Below are positions 1 to 64,000 of a stretch of 64,000 bases of DNA, in pieces; position 1 is the stretch's first letter; each line of letters opens with the position of its first letter. The notes below the pieces were generated by a model. It was not told where the DNA came from, did not search any database, and was given only the letters and a program-made list of their open reading frames with translations. Source of the stretch: Bacilli bacterium (lineage in GTDB: Bacteria; Bacillota_I; Bacilli_A; RF39; UBA660). A program made the position numbers and the translations under genes. The stretch lies in NCBI GenBank assembly GCA_017484205.1, contig JAFUTO010000012.1, forward strand, positions 1-64,000, in the 5' to 3' direction.

Positions 1-100
1 AAAAAAATGATTAAAAAAATAATCCAATTTTTAAAATTGAAAGGTAAATATGGATCAATTTAGAGAATGTCATATATTGTAAACTTTAAACTGCTAGTTA

Positions 101-129
101 TTGATTAATTTAATATATAGATTTATAAT
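101..129 (+). promoter_or_regulatory. Sigma-A-type promoter for the first gene
   Basis: A TTGATT -35 box (101-106) and a perfect TATAAT -10 box (124-129) are 17 bases apart. An AAGGAG ribosome binding site at 144-149 and the ATG at 157 follow. Read directly from the sequence; no regulator site is evident. Confidence 0.65.
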
Positions 130-156
130 AAATATATAGAATAAAGGAGTGTAATT

Positions 157-1113
157 ATGGATAATAATCAATTTAATAACAATAATCAACCAGTAATGAA
201 TAATGAATCAAAAAAGAAAGGTAATAGTAGATTAACTATATTATTATTAATATTAGTATTAGGAATGGCGAGTTATATAGGATATGATAAGTTCTATCTA
301 GGAAAACAAAATAGTAATAATAACGAATCAAAGGAAGTAGAAGATAATAATAAGGAAAATAATGATAAAAGTTTAATAACAAGTAATACTTATAATGCTT
401 CTGATTATATTAGTATTAAAGATATAGAATTAAATGATAGCAATAATTCAACAAGAAAAGAAATTACATTTAAAAATTTACCAACAGATGAAGTAAGTAA
501 CTTTGAAAAAATAATAAATGGGTTCCCTACAAATTTTTGGACTAGAAAACATATTGGATATGAAGGACCTAATTTTTCTGAATCTAGTAGTTATATGTTT
601 GCTTTTTCATCAACTGCGGAATATGACACATATCATAACATCTTGTCAGTATATATGACACAAACTGGATCTTCAGATAAATATTGTAGTACAGGTGACT
701 GTATTGGTTGGAAGATAATAGATAGATATAGTATAAATATAAACTTAGATACTAAAAAAGAAATTACTACAAATGAATTACTAAATGGTTTAAATATAAA
801 TAAAAAGGATGTATATAATAAAATATTAAATTCTATTGTTGATGAATATTTTGGTGAAAATCAATATAGGCAATTTACTGTTGGAAATAATTCCATGAGC
901 ACATCTGAATTTAAAAGTAATATTTCTAAATATGTAGATAGTCTACTAAATGTGGATGATTTGTTTATTTTATACATAAATAATAACAAATTAAATGTCG
1001 TTTATGATGCTGGTGATGTACTTCATGCATGTGGAGTATGTATTAATGACACTGGTACTGGTGGTACTTGTAGTTTACCTGATATGCCTTATATTGTTAC
1101 AATAGAACTATAG
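157..1113 (+). CDS. Membrane-anchored extracytoplasmic protein of unknown function
   Basis: The 318-residue product has an Asn-rich cytoplasmic N-terminus, basic residues (SKKKGNSR), one hydrophobic span at about residues 26-44, a low-complexity Asn/Glu linker, and a folded region from about residue 80. The last quarter has Cys residues in CSTGDC and CGVCIN patterns that could form disulfides outside the cell. The segment around residues 190-240 (Tyr-Ser-Ile-Asn-Ile-Asn-Leu-Asp-Thr then an acidic helix) faintly recalls DUF3298/RsiV-type extracellular domains, but I do not recognise the family with confidence. It has its own promoter and terminator, so it is probably monocistronic. A strong AAGGAG site supports the start. 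Confidence 0.8.
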   Translation: MDNNQFNNNNQPVMNNESKKKGNSRLTILLLILVLGMASYIGYDKFYLGKQNSNNNESKEVEDNNKENNDKSLITSNTYNASDYISIKDIELNDSNNSTRKEITFKNLPTDEVSNFEKIINGFPTNFWTRKHIGYEGPNFSESSSYMFAFSSTAEYDTYHNILSVYMTQTGSSDKYCSTGDCIGWKIIDRYSININLDTKKEITTNELLNGLNINKKDVYNKILNSIVDEYFGENQYRQFTVGNNSMSTSEFKSNISKYVDSLLNVDDLFILYINNNKLNVVYDAGDVLHACGVCINDTGTGGTCSLPDMPYIVTIEL

Positions 1114-1132
1114 TTTATCTATAGTTTTCTTA
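1106..1132 (+). terminator. Intrinsic terminator
   Basis: AACTATAG (1106-1113) pairs with CTATAGTT (1119-1126) and runs into a short T tract. It closes the first gene before the hisS leader. Confidence 0.6.
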
Positions 1133-1162
1133 TAAAATAAATGTCAAATTTAATAACAATAG

Positions 1163-1190
1163 TTGACTTATTTGAAAAAATAATTATAAT
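1163..1190 (+). promoter_or_regulatory. Promoter of the hisS-aspS operon
   Basis: TTGACT (1163-1168) and TATAAT (1185-1190) are 16 bases apart, immediately upstream of the T-box leader. Transcription should start near 1196. Confidence 0.7.
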
Positions 1191-1200
1191 ATAATTAGTA

Positions 1201-1390
1201 TTTGTTTTGAAGAGTATTTATATAGATTATTAAAGAGAGAATACGGGTGCTGAAAGTATTTATAAGATATATAAAGAAGACACAAAATGTTAAGATATTC
1301 GTATCAGGCGTTAACGAAATAGAGATTCTATAAGTAAGGTGGCACCGCGGTAACACGCCCTTACAATGTAGAATCTTTTGTGCTTATAAG
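1201..1390 (+). promoter_or_regulatory. T-box leader (tRNA-His sensing) upstream of hisS
   Basis: The T-box core AAGGTGGCACCGCGG is at 1336-1350, the conserved tRNA-acceptor-binding bulge of T-box antiterminators. A terminator stem forms from AGATTCTA (1323-1330) and TAGAATCT (1369-1376) followed by T residues. The core sits between its arms, the expected mutually exclusive arrangement. The best specifier candidate is CAC (His) at 1281-1283. Uncharged tRNA-His should stabilise the antiterminator and raise hisS-aspS expression. The class call is firm; the specifier position is an inference. Confidence 0.9.
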
Positions 1391-1401
1391 GAGGGAAAAT
1401 T

Positions 1402-2700
1402 ATGCAAAAAGCTAAAGGAACTTATGATGTATTTGGAGAATATGGTAAGAAAATAAGAGTAGTTGAAAATATTTTATCTGACTTAATGGAAGTATATGAC
1501 TATGAATATTTTAGGACACCTATATTTGAAGCATCAGAAGTATTTCATAGAGGCGTAGGTGATACTACAGATATTGTTACAAAAGAAACATATGATTTTA
1601 AAGATAGAGGAGACCGTGATATGACTTTAAGACCTGAAGGAACTGCAGGTATAGTTAGAAGTTATATTGAAAATAAGTATTATGGTAATCCTAATGTTCC
1701 TAGTAAGATTTGGTATTATGGACCTATGTTTAGATATGAAAGGCCACAATCAGGTAGATTTAGAGAATTTTATCAATTTGGTGTAGAAGTATTTGGATCT
1801 AATGATCCATTAACTGACGCAGAAGTTATATCAATACCAGTTAATTTCTATAAGATGTTAGGTTTAAAACAAATTAAAGTTCACATTAATAGTTTAGGTG
1901 ATACTGAATCAAGAGATAATTATAGGAAAGCATTAAAGGATTATTTTAGACCACATTTGGATTCATTATGTGAAGATTGTCATGTTAGATTTGAAAAGAA
2001 TCCACTTAGAATTTTAGATTGTAAAGTTGATAAAGATTTAGATGTAATGAAAAAAGCTCCTAAAACAATAGATTTTTTAAATGAGGAATCAAAAAGTCAT
2101 TTTGATAAAGTTAAAGAATATTTAGATGCGATGAATATTGAATATATAGAAGATCCTAATTTAGTCAGAGGATTAGATTATTATACACATACAGTATTTG
2201 AAGTAGAAGCATCTGTAGAAGGATTTGGAGCTCAAAATATATTATGTGGTGGAGGAAGATATAATAAGTTAGTAGGTACATTAGGTGGACCTGATACTCC
2301 AGGTGTTGGATTTGCAATGGGTATGGAAAGACTTATGACAGCTTTAGACTATGAAAAAATAAACTTAATAGAAGAAGATGGAATTGATGCATATATCATT
2401 CCTATGAGTGAAAATGAAAAGGGATATAGTATAGGTATTTGTAATGCATTAAGACTTTCTGGATATAGAACTGATATGGATTATATGTCTAGAAATATAA
2501 AATCTAATTTTAAACAAAGTGAAAGATTAAATGCCAAATATGTAATAATAATTGGTGAAGAAGAAACTAAAAATAATGTATTAACTATCAAAGATAATGA
2601 GACTAAAGATGAATATAAAGTTAAAGTATCTGAATTAGTAGATTTTCTAGATAGTAAATTTGATGCCCATGAATGTGGTTGTGGACATTGTCATGAATAG
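1402..2700 (+). CDS. hisS: Histidyl-tRNA synthetase
   Basis: This class II synthetase charges tRNA-His in the cytoplasm. The sequence shows the KGTYDVFGEYG start, motif 2 around LRPEGTAGIVRSY (about residue 75), the HisRS signatures LVRGLDYYTHTVFEV (about 253) and GGGRYNKL, the class II motif 3 near GVGFAMGMERL, and an anticodon-binding C-terminal domain. At 432 residues it is normal length plus a short tail. The tail ends in a Cys/His-rich stretch (HECGCGHCHE), which is unusual and could bind a metal. A GGAGGG site precedes the ATG. The gene is controlled by the T-box leader and is co-transcribed with aspS 9 bases downstream. Confidence 0.97.
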   Translation: MQKAKGTYDVFGEYGKKIRVVENILSDLMEVYDYEYFRTPIFEASEVFHRGVGDTTDIVTKETYDFKDRGDRDMTLRPEGTAGIVRSYIENKYYGNPNVPSKIWYYGPMFRYERPQSGRFREFYQFGVEVFGSNDPLTDAEVISIPVNFYKMLGLKQIKVHINSLGDTESRDNYRKALKDYFRPHLDSLCEDCHVRFEKNPLRILDCKVDKDLDVMKKAPKTIDFLNEESKSHFDKVKEYLDAMNIEYIEDPNLVRGLDYYTHTVFEVEASVEGFGAQNILCGGGRYNKLVGTLGGPDTPGVGFAMGMERLMTALDYEKINLIEEDGIDAYIIPMSENEKGYSIGICNALRLSGYRTDMDYMSRNIKSNFKQSERLNAKYVIIIGEEETKNNVLTIKDNETKDEYKVKVSELVDFLDSKFDAHECGCGHCHE

Positions 2701-2709
2701 AGGGATAAT

Positions 2710-4026
2710 ATGGAAAAAATATTTGTTAATGAATTAAAAAATCATATAGATGAGGAAATTACATTTGGAGGATTTGTAGATGCCATAAGAGATAAGAAAT
2801 GGGTTATGTTCGTTATCTTAAAAGATCATACAGGAAGAGTCCAAATGACTATTGAAAAAAGTGAAGAACAAAATCAAAAACTATTAGATATAATGAGTAA
2901 TGTAACTAAAGATAGTACAATAAAAATTAAAGCTAAAGTAGTATCTAATGATGCAGTTAAATTAGGTGGTATTGAACTTATACCAGAATATATAGAAGTT
3001 ACAAGTAAAGCTGAGGAATTACCTTTTGATTATAATAACTTAGAAGGTGTTAATCTAGATACAAGATTAGATTATAGATGGTTAGATATAAGAAATGATA
3101 AGAATATGATGATTCATCTAGTATCTTCAGAAATGGTTAGATATATGAGAGAATACTTATATAATAATGGTTTTACTGAAATACATACACCTAAAATAAT
3201 AGGTGCGGCATCAGAATCAGGTTCAGAAGTATTTGAAGTTAAATATTTTGATAGATCTGCTTATCTAGCTCAGTCACCTCAATTTTATAAACAAATGGCT
3301 TTAGCCGCGGGATTAGATAAAGTATTTGAAGTAGCCCCTTGTTTTAGAGCAGAAAACTCTAATACATCAAGACATGCAACTGAGTTTACATCATTTGATT
3401 TGGAATTCGCATATATAAAAGATTATCATGATGTAATGAATTTAGAAGCTGAAATGATAACTTATGCTTTAACTAAATTAAATGAATCAATGGGTGAAAG
3501 AATAAAAGAGGTATTAGATATAGATATAGTGGTACCAAAACTACCTTTCCCTGAAATGAAACTTAAAGATATCTATAAAGAGTTAGAAGAAAGGTATGAT
3601 TACAAAATAGATGATTCACTTAAAAATGACTTAACTACTGAAGCAGAAAGATTAGTGTATAAATTAGCTAAGGATAAATTTGATAGTGAATTTATGTTTG
3701 TTGTAGATTTCCCTGCTGAAAAAAGAGCATTCTACCATATGAGAGATGAAGAGGGTAGATTACAAGGTTTTGATTTAATTTGGAGAGGTACTGAGATTAC
3801 TACAGGTGCTCAAAGAGAACATAGATATGAAGAAATAGTTAAAAATGCCAAAGAAAAGGGACTAGGTGATGATGTTAAGTTCTATTTAGATTTCTTTAAA
3901 TATGGATGTCCTCCACATGGTGGATTTGCTATAGGTGTAGATAGACTTACAATGTTACTTTTAGATGTTCCTAGTGTTAAAGAAACACAATTTATCTTTA
4001 GGGGACCTACTAGATTAAATCCTTAG
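2710..4026 (+). CDS. aspS: Aspartyl-tRNA synthetase, archaeal-type (short form)
   Basis: This class II synthetase charges Asp onto tRNA-Asp. At 438 residues it matches the archaeal/AspRS2 form. It lacks the roughly 120-residue GAD insertion of standard bacterial AspRS of about 590 residues. Seen in order: an N-terminal OB fold (about 1-100), motif 1 near EIHTPKIIGAASESGSEVF, the loop YLAQSPQFYKQM, motif 2 FRAENSNTSRHATEF, and motif 3 GGFAIGVDRLTMLLL. Short AspRS enzymes can be non-discriminating and also form Asp-tRNA-Asn for GatCAB. In the OB fold the archaeal discriminating enzymes have Gly-Trp-Val-Trp and non-discriminating ones Gly-Trp-Val-His; this protein has Gly-Phe-Val-Asp, so specificity cannot be read off. 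Confidence 0.93.
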   Translation: MEKIFVNELKNHIDEEITFGGFVDAIRDKKWVMFVILKDHTGRVQMTIEKSEEQNQKLLDIMSNVTKDSTIKIKAKVVSNDAVKLGGIELIPEYIEVTSKAEELPFDYNNLEGVNLDTRLDYRWLDIRNDKNMMIHLVSSEMVRYMREYLYNNGFTEIHTPKIIGAASESGSEVFEVKYFDRSAYLAQSPQFYKQMALAAGLDKVFEVAPCFRAENSNTSRHATEFTSFDLEFAYIKDYHDVMNLEAEMITYALTKLNESMGERIKEVLDIDIVVPKLPFPEMKLKDIYKELEERYDYKIDDSLKNDLTTEAERLVYKLAKDKFDSEFMFVVDFPAEKRAFYHMRDEEGRLQGFDLIWRGTEITTGAQREHRYEEIVKNAKEKGLGDDVKFYLDFFKYGCPPHGGFAIGVDRLTMLLLDVPSVKETQFIFRGPTRLNP

Positions 4027-4035
4027 TTGACTAAT

Positions 4036-4066
4036 AAAAAAATATTGGAATATCCAATATTTTTTA
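4036..4066. terminator. Bidirectional terminator between convergent aspS and deacetylase genes
   Basis: An AATATTGGA / TCCAATATT hairpin is flanked by A residues on one side and T residues on the other, so it can stop transcription from both directions. Confidence 0.7.
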
Positions 4067-4999
4067 TTTATTTACCATATTACTTTCATAAAACAAAGGA
4101 AACAAACTATAACCATTTTCTTTTAAGTATTCTATTTCCTTAGGTAAAATTTCTAGTGTGTAATGATTATAATCATGCATTAATATTACTTCTATGTTAG
4201 AATCTATGGAGTTAACGAAGTTATTCCATGCTTGATCTGCTGATGCAAGACTTCCACCATCACCAGTGGCAGCAGTCCAATCTACCCATCCATAACCATT
4301 TGCTCTTAATAATTCAATAATTGCATTTTTGTATTTTCCGGCAGTAGCAGATCCGCCCGGGAATCTTACGATATTAGTAGTTACACCAGTTTGATTTCTA
4401 ATTAATTCTTCTTGCTTTTTTACTTGTTCTATAAAATTAGTTGGGCTACTATAAAGTCCTCTAAATATACCATGTGAGAATGTGTGGTTGGCCATTGTAT
4501 GACCTCTTTTAGCTTCTTCATTATATAAAAGATAACAATTTGCAGATTTATTGTCATAACATACCTCTTTGTTATTACCTATAGTAAAAAAGGTTGCAAG
4601 CACATCATATTTATCTAATACTTCTAAATACTTATATGATAAATAGTATGGTCCATCATCGAATGTTAAATATGCAATTTTTTTATCAGATTCAGACGCT
4701 AATATTTTATCTTCAAGTGTTTTGATATTGCTAAAATACTCTTTTTTTATTTCTGCAATATTGTCATCTATATTGATAATTATCTTCGTTTGTTCATCAA
4801 TTTCGGTTAAATCATTGTTTTTATTTTCTAATTCCTTTTCTAATTCTGCATATTCATTATGAATAATATTAATTTCATTTGCTATATTTTCTGCTTTAAG
4901 TGATAATATAATATTAAAAACGATAATACATACAATAATTATAGAAAGTAGATATATTAAGAAAGTAATTCTTTTACTTCGTTGTTTCTTTTTAGCCAT
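4064..4999 (-). CDS. Membrane-anchored polysaccharide (peptidoglycan) deacetylase, NodB family
   Basis: The 311-residue protein has a basic N-terminus, one membrane span (about 12-31), a coiled-coil stalk (about 35-100), then a NodB domain. The metal and catalytic motifs are clear: TFDDGP (about 113), the second metal site HTFSH, RFPGG, and a late His motif LMHDYNHY. Family members (PgdA-like) remove acetyl groups from GlcNAc/MurNAc of wall polymers and confer lysozyme resistance. This one should act on the outer face of the membrane. Its start overlaps the end of the upstream coiled-coil gene by 43 bases, so the two are translationally linked. Confidence 0.88.
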   Translation of the reverse strand: MAKKKQRSKRITFLIYLLSIIIVCIIVFNIILSLKAENIANEINIIHNEYAELEKELENKNNDLTEIDEQTKIIINIDDNIAEIKKEYFSNIKTLEDKILASESDKKIAYLTFDDGPYYLSYKYLEVLDKYDVLATFFTIGNNKEVCYDNKSANCYLLYNEEAKRGHTMANHTFSHGIFRGLYSSPTNFIEQVKKQEELIRNQTGVTTNIVRFPGGSATAGKYKNAIIELLRANGYGWVDWTAATGDGGSLASADQAWNNFVNSIDSNIEVILMHDYNHYTLEILPKEIEYLKENGYSLFPLFYESNMVNK

Positions 5000-5232
5000 T
5001 TTTCATACTCTTCCATTTTTTCTTGATTATCATTTTTTAATTTTTCATAATTACTTGTACTACTATCAAAATTATTATTTATCTCATTGACTTTATTTTT
5101 TATTTCTTCAAGTTTATCTTTTTCGTAATTTAATTCTTCATTATATTTTGAATAATTATAATAATTTATCCCTAAAACAATAGAAAATATTACTGCTATG
5201 ACTGATAGTATGATTATAATATTTTTTTTCAT
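4957..5232 (-). CDS. Small single-span coiled-coil protein upstream of the deacetylase
   Basis: This 91-residue protein has an N-terminal hydrophobic span (about 4-24) and an almost entirely charged heptad-type coiled coil behind it. It resembles the anchor-plus-stalk part of the neighbouring deacetylase, suggesting a duplicated stalk or a hetero-coiled-coil partner. It is in a different frame and overlaps the deacetylase start by 43 bases. I do not recognise a family. A partner or localisation role is inference from architecture and coupling. Confidence 0.65.
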   Translation of the reverse strand: MKKNIIIILSVIAVIFSIVLGINYYNYSKYNEELNYEKDKLEEIKNKVNEINNNFDSSTSNYEKLKNDNQEKMEEYEKWLKRNNEVKELLS

Positions 5233-5297
5233 AAAATCACCAATATAATTTTATAATATATAGTTTTTTTAGTCAAATAATAATGTTAAAATACTAC

Positions 5298-5327
5298 TTG
5301 CAAAATAAATATCTAGTATGTTATAAT
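5298..5327 (+). promoter_or_regulatory. Extended -10 promoter of a structured RNA
   Basis: TTGCAA (5298-5303) and TATAAT (5322-5327) are 18 bases apart, with TG one base upstream of the -10 box (5319-5320). The predicted start falls at about 5334, exactly where the RNA's closing stem begins. Confidence 0.65.
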
Positions 5328-5333
5328 AATCTT

Positions 5334-5497
5334 ACCAAGAACGAGTACAATATATAAGCCTACAGTTGATAATATTGGAGAACTAATTGGGTTGTGGTGT
5401 TGAATGCTTATATTTATATAAGAATCCTAAAGCAATTCATGTGTTCCCCCCCTGGCAGACCAGGTTTATTATCTAAAGTACTCCTCTTGGTTTTTTT
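5334..5497 (+). ncRNA. Independent rod-like structured RNA, possibly 6S RNA
   Basis: The ends pair: ACCAAGA (5334-5340) with TCTTGGT (5485-5491), and GAGTAC (5343-5348) with GTACTC (5478-5483), running straight into a T tract that serves as terminator. Inside, GATAATA (5368-5374) pairs with TATTATC (5467-5473), GGAGAAC (5377-5383) with GTTCCCC (5443-5449, one mismatch), CTTATA-TTTA-TATAAG forms an apical hairpin (5407-5422) and CCTGG-CAGA-CCAGG a side hairpin (5451-5464). An own promoter, about 160 nt, paired ends and a long internal bubble fit 6S RNA. The SRP-RNA GGAA apical loop signature is absent, and no tmRNA or RNase P motif is seen. The family name is a guess; the existence of a structured RNA is well supported. 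Confidence 0.6.
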
Positions 5498-5524
5498 GTG
5501 CTATAATTAAGTAGAGGTAATCTT

Positions 5525-6037
5525 ATGAATGAAGAATTGAATAAAATAATTAAAAATATAAAAGGAACATTACTGATAGTAGGTGTTAATAATAGTTATA
5601 TACTAGATACTATATATAAAAATAAAAAATTAGATGGAATATATAGTTTAGATAGGGCAAAACTATTTAATAAGAACGAAAAAAATGCTATTCCTGTTAA
5701 GTTAAAAAAAATAAAAAAAGAATTTAAAAATAATTTAGATTATATGTTATGTGATGTTAATGGTATTAATATTGATTTAAGAAAAGTTTTGTATAATACT
5801 TATAAATTAATAGACAAAAAGATAATATATTATGGAATGTATGATGAATATGATGTAGATAGAATTGTGCGTAAATATAAAAGATTTGGATGTGTTTGCA
5901 ATAAAAAAATGTATGGTGATAACTTCATACTTTCTATAGATGTTCATAATATTAAAGTAACAAAGTTATTTTTATATAAAATAAGTGATACTTTTATAGA
6001 TATTATTGAAGGAATTGGTAATTTATTGGTATCATAG
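5525..6037 (+). CDS. Unknown protein with a Rossmann-like N-terminal half
   Basis: This 170-residue basic protein is not recognised. The pattern GTLLIVGVNNSYILDTI, then KKLDGIYSLDR, then LDYMLCDVNG and KKIIYYG resembles the beta-alpha-beta layout of a class I methyltransferase-like fold, but the canonical glycine loop is weak. It ends just before rplS and has a TATAAT near 5502 and an AGAGGTAAT ribosome site. The proposed fold is inference only. Confidence 0.6.
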   Translation: MNEELNKIIKNIKGTLLIVGVNNSYILDTIYKNKKLDGIYSLDRAKLFNKNEKNAIPVKLKKIKKEFKNNLDYMLCDVNGINIDLRKVLYNTYKLIDKKIIYYGMYDEYDVDRIVRKYKRFGCVCNKKMYGDNFILSIDVHNIKVTKLFLYKISDTFIDIIEGIGNLLVS

Positions 6038-6039
6038 TG

Positions 6040-6135
6040 TTGCAATATCTTAAATTTTATGATATTATTGTAATCGTGGATCCGCTGAAAAGAATTTATG
6101 ATCCAGTAAACAAAAGTAAAAGGAGTGTGACATTG
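6040..6135 (+). promoter_or_regulatory. Promoter and possible L19 leader of rplS
   Basis: TTGCAA (6040-6045) and TATTAT (6063-6068) are 17 bases apart. The short leader contains a TGGATC (6077-6082) / GATCCA (6100-6105) hairpin just before the AAGGAG site. L19 genes of Bacillota often have a small autoregulatory hairpin leader here. Identity with that leader is not proven. Confidence 0.45.
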
Positions 6136-6477
6136 ATGAACGTAGTAGATAAGATTACTGCTAAACAAATTAGAACTGATTTACCTGAATTCAGAGTTGG
6201 AGATCAAATCTCAGTTGGTCTTAAAATTGTTGAAGGTAATAAAGAAAGAGTTCAAGCTTTTGAAGGTTTAGTTATCGCTATTAAAGGTAGTGGTATTAGT
6301 AAAACTTTCACTGTTAGAAAAGTATCAGGTGGTGTAGGTGTTGAAAGAATTATTCCATATAACTCACCAAATATTGCTAGTATAACAGTAGTACGTAAAA
6401 ACGTTGCTAGAAGAGCTAAATTAGGTAACTGGTTAAGAAATTCTTCTAAACAACCAAAATTAAAAGAAAGACAATAG
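6136..6477 (+). CDS. rplS: 50S ribosomal protein L19 (bL19)
   Basis: The 113-residue product carries L19 signatures: LPEFRVGDQISVGLKIVEGN, RVQAFEGLVIA, TFTVRKVSGGVGVERI and NWLRN near the end. L19 sits at the 30S-50S interface. An earlier ATG-less extension of the frame exists, but the ATG at 6136 has AAGGAG about 12 bases upstream and begins at the family's usual N-terminus (MNVVDKITAKQIR), so I chose it. A terminator follows directly. Confidence 0.95.
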   Translation: MNVVDKITAKQIRTDLPEFRVGDQISVGLKIVEGNKERVQAFEGLVIAIKGSGISKTFTVRKVSGGVGVERIIPYNSPNIASITVVRKNVARRAKLGNWLRNSSKQPKLKERQ

Positions 6478-6496
6478 GTTATATAACCTATTTTTC
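6473..6496 (+). terminator. rplS terminator
   Basis: AATAGGTTAT pairs with ATAACCTATT and is followed by T residues. Confidence 0.7.
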
Positions 6497-6528
6497 TTAT
6501 ATTGTGATATAATTATATTGGTGATATT

Positions 6529-7008
6529 ATGAAAGTATTAAAAGAGATTGTACCTTATATAGTTATTATATTGGTAGTAGTATTAATAAGAAGCTTTATT
6601 GTTACTCCTGTTAGAGTAGATGGCTCAAGTATGAATCCTACATTAACTAATGGTGAAATTTTAATATTAAATAAAACAGTTAAGTCTTATAATAGGATGG
6701 ATGTTGTCGTATTTAATTATAAAGAGGAAAGACTAATTAAAAGAGTTATAGGTGTAGCAGGAGAAACTGTCCGTATTGAAGATAATACGTTATATATAAA
6801 TGATAAAGCAATAGATGACTATAGAGAAGATGTTAAAACGGCCGATTATGAATTGGATGTTACTATTCCAGAAGGATATTATTTTGTTATGGGTGATAAT
6901 AGATATAATTCAACAGACAGTAGATTAATTGGGTTAGTTAAAGCTGACGATATTTTAGGTAGGGTAAAAGTTCGTATTTATCCGTTTATGAAATTAGGAA
7001 AGATATAA
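6529..7008 (+). CDS. lepB: Signal peptidase I
   Basis: This membrane serine protease removes signal peptides of Sec substrates. The 159-residue protein has one N-terminal span (about 8-25), the nucleophile motif VDGSSMNPTL (catalytic Ser about residue 38), the general-base Lys in ERLIKRVIGVAGE (about 73), and the box GDNRYNSTDSRLIG. This is the short single-span Gram-positive form. Several signal-peptide proteins in the window are candidate substrates. A GGTGAT ribosome site precedes the start. Confidence 0.95.
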   Translation: MKVLKEIVPYIVIILVVVLIRSFIVTPVRVDGSSMNPTLTNGEILILNKTVKSYNRMDVVVFNYKEERLIKRVIGVAGETVRIEDNTLYINDKAIDDYREDVKTADYELDVTIPEGYYFVMGDNRYNSTDSRLIGLVKADDILGRVKVRIYPFMKLGKI

Positions 7009-7021
7009 TTATATCTTTTTT
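6999..7021 (+). terminator. lepB terminator
   Basis: AAAGATATA pairs with TATATCTTT and continues into a T tract. Confidence 0.65.
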
Positions 7022-7075
7022 AATTTGCTTTTTAATAATTAATCTTATATAATGGTATTAGATAGGAGAGTTGAA

Positions 7076-8578
7076 ATGAAAAATATGAAAAAATTTATAG
7101 GGGTTTTTATATTGGCTTTAGTATTATTCGTACCAAGTGTATTTGCGCTTAATGAAGAAGACTTAATTAAAAATGTTGTACCTAATGGTGAGAGTATAAC
7201 AATAAAAAGCATAAAACCAACTACTTATGAATATGCATATGAACTTATTAGTAATTATGTAGATAATAACTTTGATGTAGAAGGTTATAGAGCTTGGGGT
7301 GATTGTAATCCAGAAGATTTGACAGAATGTTTAGTTCATATTGATTCTGAAAATAATGTTTGGAACTATCAAACAGGTGAGCTTATTAGTGGTTTTGCTA
7401 AAGATTATGAAATTACTGTAACTTATGATGAACCATCTAAAGAACAAGTTACTACAGTAAAACCAATAATCGATGATATTGTTTCTAATATTGAATATGA
7501 TATGGCAGATCCATCTACTTATTATAAAGTAGAAGATTTATCTTTAATCAACTATTTCTTGACTGGTGAAAAATCAGAATTATGGAATCCAGGTGCTGCT
7601 TCTAGAGCTATTAAATTTTCAAATATTAATGAGCTTACTAATGGAGCTAATATTACATTTGGTTTTAATGTAGGATTAGGCGAACAAGGTGAAGATTTAA
7701 TGTATGAATCAGCTGGAACTGGCTTAATCATATATTATGATGGATATAGATATGCTTCTACTCAAGCTATGGTACACTTAAGAAGAGTAATATATATACC
7801 AGAAGATACAGCTGATACAACTGATGCATATATTGCAGCAGCTCAAAAAAGAATTAATGATTATTTAGGTAATGAAAGTGTAAAAGTTACATTGGGTGGA
7901 GCTTTAACTACTTTAGCTGATAGTATTGATGAAAATTCAACTATGTACGGAGCTACTTATGAAGACTTACTAGATGCAACAGTAGATACAGCTGAAACTG
8001 ATGGAAATTACTATAATATTAAAGTTTTAAATAGAACATATAAATTTTATATTATTAAATCAGATGAAATTCCAGAAAATCCAACATATTCAGCTGTTAA
8101 CTTAGATAGTAATGTAGTAATTACATCTGATGATGCAAGTGTGCCTTTAGATACATCTATAACTGTTAAAGAAGTATCTGATAGTAAAATCAATGAAGCT
8201 TTAGGAACTGATGAATTAGTGTCTTATGATATTACTTTATATTCAGATGCTTTAAGTGATAATATTAAAAAATTAGAAAATGGTAAATTCAAAGTAAGTA
8301 TCCCAGTACCAGAAACTTTAAAAGATAAGGATATTAATGTATATTATGTTAATAATGATAATGGGGAAGTAGAGCTTCATAACGCTACAGTCATTGATGG
8401 TATTGCTTCATTTGAGACAGACCACTTTAGTACATATACATTGGCAGCAAATGTTAATCTTGCAGGAGTTGAGTCACCTAATACTATTGATAATATTCAA
8501 GTAAATTTAGTGATAGGTATGATTGCTTTAGCAGGTTTGGCTAGTGCTTCATTATATTTAAATAAACAAAGAGGATAG
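7076..8578 (+). CDS. Secreted wall-anchored surface protein with PNTIDN sorting signal
   Basis: The 500-residue protein has a signal peptide (MKNMKKFIGVFILALVLFVP, cleavage near VFA-LN). Its unrecognised ectodomain includes a C-terminal beta-rich module (about 380-460) ending in DHFSTYTLA. The end is a sorting-like signal: ESPNTIDN, a hydrophobic span, and the basic tail NKQRG. The same tail plan occurs in the proteins ending at 11708 and 27529, and a class B-like sortase lies at 13087. An earlier in-frame ATG at 7052 overlaps a TATAAT box (7048-7053). AGGAG at 7064-7068 points to the ATG at 7076, which I chose. Function is probably adhesion or interaction; this is inference. Confidence 0.85.
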   Translation: MKNMKKFIGVFILALVLFVPSVFALNEEDLIKNVVPNGESITIKSIKPTTYEYAYELISNYVDNNFDVEGYRAWGDCNPEDLTECLVHIDSENNVWNYQTGELISGFAKDYEITVTYDEPSKEQVTTVKPIIDDIVSNIEYDMADPSTYYKVEDLSLINYFLTGEKSELWNPGAASRAIKFSNINELTNGANITFGFNVGLGEQGEDLMYESAGTGLIIYYDGYRYASTQAMVHLRRVIYIPEDTADTTDAYIAAAQKRINDYLGNESVKVTLGGALTTLADSIDENSTMYGATYEDLLDATVDTAETDGNYYNIKVLNRTYKFYIIKSDEIPENPTYSAVNLDSNVVITSDDASVPLDTSITVKEVSDSKINEALGTDELVSYDITLYSDALSDNIKKLENGKFKVSIPVPETLKDKDINVYYVNNDNGEVELHNATVIDGIASFETDHFSTYTLAANVNLAGVESPNTIDNIQVNLVIGMIALAGLASASLYLNKQRG

Positions 8579-8597
8579 ATAAAATATCCTTTTTTTG
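8572..8597 (+). terminator. Terminator after surface protein
   Basis: AGGATA (8572-8577) pairs with TATCCT (8585-8590) followed by seven T residues. Confidence 0.7.
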
Positions 8598-8620
8598 TTA
8601 TAATCTTATTAGGTGATAGT

Positions 8621-8911
8621 ATGGATAAGTATGATGAACTTAAAATGTTGTATGGCGCTTATTATGGCGTTATGGATATGGATAGTTATAAGACTAAAGA
8701 GTTTGTCTTGAAAGATATAAAGGAATTAATTAATTATTTTATTGAAGAAAATAATATAATTGATACTAAAGAAACTGAAATGCTTGCTAAAGAGCAACCT
8801 TTAATAACTAGATTACATGATAGTCTAATAGTACTTAAAAGATTGGATGCATCATTAGAACTAACATTGCTAATTAAAGAAAAGATAAATGAGTTAAAAC
8901 ATGCAAAATAA
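8621..8911 (+). CDS. Small helical protein of unknown function
   Basis: This 96-residue acidic, predicted helical protein has no membrane span and no family I can name. It has a typical AGGTGAT ribosome site and ends 11 bases inside the following DUF4186 gene. It is thus the first gene of a tightly coupled three-gene set ending with a phosphatase. Real-gene status rests on the ribosome site and coupling. Confidence 0.7.
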   Translation: MDKYDELKMLYGAYYGVMDMDSYKTKEFVLKDIKELINYFIEENNIIDTKETEMLAKEQPLITRLHDSLIVLKRLDASLELTLLIKEKINELKHAK

Positions 8912-9260
8912 TATAGATAGTTTGTTAGATAGTTTATCCAGGGCAAAGTTTAGAGGATCATTTCATTTAAATAATAAAATGAAAGAATATGTAGAAACTA
9001 AAGGAATAGAAAAAATTAGAAAAGATGCATATGAAATAATTAGTAAAAGAATACAACCAGCTATTATTCCAAACGATGGTAAACAAACTCCTATGAAACA
9101 GGTTCATCCTGTTTTTATAGGGCAGCATGCTACTGGGACTTGTTGCAGGAGTTGCCTTTCTAAAATTCATCATATAGATTCAGGTAGAGAGCTATGTAAT
9201 GAAGAAGTAGATTATATTGTTAATGTCGTAATGAAGTGGATAGAAAGAGAAATTATATGA
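8901..9260 (+). CDS. DUF4186 family protein
   Basis: This 119-residue protein matches the DUF4186 pattern throughout: SRAKFRGSFHL near the N-terminus, AIIPNDGKQTPM in the middle, then HPVFIGQHATGTCCRSCL and a C-terminal helix with MKWIERE. The paired Cys and His residues suggest a small metal site, but no activity is established for the family. It overlaps the gene before it by 11 bases and the phosphatase after it by the four-base ATGA, so the three are translated together. Confidence 0.85.
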   Translation: MQNNIDSLLDSLSRAKFRGSFHLNNKMKEYVETKGIEKIRKDAYEIISKRIQPAIIPNDGKQTPMKQVHPVFIGQHATGTCCRSCLSKIHHIDSGRELCNEEVDYIVNVVMKWIEREII

Positions 9261-9676
9261 AAAGTGTGTTATTTGTATGTCATGGTAATATATGTAGATC
9301 ACCTATGGCAGAATATATATTTAAGTATTTAACTGATGATAAATATAAAGTAGAATCTAGGGCTACATCAACTGAAGAGATAGGTAATGATATATACCCT
9401 AATACGAAAGAAGAATTAATTAAACATGGTATTCCATTTAAAAGGCATTATGCTAAACAAATTACAAAAGATGATTATGATAACTTTAATATTATTGTAT
9501 GCTTTGATGATTATAATATCAGGAATTTAGAAAAGATTATTAATGACAAATCAAAGGTGATAAAGTTATTAGACTATGATATTGGTGATCCTTGGTATAC
9601 TAGAGATTTTGACAAAACATATAAAGAAATATATGAAGGTTGCATAAAGTTAAAAGAAAAAATAGAACAAATCTAA
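9257..9676 (+). CDS. Low-molecular-weight protein-tyrosine phosphatase family protein
   Basis: The 139-residue protein starts with the LMW-PTP P-loop VCHGNICRSPMAEYIF (Cys-x5-Arg-Ser) and has the late acid motif DIGDPWYTRDFDKTY, where the general-acid Asp of DP-W/Y is present. Family enzymes dephosphorylate tyrosine residues or phospho-arginine and often regulate wall or capsule kinases. An upstream in-frame ATG at 9236 would add seven residues. The ATG at 9257 overlaps the previous stop (ATGA) and fits the family N-terminus, so it is preferred. A terminator follows. Confidence 0.9.
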   Translation: MKSVLFVCHGNICRSPMAEYIFKYLTDDKYKVESRATSTEEIGNDIYPNTKEELIKHGIPFKRHYAKQITKDDYDNFNIIVCFDDYNIRNLEKIINDKSKVIKLLDYDIGDPWYTRDFDKTYKEIYEGCIKLKEKIEQI

Positions 9677-9694
9677 AAAAGATTTGTTTTTTTG
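9667..9694 (+). terminator. Terminator after phosphatase gene
   Basis: ACAAATCT pairs with AGATTTGT and runs into seven or more T residues. Confidence 0.75.
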
Positions 9695-9723
9695 TAAAAA
9701 AAGTGTTAAGAAGTGACAAATTC

Positions 9724-9762
9724 ATGTATGTTATTTGCTATATTTAATAAAATGTATGTTAT
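9724..9762 (+). repeat. Direct repeat in the promoter region of the ubiquitin-like surface gene
   Basis: ATGTATGTTAT occurs at 9724-9734 and again at 9752-9762, a 28-base period, upstream of the gene at 9810. It could be a regulator site. No other copy was noticed in the window. Confidence 0.4.
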
Positions 9763-9809
9763 GCTTTAATTGAGTAATTATCTTTAATTACGATAGAAGG
9801 AGTGATGAA

Positions 9810-11708
9810 ATGAAAAAGGGGTATATTTTAATTATTGGTATTTTAGCATTATTACTATACTTTCCGATAGATGTATTTGCAAGTAATGTAATAATATCAC
9901 CACCAGAGGGGGATGACTTTAATCTAGAAGTAGAACTAACTGATAAGGTTAGTGATGTCAAAAGTGATATTGAATCTGTATTGGCATATAAAGTTGATAA
10001 TCAAATTCTTAAATTTGCAGGAGATATCATGGATGATGACAAAACATTAGAAGACTATAATGTTATTGATAGTTCTGTCATTATGCTAGATATTAAAAAT
10101 GTATATAAAAAATATGATATAGGTTCAGTTATATATTTTAATCCATATACTGCAAGTTTATGTACGAATGGTTCTGCAAATTGTTATGCATGGGGTGTAT
10201 ATCAAAACGATAGTAAGTATAGTAATAAAATTAACTTGCTAATGAAAGATAGTATTGGTTCTACACTTTTTGCCAAGCCAGATACAAGAACAATAACTGA
10301 AGGTTGTTTTAAGGGTGAAAAATATTTCTATTTATCTAAAGAAGACTGTGGCACAACAACTGAGTCTAGTGGTGCGACATGGCAAGAAGGTATTAATAAA
10401 GAAATAGTTTTATATGATAACATTGAAGGTATATTAGAATTTTTGGATGCAAAAACAAGTAGTTGGAATAGCAAACTAACATTAACAAAGTCTTATGATG
10501 GTGTTGATTTATCAAGTTATAAAGCTAGACTATTTACTGTAGATGAATTATCAAGCATGATAGGTATGTCTAATAAATATTTACCATTATTTGATGAAGA
10601 AAGACTTGGGGATGTAAATTATCTTAATAATCCAATATATTTGTATTCTTTAAAAACAAGTGGAGATCGTATACAAGCAATTATGCCATTTAAAAGTGTT
10701 ATAATATCTACTACATCACCAACAAATAGTTCAAGTGAAATAAGCCCAATTATAGAAGTAAAAAAAGATTATTTTGGTTTTGCGTTACATGATGTTACAA
10801 TTGATAGTATAGTTAATGGTAGTGTGTCTACTGATGTATCTAAACAATATTATGGTGATTTAGTTGAAATTACTATAACTCCTGATGAGGATTATGAGTT
10901 AGATACAGTTACTGTTACAGATACATTTGGAAATACAATAACTGTGACAAATAATAAGTTTGTAATGCCTGATTCTGATGTAAATATAAGTGTGACATTT
11001 AAACATAAACCTTTAACTGTAACATTTGATACAAATGGTGGAACTGATATTGCAACTCAAAGTGTTGATTATGATAATGTAGTTGAAAAACCAGAAACAC
11101 CAGAAAAAGAAGGATATACTTTTGTCAATTGGTATGATGATAATACTTTTACAAGTATATATGATTTTGAAACTAAAATAAAGTTAGACACAATGTTATA
11201 TGCTAAATGGAATGAAATTTTACCAGTTCAAGGTCCAGAAGAAGATGAAACAAAAGATGAAGAATCACCAATTGAAGAAACACAAAACGAAATAAAACCG
11301 ATTGAATATATATTCTTATCTGGTGGAAATCAAGTTTTAGATATAGATTCAGATGATTTATTAACATTTAGAGTAAATATAGATTTAGATGAATTTTTAG
11401 CTAGTGGTGGTATATATATAGATGGTATATTTATTGATCCTTCAAATTATACCACTGAGAAAGGTAGTACTATAATTACATTCAATCCAGAATTTATTAA
11501 AAATTTAAGTTTAAATCTTCACTCATTAAAAGTAGAAGTAGCAGCAGGAAATACTTCAACTAATTTTACACTTACTAAAGTTGGAACATTACCAGAAAGT
11601 CCTAATACAGTGGATAATGTAAAACTACATATAGTTATATTATCAATAAGTTTGATAGGATTAATTTCTACATCTGTCTATTTTAAAAAGTATTTATTAA
11701 AAGGCTAG
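9810..11708 (+). CDS. Secreted sortase substrate with an N-terminal ubiquitin-like domain and an InlB-type repeat
   Basis: The 632-residue protein has a signal peptide (1-24, cleavage near VFA-SN), then a ubiquitin-like domain at about 26-96. From LEVE at residue 39 it aligns without gaps to ubiquitin Leu15 onward over 58 positions with 22 identities, including FAG (69-71), TLEDYN (79-84) and the VK/I positions of helix 1. An unrecognised region with Cys pairs (about 115-300) follows, then a module near 320-395 with a VNISVTF strand, and a Listeria-Bacteroides (Flg_new/InlB) repeat at about 402-470 with FDTNGG, EGYTFVNWYDD and LYAKW. The end is a sorting signal, PESPNTVDN plus span plus KKYLLKG. 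The ubiquitin GG tail is absent. It is probably wall-anchored by the sortase at 13087. Confidence 0.88.
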   Translation: MKKGYILIIGILALLLYFPIDVFASNVIISPPEGDDFNLEVELTDKVSDVKSDIESVLAYKVDNQILKFAGDIMDDDKTLEDYNVIDSSVIMLDIKNVYKKYDIGSVIYFNPYTASLCTNGSANCYAWGVYQNDSKYSNKINLLMKDSIGSTLFAKPDTRTITEGCFKGEKYFYLSKEDCGTTTESSGATWQEGINKEIVLYDNIEGILEFLDAKTSSWNSKLTLTKSYDGVDLSSYKARLFTVDELSSMIGMSNKYLPLFDEERLGDVNYLNNPIYLYSLKTSGDRIQAIMPFKSVIISTTSPTNSSSEISPIIEVKKDYFGFALHDVTIDSIVNGSVSTDVSKQYYGDLVEITITPDEDYELDTVTVTDTFGNTITVTNNKFVMPDSDVNISVTFKHKPLTVTFDTNGGTDIATQSVDYDNVVEKPETPEKEGYTFVNWYDDNTFTSIYDFETKIKLDTMLYAKWNEILPVQGPEEDETKDEESPIEETQNEIKPIEYIFLSGGNQVLDIDSDDLLTFRVNIDLDEFLASGGIYIDGIFIDPSNYTTEKGSTIITFNPEFIKNLSLNLHSLKVEVAAGNTSTNFTLTKVGTLPESPNTVDNVKLHIVILSISLIGLISTSVYFKKYLLKG

Positions 11709-11725
11709 TATACTAGTCTTTTTTG
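11701..11725 (+). terminator. Terminator after ubiquitin-like surface gene
   Basis: GGCTAGTA pairs with TACTAGTC (one G-T pair) and runs into T residues. Confidence 0.65.
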
Positions 11726-11750
11726 TTGTAAAATATATTTAGGTGATAAT

Positions 11751-12269
11751 ATGGGATTAAAAGTAGGAACAGTTAAACTAGAAAAATACAATTCAGATTG
11801 GGCAAAAATGTTTGAAGAAGAGGCTAAAATATTAGACGAAATCTTTGGCGATAAAGCTATTATTATTGAACATATTGGTTCTACTTCTATAAAAGGATTA
11901 TCATCAAAACCAATTATTGATATTGCTGTTGGGATATTAGATTTAGAAGATTTTGATGAATTAAGATATAAATTTGAAGAAAAACCTTATCAAATTAAAA
12001 AAGATCCTACGCCTGGTGAAGAATTAATTATCAAAAGAATAGGTGAGGATATAACTACATATTTAATACATGTTATGGAAGTTGATAGTAAAAGATGTAG
12101 GGATACTATAATGTTTAGAAATTATTTAAGAAATCACCACGATGTAATGAGAGAATATGAAAAGTTAAAAAAGGAATTAGCTATTAAATATAAAGATGAT
12201 AGACCAAAATATACGGCATCTAAAAATGATTTTATTCAAAGTGTACTAGAAAAAGCTAATGAAGATTAA
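11751..12269 (+). CDS. GrpB (UPF0157) family nucleotidyltransferase-like protein
   Basis: The 172-residue protein follows the GrpB pattern: VKLEKYNSDWAKMFEEEA, the core IEHIGSTSIKGLSSKPIIDIAV with the Gly-Ser and Asp-x-Ala of a nucleotidyltransferase-like fold, then MFRNYLRNH and an EYEKLKKELA helix. Substrates of GrpB proteins are not generally established. It sits alone between terminated genes with an AGGTGAT ribosome site. Confidence 0.9.
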   Translation: MGLKVGTVKLEKYNSDWAKMFEEEAKILDEIFGDKAIIIEHIGSTSIKGLSSKPIIDIAVGILDLEDFDELRYKFEEKPYQIKKDPTPGEELIIKRIGEDITTYLIHVMEVDSKRCRDTIMFRNYLRNHHDVMREYEKLKKELAIKYKDDRPKYTASKNDFIQSVLEKANED

Positions 12270-12323
12270 TTCTTTACATTAAAAAATAATTATAATATAA
12301 TAAAAAGTCAATAGGAGGGTTTT

Positions 12324-13076
12324 ATGAATAAAATAAGTATCATTGATACACATGCACATTATAATAAATATGTATTAGTTAATATAAATAAGGCAATAGA
12401 ACTTGTTAATAAGAATGACGATATATCTAAGGTAATAAATGTAGGATTAAATAATAAATCATCTGAAGAAGTAGTAGATATAAGTTCAAAAAATGATAAA
12501 TTTTATGCTAGTATAGGAATTCATCCACTTTATGATGGTGATGTATCTGAATTAGAAAAATTATATTATGGTGATTCTGATAAAATAGTAGCTATTGGGG
12601 AAACGGGTATTGATACAAGTGATAATTTAACTAACCAAATTATGAAGTTTAGAGAAAGTATAGAACTTGCTAATAAATTAGAGCTACCTTTAATAATACA
12701 CGCGAATACTACTAAGAATAGTACTATAAACGCAACTAAGTTATGTTTAGATATATTGGATAATTATAATACTATGGGGTATGTATTTCACTCATTTCAA
12801 CCTGATGTAGAATTAGCGAAAAGAATAACATATAATGGCGGTTATGTTTCATTTGGTCCAATGATATTAAAAAGCAATGCAAAAAAGAGTTTAGAAGTTA
12901 TTGAAAATGTTCCGATTGAAAAAATATTAGTTGAAACTGATTATCCGTTTATGACAGATGATTCTAATAAAGTAGTTGATGTATTTAAAAAAATATGTGA
13001 GTTAAGATGCCAAAGTGAGTATTCTTTGACTGAACAATTAAATGCTAATGCGAAAAGATTATTTTATAAATTATAA
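12324..13076 (+). CDS. TatD family metal-dependent hydrolase
   Basis: This amidohydrolase-fold protein has 250 residues. Metal ligands are visible: IDTHAHY at the N-terminus, GETGID (about 91), IIHANTT (about 124), HSFQPD (about 153) and the late Asp in VETDYPFM (about 204). TatD proteins are 3'-5' exonucleases or DNA-repair nucleases, and some act on D-aminoacyl-tRNA. The sequence is somewhat divergent (HANTT where HSR is usual), so the exact substrate is open. An AGGAGG site supports the start. It is convergent with the sortase gene. Confidence 0.85.
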   Translation: MNKISIIDTHAHYNKYVLVNINKAIELVNKNDDISKVINVGLNNKSSEEVVDISSKNDKFYASIGIHPLYDGDVSELEKLYYGDSDKIVAIGETGIDTSDNLTNQIMKFRESIELANKLELPLIIHANTTKNSTINATKLCLDILDNYNTMGYVFHSFQPDVELAKRITYNGGYVSFGPMILKSNAKKSLEVIENVPIEKILVETDYPFMTDDSNKVVDVFKKICELRCQSEYSLTEQLNANAKRLFYKL

Positions 13077-13105
13077 AAAACAAGGATTACCTTGTTTCTT
13101 TTTTT
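13075..13105. terminator. Bidirectional terminator between TatD and sortase genes
   Basis: An AACAAGG / CCTTGTT hairpin has A residues on the left and T residues on the right. Confidence 0.7.
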
Positions 13106-13911
13106 ATTAATTTAGCATGAATGACAACTTTATCAGTTTGACCATGGCAAGTAGATAGGGTAAGTATATAATCATCAGGACTAACTGTTGTATTAAAGTT
13201 GTATTGTGATCTATTAATTAACATATTAGTAAAATTTTTAAAATCATCATTAGATGAAAAACTAACTCTTAAGTAATCATTAGTAGTAGGAATTCTATAT
13301 ACACTGAATACTTGCCATAAAGTATTTTCAGATTCTGTAGATAATTTTATAACAAAATTGTTAGGATTATTTAACCAACCATTTGTAAGAATATCTCTAA
13401 TACTTCCAAACATTGTTCTATCAAGTCTTCCATGACCATATAAGATAGTATTTTTATCAAAAGTTTTAATATTATTTCTATAATCCATAAATATCCATCC
13501 AGCATAGTTACCGCTTTTATCAAATGAATGAGTTAAATAATAACTATTATCAGTTGTTTTGACAAAGGGATAATTTACATTTGTACCATTAACTTGAATC
13601 CATCCAGCTGTATCACTATTGATAGCTTTTAATTCATTAAAATTTACATTGATTAAATTCATTTTCATATAATCATAATAGAAACTTGGTAACTGATATC
13701 CTTCTTCTTCAACAGGTTCCTCTTGTATTTCTTCAGGAGTCTCTACCTCATCTATTTCAGCAATAGTTGATAACCATTCTATTTGATCGGCTGTCTTTTT
13801 GTTATCTTTATACCAAATTACAATATTTACTATACTAATTATTAAACCAATTAGACATATTAAAATAATTATCCAAGCAATGATTTTTCTTTTGCTTAAT
13901 ACACGTTTCAT
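13087..13911 (-). CDS. Class B-like sortase
   Basis: Sortases are membrane transpeptidases that join surface proteins to peptidoglycan. The 274-residue protein has a membrane span (about 11-33), an acidic linker, and the sortase barrel with the catalytic His in ILYGHGRLDRTMFGSI and Cys255 in TLSTCHG. The TLSTC box and length point to class B. Where SrtB has its catalytic Arg (pattern R-[IVF]-V-V-x-A-K) this protein has Lys261 (DKVVIHAKL). It is the only sortase in the window. Three proteins here end in PNT[IVL]DN signals that are its likely substrates (inference). Confidence 0.9.
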   Translation of the reverse strand: MKRVLSKRKIIAWIIILICLIGLIISIVNIVIWYKDNKKTADQIEWLSTIAEIDEVETPEEIQEEPVEEEGYQLPSFYYDYMKMNLINVNFNELKAINSDTAGWIQVNGTNVNYPFVKTTDNSYYLTHSFDKSGNYAGWIFMDYRNNIKTFDKNTILYGHGRLDRTMFGSIRDILTNGWLNNPNNFVIKLSTESENTLWQVFSVYRIPTTNDYLRVSFSSNDDFKNFTNMLINRSQYNFNTTVSPDDYILTLSTCHGQTDKVVIHAKLIKKETR

Positions 13912-14004
13912 AAAATCACCAATAATATTATAACATAATTATAATTAAAAATCTTATAATAGTCTTTTTTTAGAAAATATTGTATAATTTAATTAGGTGA
14001 TTAT

Positions 14005-14805
14005 ATGAAAACAGTAGTTATTACAGGTTCAGCTAAAGGATTCGGATATGCAATGCTTAAATTATTTTACGAGAAAGATTTTAATGTAGTAATTGTAGAT
14101 GTAGATGAAAAATCTTTAAATGCTGCAAAAAAAGAATTAGAAAGTTTAAACTTAAAAGGTAAAATATTAACTTATAAAGTAGATATTACTAATGAAAATG
14201 AAGTATCTAAAATGATAGAAGATATTATAAAAAATAATAAAACTATTGATATATGGATTAATAATGCTGGTGTTAATCAACCAAGTATACCTATATGGTG
14301 TCTTGATAGTAAGGTTATTAATAGATTAATTGATATAGATTTAAAAGGTACTATACTATGTAGTAAACTAATTATGCCTATTATGTTGAAACAAAATAGT
14401 GGCCAAATATATAATGTAGAAGGATATGGTTCTAATGATGCTACTATGATGGGACTTTCTATATATGGAACTAGTAAAAGGGCGGTTACATATTTTACAG
14501 AGGCTTTGGCAAAAGAAGTATCAGGTGTATCTAAAAATATTTATATAGGTAAAATAACACCAGGTATTATGATAACTAATTTCATAGGTAATGATGTAAG
14601 TAATAATAGAATAGAATTATCAGAAAAAACTAAAAATGTTTATAATATTTTAGGTGATAGACCTGAAACGATAGCTAAATTTATGGTAGATAGAATTGTA
14701 AATAATAATAAAAATAATGTTAAGTTTGCTTGGCTAACTAATAGACGCGCGATGGGTAGATTTATTAAGGCATTATTTGGTAAAAAGAATAACTTCTTTG
14801 AATAA
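14005..14805 (+). CDS. Short-chain dehydrogenase/reductase
   Basis: This 266-residue classical SDR has the NAD(P)-binding TGSAKGFGYA loop (TGxxxGxG, about residue 7), Asp after beta-2 (IVDVDE, favouring NAD), NNAGVN (about 91), and the catalytic YGTSK box (about 157) with an upstream Ser region. The oxidised substrate cannot be deduced. An AGGTGAT site precedes the start. The gene ends in a weak hairpin just before the coiled-coil membrane gene. Confidence 0.9.
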   Translation: MKTVVITGSAKGFGYAMLKLFYEKDFNVVIVDVDEKSLNAAKKELESLNLKGKILTYKVDITNENEVSKMIEDIIKNNKTIDIWINNAGVNQPSIPIWCLDSKVINRLIDIDLKGTILCSKLIMPIMLKQNSGQIYNVEGYGSNDATMMGLSIYGTSKRAVTYFTEALAKEVSGVSKNIYIGKITPGIMITNFIGNDVSNNRIELSEKTKNVYNILGDRPETIAKFMVDRIVNNNKNNVKFAWLTNRRAMGRFIKALFGKKNNFFE

Positions 14806-14857
14806 GGGTATATTTACTCTTTTTTCTATTTCATGGTACAATAAGGTAGGTGGTTTT

Positions 14858-16348
14858 ATGAAAAAGATATTACAAAAAATATTAAAATTTTTCTTAATAA
14901 TTATAGTAACAATTAAGAACTTAATATTAACTATTTTTAGTAAAAGTAGTTATGAAGAAAACATATTTGATGAAAGTTCTAGTGAATCTGGTGCTACTAA
15001 AACTAGAAAAGTGTATATAGGCAGTGTAGATGATGGAAATGTAATTTTAACTCTTAATGTAATTAGTAAACAAATTAATAAACTGCAAACAGAATTAACT
15101 TTAACAAAAGAAGAAAAGAAAGAAATAATAATTAAATTACAGGATAGATTAAATATAATAGAAACGAAAAATGATAACATAAAACCAACTAATAAAATAA
15201 CTGAAATTCAAAAAGAGCAAATAGATAATAAAATTAAGAAGAATAAGACTATCTTAAATGAATATGCACATAACAATAAGATAAGTCTTCCAATTCAAAA
15301 AGAAAATACTAAAAATACTAAGAAAATAAAAGAAGAAGTAAAAGAAAAAAATGATAGAGAAAAATATATTCAATATATAAAGGATAGTAATAATATATTA
15401 AAAGAAGCAAAAACAAGTTTGAAAGAAATAGAAGAAGAAATAAAAGAAAATAAAAGATTAGATAATAACATATATAGAATAGAAGATATCAAAGAAAAAA
15501 TAAAGAGAATAAGGGAAAACTATTATGAATTTAAACATAATAGATATATCTATGAAATAGAAAATGATTCAGATTTAAAAGATTTAGATACCTTTGAAAT
15601 TATAAAAAATAGTACGAATATTGATAACTATTTAAAAAAATGTAATATTTTATTGGAACGTATTGAAGAATATAAAAAACATAGTGATATTGTTAATATA
15701 AAAAAAGAAAATAAACAAAAAAAAGAGGAAATAAAAAAACAAAAGGTAGAGGCAAAAGAAGAAAAGATTGAAGAAAAAGAAAAAAAACCTAAATTGCTTC
15801 AAGAAATTGAACAAGCTAGTAATATTATTTCAAAACATATAACTCGTCAACAAAAGATGCTTGATGAATTAGAAGAAAACATTAGTAAAAAACCATCTTT
15901 TGAAAGAAGAAAAGTAAGATTAAATTTTTTCGATAATATACTTAATAATACATTAAGAATAGGACTTACCTTTTTGCCGTTCAAAATGATTAGAAATAGA
16001 AAGTTAGGTTTATTAATAACAGGATTTTTATTGAATAATAATATTAGAACTATGAGAAAGGTATTGGCTAAAGATGTAATGTGTGATTATGTAACATTAG
16101 CTAGATATATTAAAACAGAAACTGAAATAACTAATTCATATGAAAGAATATGTAATGATTCATTATATCAAATTAGTATGTTAAAAGATGAATTTATAAG
16201 ACATTATGGATATGCAAAAGATAGTGAAATATCTAAAATATATATGAAACTAGAGAATTTAGAAGGATCTATTATAAATGAAATAGATAGAATTAATGAG
16301 GCAAAAATACAAATTGAAAAAGTAAAAAAAATAGGAGATAGAAGATGA
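14858..16348 (+). CDS. Large coiled-coil membrane protein of unknown function
   Basis: This 496-residue protein has a hydrophobic segment near the N-terminus (about 9-24), very long Lys/Glu-rich coiled coils (about 70-330), and a second hydrophobic patch, GLTFLPFKMIRNRKLGLLITGFLL (about 378-402), followed by another helical region. I do not recognise a family. The layout suggests a structural or envelope-associated scaffold. The frame is open upstream to 14777, but AGGTAGG lies just before the ATG at 14858, and the hydrophobic leader begins there (MKKILQKILKFF). Confidence 0.75.
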   Translation: MKKILQKILKFFLIIIVTIKNLILTIFSKSSYEENIFDESSSESGATKTRKVYIGSVDDGNVILTLNVISKQINKLQTELTLTKEEKKEIIIKLQDRLNIIETKNDNIKPTNKITEIQKEQIDNKIKKNKTILNEYAHNNKISLPIQKENTKNTKKIKEEVKEKNDREKYIQYIKDSNNILKEAKTSLKEIEEEIKENKRLDNNIYRIEDIKEKIKRIRENYYEFKHNRYIYEIENDSDLKDLDTFEIIKNSTNIDNYLKKCNILLERIEEYKKHSDIVNIKKENKQKKEEIKKQKVEAKEEKIEEKEKKPKLLQEIEQASNIISKHITRQQKMLDELEENISKKPSFERRKVRLNFFDNILNNTLRIGLTFLPFKMIRNRKLGLLITGFLLNNNIRTMRKVLAKDVMCDYVTLARYIKTETEITNSYERICNDSLYQISMLKDEFIRHYGYAKDSEISKIYMKLENLEGSIINEIDRINEAKIQIEKVKKIGDRR

Positions 16349-16362
16349 TTTCTATCTTTTTT
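16335..16362 (+). terminator. Terminator after coiled-coil gene
   Basis: GATAGAA pairs with TTCTATC and continues into T residues; the gene's stop codon lies in the loop. Confidence 0.65.
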
Positions 16363-16448
16363 TGTGTATGTAAACAAGGCAATAGTGAGATAAATAATTT
16401 TATGCTATGTAAAAAAGTGTCATTAGTTCATATAAATCTTAAAACGCC

Positions 16449-16478
16449 TTGTAAATAGTTATGTTTTTATGGTAAAAT
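16449..16478 (+). promoter_or_regulatory. Promoter of the CotH-VTC-DUF4956 cluster
   Basis: TTGTAA (16449-16454) and TAAAAT (16473-16478) are 18 bases apart, with TG upstream of the -10 box. It lies about 27 bases before the CotH gene, and the next four genes have no convincing promoter gaps. Confidence 0.45.
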
Positions 16479-16504
16479 TGATTAGATAAGGTTGGATTGG
16501 TAGA

Positions 16505-19381
16505 ATGATTAAATTTGATAAAGTAAAATTTAAAGAAAATTCTAAATATATTTTAATTATTCTTTTAGTGTTAAATCTATTGCTATTAGTAACGACAATA
16601 GTAAATAGGAAAACTAGCGTTTCAGTAATTGAAAATGATATAGAAGAATCAGGAGATTCTACTATAAATAAATTAGTGATTAATGAAATGTCTAACAATA
16701 ATGATGGTAGTTATGCTGCGGATAATGGTAAAATATATGATTGGATTGAATTATATAATGGTACAGATAAAGATATTGATTTGAATGGTTATAGTCTTTC
16801 TGACGATGATTCAAAGATTAAGTGGACATTTAGTGATACTATTATAAAATCAAAAGAATATTTAGTTGTTTTCCTAGCAGGAGAAAATATTGACGGGTTG
16901 TATGCTAATTTTGCGTTAAGCAAAAATGGTGGTGAAGTAGTTGTTTTAAAAAATAGAAGTGGCAAGGTTGTTGATATAGTTGAATCGGTAAAAACAAATA
17001 AAAATACTTCTTTAGCACGTACTTTAGATGGTGAATGGCAAGTAGTAAAACAAATTACGCCAGGATATGTAAATACTAAGGATGGTTATATAGAGTATAT
17101 AAAATCTTTAGAAAATTTATCAAATGATATTATAATTAATGAAGTATTAGTAAGAAATGGTGGACAATTTACTGATGATTATAGTGAATACAGTGGTTAT
17201 ATTGAACTTAAAAATACTACTGATTCAAAAATAGAATTGAAAGATTATAGTTTATCTGATAGTTTAACTGAACCATTTAAGTGGCAATTACCAGATATTA
17301 GTTTAAAATCTGGAGAGATTATTATGATATATACTTCGGGTAGAGACATTGATAGCGGTATATTACATACTAATTTTAAACTTAATTCTAAAAATGGTAA
17401 TGTTATTTTATCTAAAAATGGTGTTATTGTAGGAAATCTTGAATATGCTAATGTAGCTAATGGATATGCTCTTAGCTATGTAGATGGTAATTACCAAAAA
17501 ACAAGTGCATTATCTGGCGGATATGAAAATACCAGCGCAGGTGTTGATGAATTTTCAAAGCATAATGAAAAAATAAAAGATAGTTTAATTATCAATGAAG
17601 TAATGAATAATAATTATGAATATTTACCTCAAAATTCTGGTAATTATTATGATTGGATAGAACTTAAAAATAATACATCAGAAGTTATGAATTTAGGAGA
17701 ATATTATTTAACAACAACATTAAATGATCCTGAGATGTATAATTTACCTAATGTTGAATTAAAACCAGGAGAGTACTATATAATTATGGCTTCTGGTGAT
17801 ACCAATTTGAGTAATAGTTCATATAACCATGCTAATTTTAAAGTATCAAATGTGGAGTCAATATATATAACATCTAATAATAAGGTAATTGATGGTATAT
17901 TTATCGCGAATGTTCCAAATGGGTATAGTTATGGCCGCGATAATAGTTATGGATTTATATATATGGAGAAACCGACACCTGGAGCTAATAACAATTATGG
18001 ATTACGTGAAGTTGCATTTCTTCCAACATATTCAATTGAATCAGGAATATATAATGATGTAGAAAATGTTGTAGTTGAAATTAATTCTCCAGGGACTATT
18101 TATTACACATTAAATGGTGACAATCCAACTACACGCTCTAATGTGTATACAGGTCCAATTACATTAAATAAGACTTCTGTTGTAAAAGCTATAAGTGTGG
18201 AAGATAGCAAATATAATAGTGAGGTAGCAAATGCATCCTATATAATAAATGAAAATCATACTTTACCAGTTTTATCACTTGCGATTGATAATTCTAATTA
18301 TAAAGCAGTAGTTAATAATGTATGGGGTTCCACTGAAAAGGAAGCTTATGCTGCCTTTTTTTATGAAGATGAGAATTTTGAAATACCATGTGGGTTACAA
18401 TTGTTTGGTGGATCTACCCGTGCCTTACCTAAGCAAAGTTTTTCATTAAAGTTTAAAAAAATGTATGGCGAGGGTGAATTACATTATCAAGTCTTTGATA
18501 ATCGAGATAATAGTGTCTATAATACATTAGTATTAAGATCTGGTTCACAAGATTATAATGTATCTATGATGAGAGACCCAGTATTAACTTCTATTATGGA
18601 AGATACAAGTGTAGATGTTCAAGCGATGAGACCAGTTATTTTATATATCAATGGTTCATATTGGGGAATATATTTCTTAGATGAAAAAGTTGATGAAGAC
18701 TTTATATCTGCTCATTATAATGTAGGAGAAGAGGGAACCAATATTGTTCGTGTAGATGGTAATGTGTCAGTAGGTAGTGGTGCTTCATATGAGGAATTAT
18801 TAACATACATGAAGACACATAATATGGCGAGTAGTGAGGCTTATGAATATGTTAAAGAGAGAATTGATATAGATAATTTAATAGAATTTTGGATTGCAGA
18901 GACTTATCTTACAAATAATGATATAATAAATTGTAGAGTTTTTTCTAATCCTAATATTGATGGTGGTAAATGGAATTTTATCTTTTATGATTTAGATTTT
19001 GCTATGTATTATCCTTCAGTTAATTATTATAATATAATGAATGATCCAAGTGGAATGGGTAGCATGCAAATAAGGTCTGATTTAACATTGAACTTGTTTA
19101 AGAATAGTGAATTTCGAAATAGATTTGTTGAAAAGTTAAGTGAAATGTTAAAAAATGAGTGGAGTGAAGAAAATGTCATATCAAAGATAGATGAATACTA
19201 TGATTTACTCAAACCAGAAATGGCAAGAAATGTAGCAAGATGGGGATCATCTATGACTGCATGGGAGCGCGAAGTAGAAAATTTAAGAAATTTCGCGCGT
19301 AAACGAAAAAACTATTTATTATCTCAAACTAAGAGCTATTTTAAATTGTCAGATGAAGAAATGAGTGTGTTCTATGAATAA
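16505..19381 (+). CDS. CotH-kinase-domain surface protein with three lamin-tail domains
   Basis: The 958-residue protein has one N-terminal membrane span (about 15-34), so it is probably outward-facing and membrane-tethered. Three lamin-tail domains follow, each with an INE(M/V) start, a (W/Y)IEL(Y/K)N centre and a GE/EYL strand (about 58-195, 208-340, 360-495). Then comes a chitobiase C-terminal-like domain with GTIYYTLNGDNPT (about 530-570) and a CotH domain (about 600-900). The CotH part shows SFSLKFKK, VLRSG, LYINGSYWGIYFLDEKVDEDF, AETYLTNND (about 800) and FYDLDFAMY (about 830), the last two matching metal/catalytic Asp regions. B. subtilis CotH is a spore-coat protein kinase. The target here is unknown. 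Confidence 0.87.
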   Translation: MIKFDKVKFKENSKYILIILLVLNLLLLVTTIVNRKTSVSVIENDIEESGDSTINKLVINEMSNNNDGSYAADNGKIYDWIELYNGTDKDIDLNGYSLSDDDSKIKWTFSDTIIKSKEYLVVFLAGENIDGLYANFALSKNGGEVVVLKNRSGKVVDIVESVKTNKNTSLARTLDGEWQVVKQITPGYVNTKDGYIEYIKSLENLSNDIIINEVLVRNGGQFTDDYSEYSGYIELKNTTDSKIELKDYSLSDSLTEPFKWQLPDISLKSGEIIMIYTSGRDIDSGILHTNFKLNSKNGNVILSKNGVIVGNLEYANVANGYALSYVDGNYQKTSALSGGYENTSAGVDEFSKHNEKIKDSLIINEVMNNNYEYLPQNSGNYYDWIELKNNTSEVMNLGEYYLTTTLNDPEMYNLPNVELKPGEYYIIMASGDTNLSNSSYNHANFKVSNVESIYITSNNKVIDGIFIANVPNGYSYGRDNSYGFIYMEKPTPGANNNYGLREVAFLPTYSIESGIYNDVENVVVEINSPGTIYYTLNGDNPTTRSNVYTGPITLNKTSVVKAISVEDSKYNSEVANASYIINENHTLPVLSLAIDNSNYKAVVNNVWGSTEKEAYAAFFYEDENFEIPCGLQLFGGSTRALPKQSFSLKFKKMYGEGELHYQVFDNRDNSVYNTLVLRSGSQDYNVSMMRDPVLTSIMEDTSVDVQAMRPVILYINGSYWGIYFLDEKVDEDFISAHYNVGEEGTNIVRVDGNVSVGSGASYEELLTYMKTHNMASSEAYEYVKERIDIDNLIEFWIAETYLTNNDIINCRVFSNPNIDGGKWNFIFYDLDFAMYYPSVNYYNIMNDPSGMGSMQIRSDLTLNLFKNSEFRNRFVEKLSEMLKNEWSEENVISKIDEYYDLLKPEMARNVARWGSSMTAWEREVENLRNFARKRKNYLLSQTKSYFKLSDEEMSVFYE

Positions 19382-20051
19382 TAAAAAGTATAGACATGAA
19401 ATTAAATTTTTAATTAATAAGTCATCGGCAACTATTCTAAAAGAAAGATTACTAAGTATTATGGATGTAGATGCGAATGGTAAAGAAGGATATTTTATTA
19501 GGAGTTTATATTATGATACACCATTATCTGATGCTTATTATGAAAAAATAGATGGTGTAGAATATCGTACTAAATATCGCATTAGAATGTATAATGGTGA
19601 TGATAAATTTATTCGTTTAGAGAAAAAAATAAAAGATAATGATATGACTGCTAAAGAGCAAATAACTATTAGCAAAAAAGAATTAGAGAATATTTTAAAT
19701 GATAAATTTTCTATCTATGATGTAGAAGATAATTTACTAAAAGAATTTTTAATTGAAATAAAGACAAAACATTTAATGCCTTCAGTAATAGTTGATTATG
19801 ATAGATTTGCGTTAACATATCCTATATCGGATGTTAGAGTTACATTTGATTATAATATAAAATCAGGTAAATATGATTATAATCTATTTAATTATAATAA
19901 TGATTATTTTGAAGTTATAGATGATAATATGATTGTTCTTGAGGTTAAATTTAACGATATGTTACCTGATACTATAAGAGGTGTTTTAACTACGATACCA
20001 AGCATAAGAAATGCATTTTCTAAATTTGCAATATGTCGTAGTGTTAAGTAA
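19374..20051 (+). CDS. VTC-domain (polyphosphate polymerase-like) protein
   Basis: This 225-residue tunnel-fold protein has KYRHEIKFLI at the start, IRSLYYDTP, TKYRIRMYNG, IRLEKKI and the late acidic strand MIVLEVKFND. This spacing of Lys/Arg/Glu pairs is typical of VTC catalytic cores that make polyphosphate from NTPs. No membrane span is present. It overlaps the CotH stop codon (ATGAATAA) and is followed 12 bases later by DUF4956. The three together recur in other Bacillota, to my knowledge without a proven function. The ATG at 19374 is preferred to one three codons earlier because it begins at the conserved N-terminus. Confidence 0.88.
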   Translation: MNNKKYRHEIKFLINKSSATILKERLLSIMDVDANGKEGYFIRSLYYDTPLSDAYYEKIDGVEYRTKYRIRMYNGDDKFIRLEKKIKDNDMTAKEQITISKKELENILNDKFSIYDVEDNLLKEFLIEIKTKHLMPSVIVDYDRFALTYPISDVRVTFDYNIKSGKYDYNLFNYNNDYFEVIDDNMIVLEVKFNDMLPDTIRGVLTTIPSIRNAFSKFAICRSVK

Positions 20052-20063
20052 AGGAGTGAAATT

Positions 20064-20735
20064 ATGAGTTTTGTAGATGTGTTTAAAAGAAGTTTTATTG
20101 AACAGTTTACTGGTACTATATCTGTTCAAAGTATAATATTATCATTGGGTACTGCTTTTATAATAAGTGTATTTATATTATTTGTTTATAAAAAAACATA
20201 TACAGGTGTTGTATATTCAAAATCGTTTTCTTTATCAATTTTATTACTAGCACTTGTAACAACTTTGATTATTCAAACAATTAGTTCAAACATAACTTTA
20301 TCATTAGGTATGGTAGGTGCTTTATCAATAGTTCGTTTTAGAACGGCTGTTAAAGAACCTGTTGATACAGGATTTATGTTTTGGGCTATTACGGCAGGTA
20401 TTATGGCAGGAGCTAATTTATATATAGCTGCTATAGTAGGTTCATTAATAGTAGGACTTTTATATTTTATATGTTATTCATTTGGACTTAGAATGGGTAA
20501 TAAGTATTTAGTTATTATAAAGTATAAAGATTCTGCAGCAGATAAAGTAGAGAAAGAACTATCTAATTTAGTTAAATATAAAGTTAAGAGTCGTTCTATT
20601 AGTAATGGTATAATTGAATATTCATTTGAAATAGAATTATCTGATGAAAGTCAAAAACTAATAGATAAAATAAGTAGTATTTCTGGAGTAGAAAATACAA
20701 ATATTGTCAGTTATCAAAATGACTTTGGTGTATAA
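20064..20735 (+). CDS. DUF4956 membrane protein
   Basis: The 223-residue protein has about four hydrophobic spans (about 21-40, 53-75, 77-100, 112-140) and the family motif SLGMVGALSIVRFRTAVKEP, followed by a soluble C-terminal domain. DUF4956 proteins are usually encoded beside VTC proteins and may form the membrane part of a polyphosphate-making or exporting unit (inference). An AAAGGAG site precedes the ATG. The stop overlaps the next start by one base. Confidence 0.9.
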   Translation: MSFVDVFKRSFIEQFTGTISVQSIILSLGTAFIISVFILFVYKKTYTGVVYSKSFSLSILLLALVTTLIIQTISSNITLSLGMVGALSIVRFRTAVKEPVDTGFMFWAITAGIMAGANLYIAAIVGSLIVGLLYFICYSFGLRMGNKYLVIIKYKDSAADKVEKELSNLVKYKVKSRSISNGIIEYSFEIELSDESQKLIDKISSISGVENTNIVSYQNDFGV

Positions 20736-21985
20736 TGAAAAAATCAAGATTAATTTTTAATATATTAAGTATTCTTTTTATTAGTTCACTTATTATTATT
20801 TATGGATATCGTTTAATTCATTATTATAGATTAGAACATCCGAAATATACAGAAAAAGAGACAAAATTATATGAAGTATTATTTAATAATAAGGGAATTG
20901 AAGGAACTGATGATGGTTTACAAACAAAAGATGGTAAATATGTATATGGTTCTAAATCAGATGATAATTATGCCTATTATGCAGGTAGAATTTGGAGAAT
21001 CATAGGTATAGATGAAAATAATGATATTAGAATGATAACTGATGAAGTTGAGACAATATTAGAGTGGGATAATGATACTACATTTGAAAACTCTGATATA
21101 TACAAGTGGTTAAATAAAACAGAAGATGAACATTCTGGAATATTTTATAATAGTTTAAAAGGTGAGACTGAAAAATTAGTAGGTGAAATAAGTATACTTA
21201 GTAGTGAAGATTATAATTTGTTAGAGATTAATAATTATATCAATAATAATGTTCCTTTTTGGATTAACGATAATGGTCCAGCATATTTAGTTTCTGGTGA
21301 TATTACTCCTACTAAAACAAATAATGTGATTGGTGTAAGACCTGTTGTTACTATTGAAGGCGACCTTATATATATATCTGGAAATGGTTCAAAGACTGAT
21401 CCATATATAATAACTAAAGTAGATAAAAATACTTTGAATGATGTATTTGTAGGTGAATACATTAATTATAGTGGTTATGTGTGGCGTGTTATAAAAACAG
21501 AACCAGATAAGATTAAAATAGCGCTTAATGATACATTAGATATTGATATTAGTTATAACGCTAATAATACTTATTCCTTAAGTACTGGTGTAGGTGAATA
21601 TCTAAATAATACATTTGTAAATAATTTAGAAAACAATGATTATATTATCTCTAATGATTATTATATAGGTAGTTATAATCCAGATGGTATCTATAGTTAT
21701 ATGAATGTCTACAATAATAGTATAAATACTAGAGTAGGTATGTATTATGTAGGAGAATTTTATATAAATCAATTTGAAAATATATATACATTAACACCAT
21801 ATTCAAGTACTAAAAATACTATATATATAATTAATAATAATAAAAAATTATATGCAGATTATGTAACAACTAAGCATAAAGTAAGACCAACAATATATAT
21901 AGATTCTAATTTAAATATATTATCAGGTAATGGTTTAGAAGAAAGTCCTTATGAGGTGGGTAGACAATATGAAGACGAAAACTAA
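20735..21985 (+). CDS. Membrane-anchored protein with two DUF6273-like domains
   Basis: The 416-residue protein has an N-terminal span (about 7-27) and two similar extracellular halves. Each contains an aromatic motif for a short beta unit ((Y)AGRIWRIIGI in the first, SGYVWRVIKTE in the second) and closes with RP(V/T) and a (I/L)SGNG(S/L)xxxPY motif. This pattern is typical of DUF6273-like surface modules. It is translationally coupled to DUF4956 (start overlaps its stop) and overlaps the following glycosidase gene by 17 bases. Function is unknown; the position suggests a partner of the CotH/VTC cluster. Confidence 0.75.
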   Translation: MKKSRLIFNILSILFISSLIIIYGYRLIHYYRLEHPKYTEKETKLYEVLFNNKGIEGTDDGLQTKDGKYVYGSKSDDNYAYYAGRIWRIIGIDENNDIRMITDEVETILEWDNDTTFENSDIYKWLNKTEDEHSGIFYNSLKGETEKLVGEISILSSEDYNLLEINNYINNNVPFWINDNGPAYLVSGDITPTKTNNVIGVRPVVTIEGDLIYISGNGSKTDPYIITKVDKNTLNDVFVGEYINYSGYVWRVIKTEPDKIKIALNDTLDIDISYNANNTYSLSTGVGEYLNNTFVNNLENNDYIISNDYYIGSYNPDGIYSYMNVYNNSINTRVGMYYVGEFYINQFENIYTLTPYSSTKNTIYIINNNKKLYADYVTTKHKVRPTIYIDSNLNILSGNGLEESPYEVGRQYEDEN

Positions 21986-23012
21986 AAGAAAAACTAACAA
22001 ATTAACGATATTTTTATTCATATTAGATATCTTAGCATGTATATGTTTATTTCTAGCATATGGACCTATTTCTTATTTTAGAACGATGCTTGTTACAACT
22101 GCTATGGAGACAGCTACACATCATTATTTAGCTAGAACATTATATAGTGATGCTATAATTGCAAAAGTGTTAAATAGTAATTATATTGCTGAAAATGATA
22201 ATAGTACTGATACTTCTTTAATAAAATTTGATAATCAAGATGATGGTAATTATGAATCGATTTATGAGGAACAAATATTAAAAAGAGATGAAGGTAATGA
22301 TTTATATAAGATTATAGAAATTAATGAAAATGGATATGCAGGATATCTAGCTGTAATATATGATCCATCTAAATTGTCGTTAGTTATGGCAAAAAATCCA
22401 ATGCGTGGTGGTCAAACTTTAACTCAAATTACAGAAACATACAATGCTGTACTTGCAACTAATGCTGGTGGACATTATTATCCTTATGGTATATCTAATT
22501 ATTCTATAAATCCAGCTGGTTCTATCATAAAAGATGGTGAACTATATTTTGCAGGCGTAAGGCCTTCAGGATGGGGTGGAGGATTTATTGGTTTTACTTT
22601 TGATAATGTATTATTACTAAGCAAAGGAACAGCTGATGAAGTAATTGCATCTGGTATGCGTGATGCAATGGAATTTGGCCCATTTCTAATTGTTAATGGA
22701 GAACCTTCTAGGGTAGTAGGTAATGGTGGATATGGCCTAGCGCCTAGAACAGCTATTGGTCAAAGAAAAGATGGTATTGTATTACTATTAGTAATTGATG
22801 GTAGAAGTGTAGGACATAGTCTTGGTATAGATATGAATTCTATGATTGATATCTTTATACGTTATGGTGCTTATAATGCTGCTAATCTAGATGGTGGTGG
22901 ATCATCCGCTATGGCCGTTAATCATGTAATTATCAATCAACCTCAAATGTATGGCTATGCAAGTAATAGATACTTATATAATGCTTGGGCATTAATAGAT
23001 AGTGAAGAATAA
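21969..23012 (+). CDS. Phosphodiester glycosidase (NAGPA-like) family protein
   Basis: The 347-residue protein is anchored by one N-terminal span (about 13-36). The NAGPA/DUF2233 core shows TNAGGHYYP, DGELYFAG, RTAIGQRKDGIVLLLVIDG and the signature NLDGGGSSAM near the C-terminus. Family enzymes cleave phosphodiester-linked sugars, such as GlcNAc-phosphodiesters, outside the cell. It follows the CotH-VTC cluster with overlapping coding, so it probably acts on the same envelope polymer (inference). The ATG at 21969 has GAGGTG about 10 bases upstream; the earlier in-frame ATG at 21951 would start inside the ribosome site region. Confidence 0.88.
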   Translation: MKTKTKRKTNKLTIFLFILDILACICLFLAYGPISYFRTMLVTTAMETATHHYLARTLYSDAIIAKVLNSNYIAENDNSTDTSLIKFDNQDDGNYESIYEEQILKRDEGNDLYKIIEINENGYAGYLAVIYDPSKLSLVMAKNPMRGGQTLTQITETYNAVLATNAGGHYYPYGISNYSINPAGSIIKDGELYFAGVRPSGWGGGFIGFTFDNVLLLSKGTADEVIASGMRDAMEFGPFLIVNGEPSRVVGNGGYGLAPRTAIGQRKDGIVLLLVIDGRSVGHSLGIDMNSMIDIFIRYGAYNAANLDGGGSSAMAVNHVIINQPQMYGYASNRYLYNAWALIDSEE

Positions 23013-23037
23013 ATGTATATTAATACATTTTTTCTTT
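23011..23037 (+). terminator. Terminator of the CotH-VTC cluster
   Basis: AAATGTAT pairs with ATACATTT and runs into T residues right at the glycosidase stop codon. Confidence 0.65.
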
Positions 23038-23075
23038 TTATGAAAATATGATAAAATTAGTTTGAGGTTGATAAT

Positions 23076-23543
23076 ATGAAAAGAAGTGCGGGAATATTAG
23101 TATATAAATATGAAGATAATAAAATTAAAGTATTATTAAGTCATTTTGGTGGACCATATTGGCAAGGTGTAGATAAAGGTGGTTGGTCTATTCCAAAGGG
23201 TGAAATGGAAAATGTAGAAAAAGCTATTGATGCAGCTAAAAGAGAATTTAATGAAGAAACTAATTTAAAGATATCTACAAATTTAGATTTCCTTGCAAGT
23301 AGAAAAGTTAGTAATAATAAACTTGTTATAATGTTTTATACAAATAGTGATTTTGATTTAAAAGAATGCAAGAGCAATAATTTTGAAATGGAATTTCCCA
23401 AAGGATCAGGTAAGAAATGTACTTTTCCAGAGATGGATAAATATGAATGGATGGATTTAAATAAAGCAAAGGAAATGATTATTGAAAGTCAATTATATTT
23501 TTTAGATAGATTAGAAGAGAATTTAAATAATTTACATATGTAA
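23076..23543 (+). CDS. NUDIX hydrolase
   Basis: The 155-residue protein has a full Nudix box, GEMENVEKAIDAAKREFNEET (Gly-x5-Glu-x7-Arg-Glu-x-x-Glu-Glu, about residues 46-66). It is preceded by a KGGWSIPK strand and begins SAGILVYKY. Such proteins hydrolyse nucleoside diphosphates linked to another moiety; the VDKGGW...PKGE form is common in small diadenosine-polyphosphate or NTP pyrophosphatases. The substrate cannot be assigned. It is monocistronic, before a decayed region. Confidence 0.9.
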   Translation: MKRSAGILVYKYEDNKIKVLLSHFGGPYWQGVDKGGWSIPKGEMENVEKAIDAAKREFNEETNLKISTNLDFLASRKVSNNKLVIMFYTNSDFDLKECKSNNFEMEFPKGSGKKCTFPEMDKYEWMDLNKAKEMIIESQLYFLDRLEENLNNLHM

Positions 23544-23550
23544 ATATAAA

Positions 23551-23770
23551 TGTTATAAAAGAATATCTTGATAGTGATGATATTGATATAACAAATGAAT
23601 AAAGGGAAGTAATTAATAGTTTATTGGAAGATAAAAAAGCAAATGCTATTTAAATCTAGTTATGGATAATTATCTTTCATACACAATAAATGAAAATTAT
23701 GAGGTAGATCAAAAAAATAGATAAAATAATTGATTTTAGTATCGAATATAAAGATAAAAAAGAGAAGTAA
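23551..23770 (+). pseudogene. Decayed coding remnant
   Basis: The 371-base gap 23544-23914 has no intact gene. One frame from about 23552 reads a plausible helical peptide, INVIKEYLDSDDIDITNE, then a TAA where a Gln would fit, then REVINSLLEDKKANAI and another stop. A second fragment (MDNYLSYTINENYEVDQ) follows near 23663. This looks like a small gene broken by stops, of unknown family. The right-hand part holds a short hairpin (about 23760-23780) and the LytTR site. Remnant status is inference. Confidence 0.35.
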
Positions 23771-23800
23771 TACTTCTTTTATCTTGCATATACAAATGCT

Positions 23801-23830
23801 ATTTTTTACAAATAAATTGTATTTTATGAC
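23801..23830 (+). promoter_or_regulatory. LytTR-type operator, copy 1 (response regulator promoter)
   Basis: Direct repeats ATTTTTTAC (23801-23809) and ATTTTATGAC (23821-23830) have 21 bases between equivalent positions, the geometry of AgrA/LytTR sites. Near-identical pairs occur at 24617 and 26010. A TATAAT-like box follows before the ATG at 23915. Confidence 0.65.
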
Positions 23831-23914
23831 ATAATTATAAATATAATAATTATAAAGTGTTAATATAAATATATATTTTTATATAAATAATATTAGATAT
23901 ATGGAGTGTGAGTT

Positions 23915-24601
23915 ATGAACATTAGTATATGTGATGATGAAGAAAATGTATTATTATCTATAAAATCATTGCTAAAGGATGTTGTAGGCAGTGATGTTAA
24001 CATAAACATTTTTAAAAATGAGAGGGAATTAAAAAAAACTCTAAATGATATAGATATTCTTTTTATGGATATAAAATTAAAAGATAAAAATGGTATAGAT
24101 TTTATCAAAGAAAATAAAGAATTGTTAAAAAATACTAAATTAATATATATTACGGGATATGATGAATATATAGAAGATATTTTTGAAACCGATCCAATAT
24201 ATTTATTAAAAAAACCTATAACAAAAGAAAAATTAGAAAAAGTGTTTAATAAGATAAAAAGACAAAATGATATAGATGATAAGATAATTTCTTTGAAAAT
24301 TGGTAAAGAAGTTAATAATATTAAGGTGAAAGATATTATATACATTGAAAGTTATGGACGAACGATAACTTTATATCTTGCTGATGAAAGTAAAGTAACT
24401 TCATATAATAAAATATCATCTATTTTAGAAATATTACCTGAAAATTTTATTAAAATACATAAAAGTTATGTTATTAATGTAAGTAAAGTAAAGAAGTATA
24501 AAAAATATGAGGTAATACTAGAAAATGATAAAATATTACCTATAAGTAGACTTAACGCTGATAATGTTAAAAAGGTAATGTTGCGTTACATAAAAAATTA
24601 G
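23915..24601 (+). CDS. LytTR family response regulator
   Basis: The 228-residue protein has a receiver domain (about 1-115) with the acidic pair CDDEE, phospho-acceptor Asp in ILFMDIKLKDKNG (about 53), a Thr position in YITGYDEY and Lys in LLKKPI. A LytTR DNA-binding domain (about 125-225) follows with IKVKDIIYIESYGR, FIKIHKSYVIN and LPISRL. Family members bind pairs of direct repeats and activate secretion, quorum or surface genes. The partner kinase is encoded 98 bases downstream. A matching direct repeat is upstream of this gene, so autoregulation is likely. Confidence 0.95.
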   Translation: MNISICDDEENVLLSIKSLLKDVVGSDVNINIFKNERELKKTLNDIDILFMDIKLKDKNGIDFIKENKELLKNTKLIYITGYDEYIEDIFETDPIYLLKKPITKEKLEKVFNKIKRQNDIDDKIISLKIGKEVNNIKVKDIIYIESYGRTITLYLADESKVTSYNKISSILEILPENFIKIHKSYVINVSKVKKYKKYEVILENDKILPISRLNADNVKKVMLRYIKN

Positions 24602-24623
24602 TATACATAGTATGCTAATTTTT
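24594..24623 (+). terminator. Terminator after the response regulator
   Basis: An ATTAGTATAC / GTATGCTAAT hairpin ends in T residues. Its 3' arm runs into the LytTR repeat of the kinase promoter. Confidence 0.6.
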
Positions 24624-24646
24624 ACATTTAAAGTGTATTTTGTTAC
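24617..24646 (+). promoter_or_regulatory. LytTR-type operator, copy 2 (kinase promoter)
   Basis: AATTTTTAC (24617-24625) and ATTTTGTTAC (24637-24646), period 21, are followed 14 bases later by TACAAT (24661-24666). The same arrangement is found before the regulator gene and the surface protein gene. Confidence 0.65.
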
Positions 24647-24699
24647 ACAAATATAAATGGTACAATATATAATGGTATGATTTAAAAGGATGTGATTTT

Positions 24700-26004
24700 A
24701 TGAATACAATAGTTAATACAACTATATCTACACTTATGACATTAATTTTATTAATAATAACTAGTTTTTTTATTGCCAATGTTATAACTCCTAAGAAAGA
24801 TGATAAATATAATTTTTTAAGGGTACTTAGTGTATTTACTTTTTTCTATTTATTATCCAAAATAAATAAACATCTATATGAGTGGAAAAGTATTATAATG
24901 ATGTTAGCATATATTGTATCTATATTTGCACTATCAAAGGATAAATGGTATAAAAAAATACTTATATTCATTATTGTATTTGGAAGCATGCTTTTATTAA
25001 ATGGTTATGTAAATGATTTAATAGGGTTAAGGTTTGGTTATAGTCGTAGTGAATTAAAGGAATTATTGTCTACTACAGAAGGTTACTATTATTTTTTAGA
25101 TTTGGTAAATGATTATGCTTTTACCAATGCTATGAGTGGTTTGATTAATATTGCTAGTAGTTTTATATTTATCACATTGTTGCTTTTAAAAAATAAAAAT
25201 TTTAAGAGCTTTGACATATTTTTAAATACTTTTTTTATAACATTTCTAAGTGTTTTTACATGTATATTATCATTATTTTATATGGATGATATGATGGCAA
25301 CTATCACTTTAGCTATTGTATCAACAATGACAGTATTTATATCTATTTATAGTTATAAAAAATTAGAGTTTTATCAGATACATTATAAACAAGAAGTAGA
25401 ACTTAAATATTTAAAAGATAAAGAAGTAATGCAATATGAATATTATAAACAAATATCAATAAAAGAAGAAGAAATAAGAAAGATAAATCATGATATTAGG
25501 AATGATTTACAAGTAGTAGTAGGCTTAAAGAATGAAAAAGATAGAATAGATTTTATAAATAAAATAAATGATAGATTGGACAAAGATAATATAAAAAGTT
25601 ATAGTAAAAATGAGATTTTAAATATTTTGCTTAACATTAAATCAATTGAAGCAAAAAAATATGATATTGATATGGATATTAATATTGGATGTAGTATTAA
25701 TTTTATGGAAGATATAGATATATGTAATCTCTTTACTAATATTATTGATAATGCGATTGAGGCATCTAAAGAAACTAATGATAAAAAAGTATCCTTATTA
25801 GTTAAATCAAATAAAGGAAATATTAATATAATTGTAAGTAACAGCTTTAAACATAAGAATAAATTATTCCTTAGTAACAAAGGGAAAAATCATGGTTATG
25901 GATTAAAAATTATTGATGATATTGTATCTAAATATAATGGGGATATAAGTTATACTTATGAAAATAATATTTTTGAATTAGTTGTAATGATAGCAGAAAA
26001 ATAG
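24700..26004 (+). CDS. Sensor histidine kinase, AgrC/GHKL (HPK10-like) type
   Basis: The 434-residue protein begins with about six hydrophobic spans (1-225), then a helical linker and dimerisation helix with the phospho-His in RKINHDIRNDLQVV (about 262). A GHKL ATPase follows, with the N box NIIDNAIEAS (about 347) and a Gly-rich HGYGLKIIDD box near the end. This matches kinases that pair with LytTR regulators, many of which sense peptides. No AgrB/AgrD-like peptide system is seen beside it, so the signal is unknown. It has its own LytTR-type operator. Confidence 0.93.
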   Translation: MNTIVNTTISTLMTLILLIITSFFIANVITPKKDDKYNFLRVLSVFTFFYLLSKINKHLYEWKSIIMMLAYIVSIFALSKDKWYKKILIFIIVFGSMLLLNGYVNDLIGLRFGYSRSELKELLSTTEGYYYFLDLVNDYAFTNAMSGLINIASSFIFITLLLLKNKNFKSFDIFLNTFFITFLSVFTCILSLFYMDDMMATITLAIVSTMTVFISIYSYKKLEFYQIHYKQEVELKYLKDKEVMQYEYYKQISIKEEEIRKINHDIRNDLQVVVGLKNEKDRIDFINKINDRLDKDNIKSYSKNEILNILLNIKSIEAKKYDIDMDINIGCSINFMEDIDICNLFTNIIDNAIEASKETNDKKVSLLVKSNKGNINIIVSNSFKHKNKLFLSNKGKNHGYGLKIIDDIVSKYNGDISYTYENNIFELVVMIAEK

Positions 26005-26017
26005 CTGCTATTTTTTA
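25990..26017 (+). terminator. Terminator after the kinase gene
   Basis: TAGCAG (25991-25996) pairs with CTGCTA (26005-26010) followed by six T residues that overlap the next LytTR repeat. Confidence 0.65.
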
Positions 26018-26039
26018 CGCCTATGTCGTATTTTGTTAC
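26010..26039 (+). promoter_or_regulatory. LytTR-type operator, copy 3 (surface protein promoter)
   Basis: ATTTTTTAC (26010-26018) and ATTTTGTTAC (26030-26039), period 21, are nearly identical to the pairs at 23801 and 24617. This makes the surface protein at 26102 the likely target gene of the two-component system. Confidence 0.65.
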
Positions 26040-26101
26040 ATATATATAGATATTAATTATGGATAAGGATATAATATATTTGTATATTAGGAGGAAAGAA
26101 A

Positions 26102-27529
26102 ATGAAAAAGAATTTTAAATTATTTATAACTATTTTAGTTGCTTTAATAGTTATACCAGGTGTATCTGCCAAAGAAATTACAAGTGTAGAAATCAATAAT
26201 GTATTTACTGACTTGGAAATCGGCATGACAGAGAAGGAAGCATTCAAAGGAACAGTAACATCAGAAGATTATAAGAAAGAATATGAAAGATGGGGTTTTG
26301 AAGATCTTTCAGGTTATGGTATTGATTCCACAGGTGGTGGATATGTATCAATGGATAAATATCTAGAAAATGGACTTGAAGGAGGTATGTATTATTATTC
26401 AGTAGGTTTTAGAGCTTTAAATGGTAATACATTCGCTAAAAATGTAATATTAAAAATTAATGGAAAAACATACGATACTAAAATGTCATATTGTACTAAA
26501 AATGTTGAAACAGGTGAAGAATCAACTGATTGTATATCTTTCACTAATATTTTTACAAAAGAAGTGTTAGGATATGGTGAAATAGGAGAAGTTAATTATT
26601 CTACTGAAATATTTATTTATGATGAAAACACAGATAAATATTATTTATATGATGGAACTGATACTTTAGTAGAAATTGTTGGATTTGGAGATTCTAATGA
26701 TAATTTAATCGATTATGAAGATTTAGAAGAATTATCTACTAAAGATATAAAAAATGGTACTGCATGGTTAAAAAAATATGCTGATGTCATTGATGTAGAA
26801 GTATATTTAGACGAAGTAGAGGATGACAATGGAATTAGTTATGTTGTAAAAGGAGAAGGTACAATAAAAAAATATGTAGTACAAGCAGATGACACAAAAT
26901 CAGAAACTGATAAAGCTGCTGCTAAAGAAGTATCAAAACTAATTACTTTAGCTACAAATGGTGAAGAAGTAGAAGGTATATCTGAAACTTTGATAGATGC
27001 TATTAATGACGCTATTGCTAATGATAAAGAGGTAACTGCAGAAGTAGCAAGTGATGCTGTAGAAGAAAGTAAAGTATCAGATACTGTAAAAGAAAAAGTT
27101 ACTGAAGAAATTAAAAATAATGATTTAGTTAAAGGAGCTAGTGTATTAGGATATTTCGATATCAACTTAGAAATTAAAATAGATGGTGTAACACAAGAGG
27201 ATACAGTACATAATTTAACAAATGAAATTGAAGTATCTGTAGATGTAAAAGATTTAGTATCTAAACTAGAACCAGTAGCTAAAGGAATGTTAAGAGAATA
27301 TAAAGTAATAAGAATCCACAATAATGAAAGTGATGTATTAGATGCAGATTATAATGAAAACACAGGAATGTTGACATTTAAAACAGATAGATTTTCAGAT
27401 TATATAGTAACAACAAATGTAATAGAAGCACCAAATACATTAGATAATACAACTATATATTTTGCGTTAGCTATGATATCAGTAGTTGGAATGGTATTAA
27501 GTGCTTTATATTTAAGAAAAGAAGCATAA
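26102..27529 (+). CDS. LytTR-controlled secreted surface protein with APNTLDN sorting signal
   Basis: The 475-residue acidic protein has a signal peptide (1-23, cleavage near VSA-KE), a unique N-terminal half with Tyr-rich strands and two Cys residues, and a helical acidic segment (about 260-345). A C-terminal beta module (about 345-435) ends in DRFSDYIVTTN, similar to the module of the protein at 7076. It finishes with IEAPNTLDN, a hydrophobic span and RKEA. It has a strong AGGAGG site and a LytTR operator in front. It is probably anchored by the sortase at 13087. The biological role is unknown; adhesion or signal display is speculation. Confidence 0.87.
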   Translation: MKKNFKLFITILVALIVIPGVSAKEITSVEINNVFTDLEIGMTEKEAFKGTVTSEDYKKEYERWGFEDLSGYGIDSTGGGYVSMDKYLENGLEGGMYYYSVGFRALNGNTFAKNVILKINGKTYDTKMSYCTKNVETGEESTDCISFTNIFTKEVLGYGEIGEVNYSTEIFIYDENTDKYYLYDGTDTLVEIVGFGDSNDNLIDYEDLEELSTKDIKNGTAWLKKYADVIDVEVYLDEVEDDNGISYVVKGEGTIKKYVVQADDTKSETDKAAAKEVSKLITLATNGEEVEGISETLIDAINDAIANDKEVTAEVASDAVEESKVSDTVKEKVTEEIKNNDLVKGASVLGYFDINLEIKIDGVTQEDTVHNLTNEIEVSVDVKDLVSKLEPVAKGMLREYKVIRIHNNESDVLDADYNENTGMLTFKTDRFSDYIVTTNVIEAPNTLDNTTIYFALAMISVVGMVLSALYLRKEA

Positions 27530-27556
27530 AACAAGGTTATTACCTTGTTTTTTCTT
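27528..27556 (+). terminator. Terminator after the LytTR-controlled surface gene
   Basis: AACAAGGT pairs with ACCTTGTT and continues into T residues. Confidence 0.7.
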
Positions 27557-27619
27557 TATAAAACATTATAAATATGATAAAATTAATTAAGAAGTATTTT
27601 ATTATTAAGTAGGTGGATT

Positions 27620-28171
27620 ATGAATCTAAAATATATAGATTGTAATAAAAGTAAATATAAAGATGAGATAAGAAATCTATATTTAAATGCATTTCCAAAG
27701 GAAGAAAGATTCCCTTTTTGGATTTTAAAACATTCTATAAAAAATAATAATATATTAAATGTTATAATAGATAATGGTAAATTTGTAGGCATGGAATATA
27801 TTGTTAATTGTGATGATTCATTTTACTTAATGTATTTCGCGATATCTAAAGAATCAAGAAATAAAAGCTATGGATCTAAAGTACTTTCGGACTTAAAGAA
27901 AACATATAAAACTATATTTTTAAGTATTGAAAAACCGAATGATGATTTAAGTAGTAGAAGAAAAGAATTTTATTTAAGAAATGGGTTTTATGAGACAAAT
28001 AAGTATTATATAGATGCAGGTATTAAATATGAATTATTATGTACAAATAAAGATTACAAAATAACTGAAGAGTTACTTAGAAAAAGATATAGTAATATGT
28101 CTAATTCTAAAATAGTCAGATATATAATTGGTAAAACATTTAATATGAACAATATAAAATTTATAAGGTGA
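27620..28171 (+). CDS. GNAT family N-acetyltransferase
   Basis: The 183-residue protein shows the GNAT layout: AFPKEERFP near the start, FVGMEYIV strand, YLMYFAISKESRNKSYGSKVLSDL (acetyl-CoA binding loop, though the usual Gln/Arg-x-x-Gly-x-Gly/Ala is degenerate), and REFYLRNGFYETN near the end. The substrate is not predictable. It is the first of a string of small accessory genes sharing similar ribosome-site junctions. Confidence 0.85.
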   Translation: MNLKYIDCNKSKYKDEIRNLYLNAFPKEERFPFWILKHSIKNNNILNVIIDNGKFVGMEYIVNCDDSFYLMYFAISKESRNKSYGSKVLSDLKKTYKTIFLSIEKPNDDLSSRRKEFYLRNGFYETNKYYIDAGIKYELLCTNKDYKITEELLRKRYSNMSNSKIVRYIIGKTFNMNNIKFIR

Positions 28172-28187
28172 TGAGGTGATGATATGA
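28154..28187 (+). repeat. Gene-junction repeat, copy 1
   Basis: This 34-base segment spanning the end of the GNAT gene, the ribosome site (GATGAGGTGATG) and the first bases of the next gene recurs at 28885-28918 with two mismatches. Confidence 0.6.
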
Positions 28188-28885
28188 AAAAACCAATAAT
28201 AGGAATAGTTAGTAAACCAAATAAGTTTGATATAAAGTTATTACAAAACCAAATAATATATGAGCCAGTAAGATGTGCAATATTAAAAAATGGTGGTTTA
28301 GCTATAGGTATATTACCAACACAAGAGACAGATAAATTTTATGAGGGTGAAGTAAGGGTTGATAAAACTGTATTAACAGACGCAGAAAAAAATGACTTAT
28401 ATAAATTGATTGATATGTGTGATGGAATAATATTGGAAGGTGGACTATCTAGTGCTAGTTATGAATATGAAGTTGCAAAATATGCTATAGAAAAAAATAT
28501 ACCATTGCTTGGTATATGTGCAGGATTTAATAATATTATTAGGGCTTCTGGTGGTAATGTTTTTCAAGATAAAAATAATAAAAGACATAATTTAGAAGAT
28601 GGATCTATTGCTCATAGAAATAAGATCATTGAAAATACTCTGCTATATAATATTTTGCAAAAAAGTGATATAGAAGTTAATAGTTTGCATACTTTCTTTG
28701 CTAAAGATGAAAATATAAAGAATTTGGAAATATCAGCATACTCTGATGATGGATATGTTGAAGCAGTAGAACTTAAGAATAAAAGGTTTTGCTTAGGTGT
28801 TAAATGGCATCCAGAACTAATGACTAATAATGAAGACATGAATAGAATATTTGAATATTTTATAAAGGCATGTAAAAGTAGATAA
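28184..28885 (+). CDS. Class I glutamine amidotransferase-like / peptidase C26 family protein
   Basis: This 233-residue protein has the nucleophile elbow LLGICAGFNNI (Cys about residue 111), ILEGG upstream, and the late catalytic pair GVKWHPEL (His about 206, Glu about 208). These features match gamma-glutamyl-GABA hydrolase/PuuD-like C26 enzymes, which hydrolyse gamma-glutamyl amides. The middle helix contains a specific HRNK and LHTFF region as in that family. It is linked to the GNAT gene by a 12-base gap. Confidence 0.88.
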   Translation: MKKPIIGIVSKPNKFDIKLLQNQIIYEPVRCAILKNGGLAIGILPTQETDKFYEGEVRVDKTVLTDAEKNDLYKLIDMCDGIILEGGLSSASYEYEVAKYAIEKNIPLLGICAGFNNIIRASGGNVFQDKNNKRHNLEDGSIAHRNKIIENTLLYNILQKSDIEVNSLHTFFAKDENIKNLEISAYSDDGYVEAVELKNKRFCLGVKWHPELMTNNEDMNRIFEYFIKACKSR

Positions 28886-28918
28886 TAAAATTTATAAAAT
28901 GATGAGGTGATGATATGA
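28885..28918 (+). repeat. Gene-junction repeat, copy 2
   Basis: Same 34-base junction as at 28154-28187 (two mismatches), again ending at a start codon. A looser version (TGGTGAGGTGAGATG) precedes the gene at 29617. Confidence 0.6.
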
Positions 28919-29580
28919 CTTTAGATGACTTAAAGACTGAATATGATAAATTACAGTTAAAATATGGAGCCAAAGAATTAGATTCTATTTACAATGGTGG
29001 GTGTACTGATAACCCAGATATATGTTTTGTATTTATGAATCCAACGGGTAAAAATATTGCTTCAGATAAATCATGGAAGGGTTTAAAATCTCCATGGATA
29101 GGAACAAAAAATATTTGGGATTTGTTTTATGAATTAAATCTTTTGGATAAAGATATTTATGATAAAATTAAAATTATTAAAGGATCTGAATGGACAGAAG
29201 AGTTCGCGAATAAGGTTTATGATAATGTAGTTAAACACAAATATTTTATTACTAATTTAGGAAAATGTACGCAAGTGGATGCTAGACCTTTACCTGATAG
29301 TGTTTATAAAAAGTATTTGAACTTACTAGAAAAAGAAATAGAAATTATTAATCCGAAAGTGGTAGTATTATTTGGAAATCAAGTGAGTTCTATTGTATTA
29401 AATGAAAAAGTTTCAGTATCAAAATGTAGAAAGCAACAATTTATTAAAGAAATAAATGGTAAGCAATATAAATGTTATTCTGTATTTTATCCTGTTGGTA
29501 ATGGTAGATTTAATATAGGAAAATCCATTGAGGATATTAAATATATTCTTGATACAATTAAAGAAAAAGTTGAAGTATAA
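28915..29580 (+). CDS. Uracil-DNA glycosylase superfamily protein
   Basis: The 221-residue protein has the UDG-fold motif ICFVFMNPTGKNIAS (in place of GEAPG/GQDPY), SPWIGTKNIWDLFYEL, FITNLGKCT (middle Asn as in UDG-like proteins), and PKVVVLFGNQVSS, typical of family 4/5-like UDG superfamily members. Such proteins excise uracil, but the atypical first motif leaves the activity open. It lies in the accessory gene string. Confidence 0.8.
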   Translation: MTLDDLKTEYDKLQLKYGAKELDSIYNGGCTDNPDICFVFMNPTGKNIASDKSWKGLKSPWIGTKNIWDLFYELNLLDKDIYDKIKIIKGSEWTEEFANKVYDNVVKHKYFITNLGKCTQVDARPLPDSVYKKYLNLLEKEIEIINPKVVVLFGNQVSSIVLNEKVSVSKCRKQQFIKEINGKQYKCYSVFYPVGNGRFNIGKSIEDIKYILDTIKEKVEV

Positions 29581-29616
29581 TAAAAGGCTCAATTACAAAA
29601 TGGTGAGGTGAGATGT

Positions 29617-30138
29617 ATGATATCTTTAAAAGAATATAAAGATTATCTAATTAATTATTATAGATATGAAATAGATAATAATCCTGAAAAGCGTAATGAA
29701 AGACAAATTGAATTATCTCATAAATATAATGATGATATGTTTTTAAAAGTAATATCTGATACTTATGATTTTATTAACGATATTTTTGCATCTGATACAA
29801 TAGATAATGATTATTGTTCTTTTGAATTAGAACCTGATGATATAGTATATATTTCACTTAATATTTGTGGTGGTGGTTTTCCAGATATAATATATACTGA
29901 TTTAAAAGGAAGAAAAATCAGTAGGTATATATTAAAAAACACTTTTGGAGATGGTTTTATTATTGAAGAAAGAGAAGAAGAAACACCATTTTTAGATGAT
30001 GGAGAAATTGGTATAATTGGTATTGAATGCGATTATTTATTATATATGCAAGGATTCCCTAAAAATATGAAAGAAATAAAAGAAAACTTATTTGGTAAAA
30101 ATAAACAGTTAATAAAAGTAGGTAATTTGAGTGCTTAA
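29617..30138 (+). CDS. Unknown acidic protein
   Basis: This 173-residue protein has no recognised family. The N-terminal half is helical and charged (LKEYKDYLINYYRYEID). The second half is beta-rich, with DDIVYISLNICGGGFPDIIYTDLKGR and a DGEIGIIGIECDYLLYMQGFP segment. A GTG three codons upstream lies inside the GTGAGGTG ribosome site, so the ATG at 29617 is preferred. Neighbours are a UDG-like gene and a NADAR gene. Confidence 0.7.
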   Translation: MISLKEYKDYLINYYRYEIDNNPEKRNERQIELSHKYNDDMFLKVISDTYDFINDIFASDTIDNDYCSFELEPDDIVYISLNICGGGFPDIIYTDLKGRKISRYILKNTFGDGFIIEEREEETPFLDDGEIGIIGIECDYLLYMQGFPKNMKEIKENLFGKNKQLIKVGNLSA

Positions 30139-30154
30139 AAATGAAACCAATGTA

Positions 30155-30181
30155 AACTGGTTGAATACGATACACTAACTA
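30155..30181 (+). repeat. Intergenic motif, copy 1 (before NADAR gene)
   Basis: A 27-base motif beginning AACTGGTT and containing TACGATACA and TAACTA recurs at 31387-31413 with three mismatches. A partial copy (GATATAGTAACT) lies near 30698. All lie just before a gene start, and a -10-like box overlaps the right end, so they may be shared promoters. Confidence 0.55.
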
Positions 30182-30200
30182 ATAATATGGAGATGATATA

Positions 30201-30671
30201 ATGTTAAAATTGTTTGATAATGGTAAAGAAATTAAATATGACATAAATATGTATTTAACAGATATATTCCCATTAGAAAATTTTTCAGCATTTGGACTTG
30301 TTATGGATGGAATATACTTTAAAACTGGTGAACATGCATTTCAATATTTAAAATTTAAAGATAAGAGTATATGTGATGAAATAATAAATTGTAATAGTCC
30401 ATATGATGCTAGGGTGTTAGGTGGAAAGTATAAAAATGAAAGAATATCTAATTGGTCAGAAGTTAAATATGACTATTTAGAAAAAGTATTTAAATTAAAA
30501 TTAGAACAAAATCAAATGGTTAAAGAAGCTTTACTAGCAACTAAAGATTATCTAATTTGTGAATATTGTATTGATGAAGATACTGAATGGGGATTAGATA
30601 AAAATGGAAATGGTGAAAATAGATTAGGCAAAGCTTGGATGAAAATAAGAGATGAAATAAGTAATACATAA
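30201..30671 (+). CDS. NADAR (YbiA-like, DUF1768) family protein
   Basis: The 156-residue protein carries NADAR signatures: FPLENFSAFGLVMDGIYF, TGEHAFQYLKFKD (about 49), and the C-terminal WGLDKNGNGENRLGKAWMKIRDE (about 133). NADAR enzymes are N-glycosidases. YbiA acts on early riboflavin intermediates, and other members remove ADP-ribose from guanine in DarT-type DNA ADP-ribosylation. No DarT is seen nearby, so which role applies is unknown. Confidence 0.88.
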   Translation: MLKLFDNGKEIKYDINMYLTDIFPLENFSAFGLVMDGIYFKTGEHAFQYLKFKDKSICDEIINCNSPYDARVLGGKYKNERISNWSEVKYDYLEKVFKLKLEQNQMVKEALLATKDYLICEYCIDEDTEWGLDKNGNGENRLGKAWMKIRDEISNT

Positions 30672-30732
30672 ATAAAATTAGTATTAATTGGGTGCCTGTG
30701 ATATAGTAACTTATATTAATGGAGGTCATTAT

Positions 30733-31356
30733 ATGGAGAAATTTTATTTTGAAATCCCATCAATAAAAAGAAAAGAAGAAATATTAGAATATCTTGATGA
30801 ATTTATAAATAATAAATCTGATATTAATGGAGTTGGTGCATTCGATAAAATAATATATGATGGTTTTACTTTTGAAGAAGCCCTTGATAGATGTTTAAAA
30901 ACTAAAGATGAAGAATATGCTAGAAGTATTAATAGGTGTCCAGGAAAAACTTTCCTTTTGATTAGGAAAAATGATAATAAACTTGTTGGATTTATTAATT
31001 TAAGATGGAATTTAACTGAACCTGTGCTTAAATTTGGTGGTCATATAGGATATAGTATAAGACCATCTGAAAGAGGAAAAGGTTATAATAAAATTAATTT
31101 ATATATGGTACTACAAGAAGCAAAAAAAGTTGGGCTTAGTAAAGTAATGTTAGATTGTAGTGTTAATAATCTAGCATCTGATAATACAATAAAAGCTCTA
31201 GGAGGAGTTCTTGAAAGATGTGAAATAGATCCTTGGGATAATGAACTTACTAATGTATATTGGATAGATGTAAATCAATCACTTGAAAAATATAAAGATA
31301 TATATGAACCATATATTTCAAAAAGCAAAGTAAAGCAAGTGAATAAATATGAATAG
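30733..31356 (+). CDS. GNAT family N-acetyltransferase
   Basis: The 207-residue protein has the acetyl-CoA motif GGHIGYSIRPSERGKGYNKINLYMVLQEA (Arg-Gly-Lys-Gly-Tyr, about residue 115), KLVGFINLR before it, and DCSVNNLASDNTIKALGG after it. The C-terminal YWIDV strand fits RimJ/RimL-like GNATs. An open extension to 30688 lacks a good start. GGAGG at 30721-30725 supports the ATG at 30733. Confidence 0.88.
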   Translation: MEKFYFEIPSIKRKEEILEYLDEFINNKSDINGVGAFDKIIYDGFTFEEALDRCLKTKDEEYARSINRCPGKTFLLIRKNDNKLVGFINLRWNLTEPVLKFGGHIGYSIRPSERGKGYNKINLYMVLQEAKKVGLSKVMLDCSVNNLASDNTIKALGGVLERCEIDPWDNELTNVYWIDVNQSLEKYKDIYEPYISKSKVKQVNKYE

Positions 31357-31386
31357 TGAAGAAAAAACTTACAAAAAATAAACATT

Positions 31387-31413
31387 AACTGGTTAATTAC
31401 GATACAGTAACTA
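31387..31413 (+). repeat. Intergenic motif, copy 2
   Basis: Same 27-base motif as at 30155-30181, 24 of 27 positions identical. TATAAT at 31412-31417 overlaps its right end and an AAGGAG site follows. Confidence 0.55.
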
Positions 31414-31435
31414 TAATAAAAAGGAGATGAAGGAT

Positions 31436-31693
31436 ATGAGTTTTTATGAAGAAATAGAAAGAGAATTTAAAAATGCTGGTATTGAAGGTAAAATAGTACC
31501 AGTTCCAGAAGAGTTAAAACCAACTCCTAAGGATTTTGCTGAATTAGAAGCAAGAATTGAAAGAGGAATGGAAGAAAATAGGAATATGCTGTTTTTAAGT
31601 GAAATCTATGCAGCAAATAGTATGCCTTGCGGAAATATAGAATCAACAAAGCAGATTAAAACTAAAAAATTGATAAATAATCAAAGGAGATGA
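31436..31693 (+). CDS. Small unknown protein upstream of rbgA
   Basis: This 85-residue acidic helical protein starts [19 protein letters not shown], has a Pro-rich middle ([13 protein letters not shown]), then a Glu/Arg helix and a basic tail. No family is recognised. An ATG at 31427 lies directly on the AAGGAG site, so 31436 is the better start. It is likely transcribed from the repeated intergenic motif and runs into rbgA. Confidence 0.65.
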
Positions 31694-31698
31694 TTCTC

Positions 31699-32565
31699 AT
31701 GAATGAAAATAAAACAAACATTAACTGGTATCCAGGCCATATGGCTAAGACTAAAAGACTTATAAGAGAAAATCTAAGTTATATAGATGTAATATATGAA
31801 TTAGTAGATAGTCGTATGCCATATTCATCTAAGATACAAGAAATAGATGATATAGTTAGCAATAAACCTAGAGTTATAATAATGACTAAATATGATTTAT
31901 GCGATAAAGTAGAAACTAATAAATGGGTTAAATATTATGAATCTTTAGGATATAAAGTAATAAAGATGGATATTGAACATGATTTTGATAAAAAGGTATT
32001 TATAAATACTACTAAAGAAATATTGAAGGATAAGAATGATAAGAGAATAGAAAAAGGTTTAGAAACTAGAAAGTATAGAGTTTTAATAATGGGTATACCA
32101 AATGTAGGTAAATCAACATTGATAAATAGATTAGTAGGTAGAAAAGCTACTAAGACAGGTAATACTCCGGGTGTAACAAAAGATGTATCTTGGATTAGAA
32201 TAGATGATAATTTAGAACTTTTAGATACACCAGGTATTCTATGGCCTAAGATAGATGTAGGTAATATTGCACTTAATCTAGCTAGTTTTACAGCTATTAA
32301 AGAAGAGATATTGCCACTTAATGAAGTATCATTCTATATCCTAGAAACACTTGAAAAATTTTATCCTGATAAATTAGAAGAAAGATATGGATTTAATACA
32401 CTTGATGAAGATATAGTAGTTAATCTAGATATGATAGGTAAAAAAAGAGGATGTTTAATGCGTGGTGGAGAAATAGATTATGATAAAGTTATAACAATAA
32501 TTATTAATGATGTTAAAAATGGTTATATCAATGGTATAACATTTGATAGGTGTGAAGATGAATAA
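31699..32565 (+). CDS. rbgA: Ribosome biogenesis GTPase A
   Basis: This 288-residue circularly permuted GTPase is needed for late 50S assembly. It begins [14 protein letters not shown]4 (TKYDLCD, about 69) precedes G1 ([14 protein letters not shown], about 130) and G3 (LDTPGIL, about 175), the YlqF/RbgA order. The C-terminal helical domain has [24 protein letters not shown] lies 9 bases before the ATG at 31699; the earlier ATG at 31690 abuts it. The stop overlaps the mrnC start. Confidence 0.95.
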
Positions 32566-32929
32566 TATTGATAGTAAAAATGTTTTAGCTTTAGCTTATC
32601 TAGGTGACGCTATATATGAAGCATATGTAAGAAAATATTTATTGGATAAAAATATTGAAAAAGTAGATGAATTGCAAAAAGAATCTATCAATTATGTATC
32701 TGCTAAAAATCAAGCAAAATATTTATTAGAAATGATAGATAATGACTTTTTTACTGAAGAAGAAATTGATATAATAAAAAGAGGAAGGAATCATAAAAGT
32801 AGAAATCCTAAACATGTAGATACTGGAACATATCATAATGCAACGGGATTTGAAACATTAATTGGATATTTATATTTAAAAAACGATTATAAAAGAATAG
32901 ATGAGATAATGAATTATATCTTAAAATAA
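32558..32929 (+). CDS. mrnC: Mini-ribonuclease 3
   Basis: The 123-residue protein is an RNase III catalytic domain without a dsRNA-binding domain. It has [15 protein letters not shown] (catalytic Gly-Asp-Ala), the [14 protein letters not shown] helix, [13 protein letters not shown], and [10 protein letters not shown] with the second acidic position. Mini-III matures 23S rRNA ends in Bacillota. It is coupled to rbgA (ATGAATAA overlap) and followed by rlmB, a typical ribosome-maturation run. Confidence 0.93.
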
Positions 32930-32938
32930 GGAGGAACT

Positions 32939-33628
32939 ATGTACGTATTTGGTAAAAATGTAGTAGAGAGTTTAATCCAAAATGGAAGAAAAATAAATAA
33001 AGCATTAGTATATAATGAATTTAGGGATAAAGATATATTAAATAGACTTAATTGTCCTATTAAATATTATGATTTAAATTATCTAGATAAAATAGTAGAT
33101 GGTAATCATCAAGGTATTATTGTTGATATTGATGATTATGAATACTATGATATAGATGATATCATTAAAGAAAATGGTTTTATAGTAATGTTAGATCATA
33201 TAGAAGATCCACATAACTTTGGTGCTATTATAAGAACTTGTGAGGCAGCAGGTGTAGATGGTATAATAATACCTAAGGATAGAAGTGTAGAAGTCAATGG
33301 CACAGTTATGAAGACAAGTGTAGGTACACTTGATAATATGAAAATAGTATCTGTTACTAATTTAACTCAAACAATAAAATATTTAAAAGGTAAAGGTTAT
33401 TGGATAACAGCAACAGATATGGAAGGAACTGATTATACTAAGATAGATTATAAAGGTTCTATTTGTATTGTAATTGGTAGTGAGGGTAATGGAGTATCGA
33501 GGTTAGTTTTAGAAAATTCAGATTTCATTGCTTCTATCAAGATGTGTGGTAAAGTAAATAGCCTAAATGCTTCAGTAGCTGCTGGTATAGTAGTATTTGA
33601 AGCTTTGAAACAAAGAAATGAAATATAA
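32939..33628 (+). CDS. rlmB: 23S rRNA (guanosine-2'-O-)-methyltransferase, TrmH/SpoU family
   Basis: The 229-residue SPOUT enzyme has a short substrate-binding N-terminal domain (YVFGKNVVESLI), then motif 1 LDHIEDPHNFGAIIRTCEAAGVDGIIIP (Asn/Arg of SpoU), motif 2 IVIGSEGNGVSRLV, and motif 3 KMCGKVNSLNASVAAGIVVFE. It methylates rRNA 2'-OH groups. AGGAGG precedes the start. It overlaps the sigma factor gene by 11 bases. Confidence 0.93.
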   Translation: MYVFGKNVVESLIQNGRKINKALVYNEFRDKDILNRLNCPIKYYDLNYLDKIVDGNHQGIIVDIDDYEYYDIDDIIKENGFIVMLDHIEDPHNFGAIIRTCEAAGVDGIIIPKDRSVEVNGTVMKTSVGTLDNMKIVSVTNLTQTIKYLKGKGYWITATDMEGTDYTKIDYKGSICIVIGSEGNGVSRLVLENSDFIASIKMCGKVNSLNASVAAGIVVFEALKQRNEI

Positions 33629-34199
33629 AGATTATAACGATAGTGAATTACTAAGTTATATAAGAGAAGAAAATGAAGAAGCTAATGAAATAATATATGA
33701 AAAATATAAACCTATGATTATTATGATTGCTAAAAAGATGGTAACAAAGTGTAATAGCATAGGTTTAGAAGTTAGTGATTTAGTTCAAGAAGGTATGATT
33801 GCCCTTGCAGAGGCAATTAGAACATATAATGATATAAAAGATGTTACTTTCTATACATATGTTAAAGTTTGTATCGAAAGAAGAATGATTGGTTTAATAA
33901 GAAAAAGTGGTAATTTAAGAAATAAATGTTTAAATAATGCGGTACCTTATGATATTGGTGAACCTTATAGTATTGAGGAAACTGTAAGTGATATTATTAA
34001 TCCAGAAAACAGTATGATAAGTTTAGAAAACAAAAAAGAATTATTAAGTAAGGCTAATGAAATATTAACTAAGCTAGAATATGATGTATTTAAACTAAAG
34101 ATAGAAGGTTTGAATTATAAAGAAATAGCTAAAGTACTAAATAAAGATGCTAAAAACATTGATAATGCATTAACAAGAATAAAAAATAAACTAAGATAG
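33618..34199 (+). CDS. RNA polymerase sigma factor, SigH-like
   Basis: The 193-residue sigma-70 family protein has region 2 with YEKYKPMIIMIAKKM, DLVQEGMIALAEAIRTYND and FYTYVKVCIERRMIGLIRK (core binding and -10 recognition), and a region 4 helix-turn-helix, LTKLEYDVFKLKIEGLNYKEIAKVL. The position after rlmB parallels sigH in Bacillota (rlmB-yacP-sigH region). The regulon (competence or stationary-phase type) is inferred from family only. Confidence 0.9.
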   Translation: MKYKDYNDSELLSYIREENEEANEIIYEKYKPMIIMIAKKMVTKCNSIGLEVSDLVQEGMIALAEAIRTYNDIKDVTFYTYVKVCIERRMIGLIRKSGNLRNKCLNNAVPYDIGEPYSIEETVSDIINPENSMISLENKKELLSKANEILTKLEYDVFKLKIEGLNYKEIAKVLNKDAKNIDNALTRIKNKLR

Positions 34200-34209
34200 T
34201 AGGTGATTT

Positions 34210-35064
34210 ATGAATACTTTATTAATAGTTAATTATAATGACTATGATTCTACTTCAAAATTAATAGATAATGTTAAAGATTATAAAATATTAGATCTAG
34301 TATTAGTGGTTGACAATAAATCAACTGATGGATCATATAAAAGATTAAAAGCTTTTGAAAATAAAAAAATTAAGGTTATTGAAACAGAATCTAATAAAGG
34401 ATATGGTTATGCGATTAATTATGGTGCTAAATATGTTATAGATAATTATAAGGATTCTAATTTAATAGTTAGTAATGCAGATATTATCATCAAGGATGAA
34501 ACTGATCTAAAACTATTAATAAGTGATTTAGATAAATATGATGTAGTCGCACCTACTATAAATACTAATGGTGATATAAGTAGGGGATGGATGTTACCTA
34601 GTCCTATGTTAGATATAGGATTAAATTTAGTTTATTTTCATAAATTACTAGAAAAGAAATATATGTATTATAAAGATACACATTATAAAGGTGATATAAC
34701 AAGAGTAGATGTTGTATCTGGATGTTTCTTTTTGATTAAGACAAGTACATTAGAAAGTATTGACTATTTTGATGAAAATATATTCTTATATTATGAAGAA
34801 AATATATTGAGTAGTAAACTAAATAAAAAAAATATTGTTATAGATAATAGAGTAGAAATTATACATAATCATTCAGTTACTATTGATAAAAATATCAAAA
34901 AGATAAATAAATATAAGGAACTTAAGAAAAGTCAAAGATATTTTGAAAAATACTATAATAATGCCAATATATTTGAATTAATTTTACTATTTTTAACAAA
35001 TAAAATTAGTTTAATAATATACTATATAGGATATTTTATAAAAGATTTGTTTGGAAAACATTGA
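34210..35064 (+). CDS. Family 2 glycosyltransferase (rhamnosyltransferase-like)
   Basis: The 284-residue GT-A enzyme starts TLLIVNYNDYDSTSKLI, has VVDNKSTDGS (about 35), SNADIIIKDE (the DxD-like metal site is Asn-Ala-Asp, about 97) and VSGCFFLIKTSTLESIDYFDE, and ends in a hydrophobic membrane-association helix. Such enzymes build wall or capsule glycans on lipid carriers. The sugar and acceptor cannot be told. Confidence 0.88.
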   Translation: MNTLLIVNYNDYDSTSKLIDNVKDYKILDLVLVVDNKSTDGSYKRLKAFENKKIKVIETESNKGYGYAINYGAKYVIDNYKDSNLIVSNADIIIKDETDLKLLISDLDKYDVVAPTINTNGDISRGWMLPSPMLDIGLNLVYFHKLLEKKYMYYKDTHYKGDITRVDVVSGCFFLIKTSTLESIDYFDENIFLYYEENILSSKLNKKNIVIDNRVEIIHNHSVTIDKNIKKINKYKELKKSQRYFEKYYNNANIFELILLFLTNKISLIIYYIGYFIKDLFGKH

Positions 35065-35186
35065 CTAAAATAATATTTTATGGTAAAATTCTAAATTGTG
35101 TAGAGCCTCACTCTACAACCACACAGAAAAGGTTTTAAAACGTAAGTACCTTAATGGTGAGTCTTAGAAAATAAGGAGGTTAGTTT
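35061..35186 (+). promoter_or_regulatory. Promoter and L21-type ribosomal protein leader
   Basis: TTGACT (35061-35066) and TAAAAT (35084-35089) are 17 bases apart, with TG before the -10 box. The leader has a GTGTAGAG / CTCTACA-type hairpin (35098-35119) and further structure before the AAGGAGG site. Bacillota L21 operons carry an autoregulatory leader here. Assignment to that family is from position and the AGAGCCT hairpin, not from a model search. Confidence 0.6.
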
Positions 35187-35486
35187 ATGAAAGCAATTAT
35201 TGAAACTGGTGGAAAACAATACTACGTTGAAGAAGGTAAAGTTATCTATGTTGAAAAAATAGATGCTGAAGAAGGTAGTACTATTACACTTCCACATGTA
35301 TTAATGGCAAATGGTATATCTGGAAGACCATATTTAAATAATGTTAAAGTTTCAGCTAAAGTTTTAAAACAAGGTAAAGCTAAAAAAATTAAAGTATTTA
35401 AATATGTTCAAAAAAATAATTACCATAAGACACAAGGTCATCGTCAACCATATACAAAATTAGAAATTACTAAGATTGAAGCTTAA
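35187..35486 (+). CDS. rplU: 50S ribosomal protein L21 (bL21)
   Basis: The 99-residue product starts [18 protein letters not shown] and has the C-terminal basic motif [20 protein letters not shown]21 binds 23S rRNA together with L20. It is the first gene of the conserved rplU-prp-rpmA operon. The stop overlaps the next start (TAATG). Confidence 0.97.
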
Positions 35487-35773
35487 TGATTAAGATAAGT
35501 ATTAAAGACGATGAGATTATCATAAAAGGTCATGCTAATTTTGATGATTATGGTAAAGATATAGTATGTGCCAGTGTATCAAGTATAGCTATAACTACAA
35601 TAAATGCTATAGTGGAATTTGATAATACTAGTATTGAAGTAGAAAATGATTCAGGATATCTTAAAATAGATATTCTAAAACATAGTAAAGAAATAGATAT
35701 ACTTATATCTAATATGATTAAATTGTTTAAAGAATTAGAAAGTAAGTATAAAGAAAATATAAAAATAAACTAA
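35486..35773 (+). CDS. prp: Ribosomal-processing cysteine protease Prp
   Basis: This 95-residue YsxB family protein has the catalytic His in IIKGHANFDDYGKDIVCASVS and Cys in the same block (His about 15, Cys about 28). Prp removes the N-terminal extension of L27. The next gene encodes an L27 with exactly such an extension, ending LNIQLFA. The tight operon position supports the assignment. Confidence 0.93.
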   Translation: MIKISIKDDEIIIKGHANFDDYGKDIVCASVSSIAITTINAIVEFDNTSIEVENDSGYLKIDILKHSKEIDILISNMIKLFKELESKYKENIKIN

Positions 35774-35785
35774 GGAGGTGTATCC

Positions 35786-36073
35786 ATGGGAAGAATGGAG
35801 TTAAATATACAATTATTTGCTCATAAAAAGGGACAAGGTTCAACTAAGAATGGTAGAGATTCTATATCTAAAAGATTAGGAGCTAAAGCAGCAGATGGTG
35901 AATTTGTTACAGGTGGATCTATCATTTATAGACAAAGAGGAACTAAAATCTATCCAGGAGTAAATGTTGGAATAGGTAAAGATGATACTATCTATGCTAA
36001 AGTTGATGGCGTAGTTAAATATGAAAGATTAGGAAAAGATAAAAAACAAGCAAGTGTTTATCCTCAAAAATAA
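35786..36073 (+). CDS. rpmA: 50S ribosomal protein L27 (bL27) with cleavable N-terminal extension
   Basis: The 95-residue product has [12 protein letters not shown] ahead of the mature start [14 protein letters not shown]. In Bacillota this extension is cut after the Phe-Ala by Prp, and the site is present here. The mature N-terminus reaches the peptidyl-transferase centre. AAGGAGGTG about 6 bases upstream supports the ATG at 35786. Confidence 0.96.
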
Positions 36074-36086
36074 ACACTTTTTCTTG
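36051..36086 (+). terminator. Terminator of the rplU-prp-rpmA operon
   Basis: AAGTGTTTA (36052-36060) pairs with TAAACACTT (36071-36079) followed by T residues. The 5' arm lies in the last rpmA codons. Confidence 0.7.
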
Positions 36087-36103
36087 CTAAAAAAGGTGAT
36101 GTT

Positions 36104-36733
36104 ATGAACTACAATATTACTAAAGATGAATTTGGATATACATATTATGTTGTAAATAATAATATTGTATTTAAAATGTTTATAGGCGCTAATGGTGATT
36201 TGTATTGGACTATAAATGATTTAGATAATATGGAAGATGAATTAGATAAATTATCAATTGAAATCACGAAAGATAATATTGAACTATATAATTTATTTGA
36301 TGAATTATATAATGAAATTGCTAACTGTGAAGTTTTTAAGATAAATGATATTGAAGATGAATTAGAAGATGTTAATACAAATGATTATTATGTAAAAATG
36401 AATAATGACATTAGAAAAAATTCTAGTTATAAAGAATTATATGATGGTGAAAAAATTACTTGGATTAGTGATGATAAGGATAGAGAAAAATATAGTATGA
36501 CTACTATAACTAAGATGAATGATTCTTTCCTTATTGATTTTAAAACAAGAGAACAAGATAATATAGAAGATGGATATATGCCATATTTAAGCACATGTAT
36601 AGCAGTAAGATTTAGAAATAGTGGTAGTTATTATAATCCATTTAATATCATTTTTATGCGTATGTACAATAAATTAAAAGATATTGATTTTGAGAATAAG
36701 ACTGAAAAAGAATATGTACTTATAAAGAAGTAG
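36104..36733 (+). CDS. Unknown acidic protein
   Basis: This 209-residue protein is not recognised. The N-terminal 50 residues form beta strands (YTYYVVNNNIVFKMFIGANGDLYWTI), an acidic helical region follows (about 60-115), and the C-terminal half ends with a cluster of aromatic strands (YMPYLSTCIAVRFRNSG). No signal peptide or span is seen. An AGGTGAT ribosome site and own terminator support it as a real gene. Confidence 0.7.
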   Translation: MNYNITKDEFGYTYYVVNNNIVFKMFIGANGDLYWTINDLDNMEDELDKLSIEITKDNIELYNLFDELYNEIANCEVFKINDIEDELEDVNTNDYYVKMNNDIRKNSSYKELYDGEKITWISDDKDREKYSMTTITKMNDSFLIDFKTREQDNIEDGYMPYLSTCIAVRFRNSGSYYNPFNIIFMRMYNKLKDIDFENKTEKEYVLIKK

Positions 36734-36795
36734 TTCTTTTTTTATTTGATAAAAATAAATAAATATTATATAATATCAACTCAAGAGGGGATTTT

Positions 36796-37620
36796 ATGAG
36801 TAAATTATCTATTCAAAACTTAGGTATGATTATAACTAATAAGTGTAATTTAAATTGTGGTCACTGCCTTAGAGGATGCAAAAATAATAAGGATATGAAA
36901 AGTGAAGTAATAGATGCTACTTTAAAACAAATAGATGGTATAGGTAATTTATCTATTTGTGGTGGAGAGCCTACCATGGCAATAGAAGTAATGGAAGAAA
37001 TATTTAGAAAAGTTGTAGAAAAGAAGATAGTTCTAAATGAAGTTACAACTACCATTAATGGAACTATTTATAGTGAAAAATTTCTAGAATTATTCTATAA
37101 AATTGATGATTATGTTAAATGCTTATATGGTAGTGATAAAAGTTTGACAAATTTTGCTATTTCATATGATAAATATCATATTGAAGAAATGGAGAAGTTA
37201 GGTCTATTAGATAAATATATGGATAATATAAAACTATATAGTGAGTCACCATATTTTGCTGGATTAAGAACAATACCTAAAAGAGGTATACTATTTAAAG
37301 AAGGTAATGCCATTAATTTAGATAAAAATATAACAGAGGAATATAAACCCATCAAGATATATGTAACGTATGCGGGTAAACATCTTAAATTTGATAAAGA
37401 TGGACTATGTAATATAGGACCATTACTTACTATTAACCCCGATGGTATTATTACAGATTGTGATGCATCTATAGAAAATCAAGAGACTATATATAACTAT
37501 GGTAATGTCTTAAATGATTCAATAGAAGAGGTCGCACTTGAAAAAGGTATGATACTAAAACCAAGAAAATGGCTTAGAGTCTCTGATAGAGAGATGAAAA
37601 AACATATGAAATGGAGATAA
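36796..37620 (+). CDS. Radical SAM protein
   Basis: The 274-residue protein has the cluster motif Cys-x3-Cys-x2-Cys in TNKCNLNCGHCLRGC (Cys about 18, 22, 25), then SICGGEPTMA (the GGEP SAM-binding motif) and an extended barrel. Near the C-terminus GLCNIGPLLTINPDGIITDCD provides extra Cys residues, but a full SPASM domain is not clear. Substrate unknown. No precursor peptide was found beside it. Confidence 0.88.
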   Translation: MSKLSIQNLGMIITNKCNLNCGHCLRGCKNNKDMKSEVIDATLKQIDGIGNLSICGGEPTMAIEVMEEIFRKVVEKKIVLNEVTTTINGTIYSEKFLELFYKIDDYVKCLYGSDKSLTNFAISYDKYHIEEMEKLGLLDKYMDNIKLYSESPYFAGLRTIPKRGILFKEGNAINLDKNITEEYKPIKIYVTYAGKHLKFDKDGLCNIGPLLTINPDGIITDCDASIENQETIYNYGNVLNDSIEEVALEKGMILKPRKWLRVSDREMKKHMKWR

Positions 37621-37643
37621 AAAGAATGAAATATTCTTTTTTT
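37620..37643 (+). terminator. Terminator after radical SAM gene
   Basis: AAAGAAT pairs with ATTCTTT and runs into T residues. Confidence 0.6.
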
Positions 37644-37654
37644 GATGTGTATTT

Positions 37655-37683
37655 TTGACAAAAACTTTTTGATGTGATAATAT
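37655..37683 (+). promoter_or_regulatory. Promoter of the NrtR-like gene, flanked by a direct repeat
   Basis: TTGACA (37655-37660) and TAATAT (37678-37683) are 17 bases apart. TTTTTGATGTG occurs at 37639-37649 and 37666-37676, on both sides of the -35 box. This could be an operator for the regulator it precedes. Confidence 0.45.
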
Positions 37684-37710
37684 GGTAATGCACGCATAAA
37701 GGAGGATATT

Positions 37711-38376
37711 ATGGCAAAGAGTGATTTTAACACTAATGTTGAAAGTTTAATATCTATATTTACAGTGGAAGAAGATAAGTTAAAAATATTGTTAATGAGA
37801 AAGAATACTGAACCATATAAAGGTTATTGGATATTGCCTGGTTCATTAGTTAAAAATGATGAGACAATAGAAGATAATATAACTAATACAATATATGACA
37901 AATTAGGGTTAGTAAGTTTATATCTTGAACAAAGTCATACCTATAGTAGTCTAGATCGTAATCCAGATGATAGGGTAATAGCTGTTAATTATATAGGTTT
38001 AGTAGATTCAGTTACATTACTTTTAAAAAGAGAAGAAAGAGAAGATATAGAAACTGGATGGTTTAATATAAATGATTTACCTAAATTGGGATATGATCAT
38101 GCCAATATAATAGAAAAAACATTAACAATTTTAGGGAAAAAATTAAATAGTGTATATTATATAAGAAATTTATTTCCAGCAGATTTTACATTGCCTGAGT
38201 TAGAAAGAGTATTAACTAGTTTGCTAGATAGAAATGTAGATAGACGTAATTTTAGAAAGCGTTTAATTAAACTAAATATAATAGAGGAGACTGGTGAAAA
38301 AACTGAGGGGAATAATGGTAGACCAGCTAAATTATATAGGTTTAAAGATGATGTTAAAGATGTACCTATTTTTTAA
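37711..38376 (+). CDS. NrtR-like transcriptional regulator (Nudix domain plus winged helix)
   Basis: The 221-residue protein has a Nudix-fold N-terminal domain (about 1-150) with YWILPGSLVKNDETIEDN. The catalytic REUXEE part reads TIYDKLG, so hydrolase activity is probably lost. The C-terminal winged helix has FPADFTLPELERVLTSLLDRNVDRRNFRKRLIKL, the NrtR signature. NrtR proteins sense ADP-ribose or related sugars and repress NAD or sugar genes. The target is unknown. The promoter is bracketed by a direct repeat. Confidence 0.87.
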   Translation: MAKSDFNTNVESLISIFTVEEDKLKILLMRKNTEPYKGYWILPGSLVKNDETIEDNITNTIYDKLGLVSLYLEQSHTYSSLDRNPDDRVIAVNYIGLVDSVTLLLKREEREDIETGWFNINDLPKLGYDHANIIEKTLTILGKKLNSVYYIRNLFPADFTLPELERVLTSLLDRNVDRRNFRKRLIKLNIIEETGEKTEGNNGRPAKLYRFKDDVKDVPIF

Positions 38377-38410
38377 AAATGTAAAATAAAAAAGTTTTAA
38401 TATAAAAGTA

Positions 38411-38529
38411 TTGACATATATTTATATGGGTGCTAAAATATATTCGTGTTAATTAAAGGTTTACATTTGTAAATCTTTATTAAAGACCAGGTTTGAAACA
38501 CCTGGGTATGTGTAGAGAAGGAGGGTAAT
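38411..38529 (+). promoter_or_regulatory. Promoter and structured leader of the str operon
   Basis: TTGACA (38411-38416) and TAAAAT (38434-38439) are 17 bases apart, with TG before the -10 box. The leader has two hairpins, GGTTTAC / GTAAATC and CCAGG (38487-38491) / CCTGG (38501-38505). GGAGGG follows. A regulatory role of the hairpins is possible but not established. Confidence 0.65.
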
Positions 38530-38949
38530 ATGCCTACTATAAATCAACTTGTTAGAAAGAATAGAACTGATAAGGTTAGAAAAAGTAAAGCACCAGTACT
38601 AGGTATTGGATACAATAGTAAGGATAAGAAGAGAACTAAATTAAATTCTCCTCAAAAACGTGGTGTTTGTACAAGAGTTGGAACTATGGCTCCAAAGAAA
38701 CCGAACTCAGCTTTAAGAAAGTATGCTCGTGTTAGATTAAGTAATGGTATGGAAGTAACTTGTTATATTCCAGGCGAAGGACATAATCTACAAGAACATA
38801 GCGTTGTTTTAGTAAGAGGTGGACGTGTTCCAGATCTAATCGGTGTTCGTTATCACGTTATTCGTGGTACTATGGATACTGCAGGAGTTGAAGCAAGACG
38901 TCAAGGTCGTTCTAAATACGGCGCTAAAAAACCAAAAGATAATAAATAA
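38530..38949 (+). CDS. rpsL: 30S ribosomal protein S12 (uS12) with an altered streptomycin-site loop
   Basis: The 139-residue product starts [12 protein letters not shown] and has the decoding-centre loop [17 protein letters not shown] and the C-terminal SKYGAKKPK. The second functional loop, normally GGRVKDLPGVRYH, reads [13 protein letters not shown] here. The Lys equivalent to E. coli Lys88 is Pro, and the Pro of that loop is Ile. The Asp that RimO modifies is kept. Changes at these two positions alter streptomycin response in E. coli. First gene of rpsL-rpsG-fusA-tuf. Confidence 0.96.
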
Positions 38950-38966
38950 TTGAAAGGAGTATTATA

Positions 38967-39434
38967 ATGCGTAAAAGACAAGCAACTAAAAGAGATGTAT
39001 TAATGGATCCTATTTATAAATCAAAATTAGTTACAAAGTTAATTAATAACATGATGATAGATGGTAAAAAAGGTACAGCTCAAAAGATTTTCTATTCTGC
39101 TATGGATATAGTTAAAGAAAGAACTGGAAAAGATCCGTTAGAAGTATTAGAAAGTGCTATGGAAAATATTAAACCAGCATTAGAAGTTAAGTCTAGACGT
39201 GTAGGTGGAGCTAACTATCAAGTTCCAGTTGAAGTTAAACCTGAACGTGCTCAAGCACTAGCTTTACGTTGGTTAATTAATTATGCTCGTTTAAGAGGAG
39301 GTCATTCAATGGCTGAAAACTTAGCGAACGAAATTATTGATGCATCTGAAGGTAATGGCGCATCAGTTAAAAAACGCGATGATATGCATCGTATGGCAGA
39401 AGCAAATAAAGCATTTGCTCATTATAGATGGTAA
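38967..39434 (+). CDS. rpsG: 30S ribosomal protein S7 (uS7)
   Basis: The 155-residue product starts [17 protein letters not shown] and shows [39 protein letters not shown] and the C-terminal [13 protein letters not shown]7 nucleates the 30S head. Usual length and operon position, with AAAGGAG upstream. Confidence 0.97.
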
Positions 39435-39446
39435 GAGAGGGTAATT

Positions 39447-41522
39447 ATGGCACGTGAATATGATTTAAAAGATTATCGTAATATAGGAATCATGGCTCAT
39501 ATAGATGCTGGTAAAACAACATTTACTGAAAGAGTTTTATTCCATACTAAAAAAATCCATAAAATAGGTGAAACACATGATGGTGCTTCACAAATGGACT
39601 GGATGGAACAAGAACAAGAACGTGGTATTACAATTACTTCAGCTGCAACAACAGCATTCTGGAAGAAACATAGATTAAACATCATTGATACTCCAGGTCA
39701 CGTAGACTTTACAGTAGAAGTTTCTCGTTCACTTCGTGTATTAGATGGTGCAATCGCACTTCTAGATGCTCAAGCTGGTGTTGAACCACAAACTGAAACA
39801 GTTTGGAGACAAGCTAATGAGTTTAAAGTTCCAAGAATGATTTTCTGTAATAAAATGGATAAAATGGGTGCATCATTTGAATATAGTTTATCTACTATTG
39901 ATTCAAGATTTGGTGTAAATGCTAAACCTATTGAATGGCCAATCGGTGCAGAAGACGGGTTTAGAGGTGTAATCGATTTAGTAACTATGAAAGCTTACGA
40001 ATTCGATGGAAAACCTGAAGAAGATTATAAAGAAATTGAAATCCCTGCTGAACTTAAAAGTATAGCAGAAGAAAAAAGAATGGATTTAATTGAAACAGTT
40101 GTTGAATTTGATGATGATATAATGGCTAAATACCTAGAAGGTACTGAACCAACTGTAGAAGAAATTAAAGCATGTATTAGAAAAGGTACACTTGCTGTTG
40201 AATTCTTCCCAGTATTATGTGGTACTGCTTTAGGTAATATGGGTGTTAAATTAGCACTTGATGCTGTTGTTGATTACATGCCATCACCTGTTGATATTGA
40301 AGCTGTTAAGGGAACTGATTTAGATGGAAATGAAATTGAAAGACATCCATCTGATAGTGAACCATTTGCGGCATTAGCGTTTAAAGTTATGACAGATCCA
40401 TTCGTTGGTAAATTAACTTTCTTCCGTGTATATTCTGGTAAATTAGAAAGTGGTTCATATGTATTAAATTCATCTAAAGATTCTAAAGAAAGAATTGGTA
40501 GAATTTTACAAATGCACGCTAATAACAGAACTGAAATTACTGAAGTATATGCAGGAGATATAGCAGCAGCAGTTGGACTTAAAAATACTACTACAGGAAA
40601 TACTTTATGTGATGAAAAGAAACCATGTATTCTTGAATCTATGGAATTTCCTGAACCAGTTATTGAGTTAGCTGTTGAACCTAAATCAAAAGGTGACCAA
40701 GATAAGATGGCTTTAGCTTTACAAAAGTTAGCTGAAGAAGATCCAACTTTCAGAGCTAAAACTGATCCTGAAACAGGTCAAACTATCATTGCTGGTATGG
40801 GTGAGTTACACTTAGATATCATTGTTGATAGAATGAAAAGAGAATTTAATGTTGAAGCAAATATTGGTGCTCCACAAGTTAGTTATCGTGAAACAATTAC
40901 TCAAGCTGGTGATTGTGAAGGTAAATATATTAAACAATCAGGTGGACGTGGACAATATGGTCACGTATGGATTAACTTTGAACCAAACCCTGGTAAAGGA
41001 TATGAATTCGTTGATGCTGTTGTTGGTGGTGTAGTTCCAAGAGAATATATCCCAGTTACAGATAAAGGATTACAAGATGCTTTAAAAACAGGTATTTTAG
41101 CTGGATATCCAATGGTTGATATTAAGGCTACATTACATGATGGTTCTTACCATGAAGTAGATTCTTCAGAAATGGCTTATAAGGTTGCTGCTTCATTAGC
41201 ACTTAAAGAAGCTAAGAATAAATGTAAACCAGTTATCTTAGAACCAATTATGAAAGTTGAAGTAGTTGTTCCAGATGAATATCTAGGACCAGTTATGGGA
41301 GATGTAACATCTAGACGTGGTAGACCATTAGGTCAAGAATCTAGAAATAACGCTATCAAAATCGATGCAATGGTTCCATTAGCAGAGATGTTTGGATATG
41401 CAACTTCATTAAGAAGTAATACACAAGGTAGAGGAAACTTCACTATGACATTTGATCATTATGAAGAAGTTCCAAGAAATATCCAAGAGGATATTATCAA
41501 AAAAAATGGTGGAAATAACTAA
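39447..41522 (+). CDS. fusA: Elongation factor G
   Basis: The 691-residue translocase GTPase has G1 AHIDAGKTT (about 17), the switch region [12 protein letters not shown]3 DTPGHVDF (about 81), G4 NKMDKMG, and the domain IV loop [12 protein letters not shown]. It drives tRNA-mRNA translocation. Codon use is less extreme than its neighbours, with more CGT and GTT/GCT codons, as expected for a highly expressed gene. Confidence 0.98.
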
Positions 41523-41587
41523 AACCACTTGAAAAAAAATTAAATATGCTATAAAATTAAATATGTATATATAAGGAGGAAAAAATT

Positions 41588-42766
41588 ATGGCAAAATATG
41601 ATCGTTCAAAACCACATGTTAATATTGGTACAATTGGACACGTAGATCATGGTAAAACAACTTTAACAGCTGCTATTACTAATGTTCTACACAAGAAAGG
41701 ACTTTCTGAATTTGTAGATTATGCAAATATCGATAAAGCTCCAGAAGAAAGACAACGTGGTATTACTATTAATACTGCACACGTTGAATATGAAACTGAT
41801 AAGAGACACTATGCTCACGTAGACTGCCCAGGACATGCTGATTACGTTAAAAACATGATCACTGGTGCTGCTCAAATGGATGGTGGTATCTTAGTTATCG
41901 CAGCTACTGATGGACCTATGGCTCAAACAAGAGAACACATCTTACTTGCTAGACAAGTTGGTGTACCTCGTTTAGTTGTATTCATGAATAAATGCGATAT
42001 GGTTGATGACCCTGAATTATTAGACTTAGTAGAAGTTGAAATCAGAGAATTATTAAATGAATATGAATTTGATGGAGATAATACTCCAATCATAAGAGGT
42101 TCTGCACTTAAAGCATTAGAAGGTGATGCTAAGTACGAAGAAGCTATTATGGAATTAATGGATGCAGTAGATACATGGATTGAAACTCCAGCTCGTGATA
42201 CTGATAAACCTTTCTTAATGCCTATCGAAGATGTATTCACAATCACTGGTCGTGGTACAGTTGTTACTGGTAGAGTTGAAAGAGGTACATTAAAACTTAA
42301 TGACGAAGTTGAAATCGTTGGTATTAACCCAACTAAGAAGAGTGTTGTTACAGGAATTGAAATGTTCCATAAACAATTAGATGACGCTCAAGCTGGTGAT
42401 AACGCTGGTATCTTATTACGTGGTATTACTCGTGATGAAGTTGAACGTGGTCAAGTATTAGCTAAACCTGGAACAGTTACTCCACACACTAAATTCAAAG
42501 CTCAAGTTTATGTATTAAGCAAAGAAGAAGGTGGAAGACATACTCCATTCTTCAGCAACTATCGTCCACAATTCTATTTCAGAACTACAGACGTAACTGG
42601 TGTAATCGAGTTACCTGCAGGTGTTGAAATGGTAATGCCTGGTGATAATGTTGAAATGACAGTTGAATTAATAGCTCCAATCGCTATTGAAAATGGTACT
42701 AAGTTCTCTATCCGTGAAGGTGGTAGAACAGTTGGTGCTGGTAACGTTTCAGAAATCATTAAGTAA
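41588..42766 (+). CDS. tuf: Elongation factor Tu
   Basis: The 392-residue product starts [29 protein letters not shown], with G2 [13 protein letters not shown]3 [13 protein letters not shown]4 NKCDMVDD and C-terminal [13 protein letters not shown]. It delivers aminoacyl-tRNA to the ribosome. AAGGAGG is upstream in a 65-base gap after fusA that could hold an extra promoter. A strong terminator follows. Confidence 0.98.
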
Positions 42767-42778
42767 TTTATAATAAAT

Positions 42779-42809
42779 TAAGTAGTTTCAAAAGAAACTA
42801 CTTTTTTTG
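42779..42809 (+). terminator. Terminator of the str operon
   Basis: AGTAGTTTC (42781-42789) pairs with GAAACTACT (42794-42802), followed by seven T residues. Confidence 0.8.
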
Positions 42810-42945
42810 TTGATATATGCAAAAAATGCCGAAAGGAGGGAGTATATGAATGGTATAATAAATGAAGATATAAGTAGTATGATATATAAAGTAAGAGGAA
42901 AACAAGTGATGTTAGACTCAGAAATATCTGCAACCAAATGTCACG

Positions 42946-42967
42946 ACTATCTTTATGACAAGATAGT
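42946..42967 (+). repeat. Stem-loop near the left end of the kilA-N cassette
   Basis: ACTATCTT (42946-42953) pairs perfectly with AAGATAGT (42960-42967) around a six-base loop. Confidence 0.6.
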
Positions 42968-42971
42968 AACG

Positions 42972-43001
42972 CACTACGATATTGGTATACCAATATCAGT
43001 G
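42972..43001 (+). repeat. Palindrome upstream of kilA-N
   Basis: GATATTGGTA (42978-42987) is followed immediately by its reverse complement (42988-42997), a perfect 20-base palindrome. CACT (42972-42975) and AGTG (42998-43001) extend it after a two-base interruption. It lies 36 bases before the kilA-N start, where an operator or end-structure would be expected. Confidence 0.7.
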
Positions 43002-43032
43002 TTTAACAATTTTATAATAGGAGGAAAATAAT

Positions 43033-43851
43033 ATGGAATTAAAAGTGGATAATCAAACAATCAATTATGTGAAAATAGATGATGAGGATTATATATCAAT
43101 AACGGATATGTTAAAATCTAAAGATGGGAATTTCTTTGTTACTGATTGGTTAAGAAATAGAAATACTATTGAATTTTTAGGTATTTGGGAAGAACTACAT
43201 AATCCTAATTTTAATTATGGCGAATTCGCCATAATTAAAAGTCAAGCAGGTTTAAATAGCTATAAATTAAGTGTTAAAGAATGGGTAGAAAAAACGAATG
43301 CTATTGGAATTACATCAAAAGCTGGTAGATATGGGGGAACTTATGCACATAAAGATATTGCATTTGAATTTGGAATGTGGATTAGTCCAAAATTTAAATT
43401 ATTGCTTATTAAAGAATTTGAAAGATTAAAGAAAGAAGAGCAAAAGCAATTAGGTTGGAATGCTAAACGAGAATTATCAAAAATTAACTATAAGATTCAC
43501 AGTAGTGCAATAAAACATAATTTAATACCAGCTAAATTGACTAAAGAACAAATAAACTATGTATATGCTGAAGAAGCAGATGTATTAAATATGGCATTAT
43601 TTGGAATTACTGCTAAACAGTGGAGAGAAGAAAATCCTAATATAGATGGAAATATTAGAGATTATGCATCCATAAATGAATTAATATGTTTAGCAAATCT
43701 AGAAAACTTGAATTCAGTATTTATTAATGATGGTCTTAGTCAATCAACGCGATTAGAGAGATTAAATAAAATCGCAATATCACAAATAAAAATATTAAAT
43801 GAAAGTGATAAAGATAATATAGAAAATAATAAAATTTTAACAAATAATTAA
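43033..43851 (+). CDS. KilA-N domain protein
   Basis: The 272-residue protein has an N-terminal KilA-N domain (about 1-115): DYISITDMLKSKDGNFFVTDWLRNRNTIEFLGIWE, then FNYGEFAIIKSQAGLNSYKLSVKEWVEKTNAIGI and GRYGGTYAHKDIAFEFGMWISPKFKLLLIKEF. A conserved helical C-terminal domain (about 125-250) follows with FGITAKQWREENP and LSQSTRLERLN. KilA-N is a DNA-binding fold of phage antirepressors and large DNA viruses. The gene is intact, with an AGGAGG site, inside an interrupted ORF6N gene. The codons for NFNYGEFAIIK form a 32-base perfect palindrome. Confidence 0.93.
   Translation: MELKVDNQTINYVKIDDEDYISITDMLKSKDGNFFVTDWLRNRNTIEFLGIWEELHNPNFNYGEFAIIKSQAGLNSYKLSVKEWVEKTNAIGITSKAGRYGGTYAHKDIAFEFGMWISPKFKLLLIKEFERLKKEEQKQLGWNAKRELSKINYKIHSSAIKHNLIPAKLTKEQINYVYAEEADVLNMALFGITAKQWREENPNIDGNIRDYASINELICLANLENLNSVFINDGLSQSTRLERLNKIAISQIKILNESDKDNIENNKILTNN
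43209..43240. repeat. Perfect 32-base palindrome inside the kilA-N coding region
   Basis: TTTTAATTATGGCGAA (43209-43224) is followed without spacer by its exact reverse complement (43225-43240). It encodes part of the conserved NYGEFAIIK segment of the KilA-N domain. Confidence 0.9.
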
Positions 43852-43860
43852 CAATGTCAT

Positions 43861-44112
43861 TTGGTAGCTACAATTGATTTGGCATATTTATACCAATGTA
43901 AAAATGGTATAAAAGAGATAAATCAAACAGTAAAAAATAACTGTGATAAGTTTCCTGAAAGATATGTTTTTAGAATTTCGGAGGAAGAATTTGATTTTTT
44001 GAGGTCAAAATTTTTGACCTCAAACATTGGTAGAGGAGGAAGAACGTATTTACCATATGCTTTTCCTGAACAGGGTGTAGTTATATTAGCTACTATATTA
44101 AAAATGAATTAA
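43861..44112 (+). pseudogene. ORF6N-domain gene, 3' fragment (interrupted and truncated)
   Basis: The frame resumes the ORF6N domain at IDLAYLYQCKNGIKEINQ, then KFPERYVFRISEEEFDFLRSKFLTSNIGRGGRTYLPYAFPEQGVVILATIL, all canonical for the family. It lacks a start codon and ribosome site of its own. It stops at 44112 where the family normally has further C-terminal sequence; a shifted frame continues as ELITNILDIISN. So the gene is broken twice. The block LRSKFLTS is encoded by a 27-base near-palindrome. Confidence 0.8.
43998..44024. repeat. 27-base inverted repeat inside the ORF6N coding region
   Basis: TTTGAGGTCAAAA (43998-44010), one central T, then its exact complement (44012-44024). It encodes the conserved LRSKFLTS segment of ORF6N. 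Confidence 0.9.
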
Positions 44113-44198
44113 TTACTAATATATTAGATATTATAAGTAATACATAAGTATTGCTTTTTATTGTTTAATAATTGTATAATTAAGTAGAGGTAGATAGT

Positions 44199-45200
44199 AT
44201 GAAGTTAATAACATTTGCAATACCATGTTATAATTCTGAAAAATATATGAGTAAAGCAATAGATAGCCTATTAGACTATATAGATGATATAGAAATAGTT
44301 ATAATTAATGATGGTAGTAAGGATAATACTTTAAAAATAGCTAATAATTATAAGTCTAAATATCCTAAAGATATAAAAGTAATTGATAAAGAAAATGGTG
44401 GCCATGGAAGTGGTGTTAATGCAGGATTAAAAGTGGCCAAGGGATTATATTATAAAGTATTAGATAGTGATGATTGGGTAGATAATGAATCACTTAATAC
44501 TACTATTAATACTATAAAGAAACTAAAGAAAAGAAATAAACTTGTTGATATGATTATCGTTAATTATGTATATGAAAGAGGGGATGACAAAAAGGTAGTA
44601 AATTATAATAAAATACTACCAAAAAATTCAATATTTGGGTGGAAAGATGTAGGTAAGTTTAATGCAGGTGAATATCTACTTATGCATTCTGTACTATATA
44701 AAACTGACTTATTACAAAAATCAGGTTTAAAACTTCCTGAGCATACTTTTTATGTAGATAATATCTTTGTATATTATCCGTTACCACAAATTAAAACTAT
44801 GTATTATTTAGATGTAGATTTCTATAGATATTTTATAGGTAGAGATGATCAATCAGTAAATGAAACTAATATGATTAAAAGAATAGACCAACAATTATTA
44901 GTAACTAAGAAAATGATAAGTTATTTTGATCCGTTTGATTATAAAAATACTAATTATAATTTATATAGATATTTAATACATTACTTAGATATAATGATGA
45001 CTATATCTACTACTTTTCTTGCTTTATCAAATAACCCAGATGATAAACATAAAAAAGATGAATTATGGAATTACTTAAAAACTAATAATAAAAGACTTTA
45101 TAATAAATTAAAACATAATCTTTCAGGTGTAACTACTATAAATAAAGGTATTACTAAAGTAGGATACAAAATATCTAGAAAGATATATAAGTTTAATTAA
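44199..45200 (+). CDS. Family 2 glycosyltransferase
   Basis: The 333-residue GT-A enzyme has FAIPCYNSEKYMSKAIDSLL, IIINDGSKDNT (about 32), ENGGHGSGVNAGLKVAKG and KVLDSDDWVDNESL (metal-binding Asp-Ser-Asp, about 87). The C-terminal half has aromatic helices (DVDFYRYFIGRDDQSVNE) as in wall-teichoic or capsule glycosyltransferases. An AGAGGTAGAT site precedes the start. It is convergent with the FemABX-like gene. Confidence 0.9.
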   Translation: MKLITFAIPCYNSEKYMSKAIDSLLDYIDDIEIVIINDGSKDNTLKIANNYKSKYPKDIKVIDKENGGHGSGVNAGLKVAKGLYYKVLDSDDWVDNESLNTTINTIKKLKKRNKLVDMIIVNYVYERGDDKKVVNYNKILPKNSIFGWKDVGKFNAGEYLLMHSVLYKTDLLQKSGLKLPEHTFYVDNIFVYYPLPQIKTMYYLDVDFYRYFIGRDDQSVNETNMIKRIDQQLLVTKKMISYFDPFDYKNTNYNLYRYLIHYLDIMMTISTTFLALSNNPDDKHKKDELWNYLKTNNKRLYNKLKHNLSGVTTINKGITKVGYKISRKIYKFN

Positions 45201-45201
45201 A

Positions 45202-45232
45202 AAAGAAATGATTATCATTTCTTTTCTTTTTT
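45202..45232. terminator. Bidirectional terminator
   Basis: AAAGAAATGAT / ATCATTTCTTT hairpin between the convergent glycosyltransferase and FemABX genes, with A and T tracts on opposite sides. Confidence 0.7.
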
Positions 45233-46459
45233 AAATAAATTACCTGTATTTTTATACATTAAGTATAAAGGCTTATTAGTTATAAATTCTAGATCACCAA
45301 TATATTCATATGATTTAGAACCAAATCCTAATTTATAACTATTAAGACCATAATATTTATCTTTATTATCTACTTTAGCTGTAATACCACCTAAATTGAA
45401 GAATTTATATCCTTCTTTTGCATATTTTTCAATTAATTTCCAAATAATTAAATGTTTGGCATTAAAACTATTATATTTTCTATCAAATGAATCCATCATT
45501 ATAGTTATAGTATTATTAGTTTTAATGAGTAGTACAGTTGCTATAATAACTCCTTTAGGGTATCTAGCCATTAGATTAACTGCTTTATTTAAATTAGCCT
45601 TTGCGTTATTTAAGGCAATATCCGCGTCCATCTTTTTAGTCAATTCATGTTGGTGACTTTTACCTTTATTATTCATGACATTTTGATTCGCGATATTCGC
45701 ATATTTTTCTATTTCTACAAATTCTTTTTGATTTTTCTTTAAATATACTTCTGGATCTATTTTAGCATAGTATAGTTCTACATCATCTTTAAAGTTATTA
45801 TATAATTCTTCATAGTATTTTAAATCTCTAGGATATTTATTTTTAGCTTGTTCATATAATGTTTTTATCTCATCAGGTGTACCTTTATGTATTCTAACAC
45901 CATTATTTTCAGAACTTCTAACTTTAGTTTTAAATTGTTTAGTCATATTATTAAATAGACTAAAATAATCTTCATTTAATTCTAATAATGCATCAAATCT
46001 AGGTTTATAACCTTCAAAATAATTATTATATCCTAAATGTGTATATCCAAGTTCTTTTAAATTATTGAATATTAAATCATAATCAGGATTACTACTAATT
46101 AATTCGTATTTAGAATTATATATATTTTTTACAATCATAGGACTTATTTTAATAGCTGTAATATTTTTACTATTCAAATCTTTTCTTAAATTAATTGTAA
46201 ATTCATTTAATAATTCTTTATTCTTATAATCAATTAAATATCCTCTAGGGACATATCCATATTTAAATTTACCATCTAATTTAACTAATACCATAGTAGC
46301 TGCCACAATATTACCATTATCATTCATACCATAATAATATGGAGTATATCCTTGAGATTTCATTGTTTCCCCATAGGCACTTGTTTGATAAGGAGTACTA
46401 GGTATATAATTTAAAGCAAAATTGTCAAATTCTTCTTTATTTAGTTCTTTAAATGTCAT
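45215..46459 (-). CDS. FemABX family peptidyltransferase (lipid II interpeptide-bridge enzyme)
   Basis: The 414-residue protein has the two GNAT-like halves of FemX/FemA: STPYQTSAYGETMKSQGY near the N-terminus, YGYVPRGYLIDY, a middle coiled-coil arm (about 240-290), and KYAKEGYKFFNLGGITAKVDNKDKYYGLNSYKLGFGSKSYEYIGDLE at the end. These enzymes add amino acids from aminoacyl-tRNA to the peptidoglycan stem peptide. Only one copy is in the window. Transcribed opposite to its neighbours. Confidence 0.93.
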   Translation of the reverse strand: MTFKELNKEEFDNFALNYIPSTPYQTSAYGETMKSQGYTPYYYGMNDNGNIVAATMVLVKLDGKFKYGYVPRGYLIDYKNKELLNEFTINLRKDLNSKNITAIKISPMIVKNIYNSKYELISSNPDYDLIFNNLKELGYTHLGYNNYFEGYKPRFDALLELNEDYFSLFNNMTKQFKTKVRSSENNGVRIHKGTPDEIKTLYEQAKNKYPRDLKYYEELYNNFKDDVELYYAKIDPEVYLKKNQKEFVEIEKYANIANQNVMNNKGKSHQHELTKKMDADIALNNAKANLNKAVNLMARYPKGVIIATVLLIKTNNTITIMMDSFDRKYNSFNAKHLIIWKLIEKYAKEGYKFFNLGGITAKVDNKDKYYGLNSYKLGFGSKSYEYIGDLEFITNKPLYLMYKNTGNLFKKEKK

Positions 46460-46598
46460 AAAATCACCTTTGTCTTAGTAAATTATATCATAAGTAAATA
46501 AATAAGTAAAAAGTTAGTTGACATTTATATAATTAAATTAATATTGACAAAAATTGATAAGCATAGTATAAATATTATTATTGAGAAGGAGAGATTTT

Positions 46599-48611
46599 AT
46601 GTCTAAGTACTTAGTTATAGTGGAGTCCCCATCTAAATCAAAAACAATAGAAAAATATTTAGGAAATGATTATAATGTAGTGGCTAGTATGGGTCATATT
46701 AGAAATTTAGCTAATTCAGGTAAGTATGGATTAGGTATAGATATTGAAAATGATTTTAAACCTACTTATGAAGCAATAAAAGGTAAGAGTAAAGTAATAA
46801 GTAGCCTTAAAAAAGATGTAAAAGATGCTGAATATGTATATCTAGCTACCGACCCCGACCGTGAAGGAGAAGCTATATCTTGGCATTTAAAGGAAGCTTT
46901 AGGACTTAAAAATTATTCAAGGGTAGAATTTAATGAAATAACAAAACCAGTTGTTATAGACGCTTTAAAACATCCTAGAGATATTGATTATGATTTAGTT
47001 AAGTCTCAAGAGACAAGAATGATGTTAGATAAAATAATAGGATTTAGATTAAGTAAACTAATGCAGTCAAAGACATCAGGTAAAAGTGCGGGTAGAGTAC
47101 AAAGTGTAGCTGTTAAATTAATAGTTGATAGAGAAAGAGAAATAAATGCTTTTGTACCAGAAGAATATTGGACGGTTACTTCACATTTTGAATTGTTTGA
47201 TGCTAAATTAGAAAAATATAAAGATGAAAAATTAGAAATCAAAACAGAAGAAGAAGTAGATAAAATAGTAAGTAAGTTAAGTAATGATTATAAAGTAAAA
47301 GATGTAAAAGATAAAGAGGTAAAGAATCTAAGTAAACCAGTATTTAAAACATCTACATTACAACAAGTAGCTGGTAATAAGATTAATTTTACAGCTAAAA
47401 AGACTATGTCAGTAGCTCAAAAACTATATGAAGGTATTAATATAGGTAGTGAAACAACAGGTTTAATTACATATATGAGAACTGATTCTGAAAGAATGAG
47501 TCCATTATTCATTAATGATACTTTTAAATATATTGAAGATACATATGGTAAAGAATATGTAGGATTTGTTAAAAAGTTAAAGAAAAATGAAAACATGCAA
47601 GATGCCCATGAAGGTATTAGACCAACTGATATAACTAGAACTCCTGAATCAATTAAAAGTTATTTATCAGCTGATGAATATAAATTATATAATTTGATAT
47701 ATAAAAGAGCTTTAGCCAGTCTTATGGCTCCATCAGTATCATTACAAACAACAGTATTATTAGATAATAATGATTATGAATTTAAAACAACTGGATCTGT
47801 AATTAAATTTGATGGTTATTTGAAAATTTATGATTTAGATGATGATGAAGAAGCAAAATTACCTAAAGTATCAGTAGGTGAAGTATATAAAACAGATGAT
47901 GTAGAGAAAAAGCAACATTTTACTGAACCACCTGCAAGATTTACAGAAGCTTCATTAATCAAAGAAATGGAGTCCCTTGGTATTGGTAGACCAAGTACAT
48001 ACGCGACTATTGTTACAACAATTAAAGATAGAGGTTATGTTACTTTAGATAAGAAAAAGTTTATTCCTACTGAATTAGGTTTTGATACTAATGATAAGTT
48101 ACAAGAATTCTTTGGCAATATTATTAATGTTAAATATACCGCTAATATGGAAGATGATTTGGATGAAATTGCGGTAGGTAAATTAGATAATATTAAAACA
48201 TTAAAAGAATTTTATAATGAATTTGCTCCATTAATAGATGAAGCATTTAAAGGTATGGAAAAGACTAAAGCAAAAGAAACAGGTAGTATATGTCCTAATT
48301 GTGGATCAGCTATGGTATTAAGAAAAGGTAAATATGGTGAGTTTGAAGCTTGTTCAAATTATCCAACATGTAAATACATAAAACCACAAGAAAGGAAGAT
48401 AGTGGAAGTATGCAACTGTCCTAAATGTGATGGTAAGATAGTAGAAAAGAAAACTAAAAAAGGAAAAGTATTCTATGGATGTAATAATTATCCTAAATGT
48501 GATCAAGCATATTGGGATATGCCTATAGGAGAGAATTGCCCTAACTGTAATAGTATGCTAGTACAAAAAGGTAAAAAGGTTAAATGTAGTAGTTGTGATT
48601 ATGAAAGATAG
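46599..48611 (+). CDS. topA: DNA topoisomerase I
   Basis: The 670-residue type IA topoisomerase has a Toprim domain (LVIVESPSKSKTIEKYL, TDPDREGEAISWHL), catalytic Tyr292 in GLITYMRTDSERMS, AHEGIRPT, and IGRPSTYATIV. Three C-terminal zinc ribbons follow (CPNCGSAMVLRKGKYGEFEAC..., CPKCDGKIVEKKTKKGKVFYGC..., CPNCNSMLV...). It relaxes negative supercoils. Frame extension to 46581 exists, but AAGGAG before 46599 and the family start MSKYLVIVESP fix the start. Confidence 0.97.
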   Translation: MSKYLVIVESPSKSKTIEKYLGNDYNVVASMGHIRNLANSGKYGLGIDIENDFKPTYEAIKGKSKVISSLKKDVKDAEYVYLATDPDREGEAISWHLKEALGLKNYSRVEFNEITKPVVIDALKHPRDIDYDLVKSQETRMMLDKIIGFRLSKLMQSKTSGKSAGRVQSVAVKLIVDREREINAFVPEEYWTVTSHFELFDAKLEKYKDEKLEIKTEEEVDKIVSKLSNDYKVKDVKDKEVKNLSKPVFKTSTLQQVAGNKINFTAKKTMSVAQKLYEGINIGSETTGLITYMRTDSERMSPLFINDTFKYIEDTYGKEYVGFVKKLKKNENMQDAHEGIRPTDITRTPESIKSYLSADEYKLYNLIYKRALASLMAPSVSLQTTVLLDNNDYEFKTTGSVIKFDGYLKIYDLDDDEEAKLPKVSVGEVYKTDDVEKKQHFTEPPARFTEASLIKEMESLGIGRPSTYATIVTTIKDRGYVTLDKKKFIPTELGFDTNDKLQEFFGNIINVKYTANMEDDLDEIAVGKLDNIKTLKEFYNEFAPLIDEAFKGMEKTKAKETGSICPNCGSAMVLRKGKYGEFEACSNYPTCKYIKPQERKIVEVCNCPKCDGKIVEKKTKKGKVFYGCNNYPKCDQAYWDMPIGENCPNCNSMLVQKGKKVKCSSCDYER

Positions 48612-48630
48612 TTATCTATCTTTTTTTTCT
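48605..48630 (+). terminator. topA terminator
   Basis: AAGATAG / CTATCTT hairpin over the stop codon, followed by T residues. Confidence 0.7.
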
Positions 48631-48687
48631 TAATTTGACCTTTTTAAAAAATATGTTATAATAATCATCAATCAAAGGGGTGGTTTG

Positions 48688-49464
48688 ATGAGTTGTGTTA
48701 AAAGATATAGCTTAGCAGCTAATTCAAAGAATCAAAAAGAGGTATTAATTGGTATAGATATCAATGATAAAGGTATACCTGTTATATCAGGACAAAGAGG
48801 TTTACTATCTGCTATTGATAAATATACAATGCAATTTAAAAATGAAGAAGAGCTGAAAGAAGAATTATGCTTAATTGGTGCAATTGATAGTAATGCATCA
48901 TTATATGTTAGATATATGTGGAATGGTCCTAAAAAAACTGATATATTATATAGTGGTGATGATAAAATGTTACCATTTGTTAATGAATTATCATCAGAGG
49001 TAAGTACAACTACATCTCATTTTAATGATTTATTGATTAAATTACTTAAAACTACAAGAAATGAAAAATTTATGAATTTTTTAAACCAAGAGGGATATAT
49101 CCCTGATCACTTATATAAATATTTAGTACAATATAGTGAAGGGTCAAATTCGTCTGTAGATATAAAATTTTTATCAAATAAAATAGCAAAATCTTTATCA
49201 GCATATAAAGTTATTAGAGATATTTATCTTGCTCAAAATAAATATGTATCTTTAAATACACAAAATAGTAATTCAAATTTTAATAAAGTAATAAATAATG
49301 TTTCAAATACAGATACTAAGAGTGAAATTGTATTAACTAATGATGAACAAGAAATGTTAGATATATATCTTCATGGTGGCGAAGAGGAATTACATAATTT
49401 GTATGACGAAATACCACAAAGTGTTGCTTCTAAGATAAAAGAATATCACAAAAGAGGTTTATAA
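48688..49464 (+). CDS. Unknown cytoplasmic protein
   Basis: This 258-residue protein has no signal peptide or span and no recognised family. It is mixed alpha/beta in the first half (KRYSLAANSKNQKEVLIGIDIN) and helical later (NDLLIKLLKTTRNEKFMNFLNQEG), with an acidic end. AAAGGGGTGG supports the ATG at 48688 over a TTG one codon before. It stands alone between two terminators. Confidence 0.7.
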   Translation: MSCVKRYSLAANSKNQKEVLIGIDINDKGIPVISGQRGLLSAIDKYTMQFKNEEELKEELCLIGAIDSNASLYVRYMWNGPKKTDILYSGDDKMLPFVNELSSEVSTTTSHFNDLLIKLLKTTRNEKFMNFLNQEGYIPDHLYKYLVQYSEGSNSSVDIKFLSNKIAKSLSAYKVIRDIYLAQNKYVSLNTQNSNSNFNKVINNVSNTDTKSEIVLTNDEQEMLDIYLHGGEEELHNLYDEIPQSVASKIKEYHKRGL

Positions 49465-49477
49465 TCTCTTTTTTCTT
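49451..49477 (+). terminator. Terminator after unknown gene
   Basis: AAGAGGTT / AATCTCTT hairpin (one G-T pair) followed by T residues. Confidence 0.6.
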
Positions 49478-49521
49478 GTAATATTAAATAAAAATTGTTA
49501 TAATTTTAATAGGTGAGAACG

Positions 49522-49884
49522 ATGAGAAATAATAAAGGATTTACATTAATTGAATTATTAGCAGTATTAACAGTATTGGCAATTATACTTATATTGGGAA
49601 CGGGTACAGTTATAAAAATAACAAAAGAAAATAGACAAAAACTATATGATGAACAAATTAATTCATATATAGATTCTATTAGAATGTGGGGATATGATCA
49701 TATATCAGAGCTTCCTGATGAAGGTGAAAGTTTGAAAATTACTTTAGGTGAATTAATAGAAGGTAACTATGCTAAAAGGGGAGTAAAAAATCCATTAACT
49801 AAAGAAGTATTTTCTACAGATTTATATTTTTGTATCAATAATACAAATAATAAATATACTTATGAATTAGAAGGAGAATGTTAA
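49522..49884 (+). CDS. Type IV prepilin-like protein (orphan pseudopilin)
   Basis: The 120-residue protein has a class III signal, MRNNKGFTLIELLAVLTVLAIILIL. Cleavage is expected between Gly6 and Phe7, with Glu at position 5 of the mature protein. A small soluble domain follows, ending in two Cys residues (CINNTNNKYTYELEGEC). A GTG three codons earlier is possible, but the ATG at 49522 fits the short leader. No prepilin peptidase, ATPase or other pilus gene is in the window. A ComN-like gene follows, hinting at a competence-pilus link (inference). Confidence 0.85.
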   Translation: MRNNKGFTLIELLAVLTVLAIILILGTGTVIKITKENRQKLYDEQINSYIDSIRMWGYDHISELPDEGESLKITLGELIEGNYAKRGVKNPLTKEVFSTDLYFCINNTNNKYTYELEGEC

Positions 49885-49904
49885 AAGACTATATGTCTTT
49901 TTTC
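49882..49904 (+). terminator. Terminator after the prepilin gene
   Basis: AAAAGAC / GTCTTTT hairpin with a T tract just after the prepilin stop codon. Confidence 0.65.
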
Positions 49905-49925
49905 TATAATGAATTAGGTGATTTT

Positions 49926-50180
49926 ATGGATGATATAAAATTTGATAGTTTAAAAGAACTTTATGATAGATTAAAACCAGCTTTAACAAATAAGAAAGAT
50001 GAACTACATTTATTAGGGTATAAATATATTACTGAAATTGATATTTGGAATTATTTAAAAGACAAGAAATGGACTAATTCTCATAATTTATCACTATATG
50101 AAATGGTAGATGATATTATAAATGTAGAAAATATTGTTATTGCAGATTTCTATAAATATAAAGAGAAAGATGGTGACTAA
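49926..50180 (+). CDS. ComN-like post-transcriptional regulator family protein
   Basis: This 84-residue protein matches the ComN/YrzD family layout: SLKELYDRLKPALTNKKDELHLLGYKYITEIDIWNYLKDKKW then LSLYEMVDDIINVE. B. subtilis ComN controls comE mRNA and lies in the recJ-apt-relA neighbourhood. Here the gene is directly before rel. The ATG at 49926 is chosen because AGGTGAT precedes it; the longer frame starts inside the prepilin terminator. Confidence 0.8.
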   Translation: MDDIKFDSLKELYDRLKPALTNKKDELHLLGYKYITEIDIWNYLKDKKWTNSHNLSLYEMVDDIINVENIVIADFYKYKEKDGD

Positions 50181-50181
50181 T

Positions 50182-52335
50182 ATGCCTTCATATGATATAT
50201 TGGAAGAAAAATTAAAAACTTATATGTCTATAGAAGATTTAGATATAATAAAAAAAGCATACGAATATGCTTTAGAAAAACATTTTGGACAAAAAAGATT
50301 AACTGGAGAAGATTATATAGTACATCCTTTATCAGTTGCATATATTTTATCAAATATAAAAGCGGATAAGGAAACTATATGTGCAGGGCTGCTTCATGAT
50401 GTTTTAGAAGATACTAATACAACAGAAGAAGAAATGAAAAAAATATTTGGTGACACAATAACTACAATTGTATCAGGTGTTACTAAAATAAATAGTATAT
50501 CTTTTAAAGGTGGCGAGACTGAGGCAAGTATAGCTAATCAAAGAAAAATATTAGTTGGTTTAACAGAAGACGTTCGAGTTATAATAGTTAAACTTGCGGA
50601 TAGATTAGACAATATGAGAACTTTATGGGTTCATCCAGAAGAAAAGCAAAAGAAAAAGGCAAGAGAAACTTTGGATATACTAGTACCAATAGCTCATAGA
50701 CTTGGTATGAGTAGTATTAAAAGTGAATTAGAAGAATTATGTTTAAGATACTTAAAACCAGATGTTTATTTTGATGTAGTTGAAAAATTAAACCAAAGTA
50801 AAGCTGAAAGAGATGATTTGGTTTTAAAAATGCAAAATGATGTTAGTGAATTACTTAATGAACATGGTATTAAACATGAAATAAAGGGTAGAGCTAAGAG
50901 TATATATAGCATTTATAAAAAGTTAGATACAGGTAAACGTTTTAGTGATATATATGATTTACTCGCATTAAGGGTATTTGTAGATACAGAAGCTGATTGT
51001 TATCAAGCATTAGGTATAATTCATTCTAAATTTAAACCAATACCAAAAAGGTTTAAAGATTATATCGCGATGCCTAAAACAAACATGTATCAATCATTAC
51101 ATACAACAGTCTTTGGTATTGAAGATCATTTATTTGAAATTCAAATAAGAACATATGAGATGGATGAAGTAGCAGAACATGGTATCGCGTCACATTGGTC
51201 TTACAAGGAACATAAATCTATGAATTCAGCTGCTATGCAAAATGAGATGGAACATAAACTACAATTCTTTAGATCAATAATTGATTTAAAAAATGAAGAA
51301 GATGATGATGCAAGTTTTGTTAATTCAGTTAAAGAAGAATTTAAAGATACAATATATGTTTTTACACCTAAAGGTGATGTTATAGAATTACCAGCAGGGT
51401 CAACTCCTATAGATTTTGCGTATCGTGTTCATACTAATGTTGGTGAAAAAATGGTAGGTGCTATTGTAAATAATCAGATTGTACCACTTGATTATGAACT
51501 TAAAGATAATGACATTATTAAAATAAATACTAATAAAAATTCATTAGGTCCTAATAGAGAATGGCTTAATATGGCTAAAACACCAGCAGCAAAAAATAAA
51601 ATAAAATCATTTTTCAATAAGATTGATAAAGATGAATATGCTAAAAAAGGAGAAGAGTTACTAGCTAAGGAATTAAGAAAGAAAAAAATAAGTGCATCTG
51701 ACTTTCTAACAGATGAGCATATTGATAAATTAACTACAGATTTTAAATTGGGAGACTTAAATGAAATATATATAAATATTGGTAGTAATAAGATAACTCC
51801 AATAGCTGTTATTAATGATATTGAAAATGTAGTTGAATCTAAAGAAGAAGTCATTCTTAGAAAAGCAACTAATCATAAAGAAGTAGTGTTACCTAATATT
51901 AAAAATGATGTCTTAGTAGATGGCATAGATGAAATAAAAGTTAATATTGCTTCATGCTGTAAACCAGTACCTGGAGATAGAATTGTAGGATATATTACGA
52001 GAGGTAATGGCATTACTATTCATAGGATGATGTGTCCTAATGTCAAAGAATTAGAAGAAAGATTTATTGATGTACATTGGAATAAAGAAATTAATAAAAG
52101 ATATCCTACGACTGTGCTTGTTCATACTTTAACTAAAAAAGATATTTTATTTGATATAGTATCTAAAACTTCTAATAATGGTCTATTTATAGAGAGTATT
52201 AATAATATTGGATCATCTGACAATAATACTTACGATATAACTTTACTTGTTGATAATAAAGAGGAATTACTTAAATTTATGAATGATGTTAAATCTATTC
52301 CAGAAGTTAAGGATATTGAAAGGGCAGTAAAATGA
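50182..52335 (+). CDS. rel: Bifunctional (p)ppGpp synthetase/hydrolase (Rel)
   Basis: The 717-residue stringent-response enzyme has an HD hydrolase domain (HPLSVAYIL, LLHDVLEDT with the HD pair intact), synthetase domain (GRAKSIYSIYKKL, FSDIYDLLALRVFVDT), TGS domain (IYVFTPKGDVIELPAGSTPIDFAYRVHT, about 385-445), zinc-finger-like CCKPVPGD and a C-terminal ACT domain. Both activities should be present. The start lies one base after the ComN stop, so translation is coupled. The stop overlaps the dtd start. Confidence 0.97.
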   Translation: MPSYDILEEKLKTYMSIEDLDIIKKAYEYALEKHFGQKRLTGEDYIVHPLSVAYILSNIKADKETICAGLLHDVLEDTNTTEEEMKKIFGDTITTIVSGVTKINSISFKGGETEASIANQRKILVGLTEDVRVIIVKLADRLDNMRTLWVHPEEKQKKKARETLDILVPIAHRLGMSSIKSELEELCLRYLKPDVYFDVVEKLNQSKAERDDLVLKMQNDVSELLNEHGIKHEIKGRAKSIYSIYKKLDTGKRFSDIYDLLALRVFVDTEADCYQALGIIHSKFKPIPKRFKDYIAMPKTNMYQSLHTTVFGIEDHLFEIQIRTYEMDEVAEHGIASHWSYKEHKSMNSAAMQNEMEHKLQFFRSIIDLKNEEDDDASFVNSVKEEFKDTIYVFTPKGDVIELPAGSTPIDFAYRVHTNVGEKMVGAIVNNQIVPLDYELKDNDIIKINTNKNSLGPNREWLNMAKTPAAKNKIKSFFNKIDKDEYAKKGEELLAKELRKKKISASDFLTDEHIDKLTTDFKLGDLNEIYINIGSNKITPIAVINDIENVVESKEEVILRKATNHKEVVLPNIKNDVLVDGIDEIKVNIASCCKPVPGDRIVGYITRGNGITIHRMMCPNVKELEERFIDVHWNKEINKRYPTTVLVHTLTKKDILFDIVSKTSNNGLFIESINNIGSSDNNTYDITLLVDNKEELLKFMNDVKSIPEVKDIERAVK

Positions 52336-52778
52336 GAATATTAGTACAAAGAAGTTTAGAAGCAAAAGTAGAAGTAGATGATAAAATTGTTGGTAGTATT
52401 GAAAAAGGTATGGTAATACTAGTTGGTTTTACATATAATGATACTATAGAAGACATAGACTATTTAATCAATAAAGTGGTTAACCTAAGAATATATGACG
52501 ATGAAAATGGTGTAATGAATAAGTCTATATTAGATGTAGGTGGTGAAATACTTAGTGTCTCACAATTTACTTTATACGCAGATGCTAGCAAAGGTAGACG
52601 ACCTTCATATATTAATGCTTTAAATGGTGATGCTGCTATTAGTTTATACGATGAGTTTAATAAAAGATTAAGCAAGTATATAAATGTTAGTACTGGTATA
52701 TTTGGTGCAGATATGAAAGTATCATTAACTAATGATGGACCAATTACAATTCTATTAGAGAGTAGGAAACATGAATAA
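52332..52778 (+). CDS. dtd: D-aminoacyl-tRNA deacylase
   Basis: The 148-residue product has MRILVQRSLEAKVEVDDKIVG, INKVVNLRIYDDENG, the catalytic-pocket motif SVSQFTLYAD (about 75) and NDGPITILLES (the Gly-cisPro region reads NDGPIT). It recycles D-amino-acid-charged tRNAs. Overlaps rel (ATGA) and the following permease gene by 8 bases, forming a rel-dtd-permease operon. Confidence 0.95.
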   Translation: MRILVQRSLEAKVEVDDKIVGSIEKGMVILVGFTYNDTIEDIDYLINKVVNLRIYDDENGVMNKSILDVGGEILSVSQFTLYADASKGRRPSYINALNGDAAISLYDEFNKRLSKYINVSTGIFGADMKVSLTNDGPITILLESRKHE

Positions 52779-53721
52779 GATAATTATTATGATTTTAATA
52801 TATTTCTTATATAAAGTAGGCTTTTTAGGTAAATTAGTAAATGCTAGTTTACCTTTTATTATGGGGTTTGTACTAGCTTATATAATGTATCCTTTAGAAG
52901 AAAATTTAAATAAAAAAATACCTAAGTATTTAAGTGTTTTAATCATTATAATAATGTTATTATTGTTTATATTTTTAATTATATATATAATAGTACCTAT
53001 ATCATTAAAAGAAGGATATAATTTAATTAATATATTAACTACTTTTATGAATAATATATCTATTCAATATAATATTAATATAGATATAATATTATCTAAA
53101 ATAAATGAATTTATAAATTATAATCATATTATAAATGGCATATCTTTATCTATTAATGTCATAACAAATATAGTAATATGTTTCATTAGTTTTATATATA
53201 TTCTTATAGATATGGACAATATTAGGGATAAAATTAAAAGTATTAATAGTAATTTGGCTGATTATTTAGTATATGTTAATAAAGATTTTAGCAAATATAT
53301 AGGAAGTTTAGTTAAAATAAGCATTATATCTTTTTTTGAATATACTATAGCTTTTATAATTATAGGGCATCCTAATTTCTTGCTTGTTGGTATATTAGCT
53401 GGTGTTTTAAATATGATTCCATATATAGGTGGTATGTTAACTGTATTTATTACAATCTTATTATGCCCTTCAATGATTATTAAAATAAGTATTTTATACA
53501 TAATACTAGGTTTAGTTGATGGATATGTTATATCACCTTTTGTATATGGTAAATATAATAAAATAAATCCAATACTTGGACTTTTTGCTCTTTCAATAGG
53601 AAGTATTTTTGGATTTGTAGGCGCAATATCGTCATTTCCTATATTAGTCATAATAATATCAAGTTATAATTATCTTAAAGAAAATAATATAGATATAAAA
53701 AAGATAGTAAATTTATTTTAA
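52771..53721 (+). CDS. AI-2E family transporter (UPF0118)
   Basis: The 316-residue membrane protein has about seven to eight hydrophobic spans, a central amphipathic region (about 85-130), and the family core GILAGVLNMIPYIGGMLTVFITILL (about 210-240) with GYVISPFVYGKYNKINPILGLFALSIGS. Members include AI-2 exporters and Na+/H+ antiporters. The substrate is not assignable. It is co-transcribed with rel and dtd. Confidence 0.9.
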   Translation: MNKIIIMILIYFLYKVGFLGKLVNASLPFIMGFVLAYIMYPLEENLNKKIPKYLSVLIIIIMLLLFIFLIIYIIVPISLKEGYNLINILTTFMNNISIQYNINIDIILSKINEFINYNHIINGISLSINVITNIVICFISFIYILIDMDNIRDKIKSINSNLADYLVYVNKDFSKYIGSLVKISIISFFEYTIAFIIIGHPNFLLVGILAGVLNMIPYIGGMLTVFITILLCPSMIIKISILYIILGLVDGYVISPFVYGKYNKINPILGLFALSIGSIFGFVGAISSFPILVIIISSYNYLKENNIDIKKIVNLF

Positions 53722-53796
53722 ATACAATTAATAATATTCTGGTAGGTAACATAATAAAAGTGAGTATTATAATTAATTACTTACATATAATATTAA

Positions 53797-53873
53797 TGGT
53801 CTCAGCAGTAGGATTTGAACCTACAACATCTAGTTCCCAAAACTAGTGCACTACCTAGTTGTGCTATGCTGAG
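53797..53873 (-). tRNA. tRNA-Pro (anticodon TGG)
   Basis: On the minus strand the 77-nt sequence folds fully. The acceptor is CTCAGCA/TGCTGAG with A73 and encoded CCA, the D stem GCAC/GTGC, the anticodon stem CTAGT/ACTAG with loop TTTGGGA (anticodon TGG, G37 as usual for Pro), and the T arm GTAGG-TTCAAAT-CCTAC. A TATAAT box (complement of 53883-53888) lies just upstream. Confidence 0.95.
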
Positions 53874-53875
53874 AT

Positions 53876-53957
53876 TTGACAAATTATACTAAGCTATGCT
53901 ATAATTTAGTCATTAAAGGAATGCCTGAGATGGAATCATCAAGGACATTTCTTTTTT
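53876..53957 (+). ncRNA. Short RNA unit 1: consensus promoter followed by a terminator hairpin
   Basis: TTGACA (53876-53881) and TATAAT (53900-53905), 18 bases apart, drive a transcript from about 53912. The only content is an imperfect hairpin, AAGGAATG (53916-53923) with CATTTCTT (53946-53953), ending in six T residues. No open reading frame follows. It reads as a roughly 45-nt RNA, divergent from tRNA-Pro. Function unknown. Confidence 0.5.
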
Positions 53958-54080
53958 ATTTTCTTTTGTATATTTTAATGTATATTACTATTGAAATATA
54001 TGCAATTCTAATATAATAGAAATATTTTGTATAATTATAATAATTTTAAATATAATATTAGTGATCATTGTATGATCAAA

Positions 54081-54165
54081 TTGACTCATCATAGTTTTTA
54101 TGCTATAATTGTAGTCATGAGAAGTGAACTTGTTGCTTGTGCAGTGGGTGTCACTTCTTTTTTTT
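54081..54165 (+). ncRNA. Short RNA unit 2: consensus promoter followed by a terminator hairpin
   Basis: TTGACT (54081-54086) and TATAAT (54104-54109), 17 bases apart, precede a start near 54116. The transcript folds as GAGAAGTGA / TCACTTCT (about 54119-54158) followed by eight or more T residues. This repeats the layout of unit 1, about 200 bases upstream. It could be a small RNA or an attenuated leader of uvrC, whose start is at 54252. Confidence 0.5.
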
Positions 54166-54251
54166 GTATATTCCTAATATAATTGTTATTGTTTAAAACA
54201 TAATATTATTGTATAATTAACTTAATAAATTACTAACAAGAAGGTGATATT

Positions 54252-56024
54252 ATGCTTAAAAATATTAGAGATAAACTCACTTTATTACCAACAAGTCCTG
54301 GATGTTACTTAATGAAAGATAAAACAGGTACTATTATATATGTAGGTAAAGCAAAAAATTTAAAAAGAAGAGTTAGTTCATATTTTAATAGAACACATAC
54401 TGGTAAAACAGCTAGACTTGTAAAAGATATAGTAGATTTTGAATATATCGTTGTTGGTAGTAATACAGAATCATTAGTACTTGAAATAAATTTAATAAAA
54501 AAATATGATCCTAAATATAATATTTTACTTAGAGATGATAAAAGTTATCCATATATAGAACTTACGAATGAAAAATATCCTAGATTGTTAGTAGTTAGAA
54601 ATATTAATTTAAAGAAAAACAATAGAAATAGAATGTATGGGCCATATCCTAATGTAGGTGCGGCTAGAGAAACGGTTAATTTACTTAATAGATTATATCC
54701 TTTAAGAAAATGTAATACAATGCCTAAAAGACCTTGTTTATATTATCATATAGGTGAATGTTTAGGATATTGTTTTAAAGATATAGATAATAGTACTATA
54801 AAACAAATGGAAGACGAGATAATTAAATTTCTTAAAGGTGATGCATCTATAGTTATAAAAAAACTAGAAGATGAGATGGAAAAAGAAAGTAGTTTAATGC
54901 ATTATGAAAAAGCTAAAGAGTTAAAAGAATTACTTGATTATGTTAATATTACTTTAGTAAAACAAAAGGTTGAGATAAATGATACTAAGGATATAGATGT
55001 ATTTGGTTATTATATTGATAAAGGATATTTAAGTGTACAAGTATTTTTTATAAGAGGGTCTAAATTGGTAGAAAGACATAGTAAGATATGGCCAATAATA
55101 GATGAAGTAGATGAAGAATTAACTAAATATATAAGTTATTTTTATAATAAAGATGTGTTGCTTCCAAAAGAAATATTAGTACCTAATATAGTTGATATGG
55201 AACTTATAAAAGAGTATTTAAATGTCAATATATCAAGTCCTAGTAGAGGCGTTAAGAAAAATATAATAGATATGGCATGTGATAATGCTAAAATATCATT
55301 AGAAGAAAAATTTGATTTAATTAAAAAAGATGAAGCAAGGACTTATGAAGCGAACGAAGAACTAAAAAATATATTAGGTTTAGAAAAATTAGATAGAATA
55401 GAATTATTTGATAATAGTCATTTGTTTGGAAGTTTTAATGTGTCAGGTATGGTTGTATTTATAGAAGGATTACCTGCAAAAAATGAATATCGTAAATTTA
55501 AAATAACAAATGATAAAAATGATGATTATGGTACGATGCGTGAGGCTATGTATCGGAGATATTTTAGAGTATTAAAAGATAATTTAACTAGACCTGATTT
55601 AATTATTGTAGATGGTGGTAAAGGTCAAATGACAGTAGCGCATGAAGTAATTGATGGACTGCATATGAATATACCAATAGTGGGGTTAAAAAAAGATGAT
55701 AAACATAGTACTAATGCTTTGATATATGACAAGGAAATAGAAATAGATAAAAGTAGTAATCTATTTCATTATCTGGAAAGAATGCAGGATGAAGTACATA
55801 ATTTTACTATAAATTATCATAGAAAACTAAGAAGTAAAGGGGCTATTACATCTATTTTAGATAATATAGAAGGTATAGGACCTAATAGGAGAAATGAATT
55901 ATTAAAAAAATTTAGATCTATTAAGAAAATGAGTGAGGCAAGTATTGAAGAGTTAGATGAGATACTTCCACATAAAGTATCAGTTAATTTAAAAGAATTT
56001 TTAGAAAGTTATAGAGGTGTGTAG
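54252..56024 (+). CDS. uvrC: UvrABC system protein C
   Basis: The 590-residue excision nuclease subunit has an N-terminal GIY-YIG domain (LPTSPGCYLMKDKTGTIIYVGKAKNLKRRVSSYF), a Cys-containing segment (CLYYHIGECLGYC), a UVR helix near 205-230, an RNase H-like C-terminal nuclease (RIELFDNSHLFG, IIVDGGKGQM) and terminal helix-hairpin-helix (IEGIGPNRRNELL). It cuts both sides of bulky lesions. GAAGGTGAT precedes the start. Confidence 0.97.
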   Translation: MLKNIRDKLTLLPTSPGCYLMKDKTGTIIYVGKAKNLKRRVSSYFNRTHTGKTARLVKDIVDFEYIVVGSNTESLVLEINLIKKYDPKYNILLRDDKSYPYIELTNEKYPRLLVVRNINLKKNNRNRMYGPYPNVGAARETVNLLNRLYPLRKCNTMPKRPCLYYHIGECLGYCFKDIDNSTIKQMEDEIIKFLKGDASIVIKKLEDEMEKESSLMHYEKAKELKELLDYVNITLVKQKVEINDTKDIDVFGYYIDKGYLSVQVFFIRGSKLVERHSKIWPIIDEVDEELTKYISYFYNKDVLLPKEILVPNIVDMELIKEYLNVNISSPSRGVKKNIIDMACDNAKISLEEKFDLIKKDEARTYEANEELKNILGLEKLDRIELFDNSHLFGSFNVSGMVVFIEGLPAKNEYRKFKITNDKNDDYGTMREAMYRRYFRVLKDNLTRPDLIIVDGGKGQMTVAHEVIDGLHMNIPIVGLKKDDKHSTNALIYDKEIEIDKSSNLFHYLERMQDEVHNFTINYHRKLRSKGAITSILDNIEGIGPNRRNELLKKFRSIKKMSEASIEELDEILPHKVSVNLKEFLESYRGV

Positions 56025-56025
56025 T

Positions 56026-56346
56026 ATGAATGGAATTTTAGTAGATGAATTTGGTGGTTTAGGAGCAGTTATTTCAATAGGATTTATAATATTAGTATTA
56101 TTTGTAGTACTTAGATTTTTTAAAATGATATTTTCTCCTGCATTTATAGGATTTCTATTATCATTAGTATCTTATTTTGTATATGATTATTTCTTATTTG
56201 GTTTATTAAGAGTAGTTGCATGTATAGCATTGTTATTATGCGTTACTGGATTCAGTGATAGAGGACTTATTGGTAGAATATTTGCTTTGATAGGTACAAT
56301 GTTATCTTTATATTTAATTATTACAGGTTTAGGATTTGCGATATAA
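56026..56346 (+). CDS. Small polytopic membrane protein
   Basis: This 106-residue protein has an N-terminal short segment followed by three or four hydrophobic stretches (about 14-33, 38-55, 60-80, 85-105) and few charges. No family is recognised. The ATG at 56026 follows the uvrC stop by one base. An in-frame GTG three codons earlier overlaps uvrC. It is probably expressed with uvrC. Confidence 0.7.
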   Translation: MNGILVDEFGGLGAVISIGFIILVLFVVLRFFKMIFSPAFIGFLLSLVSYFVYDYFLFGLLRVVACIALLLCVTGFSDRGLIGRIFALIGTMLSLYLIITGLGFAI

Positions 56347-56371
56347 AAGACACATTTAGTGTCTTTTATCT
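56345..56371 (+). terminator. Terminator after uvrC operon
   Basis: AAAAGACAC / GTGTCTTTT hairpin followed by a T-rich stretch. Confidence 0.7.
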
Positions 56372-56425
56372 TGTTTAAATTTTTAAATTATGTTAATATA
56401 AATATAGTAGAAAGTAGGAATACAT

Positions 56426-58894
56426 ATGAATAGAAAAGGATTTACTTTAATTGAATTGTTAGCGGTAGTAATAATATTAGCTATAGTAGCTTTAATAGCA
56501 GTACCAATAGTTAATACAATAACTGATGAAGCAAAATATGATGCAGCTGATGCAAGTATTAATGAGTATATAAATGGTGTTAATTCATTAAGCACAGTAT
56601 CTAAATCATCAATAGTTAGTAGTGATTATTCACTTGATGTAGGTAAAAAACATATACTAGAAACTGGTGTTAATGATGATGAATTAGCTAAAGTAGATTT
56701 TACTGGTGTAGGACCTACATATGCTTATATGATATTTGATAGGGCCACTAAGGAAGTAAAAATAGGACACTTTTGTATTAATGGTTTTAATATAGATTAT
56801 AATTATAATGAAGGTACTAGTAAGTCATATAATGATTACTGTAATGGTGATTGGGTTGATTTAAGTGGTAGTGGTTTATTTGATGAAAATGATGAACTAG
56901 TTGCGTCTTGGGAAGAATTAGTAGATGATTATGGTTTGCTTATTGAAGATGACTATGCTTCTTATGAATCTACTTACGATAATAGTTGTTCTAAAAATCC
57001 ACATTCAGGTTATAATGTATTAAAAGATCCTGCTTTAGCAACAGGTGTTAAATTAGTAATACCCGCTATTGTAAAAAAGATTGGTGGAAATGCAATGTGT
57101 AATGAAGATTTACTAGAAACTGTTGTTTTTCCTAAATCATTACAAACTATAAATTCTTATGCTTTTTCTAATAATAGTAAATTAAAAAATATTGTTTTTG
57201 CTGAAGACGGTGAATTAGAACTTATAAATCAAGGCGCATTTGAAAATAATTATTCTATTGAAGAACTTACTATACCAGCAAGTGTTAAATATATAAAGAA
57301 TCATGCCTTTGCTTCTAGTAATGATCTTATACCTATGAATATTACGAATATAACATTTGAAGCAGGTTCACAATTAGAATATTTATCTGGATTCGATAAT
57401 AATCAATATTTAGAAAAAATAGATATACCTGAATCTGTTAAAGTTATAGGAGATTACGCTTTTTATAATAATCGTTCTATGACAAGTTTATATATTCCTA
57501 AAAATGTTGAAAGGATAAATGAATCTGCGTTTAGTGGAGAGTATGACCATAATTGTTTAGCAAATAGTACTGGTCTAAGATGTTACCTTGATTCGACAAA
57601 ACCAATGCGAATTAGTACCATAACTTTTGCACCTGATAGTAAATTACAAGATATAGGTCCTCGTGCATTTTATAATAATAATTCCCTTACTGATATAGAA
57701 TTTCCAAGTTCTTTAAAAAATATAAAAAATCAAGCTTTTTCTGAAAATTCATCATTAACCAATGTTACTTTTAATGAGGGATTAAAAATTATAGGATATA
57801 ATTCTTTCGAACAGGATCAACAGATAAAGGAAATCGTTATTCCTTCATCTGTTGTTGAAATACAAGATATAGCCTTTGCATATGATTATAATATAGGAAA
57901 AATTACATTTGCCAAAGATGAATATGGAAATAACGCATTGGAAAAAATAGATTATTCTGCTTTCCGTTTAAATACTAAAATAACAGAATTAGAAATTCCA
58001 AAAAGTGTTAAGTATATTGGTACTTTTGCTTTTGGTGCTAACAGTGAAGGTAATGATTATCCGTATTATATGAATATTGAAAAATTGACTTTTGAAAAAG
58101 AAAGTGTTTTGGAAACAATAGAGGCAAATGCTTTTAGATGCAATAAATATTTAAAAGAATTAACAATTCCAGCTAGTGTAAAGTTTATTGGTGGCTACGC
58201 ATTTTCGCCTCATACTAGTGAAGAAACTGGAGCATGTAGTGATAGTAGTATAGAAAAATTAACGTTTGAAGAAGGAAGTAAACTTGAATATATAGGTGCT
58301 TATGCTTTCACTAATCATAAATTAAAAGAACTGACAATTCCAGCTTCAGTTTCATGGATATATAATAATGCTTTTGCGCAAAATGGCAATAGTAGTAACA
58401 AGGCGACACTAAAAACTATAATATTTGAGCCAAATTATGCTCAAAATTCATTTCTAAATATGTATACAGCAGTATTCCAAGATAATGCTAGTGTTGTTGA
58501 AGTTAAATTGCCTCCTCAATTAAAAGGTCTTTGGGAAAAAAGTTTTTATGGTTTAGCCTATGCAACTATTGATTTTAGCGCGACTACGTCTAATTTCACA
58601 TATATAAAAAAATATGCTTTCACTAATAACCAAGTTATGACATCAATTACTATTCCGGAAAGTGTAAAAAAAATAGGAGAAGGGATTTTTAATAATTCAA
58701 GGATTGAAACCATAAAAGTTAAAAGAAATCAAATATATAACAGCGATGGTGAGTTATATGCAGATGGTAATAATAATGAGAATAGATCAGTTAGCCCTTT
58801 TTGGAATTGTAGAAGATACGTAGATAAAAAAGGTGATGTCCCAGCATATTGCGATGGCGATGACTACATCAATGTTGAGTGGCTTCCTGAATAA
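56426..58894 (+). CDS. Prepilin-type leader fused to a BspA-like leucine-rich repeat protein
   Basis: The 822-residue protein begins with a class III prepilin signal, MNRKGFTLIELLAVVIILAI (Gly5-Phe6 cleavage, Glu at mature position 5). A pilin-like helix and small domain follow (to about 150), then a long array of BspA-type LRR_5 repeats (about 195-790) built on LTIPASVKYIxxxAF and LTFExGSKLEYI units. BspA repeats occur in adhesins of oral and gut bacteria and protists. The fusion suggests an adhesin displayed through pilin-type assembly. The prepilin machinery is outside the window. The ATG is 8 bases after an AAGTAGG-type site. Confidence 0.9.
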   Translation: MNRKGFTLIELLAVVIILAIVALIAVPIVNTITDEAKYDAADASINEYINGVNSLSTVSKSSIVSSDYSLDVGKKHILETGVNDDELAKVDFTGVGPTYAYMIFDRATKEVKIGHFCINGFNIDYNYNEGTSKSYNDYCNGDWVDLSGSGLFDENDELVASWEELVDDYGLLIEDDYASYESTYDNSCSKNPHSGYNVLKDPALATGVKLVIPAIVKKIGGNAMCNEDLLETVVFPKSLQTINSYAFSNNSKLKNIVFAEDGELELINQGAFENNYSIEELTIPASVKYIKNHAFASSNDLIPMNITNITFEAGSQLEYLSGFDNNQYLEKIDIPESVKVIGDYAFYNNRSMTSLYIPKNVERINESAFSGEYDHNCLANSTGLRCYLDSTKPMRISTITFAPDSKLQDIGPRAFYNNNSLTDIEFPSSLKNIKNQAFSENSSLTNVTFNEGLKIIGYNSFEQDQQIKEIVIPSSVVEIQDIAFAYDYNIGKITFAKDEYGNNALEKIDYSAFRLNTKITELEIPKSVKYIGTFAFGANSEGNDYPYYMNIEKLTFEKESVLETIEANAFRCNKYLKELTIPASVKFIGGYAFSPHTSEETGACSDSSIEKLTFEEGSKLEYIGAYAFTNHKLKELTIPASVSWIYNNAFAQNGNSSNKATLKTIIFEPNYAQNSFLNMYTAVFQDNASVVEVKLPPQLKGLWEKSFYGLAYATIDFSATTSNFTYIKKYAFTNNQVMTSITIPESVKKIGEGIFNNSRIETIKVKRNQIYNSDGELYADGNNNENRSVSPFWNCRRYVDKKGDVPAYCDGDDYINVEWLPE

Positions 58895-58919
58895 AAGGAT
58901 ATATTATATATCCTTTTTA
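58891..58919 (+). terminator. Terminator after the prepilin-LRR gene
   Basis: AAAAGGATATA / TATATCCTTTTT hairpin ending in T residues. Confidence 0.65.
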
Positions 58920-58972
58920 ATTTGACAAAATATATATTTTTGATAGAATATATACCTATAAAGAGGGCTGAT

Positions 58973-59890
58973 ATGATGAAATTAAAATGGAATATAGTTA
59001 AATTAAGAGAATTATTAAGTGAAAAAGAAACTGAATTAGAACTTGAAAAAGAAAGTAATAGAATTAATACCAAAACTTTTTCTAGTATAGATCAAATAGA
59101 ATATGATATTCAAACTTTAAGATATATGCTTAGTATGCCATTAATTGATGTAAAGAAATTTAAAAATAACATGACTTGTTATAAAATACTTGCCTCTCAA
59201 ATTGATATCAAAAATGTTAAAATACCTACATATTTATATAAATCTAAATTAAAAGATGTAGGTAATAAGGATATGATAGATTTAGTTAAATTTACATTAA
59301 ATGAAGATGATAAATATTTATTAGAAAGATTAATTGATAATGAACAAATTAATATCTCGCATAATGATTCAATGATGGATTATACTGGATATATAATAGG
59401 TGAAGGTAATGTATATATTAATGTTAATTATGCAGGACCTATTAGAACACCATTAGTATTAATGCATGAATTAGGACATGCTAAACAATATTTGGATTTA
59501 TATGATAGAGATGAATTTTTATGGTTATATACAAGTTATTTTAATGAAGTAGATTCTATTTTAAATGAGATGATATTTTTAGATGAAATATCTATGCTTT
59601 TACCAAAAGAAGAAGTGAAAAGAGAAAAATATTATTTTTTATTAAATTATATTAAAACAATAGATACAGCTAATGATACACTTACATCATACCAATATTC
59701 ATATTTAGTCGCGCATTACTTCTTTGATCTGTATAAAAATAATAGGATATTATTTGAAAAGAAATATAAAAAATTCAATGATTTAGTTAAGACTAATATA
59801 GATGAGAATAGTATTTTATATAGTCTAAAAATTAGTAGTGATGATATGACTGAAGCATATAAAAATTATATTAAAAAATATAGAAAGTAG
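58973..59890 (+). CDS. HELGH-motif zinc metallopeptidase-like protein
   Basis: This 305-residue protein has a charged coiled-coil N-terminus (about 1-45), then a catalytic-like half with LVLMHELGHAKQYLDL (HExxH type, about 163-167) and, about 30 residues later, FNEVDSILNEMIF, which could supply the third zinc ligand. This pattern is reminiscent of M3/oligoendopeptidase-like gluzincins, but the sequence is too short and divergent for firm assignment. No signal peptide is seen. The two adjacent ATGs at 58973 and 58976 are both possible. Confidence 0.7.
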   Translation: MMKLKWNIVKLRELLSEKETELELEKESNRINTKTFSSIDQIEYDIQTLRYMLSMPLIDVKKFKNNMTCYKILASQIDIKNVKIPTYLYKSKLKDVGNKDMIDLVKFTLNEDDKYLLERLIDNEQINISHNDSMMDYTGYIIGEGNVYINVNYAGPIRTPLVLMHELGHAKQYLDLYDRDEFLWLYTSYFNEVDSILNEMIFLDEISMLLPKEEVKREKYYFLLNYIKTIDTANDTLTSYQYSYLVAHYFFDLYKNNRILFEKKYKKFNDLVKTNIDENSILYSLKISSDDMTEAYKNYIKKYRK

Positions 59891-59908
59891 TATATCTACT
59901 TTTTTCTT
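59885..59908 (+). terminator. Terminator after the metallopeptidase-like gene
   Basis: AAAGTAGTA / TATCTACTTT hairpin followed by T residues. Confidence 0.6.
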
Positions 59909-59951
59909 TGCATAAACATCTGTTCGTGTTATAATATTAATAGGTGATAAT

Positions 59952-61151
59952 ATGGATAGAATCGTTATGCATATAGACGTAAATAATGCTTTTCTTTCTT
60001 GGACGGCTTTGGATTTATTAGAAAAAGGTTATAAAAAAGATATAAGAAATGTATGTGCGGTTATAGGTGGGGATGAAAAAAGTCGCCACGGTATTGTTTT
60101 AGCTAAATCCACACCAGCTAAAAAATATGGTATTGTAACAGCAGAAACATTATATCAAGCAAGAAAGAAATGTCCTAATTTAGAAATATATCCATCAAAT
60201 TATCCATATTATCAAAAGAAAAGTAAAGAATTATTTGAACTTATAAGTAAATATACACCTGATATAGAACAATTTTCTATAGATGAATGTTTTATAGAAT
60301 ATACATATGTATATAATTTATATGGAGATCCTATTAAATTCGCGTATAAAATAAAAGAAGAAATAAAAAACACCTTAGGTTTTACGGTGAATATAGGTAT
60401 CGCGAATAATAAGTTATGCGCTAAAATGGCATCTGATTTTGAAAAACCAGATAAGGTTCACACTTTATTTAGTAATGAAATAGAAGAAAAAATGTACCCT
60501 TTAGACGTAGGAGATCTTCTTTGGATAGGAAAGAAAAGTAAAGAAAAATTAAATGAATTAGGTATAAGAACAATAAAAGATTTAGCAGAGTCTGATTATA
60601 CTAATTTATATTACTATTTTAAAAATCAAACTAAAATAATGATTGAACACGCTAAAGGAATAGATAATGAACCAGTAGTAGTACAAAGAGAAGAAGCAAA
60701 AGGAATGTCTAAAACAACTACTTTAGATCGTGATGTTAATAATAGATCTGAATTATATGATTATCTAAATTCTATATCTAATGATTTAGGTGTTAGTTTA
60801 AGAAGCATAAATAAATATGCATCTACAGTAGCGGTTATTTTAAAAGATCAATATTTTAAGACAAAAACTCATCAAATAAAATTATCAAATCCTACTAATA
60901 TCACATCAGTAATATTTGATACTTCAAAAAAACTATTAGATGAAACTTGGCAGGGTGAAGCAATAAGATTAATCGGTATTAGATTAGATGGTCTAACAAG
61001 TGTTGGAATGTACCAATATTCTTTGTTTGAAGATGTAAAAACAAAAGAGAAAGATACTGAACTTGATAGTGTTATGGATAAGTTAAAAGGTAAATATGGT
61101 AGTAAAATTATAAATAAAGCAAGTTTATTACCAAAAAATAAAAAAATGTGA
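59952..61151 (+). CDS. dinB: Y-family DNA polymerase (DinB/UmuC-like)
   Basis: The 399-residue translesion polymerase has MHIDVNNAFLSWTA (first catalytic Asp), KYGIVTAETLYQARKKCP, the active-site SIDECFIEYT (Asp-Glu, about 107), helix-hairpin-helix near 190-215, and a little-finger domain with TTTLDRDVNNRSELYDYL. The DVNNAF and IVLAKSTPAKK variant is typical of a Bacillota UmuC-like subgroup. No LexA-type box was identified upstream. Confidence 0.92.
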   Translation: MDRIVMHIDVNNAFLSWTALDLLEKGYKKDIRNVCAVIGGDEKSRHGIVLAKSTPAKKYGIVTAETLYQARKKCPNLEIYPSNYPYYQKKSKELFELISKYTPDIEQFSIDECFIEYTYVYNLYGDPIKFAYKIKEEIKNTLGFTVNIGIANNKLCAKMASDFEKPDKVHTLFSNEIEEKMYPLDVGDLLWIGKKSKEKLNELGIRTIKDLAESDYTNLYYYFKNQTKIMIEHAKGIDNEPVVVQREEAKGMSKTTTLDRDVNNRSELYDYLNSISNDLGVSLRSINKYASTVAVILKDQYFKTKTHQIKLSNPTNITSVIFDTSKKLLDETWQGEAIRLIGIRLDGLTSVGMYQYSLFEDVKTKEKDTELDSVMDKLKGKYGSKIINKASLLPKNKKM

Positions 61152-61181
61152 TATAATCAATATAAGAATAGGAGAGTAAAT

Positions 61182-61691
61182 ATGGAAAAAGAAAAAAAAC
61201 AAAATAAAGGAAATGGAGTTATATTAGCGATTAAGTATATTGTACCTATAGTAGTTGCTTTATTAATATTCTTATGTTTTAAATTAATTACAGGTACATA
61301 TAGAACACAAGAAATTGATTTAGATAAGTATTTATCATTAGTAGAAGGTAGTAAAAAGAGTATGATATTTGTTACATCAAATGATTGTAATGAATGTGAT
61401 AATACTAAAGAATTACTAGAAAAGATGTTACAAGGAAGTAATATTAAGACTTATGAATTAAATATTGATAATTTATCTGATAATGAAAAAGATAAATTTA
61501 TGGCTAAATTTGAAGAAACAAGAGAAGGTATCACAGCGCCTAGTCTACTTATGGTAAAAGATAATGAATTAGTAAGTAGTTTCTATGGACCTTTTGATGA
61601 AGATTTAATAATTGAATACCTACAAAATAACGAGTTAGTTAAAAAAATAAATACAGATACAAATACAGATAGTAGTGAGAACAATGAATAA
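61182..61691 (+). CDS. Membrane-anchored thioredoxin-like protein
   Basis: The 169-residue protein has an N-terminal span (about 12-35) and an extracytoplasmic thioredoxin-like domain with FVTSNDCNECDNTKELLEKM (Cys-Asn-Glu-Cys, about residues 67-70), a later GITAPSLLMVKD (cis-Pro-like position) and a Ser/Thr/Asn tail. It is likely a thiol-disulfide protein or a tethered redox partner. GGAGAG is upstream. The stop overlaps the tex start (ATGAATAA). Confidence 0.8.
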   Translation: MEKEKKQNKGNGVILAIKYIVPIVVALLIFLCFKLITGTYRTQEIDLDKYLSLVEGSKKSMIFVTSNDCNECDNTKELLEKMLQGSNIKTYELNIDNLSDNEKDKFMAKFEETREGITAPSLLMVKDNELVSSFYGPFDEDLIIEYLQNNELVKKINTDTNTDSSENNE

Positions 61692-63828
61692 TAGTATAAT
61701 TGAAAATATAAGTAATGATTTAGATATTAAAGTATCTCAAGTAGAGGTAACATTAAAACTATTAGAAGAAGGGAATACTATTCCCTTCATTTCTCGTTAT
61801 AGAAAAGAAGTTACAGGTGGGTTAGACGAAGAAATTATAAAAAGTATAAGTGAAGTATATGTTTATCAATGCAATTTAGCTAAAAGAAAAGAAGATGTTA
61901 TTAGATTAATTGAAGAAAAAGATTTAATGACAGATGAACTTAGAGAAAGTATATTAAAAGCTACTAAACTAGTTGAAGTAGAAGATTTATATAGACCATT
62001 TAAAGAGAAAAAGAAAACTAAGGCTACTGAAGCTATTAAAAATGGTTTAGAACCTTTAGCTAAAATAATTATGTCATTTAAAGCTAATAATATTGAATCT
62101 ATAGCCAAAAATTATTTAAATGAAAATGTAAAAACAGTAGATGATGCAATTACTGGCGCTAAATATATAATTGCAGAGTGGATTAGTGATAATGCGAAGA
62201 TAAGAAAAGATATAAGAAGAAAAACATACCAAAATGGTGTTATGCAATCTAAATTAAAGAAAAATGCGAATGATGAAAATAAAACATATGAAATGTATTA
62301 TGATTATAGTGAATCTATTAGAACAATTAAACCACATAGAGTACTTGCGCTAAACCGTGGCGAAAAAGAAGATATTTTAAATGTAAGTATAGATGTTGAT
62401 ACAAATATAATTATAGAGTATTTAGAAAAAATAGTAATTAAAGATAGTAATTCTAGTGTAGTAGAAATAGTAAAGGATGCTATTAATGATTCATATAAAA
62501 GATTAATAGGTCCATCTATTGAAAGAGAGATAAGATCTGATTTAAAAGAAAAAGCAGATGATACAGCAATTGAAAACTTTGGTAAAAATCTAGAGGCATT
62601 ATTATTACAACCTCCTATGAAAGAAAAAATAGTATTAGCTTTCGATCCAGGATATGTTAATGGTTGTAAATTAGCGGTTATTGATAAAACAGGTAAGTAT
62701 TTATATTCTACAGTAATTAAACCATTTACAAATAATGATAAATATCTAGAAGATAGTAAAAGAGTATTAGTTAATCTAATTACTAAATATAATGTAGATA
62801 TTATTGCTATAGGTAATGGAACAGCTTCACGTGAATCAGAGAGTTTATGTGCAAATATCATTAAAGAAAATAAATTGAACTGTAAATATATTATAGTATC
62901 AGAAGCAGGGGCGTCTATTTATAGTACTGAAAAAGTTGCCCAAGAAGAGTTCCCTGATTTATCTCCGAATGAAAGAAGTGCAGTATCAATTGGTAGAAGA
63001 GTACAAGATCCTTTATCAGAACTTGTTAAGATTCCACCAGATGGTATTGGTGTAGGATTATATCAACATGATGTAGCCGATAATAAATTAAAAGATAGAT
63101 TAGATTTCGTAGTTACTAAAGCAGTTAATAATGTTGGTGTTAATATAAATACAGCTTCTCCTTCATTATTACAATATGTATCAGGAATAACTAAGAAAAA
63201 TATTGAAAAAATAATAGAGTATAGAAATAGTAAAGGTAAGTTTAATTCTAGAGAGGATGTTAAAAAATCTAAATTGTTAACTCCAAAAGCATATGAACAA
63301 GCTATAGGATTTCTAAGAATATTAGATGGATCTAATATATTAGATTCTACATCTATCCATCCAGAAAGTTATGATATAGCTTTAAACTTAATTAAAACAT
63401 TGGGATTTGGGATAGAAGATATTGGAACTGATAGATTAGTAGATGCGTTGAATAAAGTTAATATAGATGAATATGTAACTAAATTAAATACAGATAAATA
63501 CACTTTAGAAGATGTTATTTTATCACTTAAAAAACCAAATAGAGATCCAAGAGATGAGATGCCACAACCTATATTAAAAAGCGATGTACTAGATATTAAA
63601 GACTTAAAAGTAGGTATGAAATTACAAGGAACTGTTAGAAATGTAGTTGATTTTGGTGCATTCATAGATATTGGATTACATAATGATGGACTTGTACATA
63701 TATCCAAGATAACAAATGAATATATAAAACATCCTAGTGATGTACTATCAGTAGGTGATATAGTGGATTGTTATGTTATAGATATTAAGGATAATGGTAA
63801 AGTATCTTTATCATTAATAGAGGGATAA
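61684..63828 (+). CDS. tex: Tex family transcription accessory protein
   Basis: The 714-residue protein has the Tex N-terminal region (EGNTIPFISRYRKEVTGGLDE), DLYRPFKEKKKT, a YqgF-type domain (VLAFDPGYVNGCKLAVID, about 315), paired helix-hairpin-helix (NVGVNINTASPSLLQYVSGI) and a C-terminal S1 domain (VGMKLQGTVRNVVDFGAFIDIGLHNDGLVHIS, about 640-712). Tex binds nucleic acids and influences transcription and RNA decay. Translationally coupled to the thioredoxin-like gene. Confidence 0.95.
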   Translation: MNNSIIENISNDLDIKVSQVEVTLKLLEEGNTIPFISRYRKEVTGGLDEEIIKSISEVYVYQCNLAKRKEDVIRLIEEKDLMTDELRESILKATKLVEVEDLYRPFKEKKKTKATEAIKNGLEPLAKIIMSFKANNIESIAKNYLNENVKTVDDAITGAKYIIAEWISDNAKIRKDIRRKTYQNGVMQSKLKKNANDENKTYEMYYDYSESIRTIKPHRVLALNRGEKEDILNVSIDVDTNIIIEYLEKIVIKDSNSSVVEIVKDAINDSYKRLIGPSIEREIRSDLKEKADDTAIENFGKNLEALLLQPPMKEKIVLAFDPGYVNGCKLAVIDKTGKYLYSTVIKPFTNNDKYLEDSKRVLVNLITKYNVDIIAIGNGTASRESESLCANIIKENKLNCKYIIVSEAGASIYSTEKVAQEEFPDLSPNERSAVSIGRRVQDPLSELVKIPPDGIGVGLYQHDVADNKLKDRLDFVVTKAVNNVGVNINTASPSLLQYVSGITKKNIEKIIEYRNSKGKFNSREDVKKSKLLTPKAYEQAIGFLRILDGSNILDSTSIHPESYDIALNLIKTLGFGIEDIGTDRLVDALNKVNIDEYVTKLNTDKYTLEDVILSLKKPNRDPRDEMPQPILKSDVLDIKDLKVGMKLQGTVRNVVDFGAFIDIGLHNDGLVHISKITNEYIKHPSDVLSVGDIVDCYVIDIKDNGKVSLSLIEG

Positions 63829-63829
63829 T

Positions 63830-64000
63830 ATGAATAAAGTAAAATATATAGTTATATTACTTCCATTAGTTTTAACCGGTTGTTTTGGATTAAGTGGAAG
63901 TGGTAATTTAAAAAACACTTGTATTAAAAAAGAGGAAACTAATTATTCTAAAGAAATAGATACATATACTTTAGAATATTACCAAGGTGATATAAACAAA
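63830..64000 (+). CDS. Lipoprotein, partial (runs off the window)
   Basis: The first 57 codons are visible. MNKVKYIVILLPLVLTGCFG is a lipoprotein signal with lipobox LTGC, so cleavage and lipidation at Cys18 are expected. A short Gly/Ser linker and a folded start (YTLEYYQGDINK) follow. The start is one base after the tex stop, with GAGGG upstream. The family cannot be named from this fragment. Confidence 0.75.
   Translation, partial: MNKVKYIVILLPLVLTGCFGLSGSGNLKNTCIKKEETNYSKEIDTYTLEYYQGDINK

What the first reader, a model, noticed from the sequence alone, without database searches (positions are those of the whole stretch)
9882..10097. A secreted, probably wall-anchored protein carries a clear ubiquitin-like domain
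Residues 39-96 align to human ubiquitin Leu15 onward without a gap, with 22 of 58 identities by hand count. These include LEVE, the VK/I helix pattern, L-x-FAG, TL-x-DYN and a final hydrophobic strand. The domain follows a signal peptide and precedes an InlB-type repeat and a sorting signal, so it should be displayed outside the cell. It lacks the GG tail, so conjugation is unlikely. Mimicry of host ubiquitin-fold ligands, or use as a stable adhesin module, is possible.
Basis: partly seen in the sequence, partly recalled or inferred. Interest (0 to 1): 0.76.

Follow-up and report, generated by a model that had tools for sequence, protein, structure and literature searches.

The report
Wall-anchored bacterial protein with ubiquitin head
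An uncultured, small-genome Bacillota bacterium makes a protein predicted to sit on its cell wall with a ubiquitin-like domain at its outer end, a strongly changed member of a wide but little-noticed set of bacterial proteins that export eukaryote-type ubiquitin.

Summary
AlphaFold2 gives a confident beta-grasp (pLDDT 90.6). The best solved-structure match is BfUbb, the secreted Bacteroides fragilis ubiquitin that kills rival strains. A class B sortase gene lies 1.4 kb downstream. Same-family relatives carry near-canonical ubiquitin directly after the signal peptide, several beside a homologous sortase gene. Across 84,980 prokaryote species genomes at least 240 stretches encode ubiquitin relatives. 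Of the best 80, 72 have a signal peptide and 58 a plausible cleavage site immediately before ubiquitin residue 1. Anchors vary widely; synonymous sites are saturated while the protein is conserved. The window copy is the outlier: buried core kept (14/14), Ile44 face lost (1/9 kept), lysines lost (1/7 kept), no GG tail. Conjugation is excluded and mimicry of host ubiquitin through its usual face is unlikely for this protein. Most likely it is a repurposed ubiquitin fold used as an exposed binding head, partner unknown. New variant of a known kind (BfUbb-like exported ubiquitin).

The parts
9810..11708 (+). Gene for the 632-aa surface protein (P0001)
   Evidence: ORF; translation; Pfam
9810..9881 (+). 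Signal peptide, aa 1-24, MKKGYILIIGILALLLYFPIDVFA; V-F-A before S25 (predicted cleavage), so mature residue 1 aligns with ubiquitin residue 1
   Evidence: sequence; aligned with relatives whose signal peptide ends directly before ubiquitin Met1
9882..10097 (+). Ubiquitin-like domain, aa 25-96
   Evidence: PF00240; AlphaFold2 pLDDT 90.6; Foldseek top hit BfUbb 8hm1
10098..10790 (+). Middle region, aa 97-327, no assignable domain
   Evidence: no Pfam match; no significant PDB sequence match; single-sequence AlphaFold2 uninformative, pLDDT 33.6
10791..11009 (+). Divergent InlB B-repeat (Flg_new_2, PF18998), aa 328-400
   Evidence: 45.5 bits
11016..11207 (+). Listeria-Bacteroides repeat (Flg_new, PF09479), aa 403-466
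   Evidence: 69.2 bits
11598..11705 (+). Cell-wall sorting-type signal: SPNTVD + hydrophobic segment + basic tail (KKYLLKG)
   Evidence: same tail type in two other window ORFs and in relatives (NPQTSD, NPNTLD, NPKTFD)
13087..13911 (-). Class B sortase gene, probable anchoring enzyme; homologues lie beside exported-ubiquitin genes in relatives
   Evidence: TIGR03064 168.4 bits, cut-off 153.75; 69% identical to the sortase beside the ubiquitin gene in L018; linkage

Best explanation
The gene encodes an exported protein, probably attached to the cell wall by the neighbouring class B sortase. After signal-peptide removal its free N-terminal end is a ubiquitin fold; the InlB-type repeats act as a stalk and the SPNTVD tail as the anchor. 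The domain derives from eukaryote-type ubiquitin that bacteria fused behind signal peptides and have kept on their surfaces. Here the stable core was retained while the conjugation tail, the lysines and the canonical Ile44 binding face were lost, so it is neither a modifier nor a faithful ubiquitin mimic. It most likely works as a compact, protease-resistant binding head with a remodelled acidic surface, contacting a host or neighbour-cell partner that is not identified. Shown by computation: domain identity, predicted fold, signal peptide, repeats, sorting-type tail, sortase linkage, architecture shared with relatives, core-versus-face pattern. Inferred: actual anchoring, descent from exported ubiquitins, and the binding role. 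Rough step likelihoods: fold 0.98, export 0.95, sortase B anchoring 0.75, descent from exported ubiquitins 0.85, binding head 0.5.
For: PF00240 match; confident beta-grasp model closest to BfUbb. Same layout of signal peptide, ubiquitin, InlB-type or other repeats and NPxTxD-type tail in same-family genomes, with ubiquitin starting right after the signal peptide. Class B sortase in the window and beside the ubiquitin gene in L016, L018, L084 and homologues in L113, L114, L118. Exported ubiquitins in 72 of the 80 best of 240 loci, joined to autotransporter, SLH, IPTL-CTERM, dockerin, T9SS and sortase-type anchors. Strong purifying selection on the set: median pS 0.87, pN 0.12. In the window copy, core hydrophobic 14/14, Ile44 face 1/9, lysines 1/7, Fisher p 2e-5; same-family L008 and L009 show similar loss of the face.
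Against: No binding partner, expression or localisation data. The window domain is too divergent for a tree to place (end branch about 7; AU tests do not separate alternatives), so descent rests on shared architecture and fold. The middle region is unassigned. Loss of the face could reflect relaxed constraint rather than a new binding surface; no close orthologue was found to test selection on this copy.
Confidence: 0.6

Rival explanations
1. Surface-displayed antibacterial module that works like BfUbb: the ubiquitin fold binds an essential extracytoplasmic protein of a competing strain (for BfUbb apparently a peptidyl-prolyl isomerase) and inhibits it, here in a contact-dependent, wall-attached form.
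For: BfUbb, the only characterised exported bacterial ubiquitin I found, mediates intraspecies killing (PMC5705921); a PPIase-BfUbb complex is solved (8hm3, second Foldseek hit); shared hallmarks are the signal peptide ending at ubiquitin residue 1 and the missing GG; patchy presence (9 of 243 family genomes over the cut-off).
Against: The window protein is a large, probably anchored protein, not a free 76-aa toxin; no recurrent immunity-like neighbour was seen; the BfUbb interface was not compared because its sequence was not retrieved.
Confidence: 0.2
2. Stable folded cap or display scaffold: the ubiquitin fold was kept only because it folds fast and resists proteases, protecting the N terminus and aiding export; it binds nothing specific.
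For: In the window copy only the core is conserved; in the wider set ubiquitin is N-terminal but is fused to unrelated partners.
Against: Most exported ubiquitins conserve exposed positions too (L8 97%, I44 94%, H68 96%, K63 96%, with selection bias), more than a mere cap needs.
Confidence: 0.2
3. Mimicry of host ubiquitin: the displayed domain engages host ubiquitin-binding proteins, ubiquitin receptors or deubiquitinases.
For: Several relatives are near-identical to human ubiquitin (for example Dyella L033, 75/76); human extracellular ubiquitin has reported, disputed, receptor activity (PMC10892293).
Against: The window copy lacks the Ile44 face, the lysines and the tail; exported ubiquitins also occur in bacteria whose names and sample sources point to soil or water and in methanogen MAGs, where no animal host is evident.
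Confidence: 0.07
4. Artefact: eukaryotic contamination or a chance resemblance.
For: Ubiquitin is a classic eukaryotic marker; a few of the 80 loci lack a signal peptide (L019, L055, L074) and may be contaminants.
Against: Bacterial signal peptide, InlB repeats, sorting tail and sortase on a 64.7-kb bacterial contig; same architecture in several independent same-family genomes; many named isolate genomes carry exported copies.
Confidence: 0.01

Closest known systems
BfUbb, secreted ubiquitin of Bacteroides fragilis (PMC3352274, PMC5705921; PDB 8hm1, 8hm3)
   Same: Signal peptide whose cleavage leaves a mature protein aligned with ubiquitin residue 1; no GG tail; best structural match of the window domain (37% identity, TM 0.87/0.90).
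   Different: BfUbb is a free 76-aa secreted antibacterial protein, 63% identical to human ubiquitin, with a C-terminal Cys. The window domain is 32% identical to human ubiquitin (23/72), part of a 632-aa protein with a sorting tail, with the Ile44 face lost.
Eukaryotic ubiquitin and conjugating ubiquitin-like modifiers
   Same: Fold, core residues, LEVE, LxFAG and TLxDYN motifs.
   Different: No GG tail, one of seven lysines, altered face, predicted extracellular location.
Sortase-anchored InlB-repeat surface proteins of Bacillota
   Same: Signal peptide, Flg_new and Flg_new_2 repeats, sorting-type tail, class B sortase nearby.
   Different: Ubiquitin fold as the N-terminal head in place of leucine-rich repeats or other known heads; NPxTxD-like tails rather than LPXTG.
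Other exported bacterial ubiquitins found here (e.g. Ruminococcus albus 7 pRUMAL01 'ubiquitin family protein', Dyella L033, Pedobacter L061/L123)
   Same: N-terminal ubiquitin directly after, or close to, the signal peptide; usually no GG.
   Different: The 72 exported copies of the best-80 list are 70-99% identical to human ubiquitin and mostly keep the Ile44 face; the window copy is far more diverged.

Membership tests
Ubiquitin family (PF00240) | Profile score over the curated cut-off | tested here: met
   47.8 bits against 25.4; 51.8 bits
Ubiquitin family (PF00240) | Beta-grasp ubiquitin fold | tested here: met
   AlphaFold2 pLDDT 90.6; Foldseek TM 0.84-0.89 to ubiquitins; predicted, not solved
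Conjugatable ubiquitin (modifier) | C-terminal di-glycine, exposed or exposed by processing | tested here: not met
   residues at ubiquitin positions 71-76 are IKNVYK, no GG
Conjugatable ubiquitin (modifier) | Ile44 face (L8, I44, H68, V70) and chain-forming lysines | tested here: not met
   P, K, M, D at these sites; 1 of 7 lysines
Bacterial ubiquitin-conjugation systems (Bil type) | Linked or encoded E1, E2 and JAB-type peptidase | tested here: inconclusive
   Two ThiF-fold proteins in the genome on other contigs (C13, C18), none near the gene; E2 and JAB not searched
BfUbb-type exported ubiquitin | Signal peptide ending directly before ubiquitin residue 1 | tested here: met
   V-F-A|S25 aligned to Met1; cleavage predicted from sequence, not measured; PMC5705921 describes the same for BfUbb
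BfUbb-type exported ubiquitin | Free 76-aa mature protein | tested here: not met
   632-aa multi-domain protein
BfUbb-type exported ubiquitin | Antibacterial activity / PPIase binding | not testable with these tools
   needs purified protein and sensitive strains
Class B sortase substrate | C-terminal motif + hydrophobic segment + basic tail | tested here: met
   SPNTVD tail; NPxTxD in relatives
Class B sortase substrate | Class B sortase encoded near it | tested here: met
   TIGR03064 168.4 bits; linkage in relatives
Class B sortase substrate | Covalent wall attachment | not testable with these tools
   needs cell-wall fractionation

The most novel reading that the evidence does not exclude
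Exported ubiquitin is a widespread, long-maintained class of prokaryotic surface module, present in many bacterial phyla and some archaeal MAGs, with a common extracellular role in contacts or competition between cells. BfUbb would be its only characterised member, and the window protein a lineage that has evolved a new specificity on the same fold.
Probability: 0.35. Interest if true: 0.85.

Novelty: new variant of a known kind. Interest (0 to 1): 0.62.

Why it matters
Ubiquitin is taught as a eukaryotic intracellular modifier, and the B. fragilis papers describe secreted bacterial ubiquitin as unique (2011) or found in a few bacteria (2017). The scan here finds at least 240 stretches encoding ubiquitin relatives in prokaryote species genomes, mostly exported among the best 80, fused to many kinds of surface anchor, and conserved at the protein level despite saturated synonymous sites. 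That makes the question 'what is extracellular ubiquitin for in bacteria?' directly testable in cultured species such as Ruminococcus albus, Dyella, Pedobacter cryoconitis and Cohnella. It also warns that current annotation (for example GO 'protein ubiquitination' on the R. albus protein) can mislead. The window protein is a natural case in which the fold survives without its canonical binding face.

Tried and rejected
Phylogenetic placement of the window domain: unresolved; it joins NEDD8 by long-branch attraction, and without NEDD8 the AU tests accept several positions (p 0.45-0.57) while grouping it with eukaryotic ubiquitins gives p 0.115, also not rejected. Structure of the middle region: single-sequence AlphaFold2 gave pLDDT 33.6 and was discarded; no Pfam match or significant PDB match; apparent similarity to the L006 region was not significant. 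Comparison with a same-genus genome: only one is held, it lacks the gene and is too divergent. Recurrent neighbours: apart from the class B sortase and clusters mostly confined to one host group, nothing that stood out as a partner or immunity gene, though the clusters were not annotated one by one. Mobile carriage: none in phages, two plasmid records, ten viral-collection contigs of mixed type. Contamination was considered and rejected for this locus. No paper describing exported ubiquitins beyond BfUbb was found in the searches made; this is not proof of absence, since most subscription papers are not held.

Full report
Observation. The ORF at 9810-11708 (+) encodes 632 aa. Residues 34-95 match Pfam ubiquitin at 47.8 bits, nearly twice the cut-off, and this is the only PF00240 match in the 1.27-Mb genome. 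AlphaFold2, on the window domain with 23 relatives, gives pLDDT 90.6 and the ubiquitin order of strands and helix. Foldseek ranks BfUbb (8hm1) first and the PPIase-BfUbb complex (8hm3) second among PDB entries, followed by many ubiquitins. The alignment given to the predictor was rich in ubiquitins, so the model is not wholly independent of the sequence match.

Rest of the protein. A 24-residue signal peptide precedes the domain; by the alignment, the predicted mature residue 1 corresponds to ubiquitin residue 1. After an unassigned region of about 230 aa come a divergent InlB repeat and a Listeria-Bacteroides repeat, then SPNTVD, a hydrophobic stretch and a basic tail. Two other ORFs in the window end in the same type of tail. 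The genome has three sortases. One is a class B enzyme over the NCBIfam cut-off, 1.4 kb downstream on the other strand.

Relatives in the same taxonomic family. Of 243 genomes, 9 (the window's own included) have PF00240 over the cut-off. Most of their proteins are signal peptide, ubiquitin beginning at Met1 directly after the signal peptide, variable middle parts or repeats, then an NPxTxD-type tail. Several of these ubiquitins are about 70-85% identical to human over 72 residues, others are diverged. Genes homologous to the window sortase (62-72% identical) lie beside the ubiquitin gene in L016 and L018 and in L113, L114 and L118; L084 (Clostridium) has a 40% identical class B sortase next to its ubiquitin gene. 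None was found near L115, L116, L117 (short contig), L119 or L120. With about three sortases in a genome of about 1.1 Mb, such linkage in about half the loci is far above chance; this is a rough estimate, not a formal test.

Wider distribution. The one scan of 84,980 species genomes found 240 stretches encoding a relative; the best 80 were read. Of these, 72 have an upstream hydrophobic signal segment and 58 also have small residues at -3 and -1, so that ubiquitin Met1 is the predicted first mature residue (a simple rule, not SignalP). Many Ruminococcus-type copies instead have a spacer of about 10 residues or more. They come from many bacterial phyla, many of them isolates (Conexibacter, Dyella, Leeia, Pedobacter, Cohnella, Paenibacillus, Denitrificimonas, Brevundimonas, Chromatocurvus, Ohessyouella), and from Methanothrix-group MAGs. 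Partner domains include autotransporters, SLH, dockerin, IPTL-CTERM, SdrD-B, fn3 and T9SS tails; among the families listed, no NCBIfam model names the class. Dyella sp. OK004 encodes a signal peptide followed by a protein 75/76 identical to human ubiquitin with intact GG. Pedobacter cryoconitis has four such genes in tandem. R. albus 7 carries one on plasmid pRUMAL01. Over 2080 pairs, synonymous sites are saturated (median pS 0.87) while median pN is 0.12, and pairs that are not saturated have a median dN/dS near 0.12. These are therefore long-maintained genes, not recent contamination. Differences in base composition between hosts add to pS.

Which features are kept. Among the 72 exported copies, L8, I44, H68 and the lysines K27, K29, K33 and K63 are each at 94% or more, V70 at 86%, but G75 is at 40% and G76 at 17%. 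Two caveats: these are the 80 copies most like the query, and the search patterns lie at ubiquitin residues 15-23 and 51-59, so conservation there is inflated. The contrast between face and tail lies outside those stretches. The window copy is different: 14/14 core positions hydrophobic, 1/9 face positions kept, 1/7 lysines, net charge -12. Same-family L008 and L009 show a similar loss of the face. The lists of core and face positions are textbook knowledge of ubiquitin, not computed here.

Mechanism. Conjugation is excluded by the missing tail. Mimicry of host ubiquitin through the usual face is unlikely for this copy. The simplest reading is an exposed, compact binding head on a sortase-anchored stalk with a remodelled surface; the partner is unknown. 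The main rivals are a BfUbb-like antibacterial function, for which there is a precedent of secretion and killing activity (PMC5705921) and a solved PPIase complex, and a purely structural cap.

Comparison with the literature. PMC3352274 (2011) calls BfUbb unique among bacteria; PMC5705921 (2017) calls B. fragilis one of a few bacteria encoding a eukaryotic-like ubiquitin and notes that the cleavage site sits exactly at ubiquitin residue 1. Later work on BfUbb (Jiang et al., Nature Microbiology) is cited in PMC12853789; I did not read it. The pattern found here generalises that hallmark. The window protein is a diverged, probably anchored variant, not a member of the free-toxin type.

Limits. 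The window domain cannot be placed in a tree, so its descent from exported ubiquitins rests on shared architecture and sortase linkage. Signal peptides and sorting signals were judged by simple rules. No function has been measured.

Noticed in passing
window 7052-8578 (+) and 26075-27529 (+): Two further ORFs with the same kind of C-terminal sorting-type tail (SPNTID, APNTLD + hydrophobic segment + basic end), probably co-anchored surface proteins.
   Followed up: partly
L033:4998-5225: Dyella sp. OK004 (isolate) encodes a signal peptide fused to a ubiquitin 75/76 identical to human, with intact GG and nothing after it: a free, exported, potentially conjugatable ubiquitin.
   Followed up: partly
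L123:4529-5931: Pedobacter cryoconitis carries four tandem genes for exported ubiquitins of about 100 aa precursor length, diverged from each other.
   Followed up: partly
L126:3923-4663: Ruminococcus albus 7 plasmid pRUMAL01 has an annotated 'ubiquitin family protein' given GO terms for protein ubiquitination, which its context does not support.
   Followed up: partly
L044, L072, L082, L094, L004, L006, L014: A distinct ubiquitin subtype (KHITLEVEPTDRIEDVK ... GNTLQDYSIQKDSTLHL) is shared by Bacilli, Clostridia and Alphaproteobacteria MAGs (support 100/99), suggesting transfer between bacteria.
   Followed up: no
L100, around 3001-3177: A viral-collection contig has ubiquitin at the N terminus of a 249-aa ORF without a signal peptide; possibly a virus-encoded ubiquitin fusion.
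   Followed up: no
L043, L053, L090: Methanothrix-group archaeal MAG contigs carry ubiquitin copies, two of them (L043, L053) with signal peptides; binning error not excluded.
   Followed up: no
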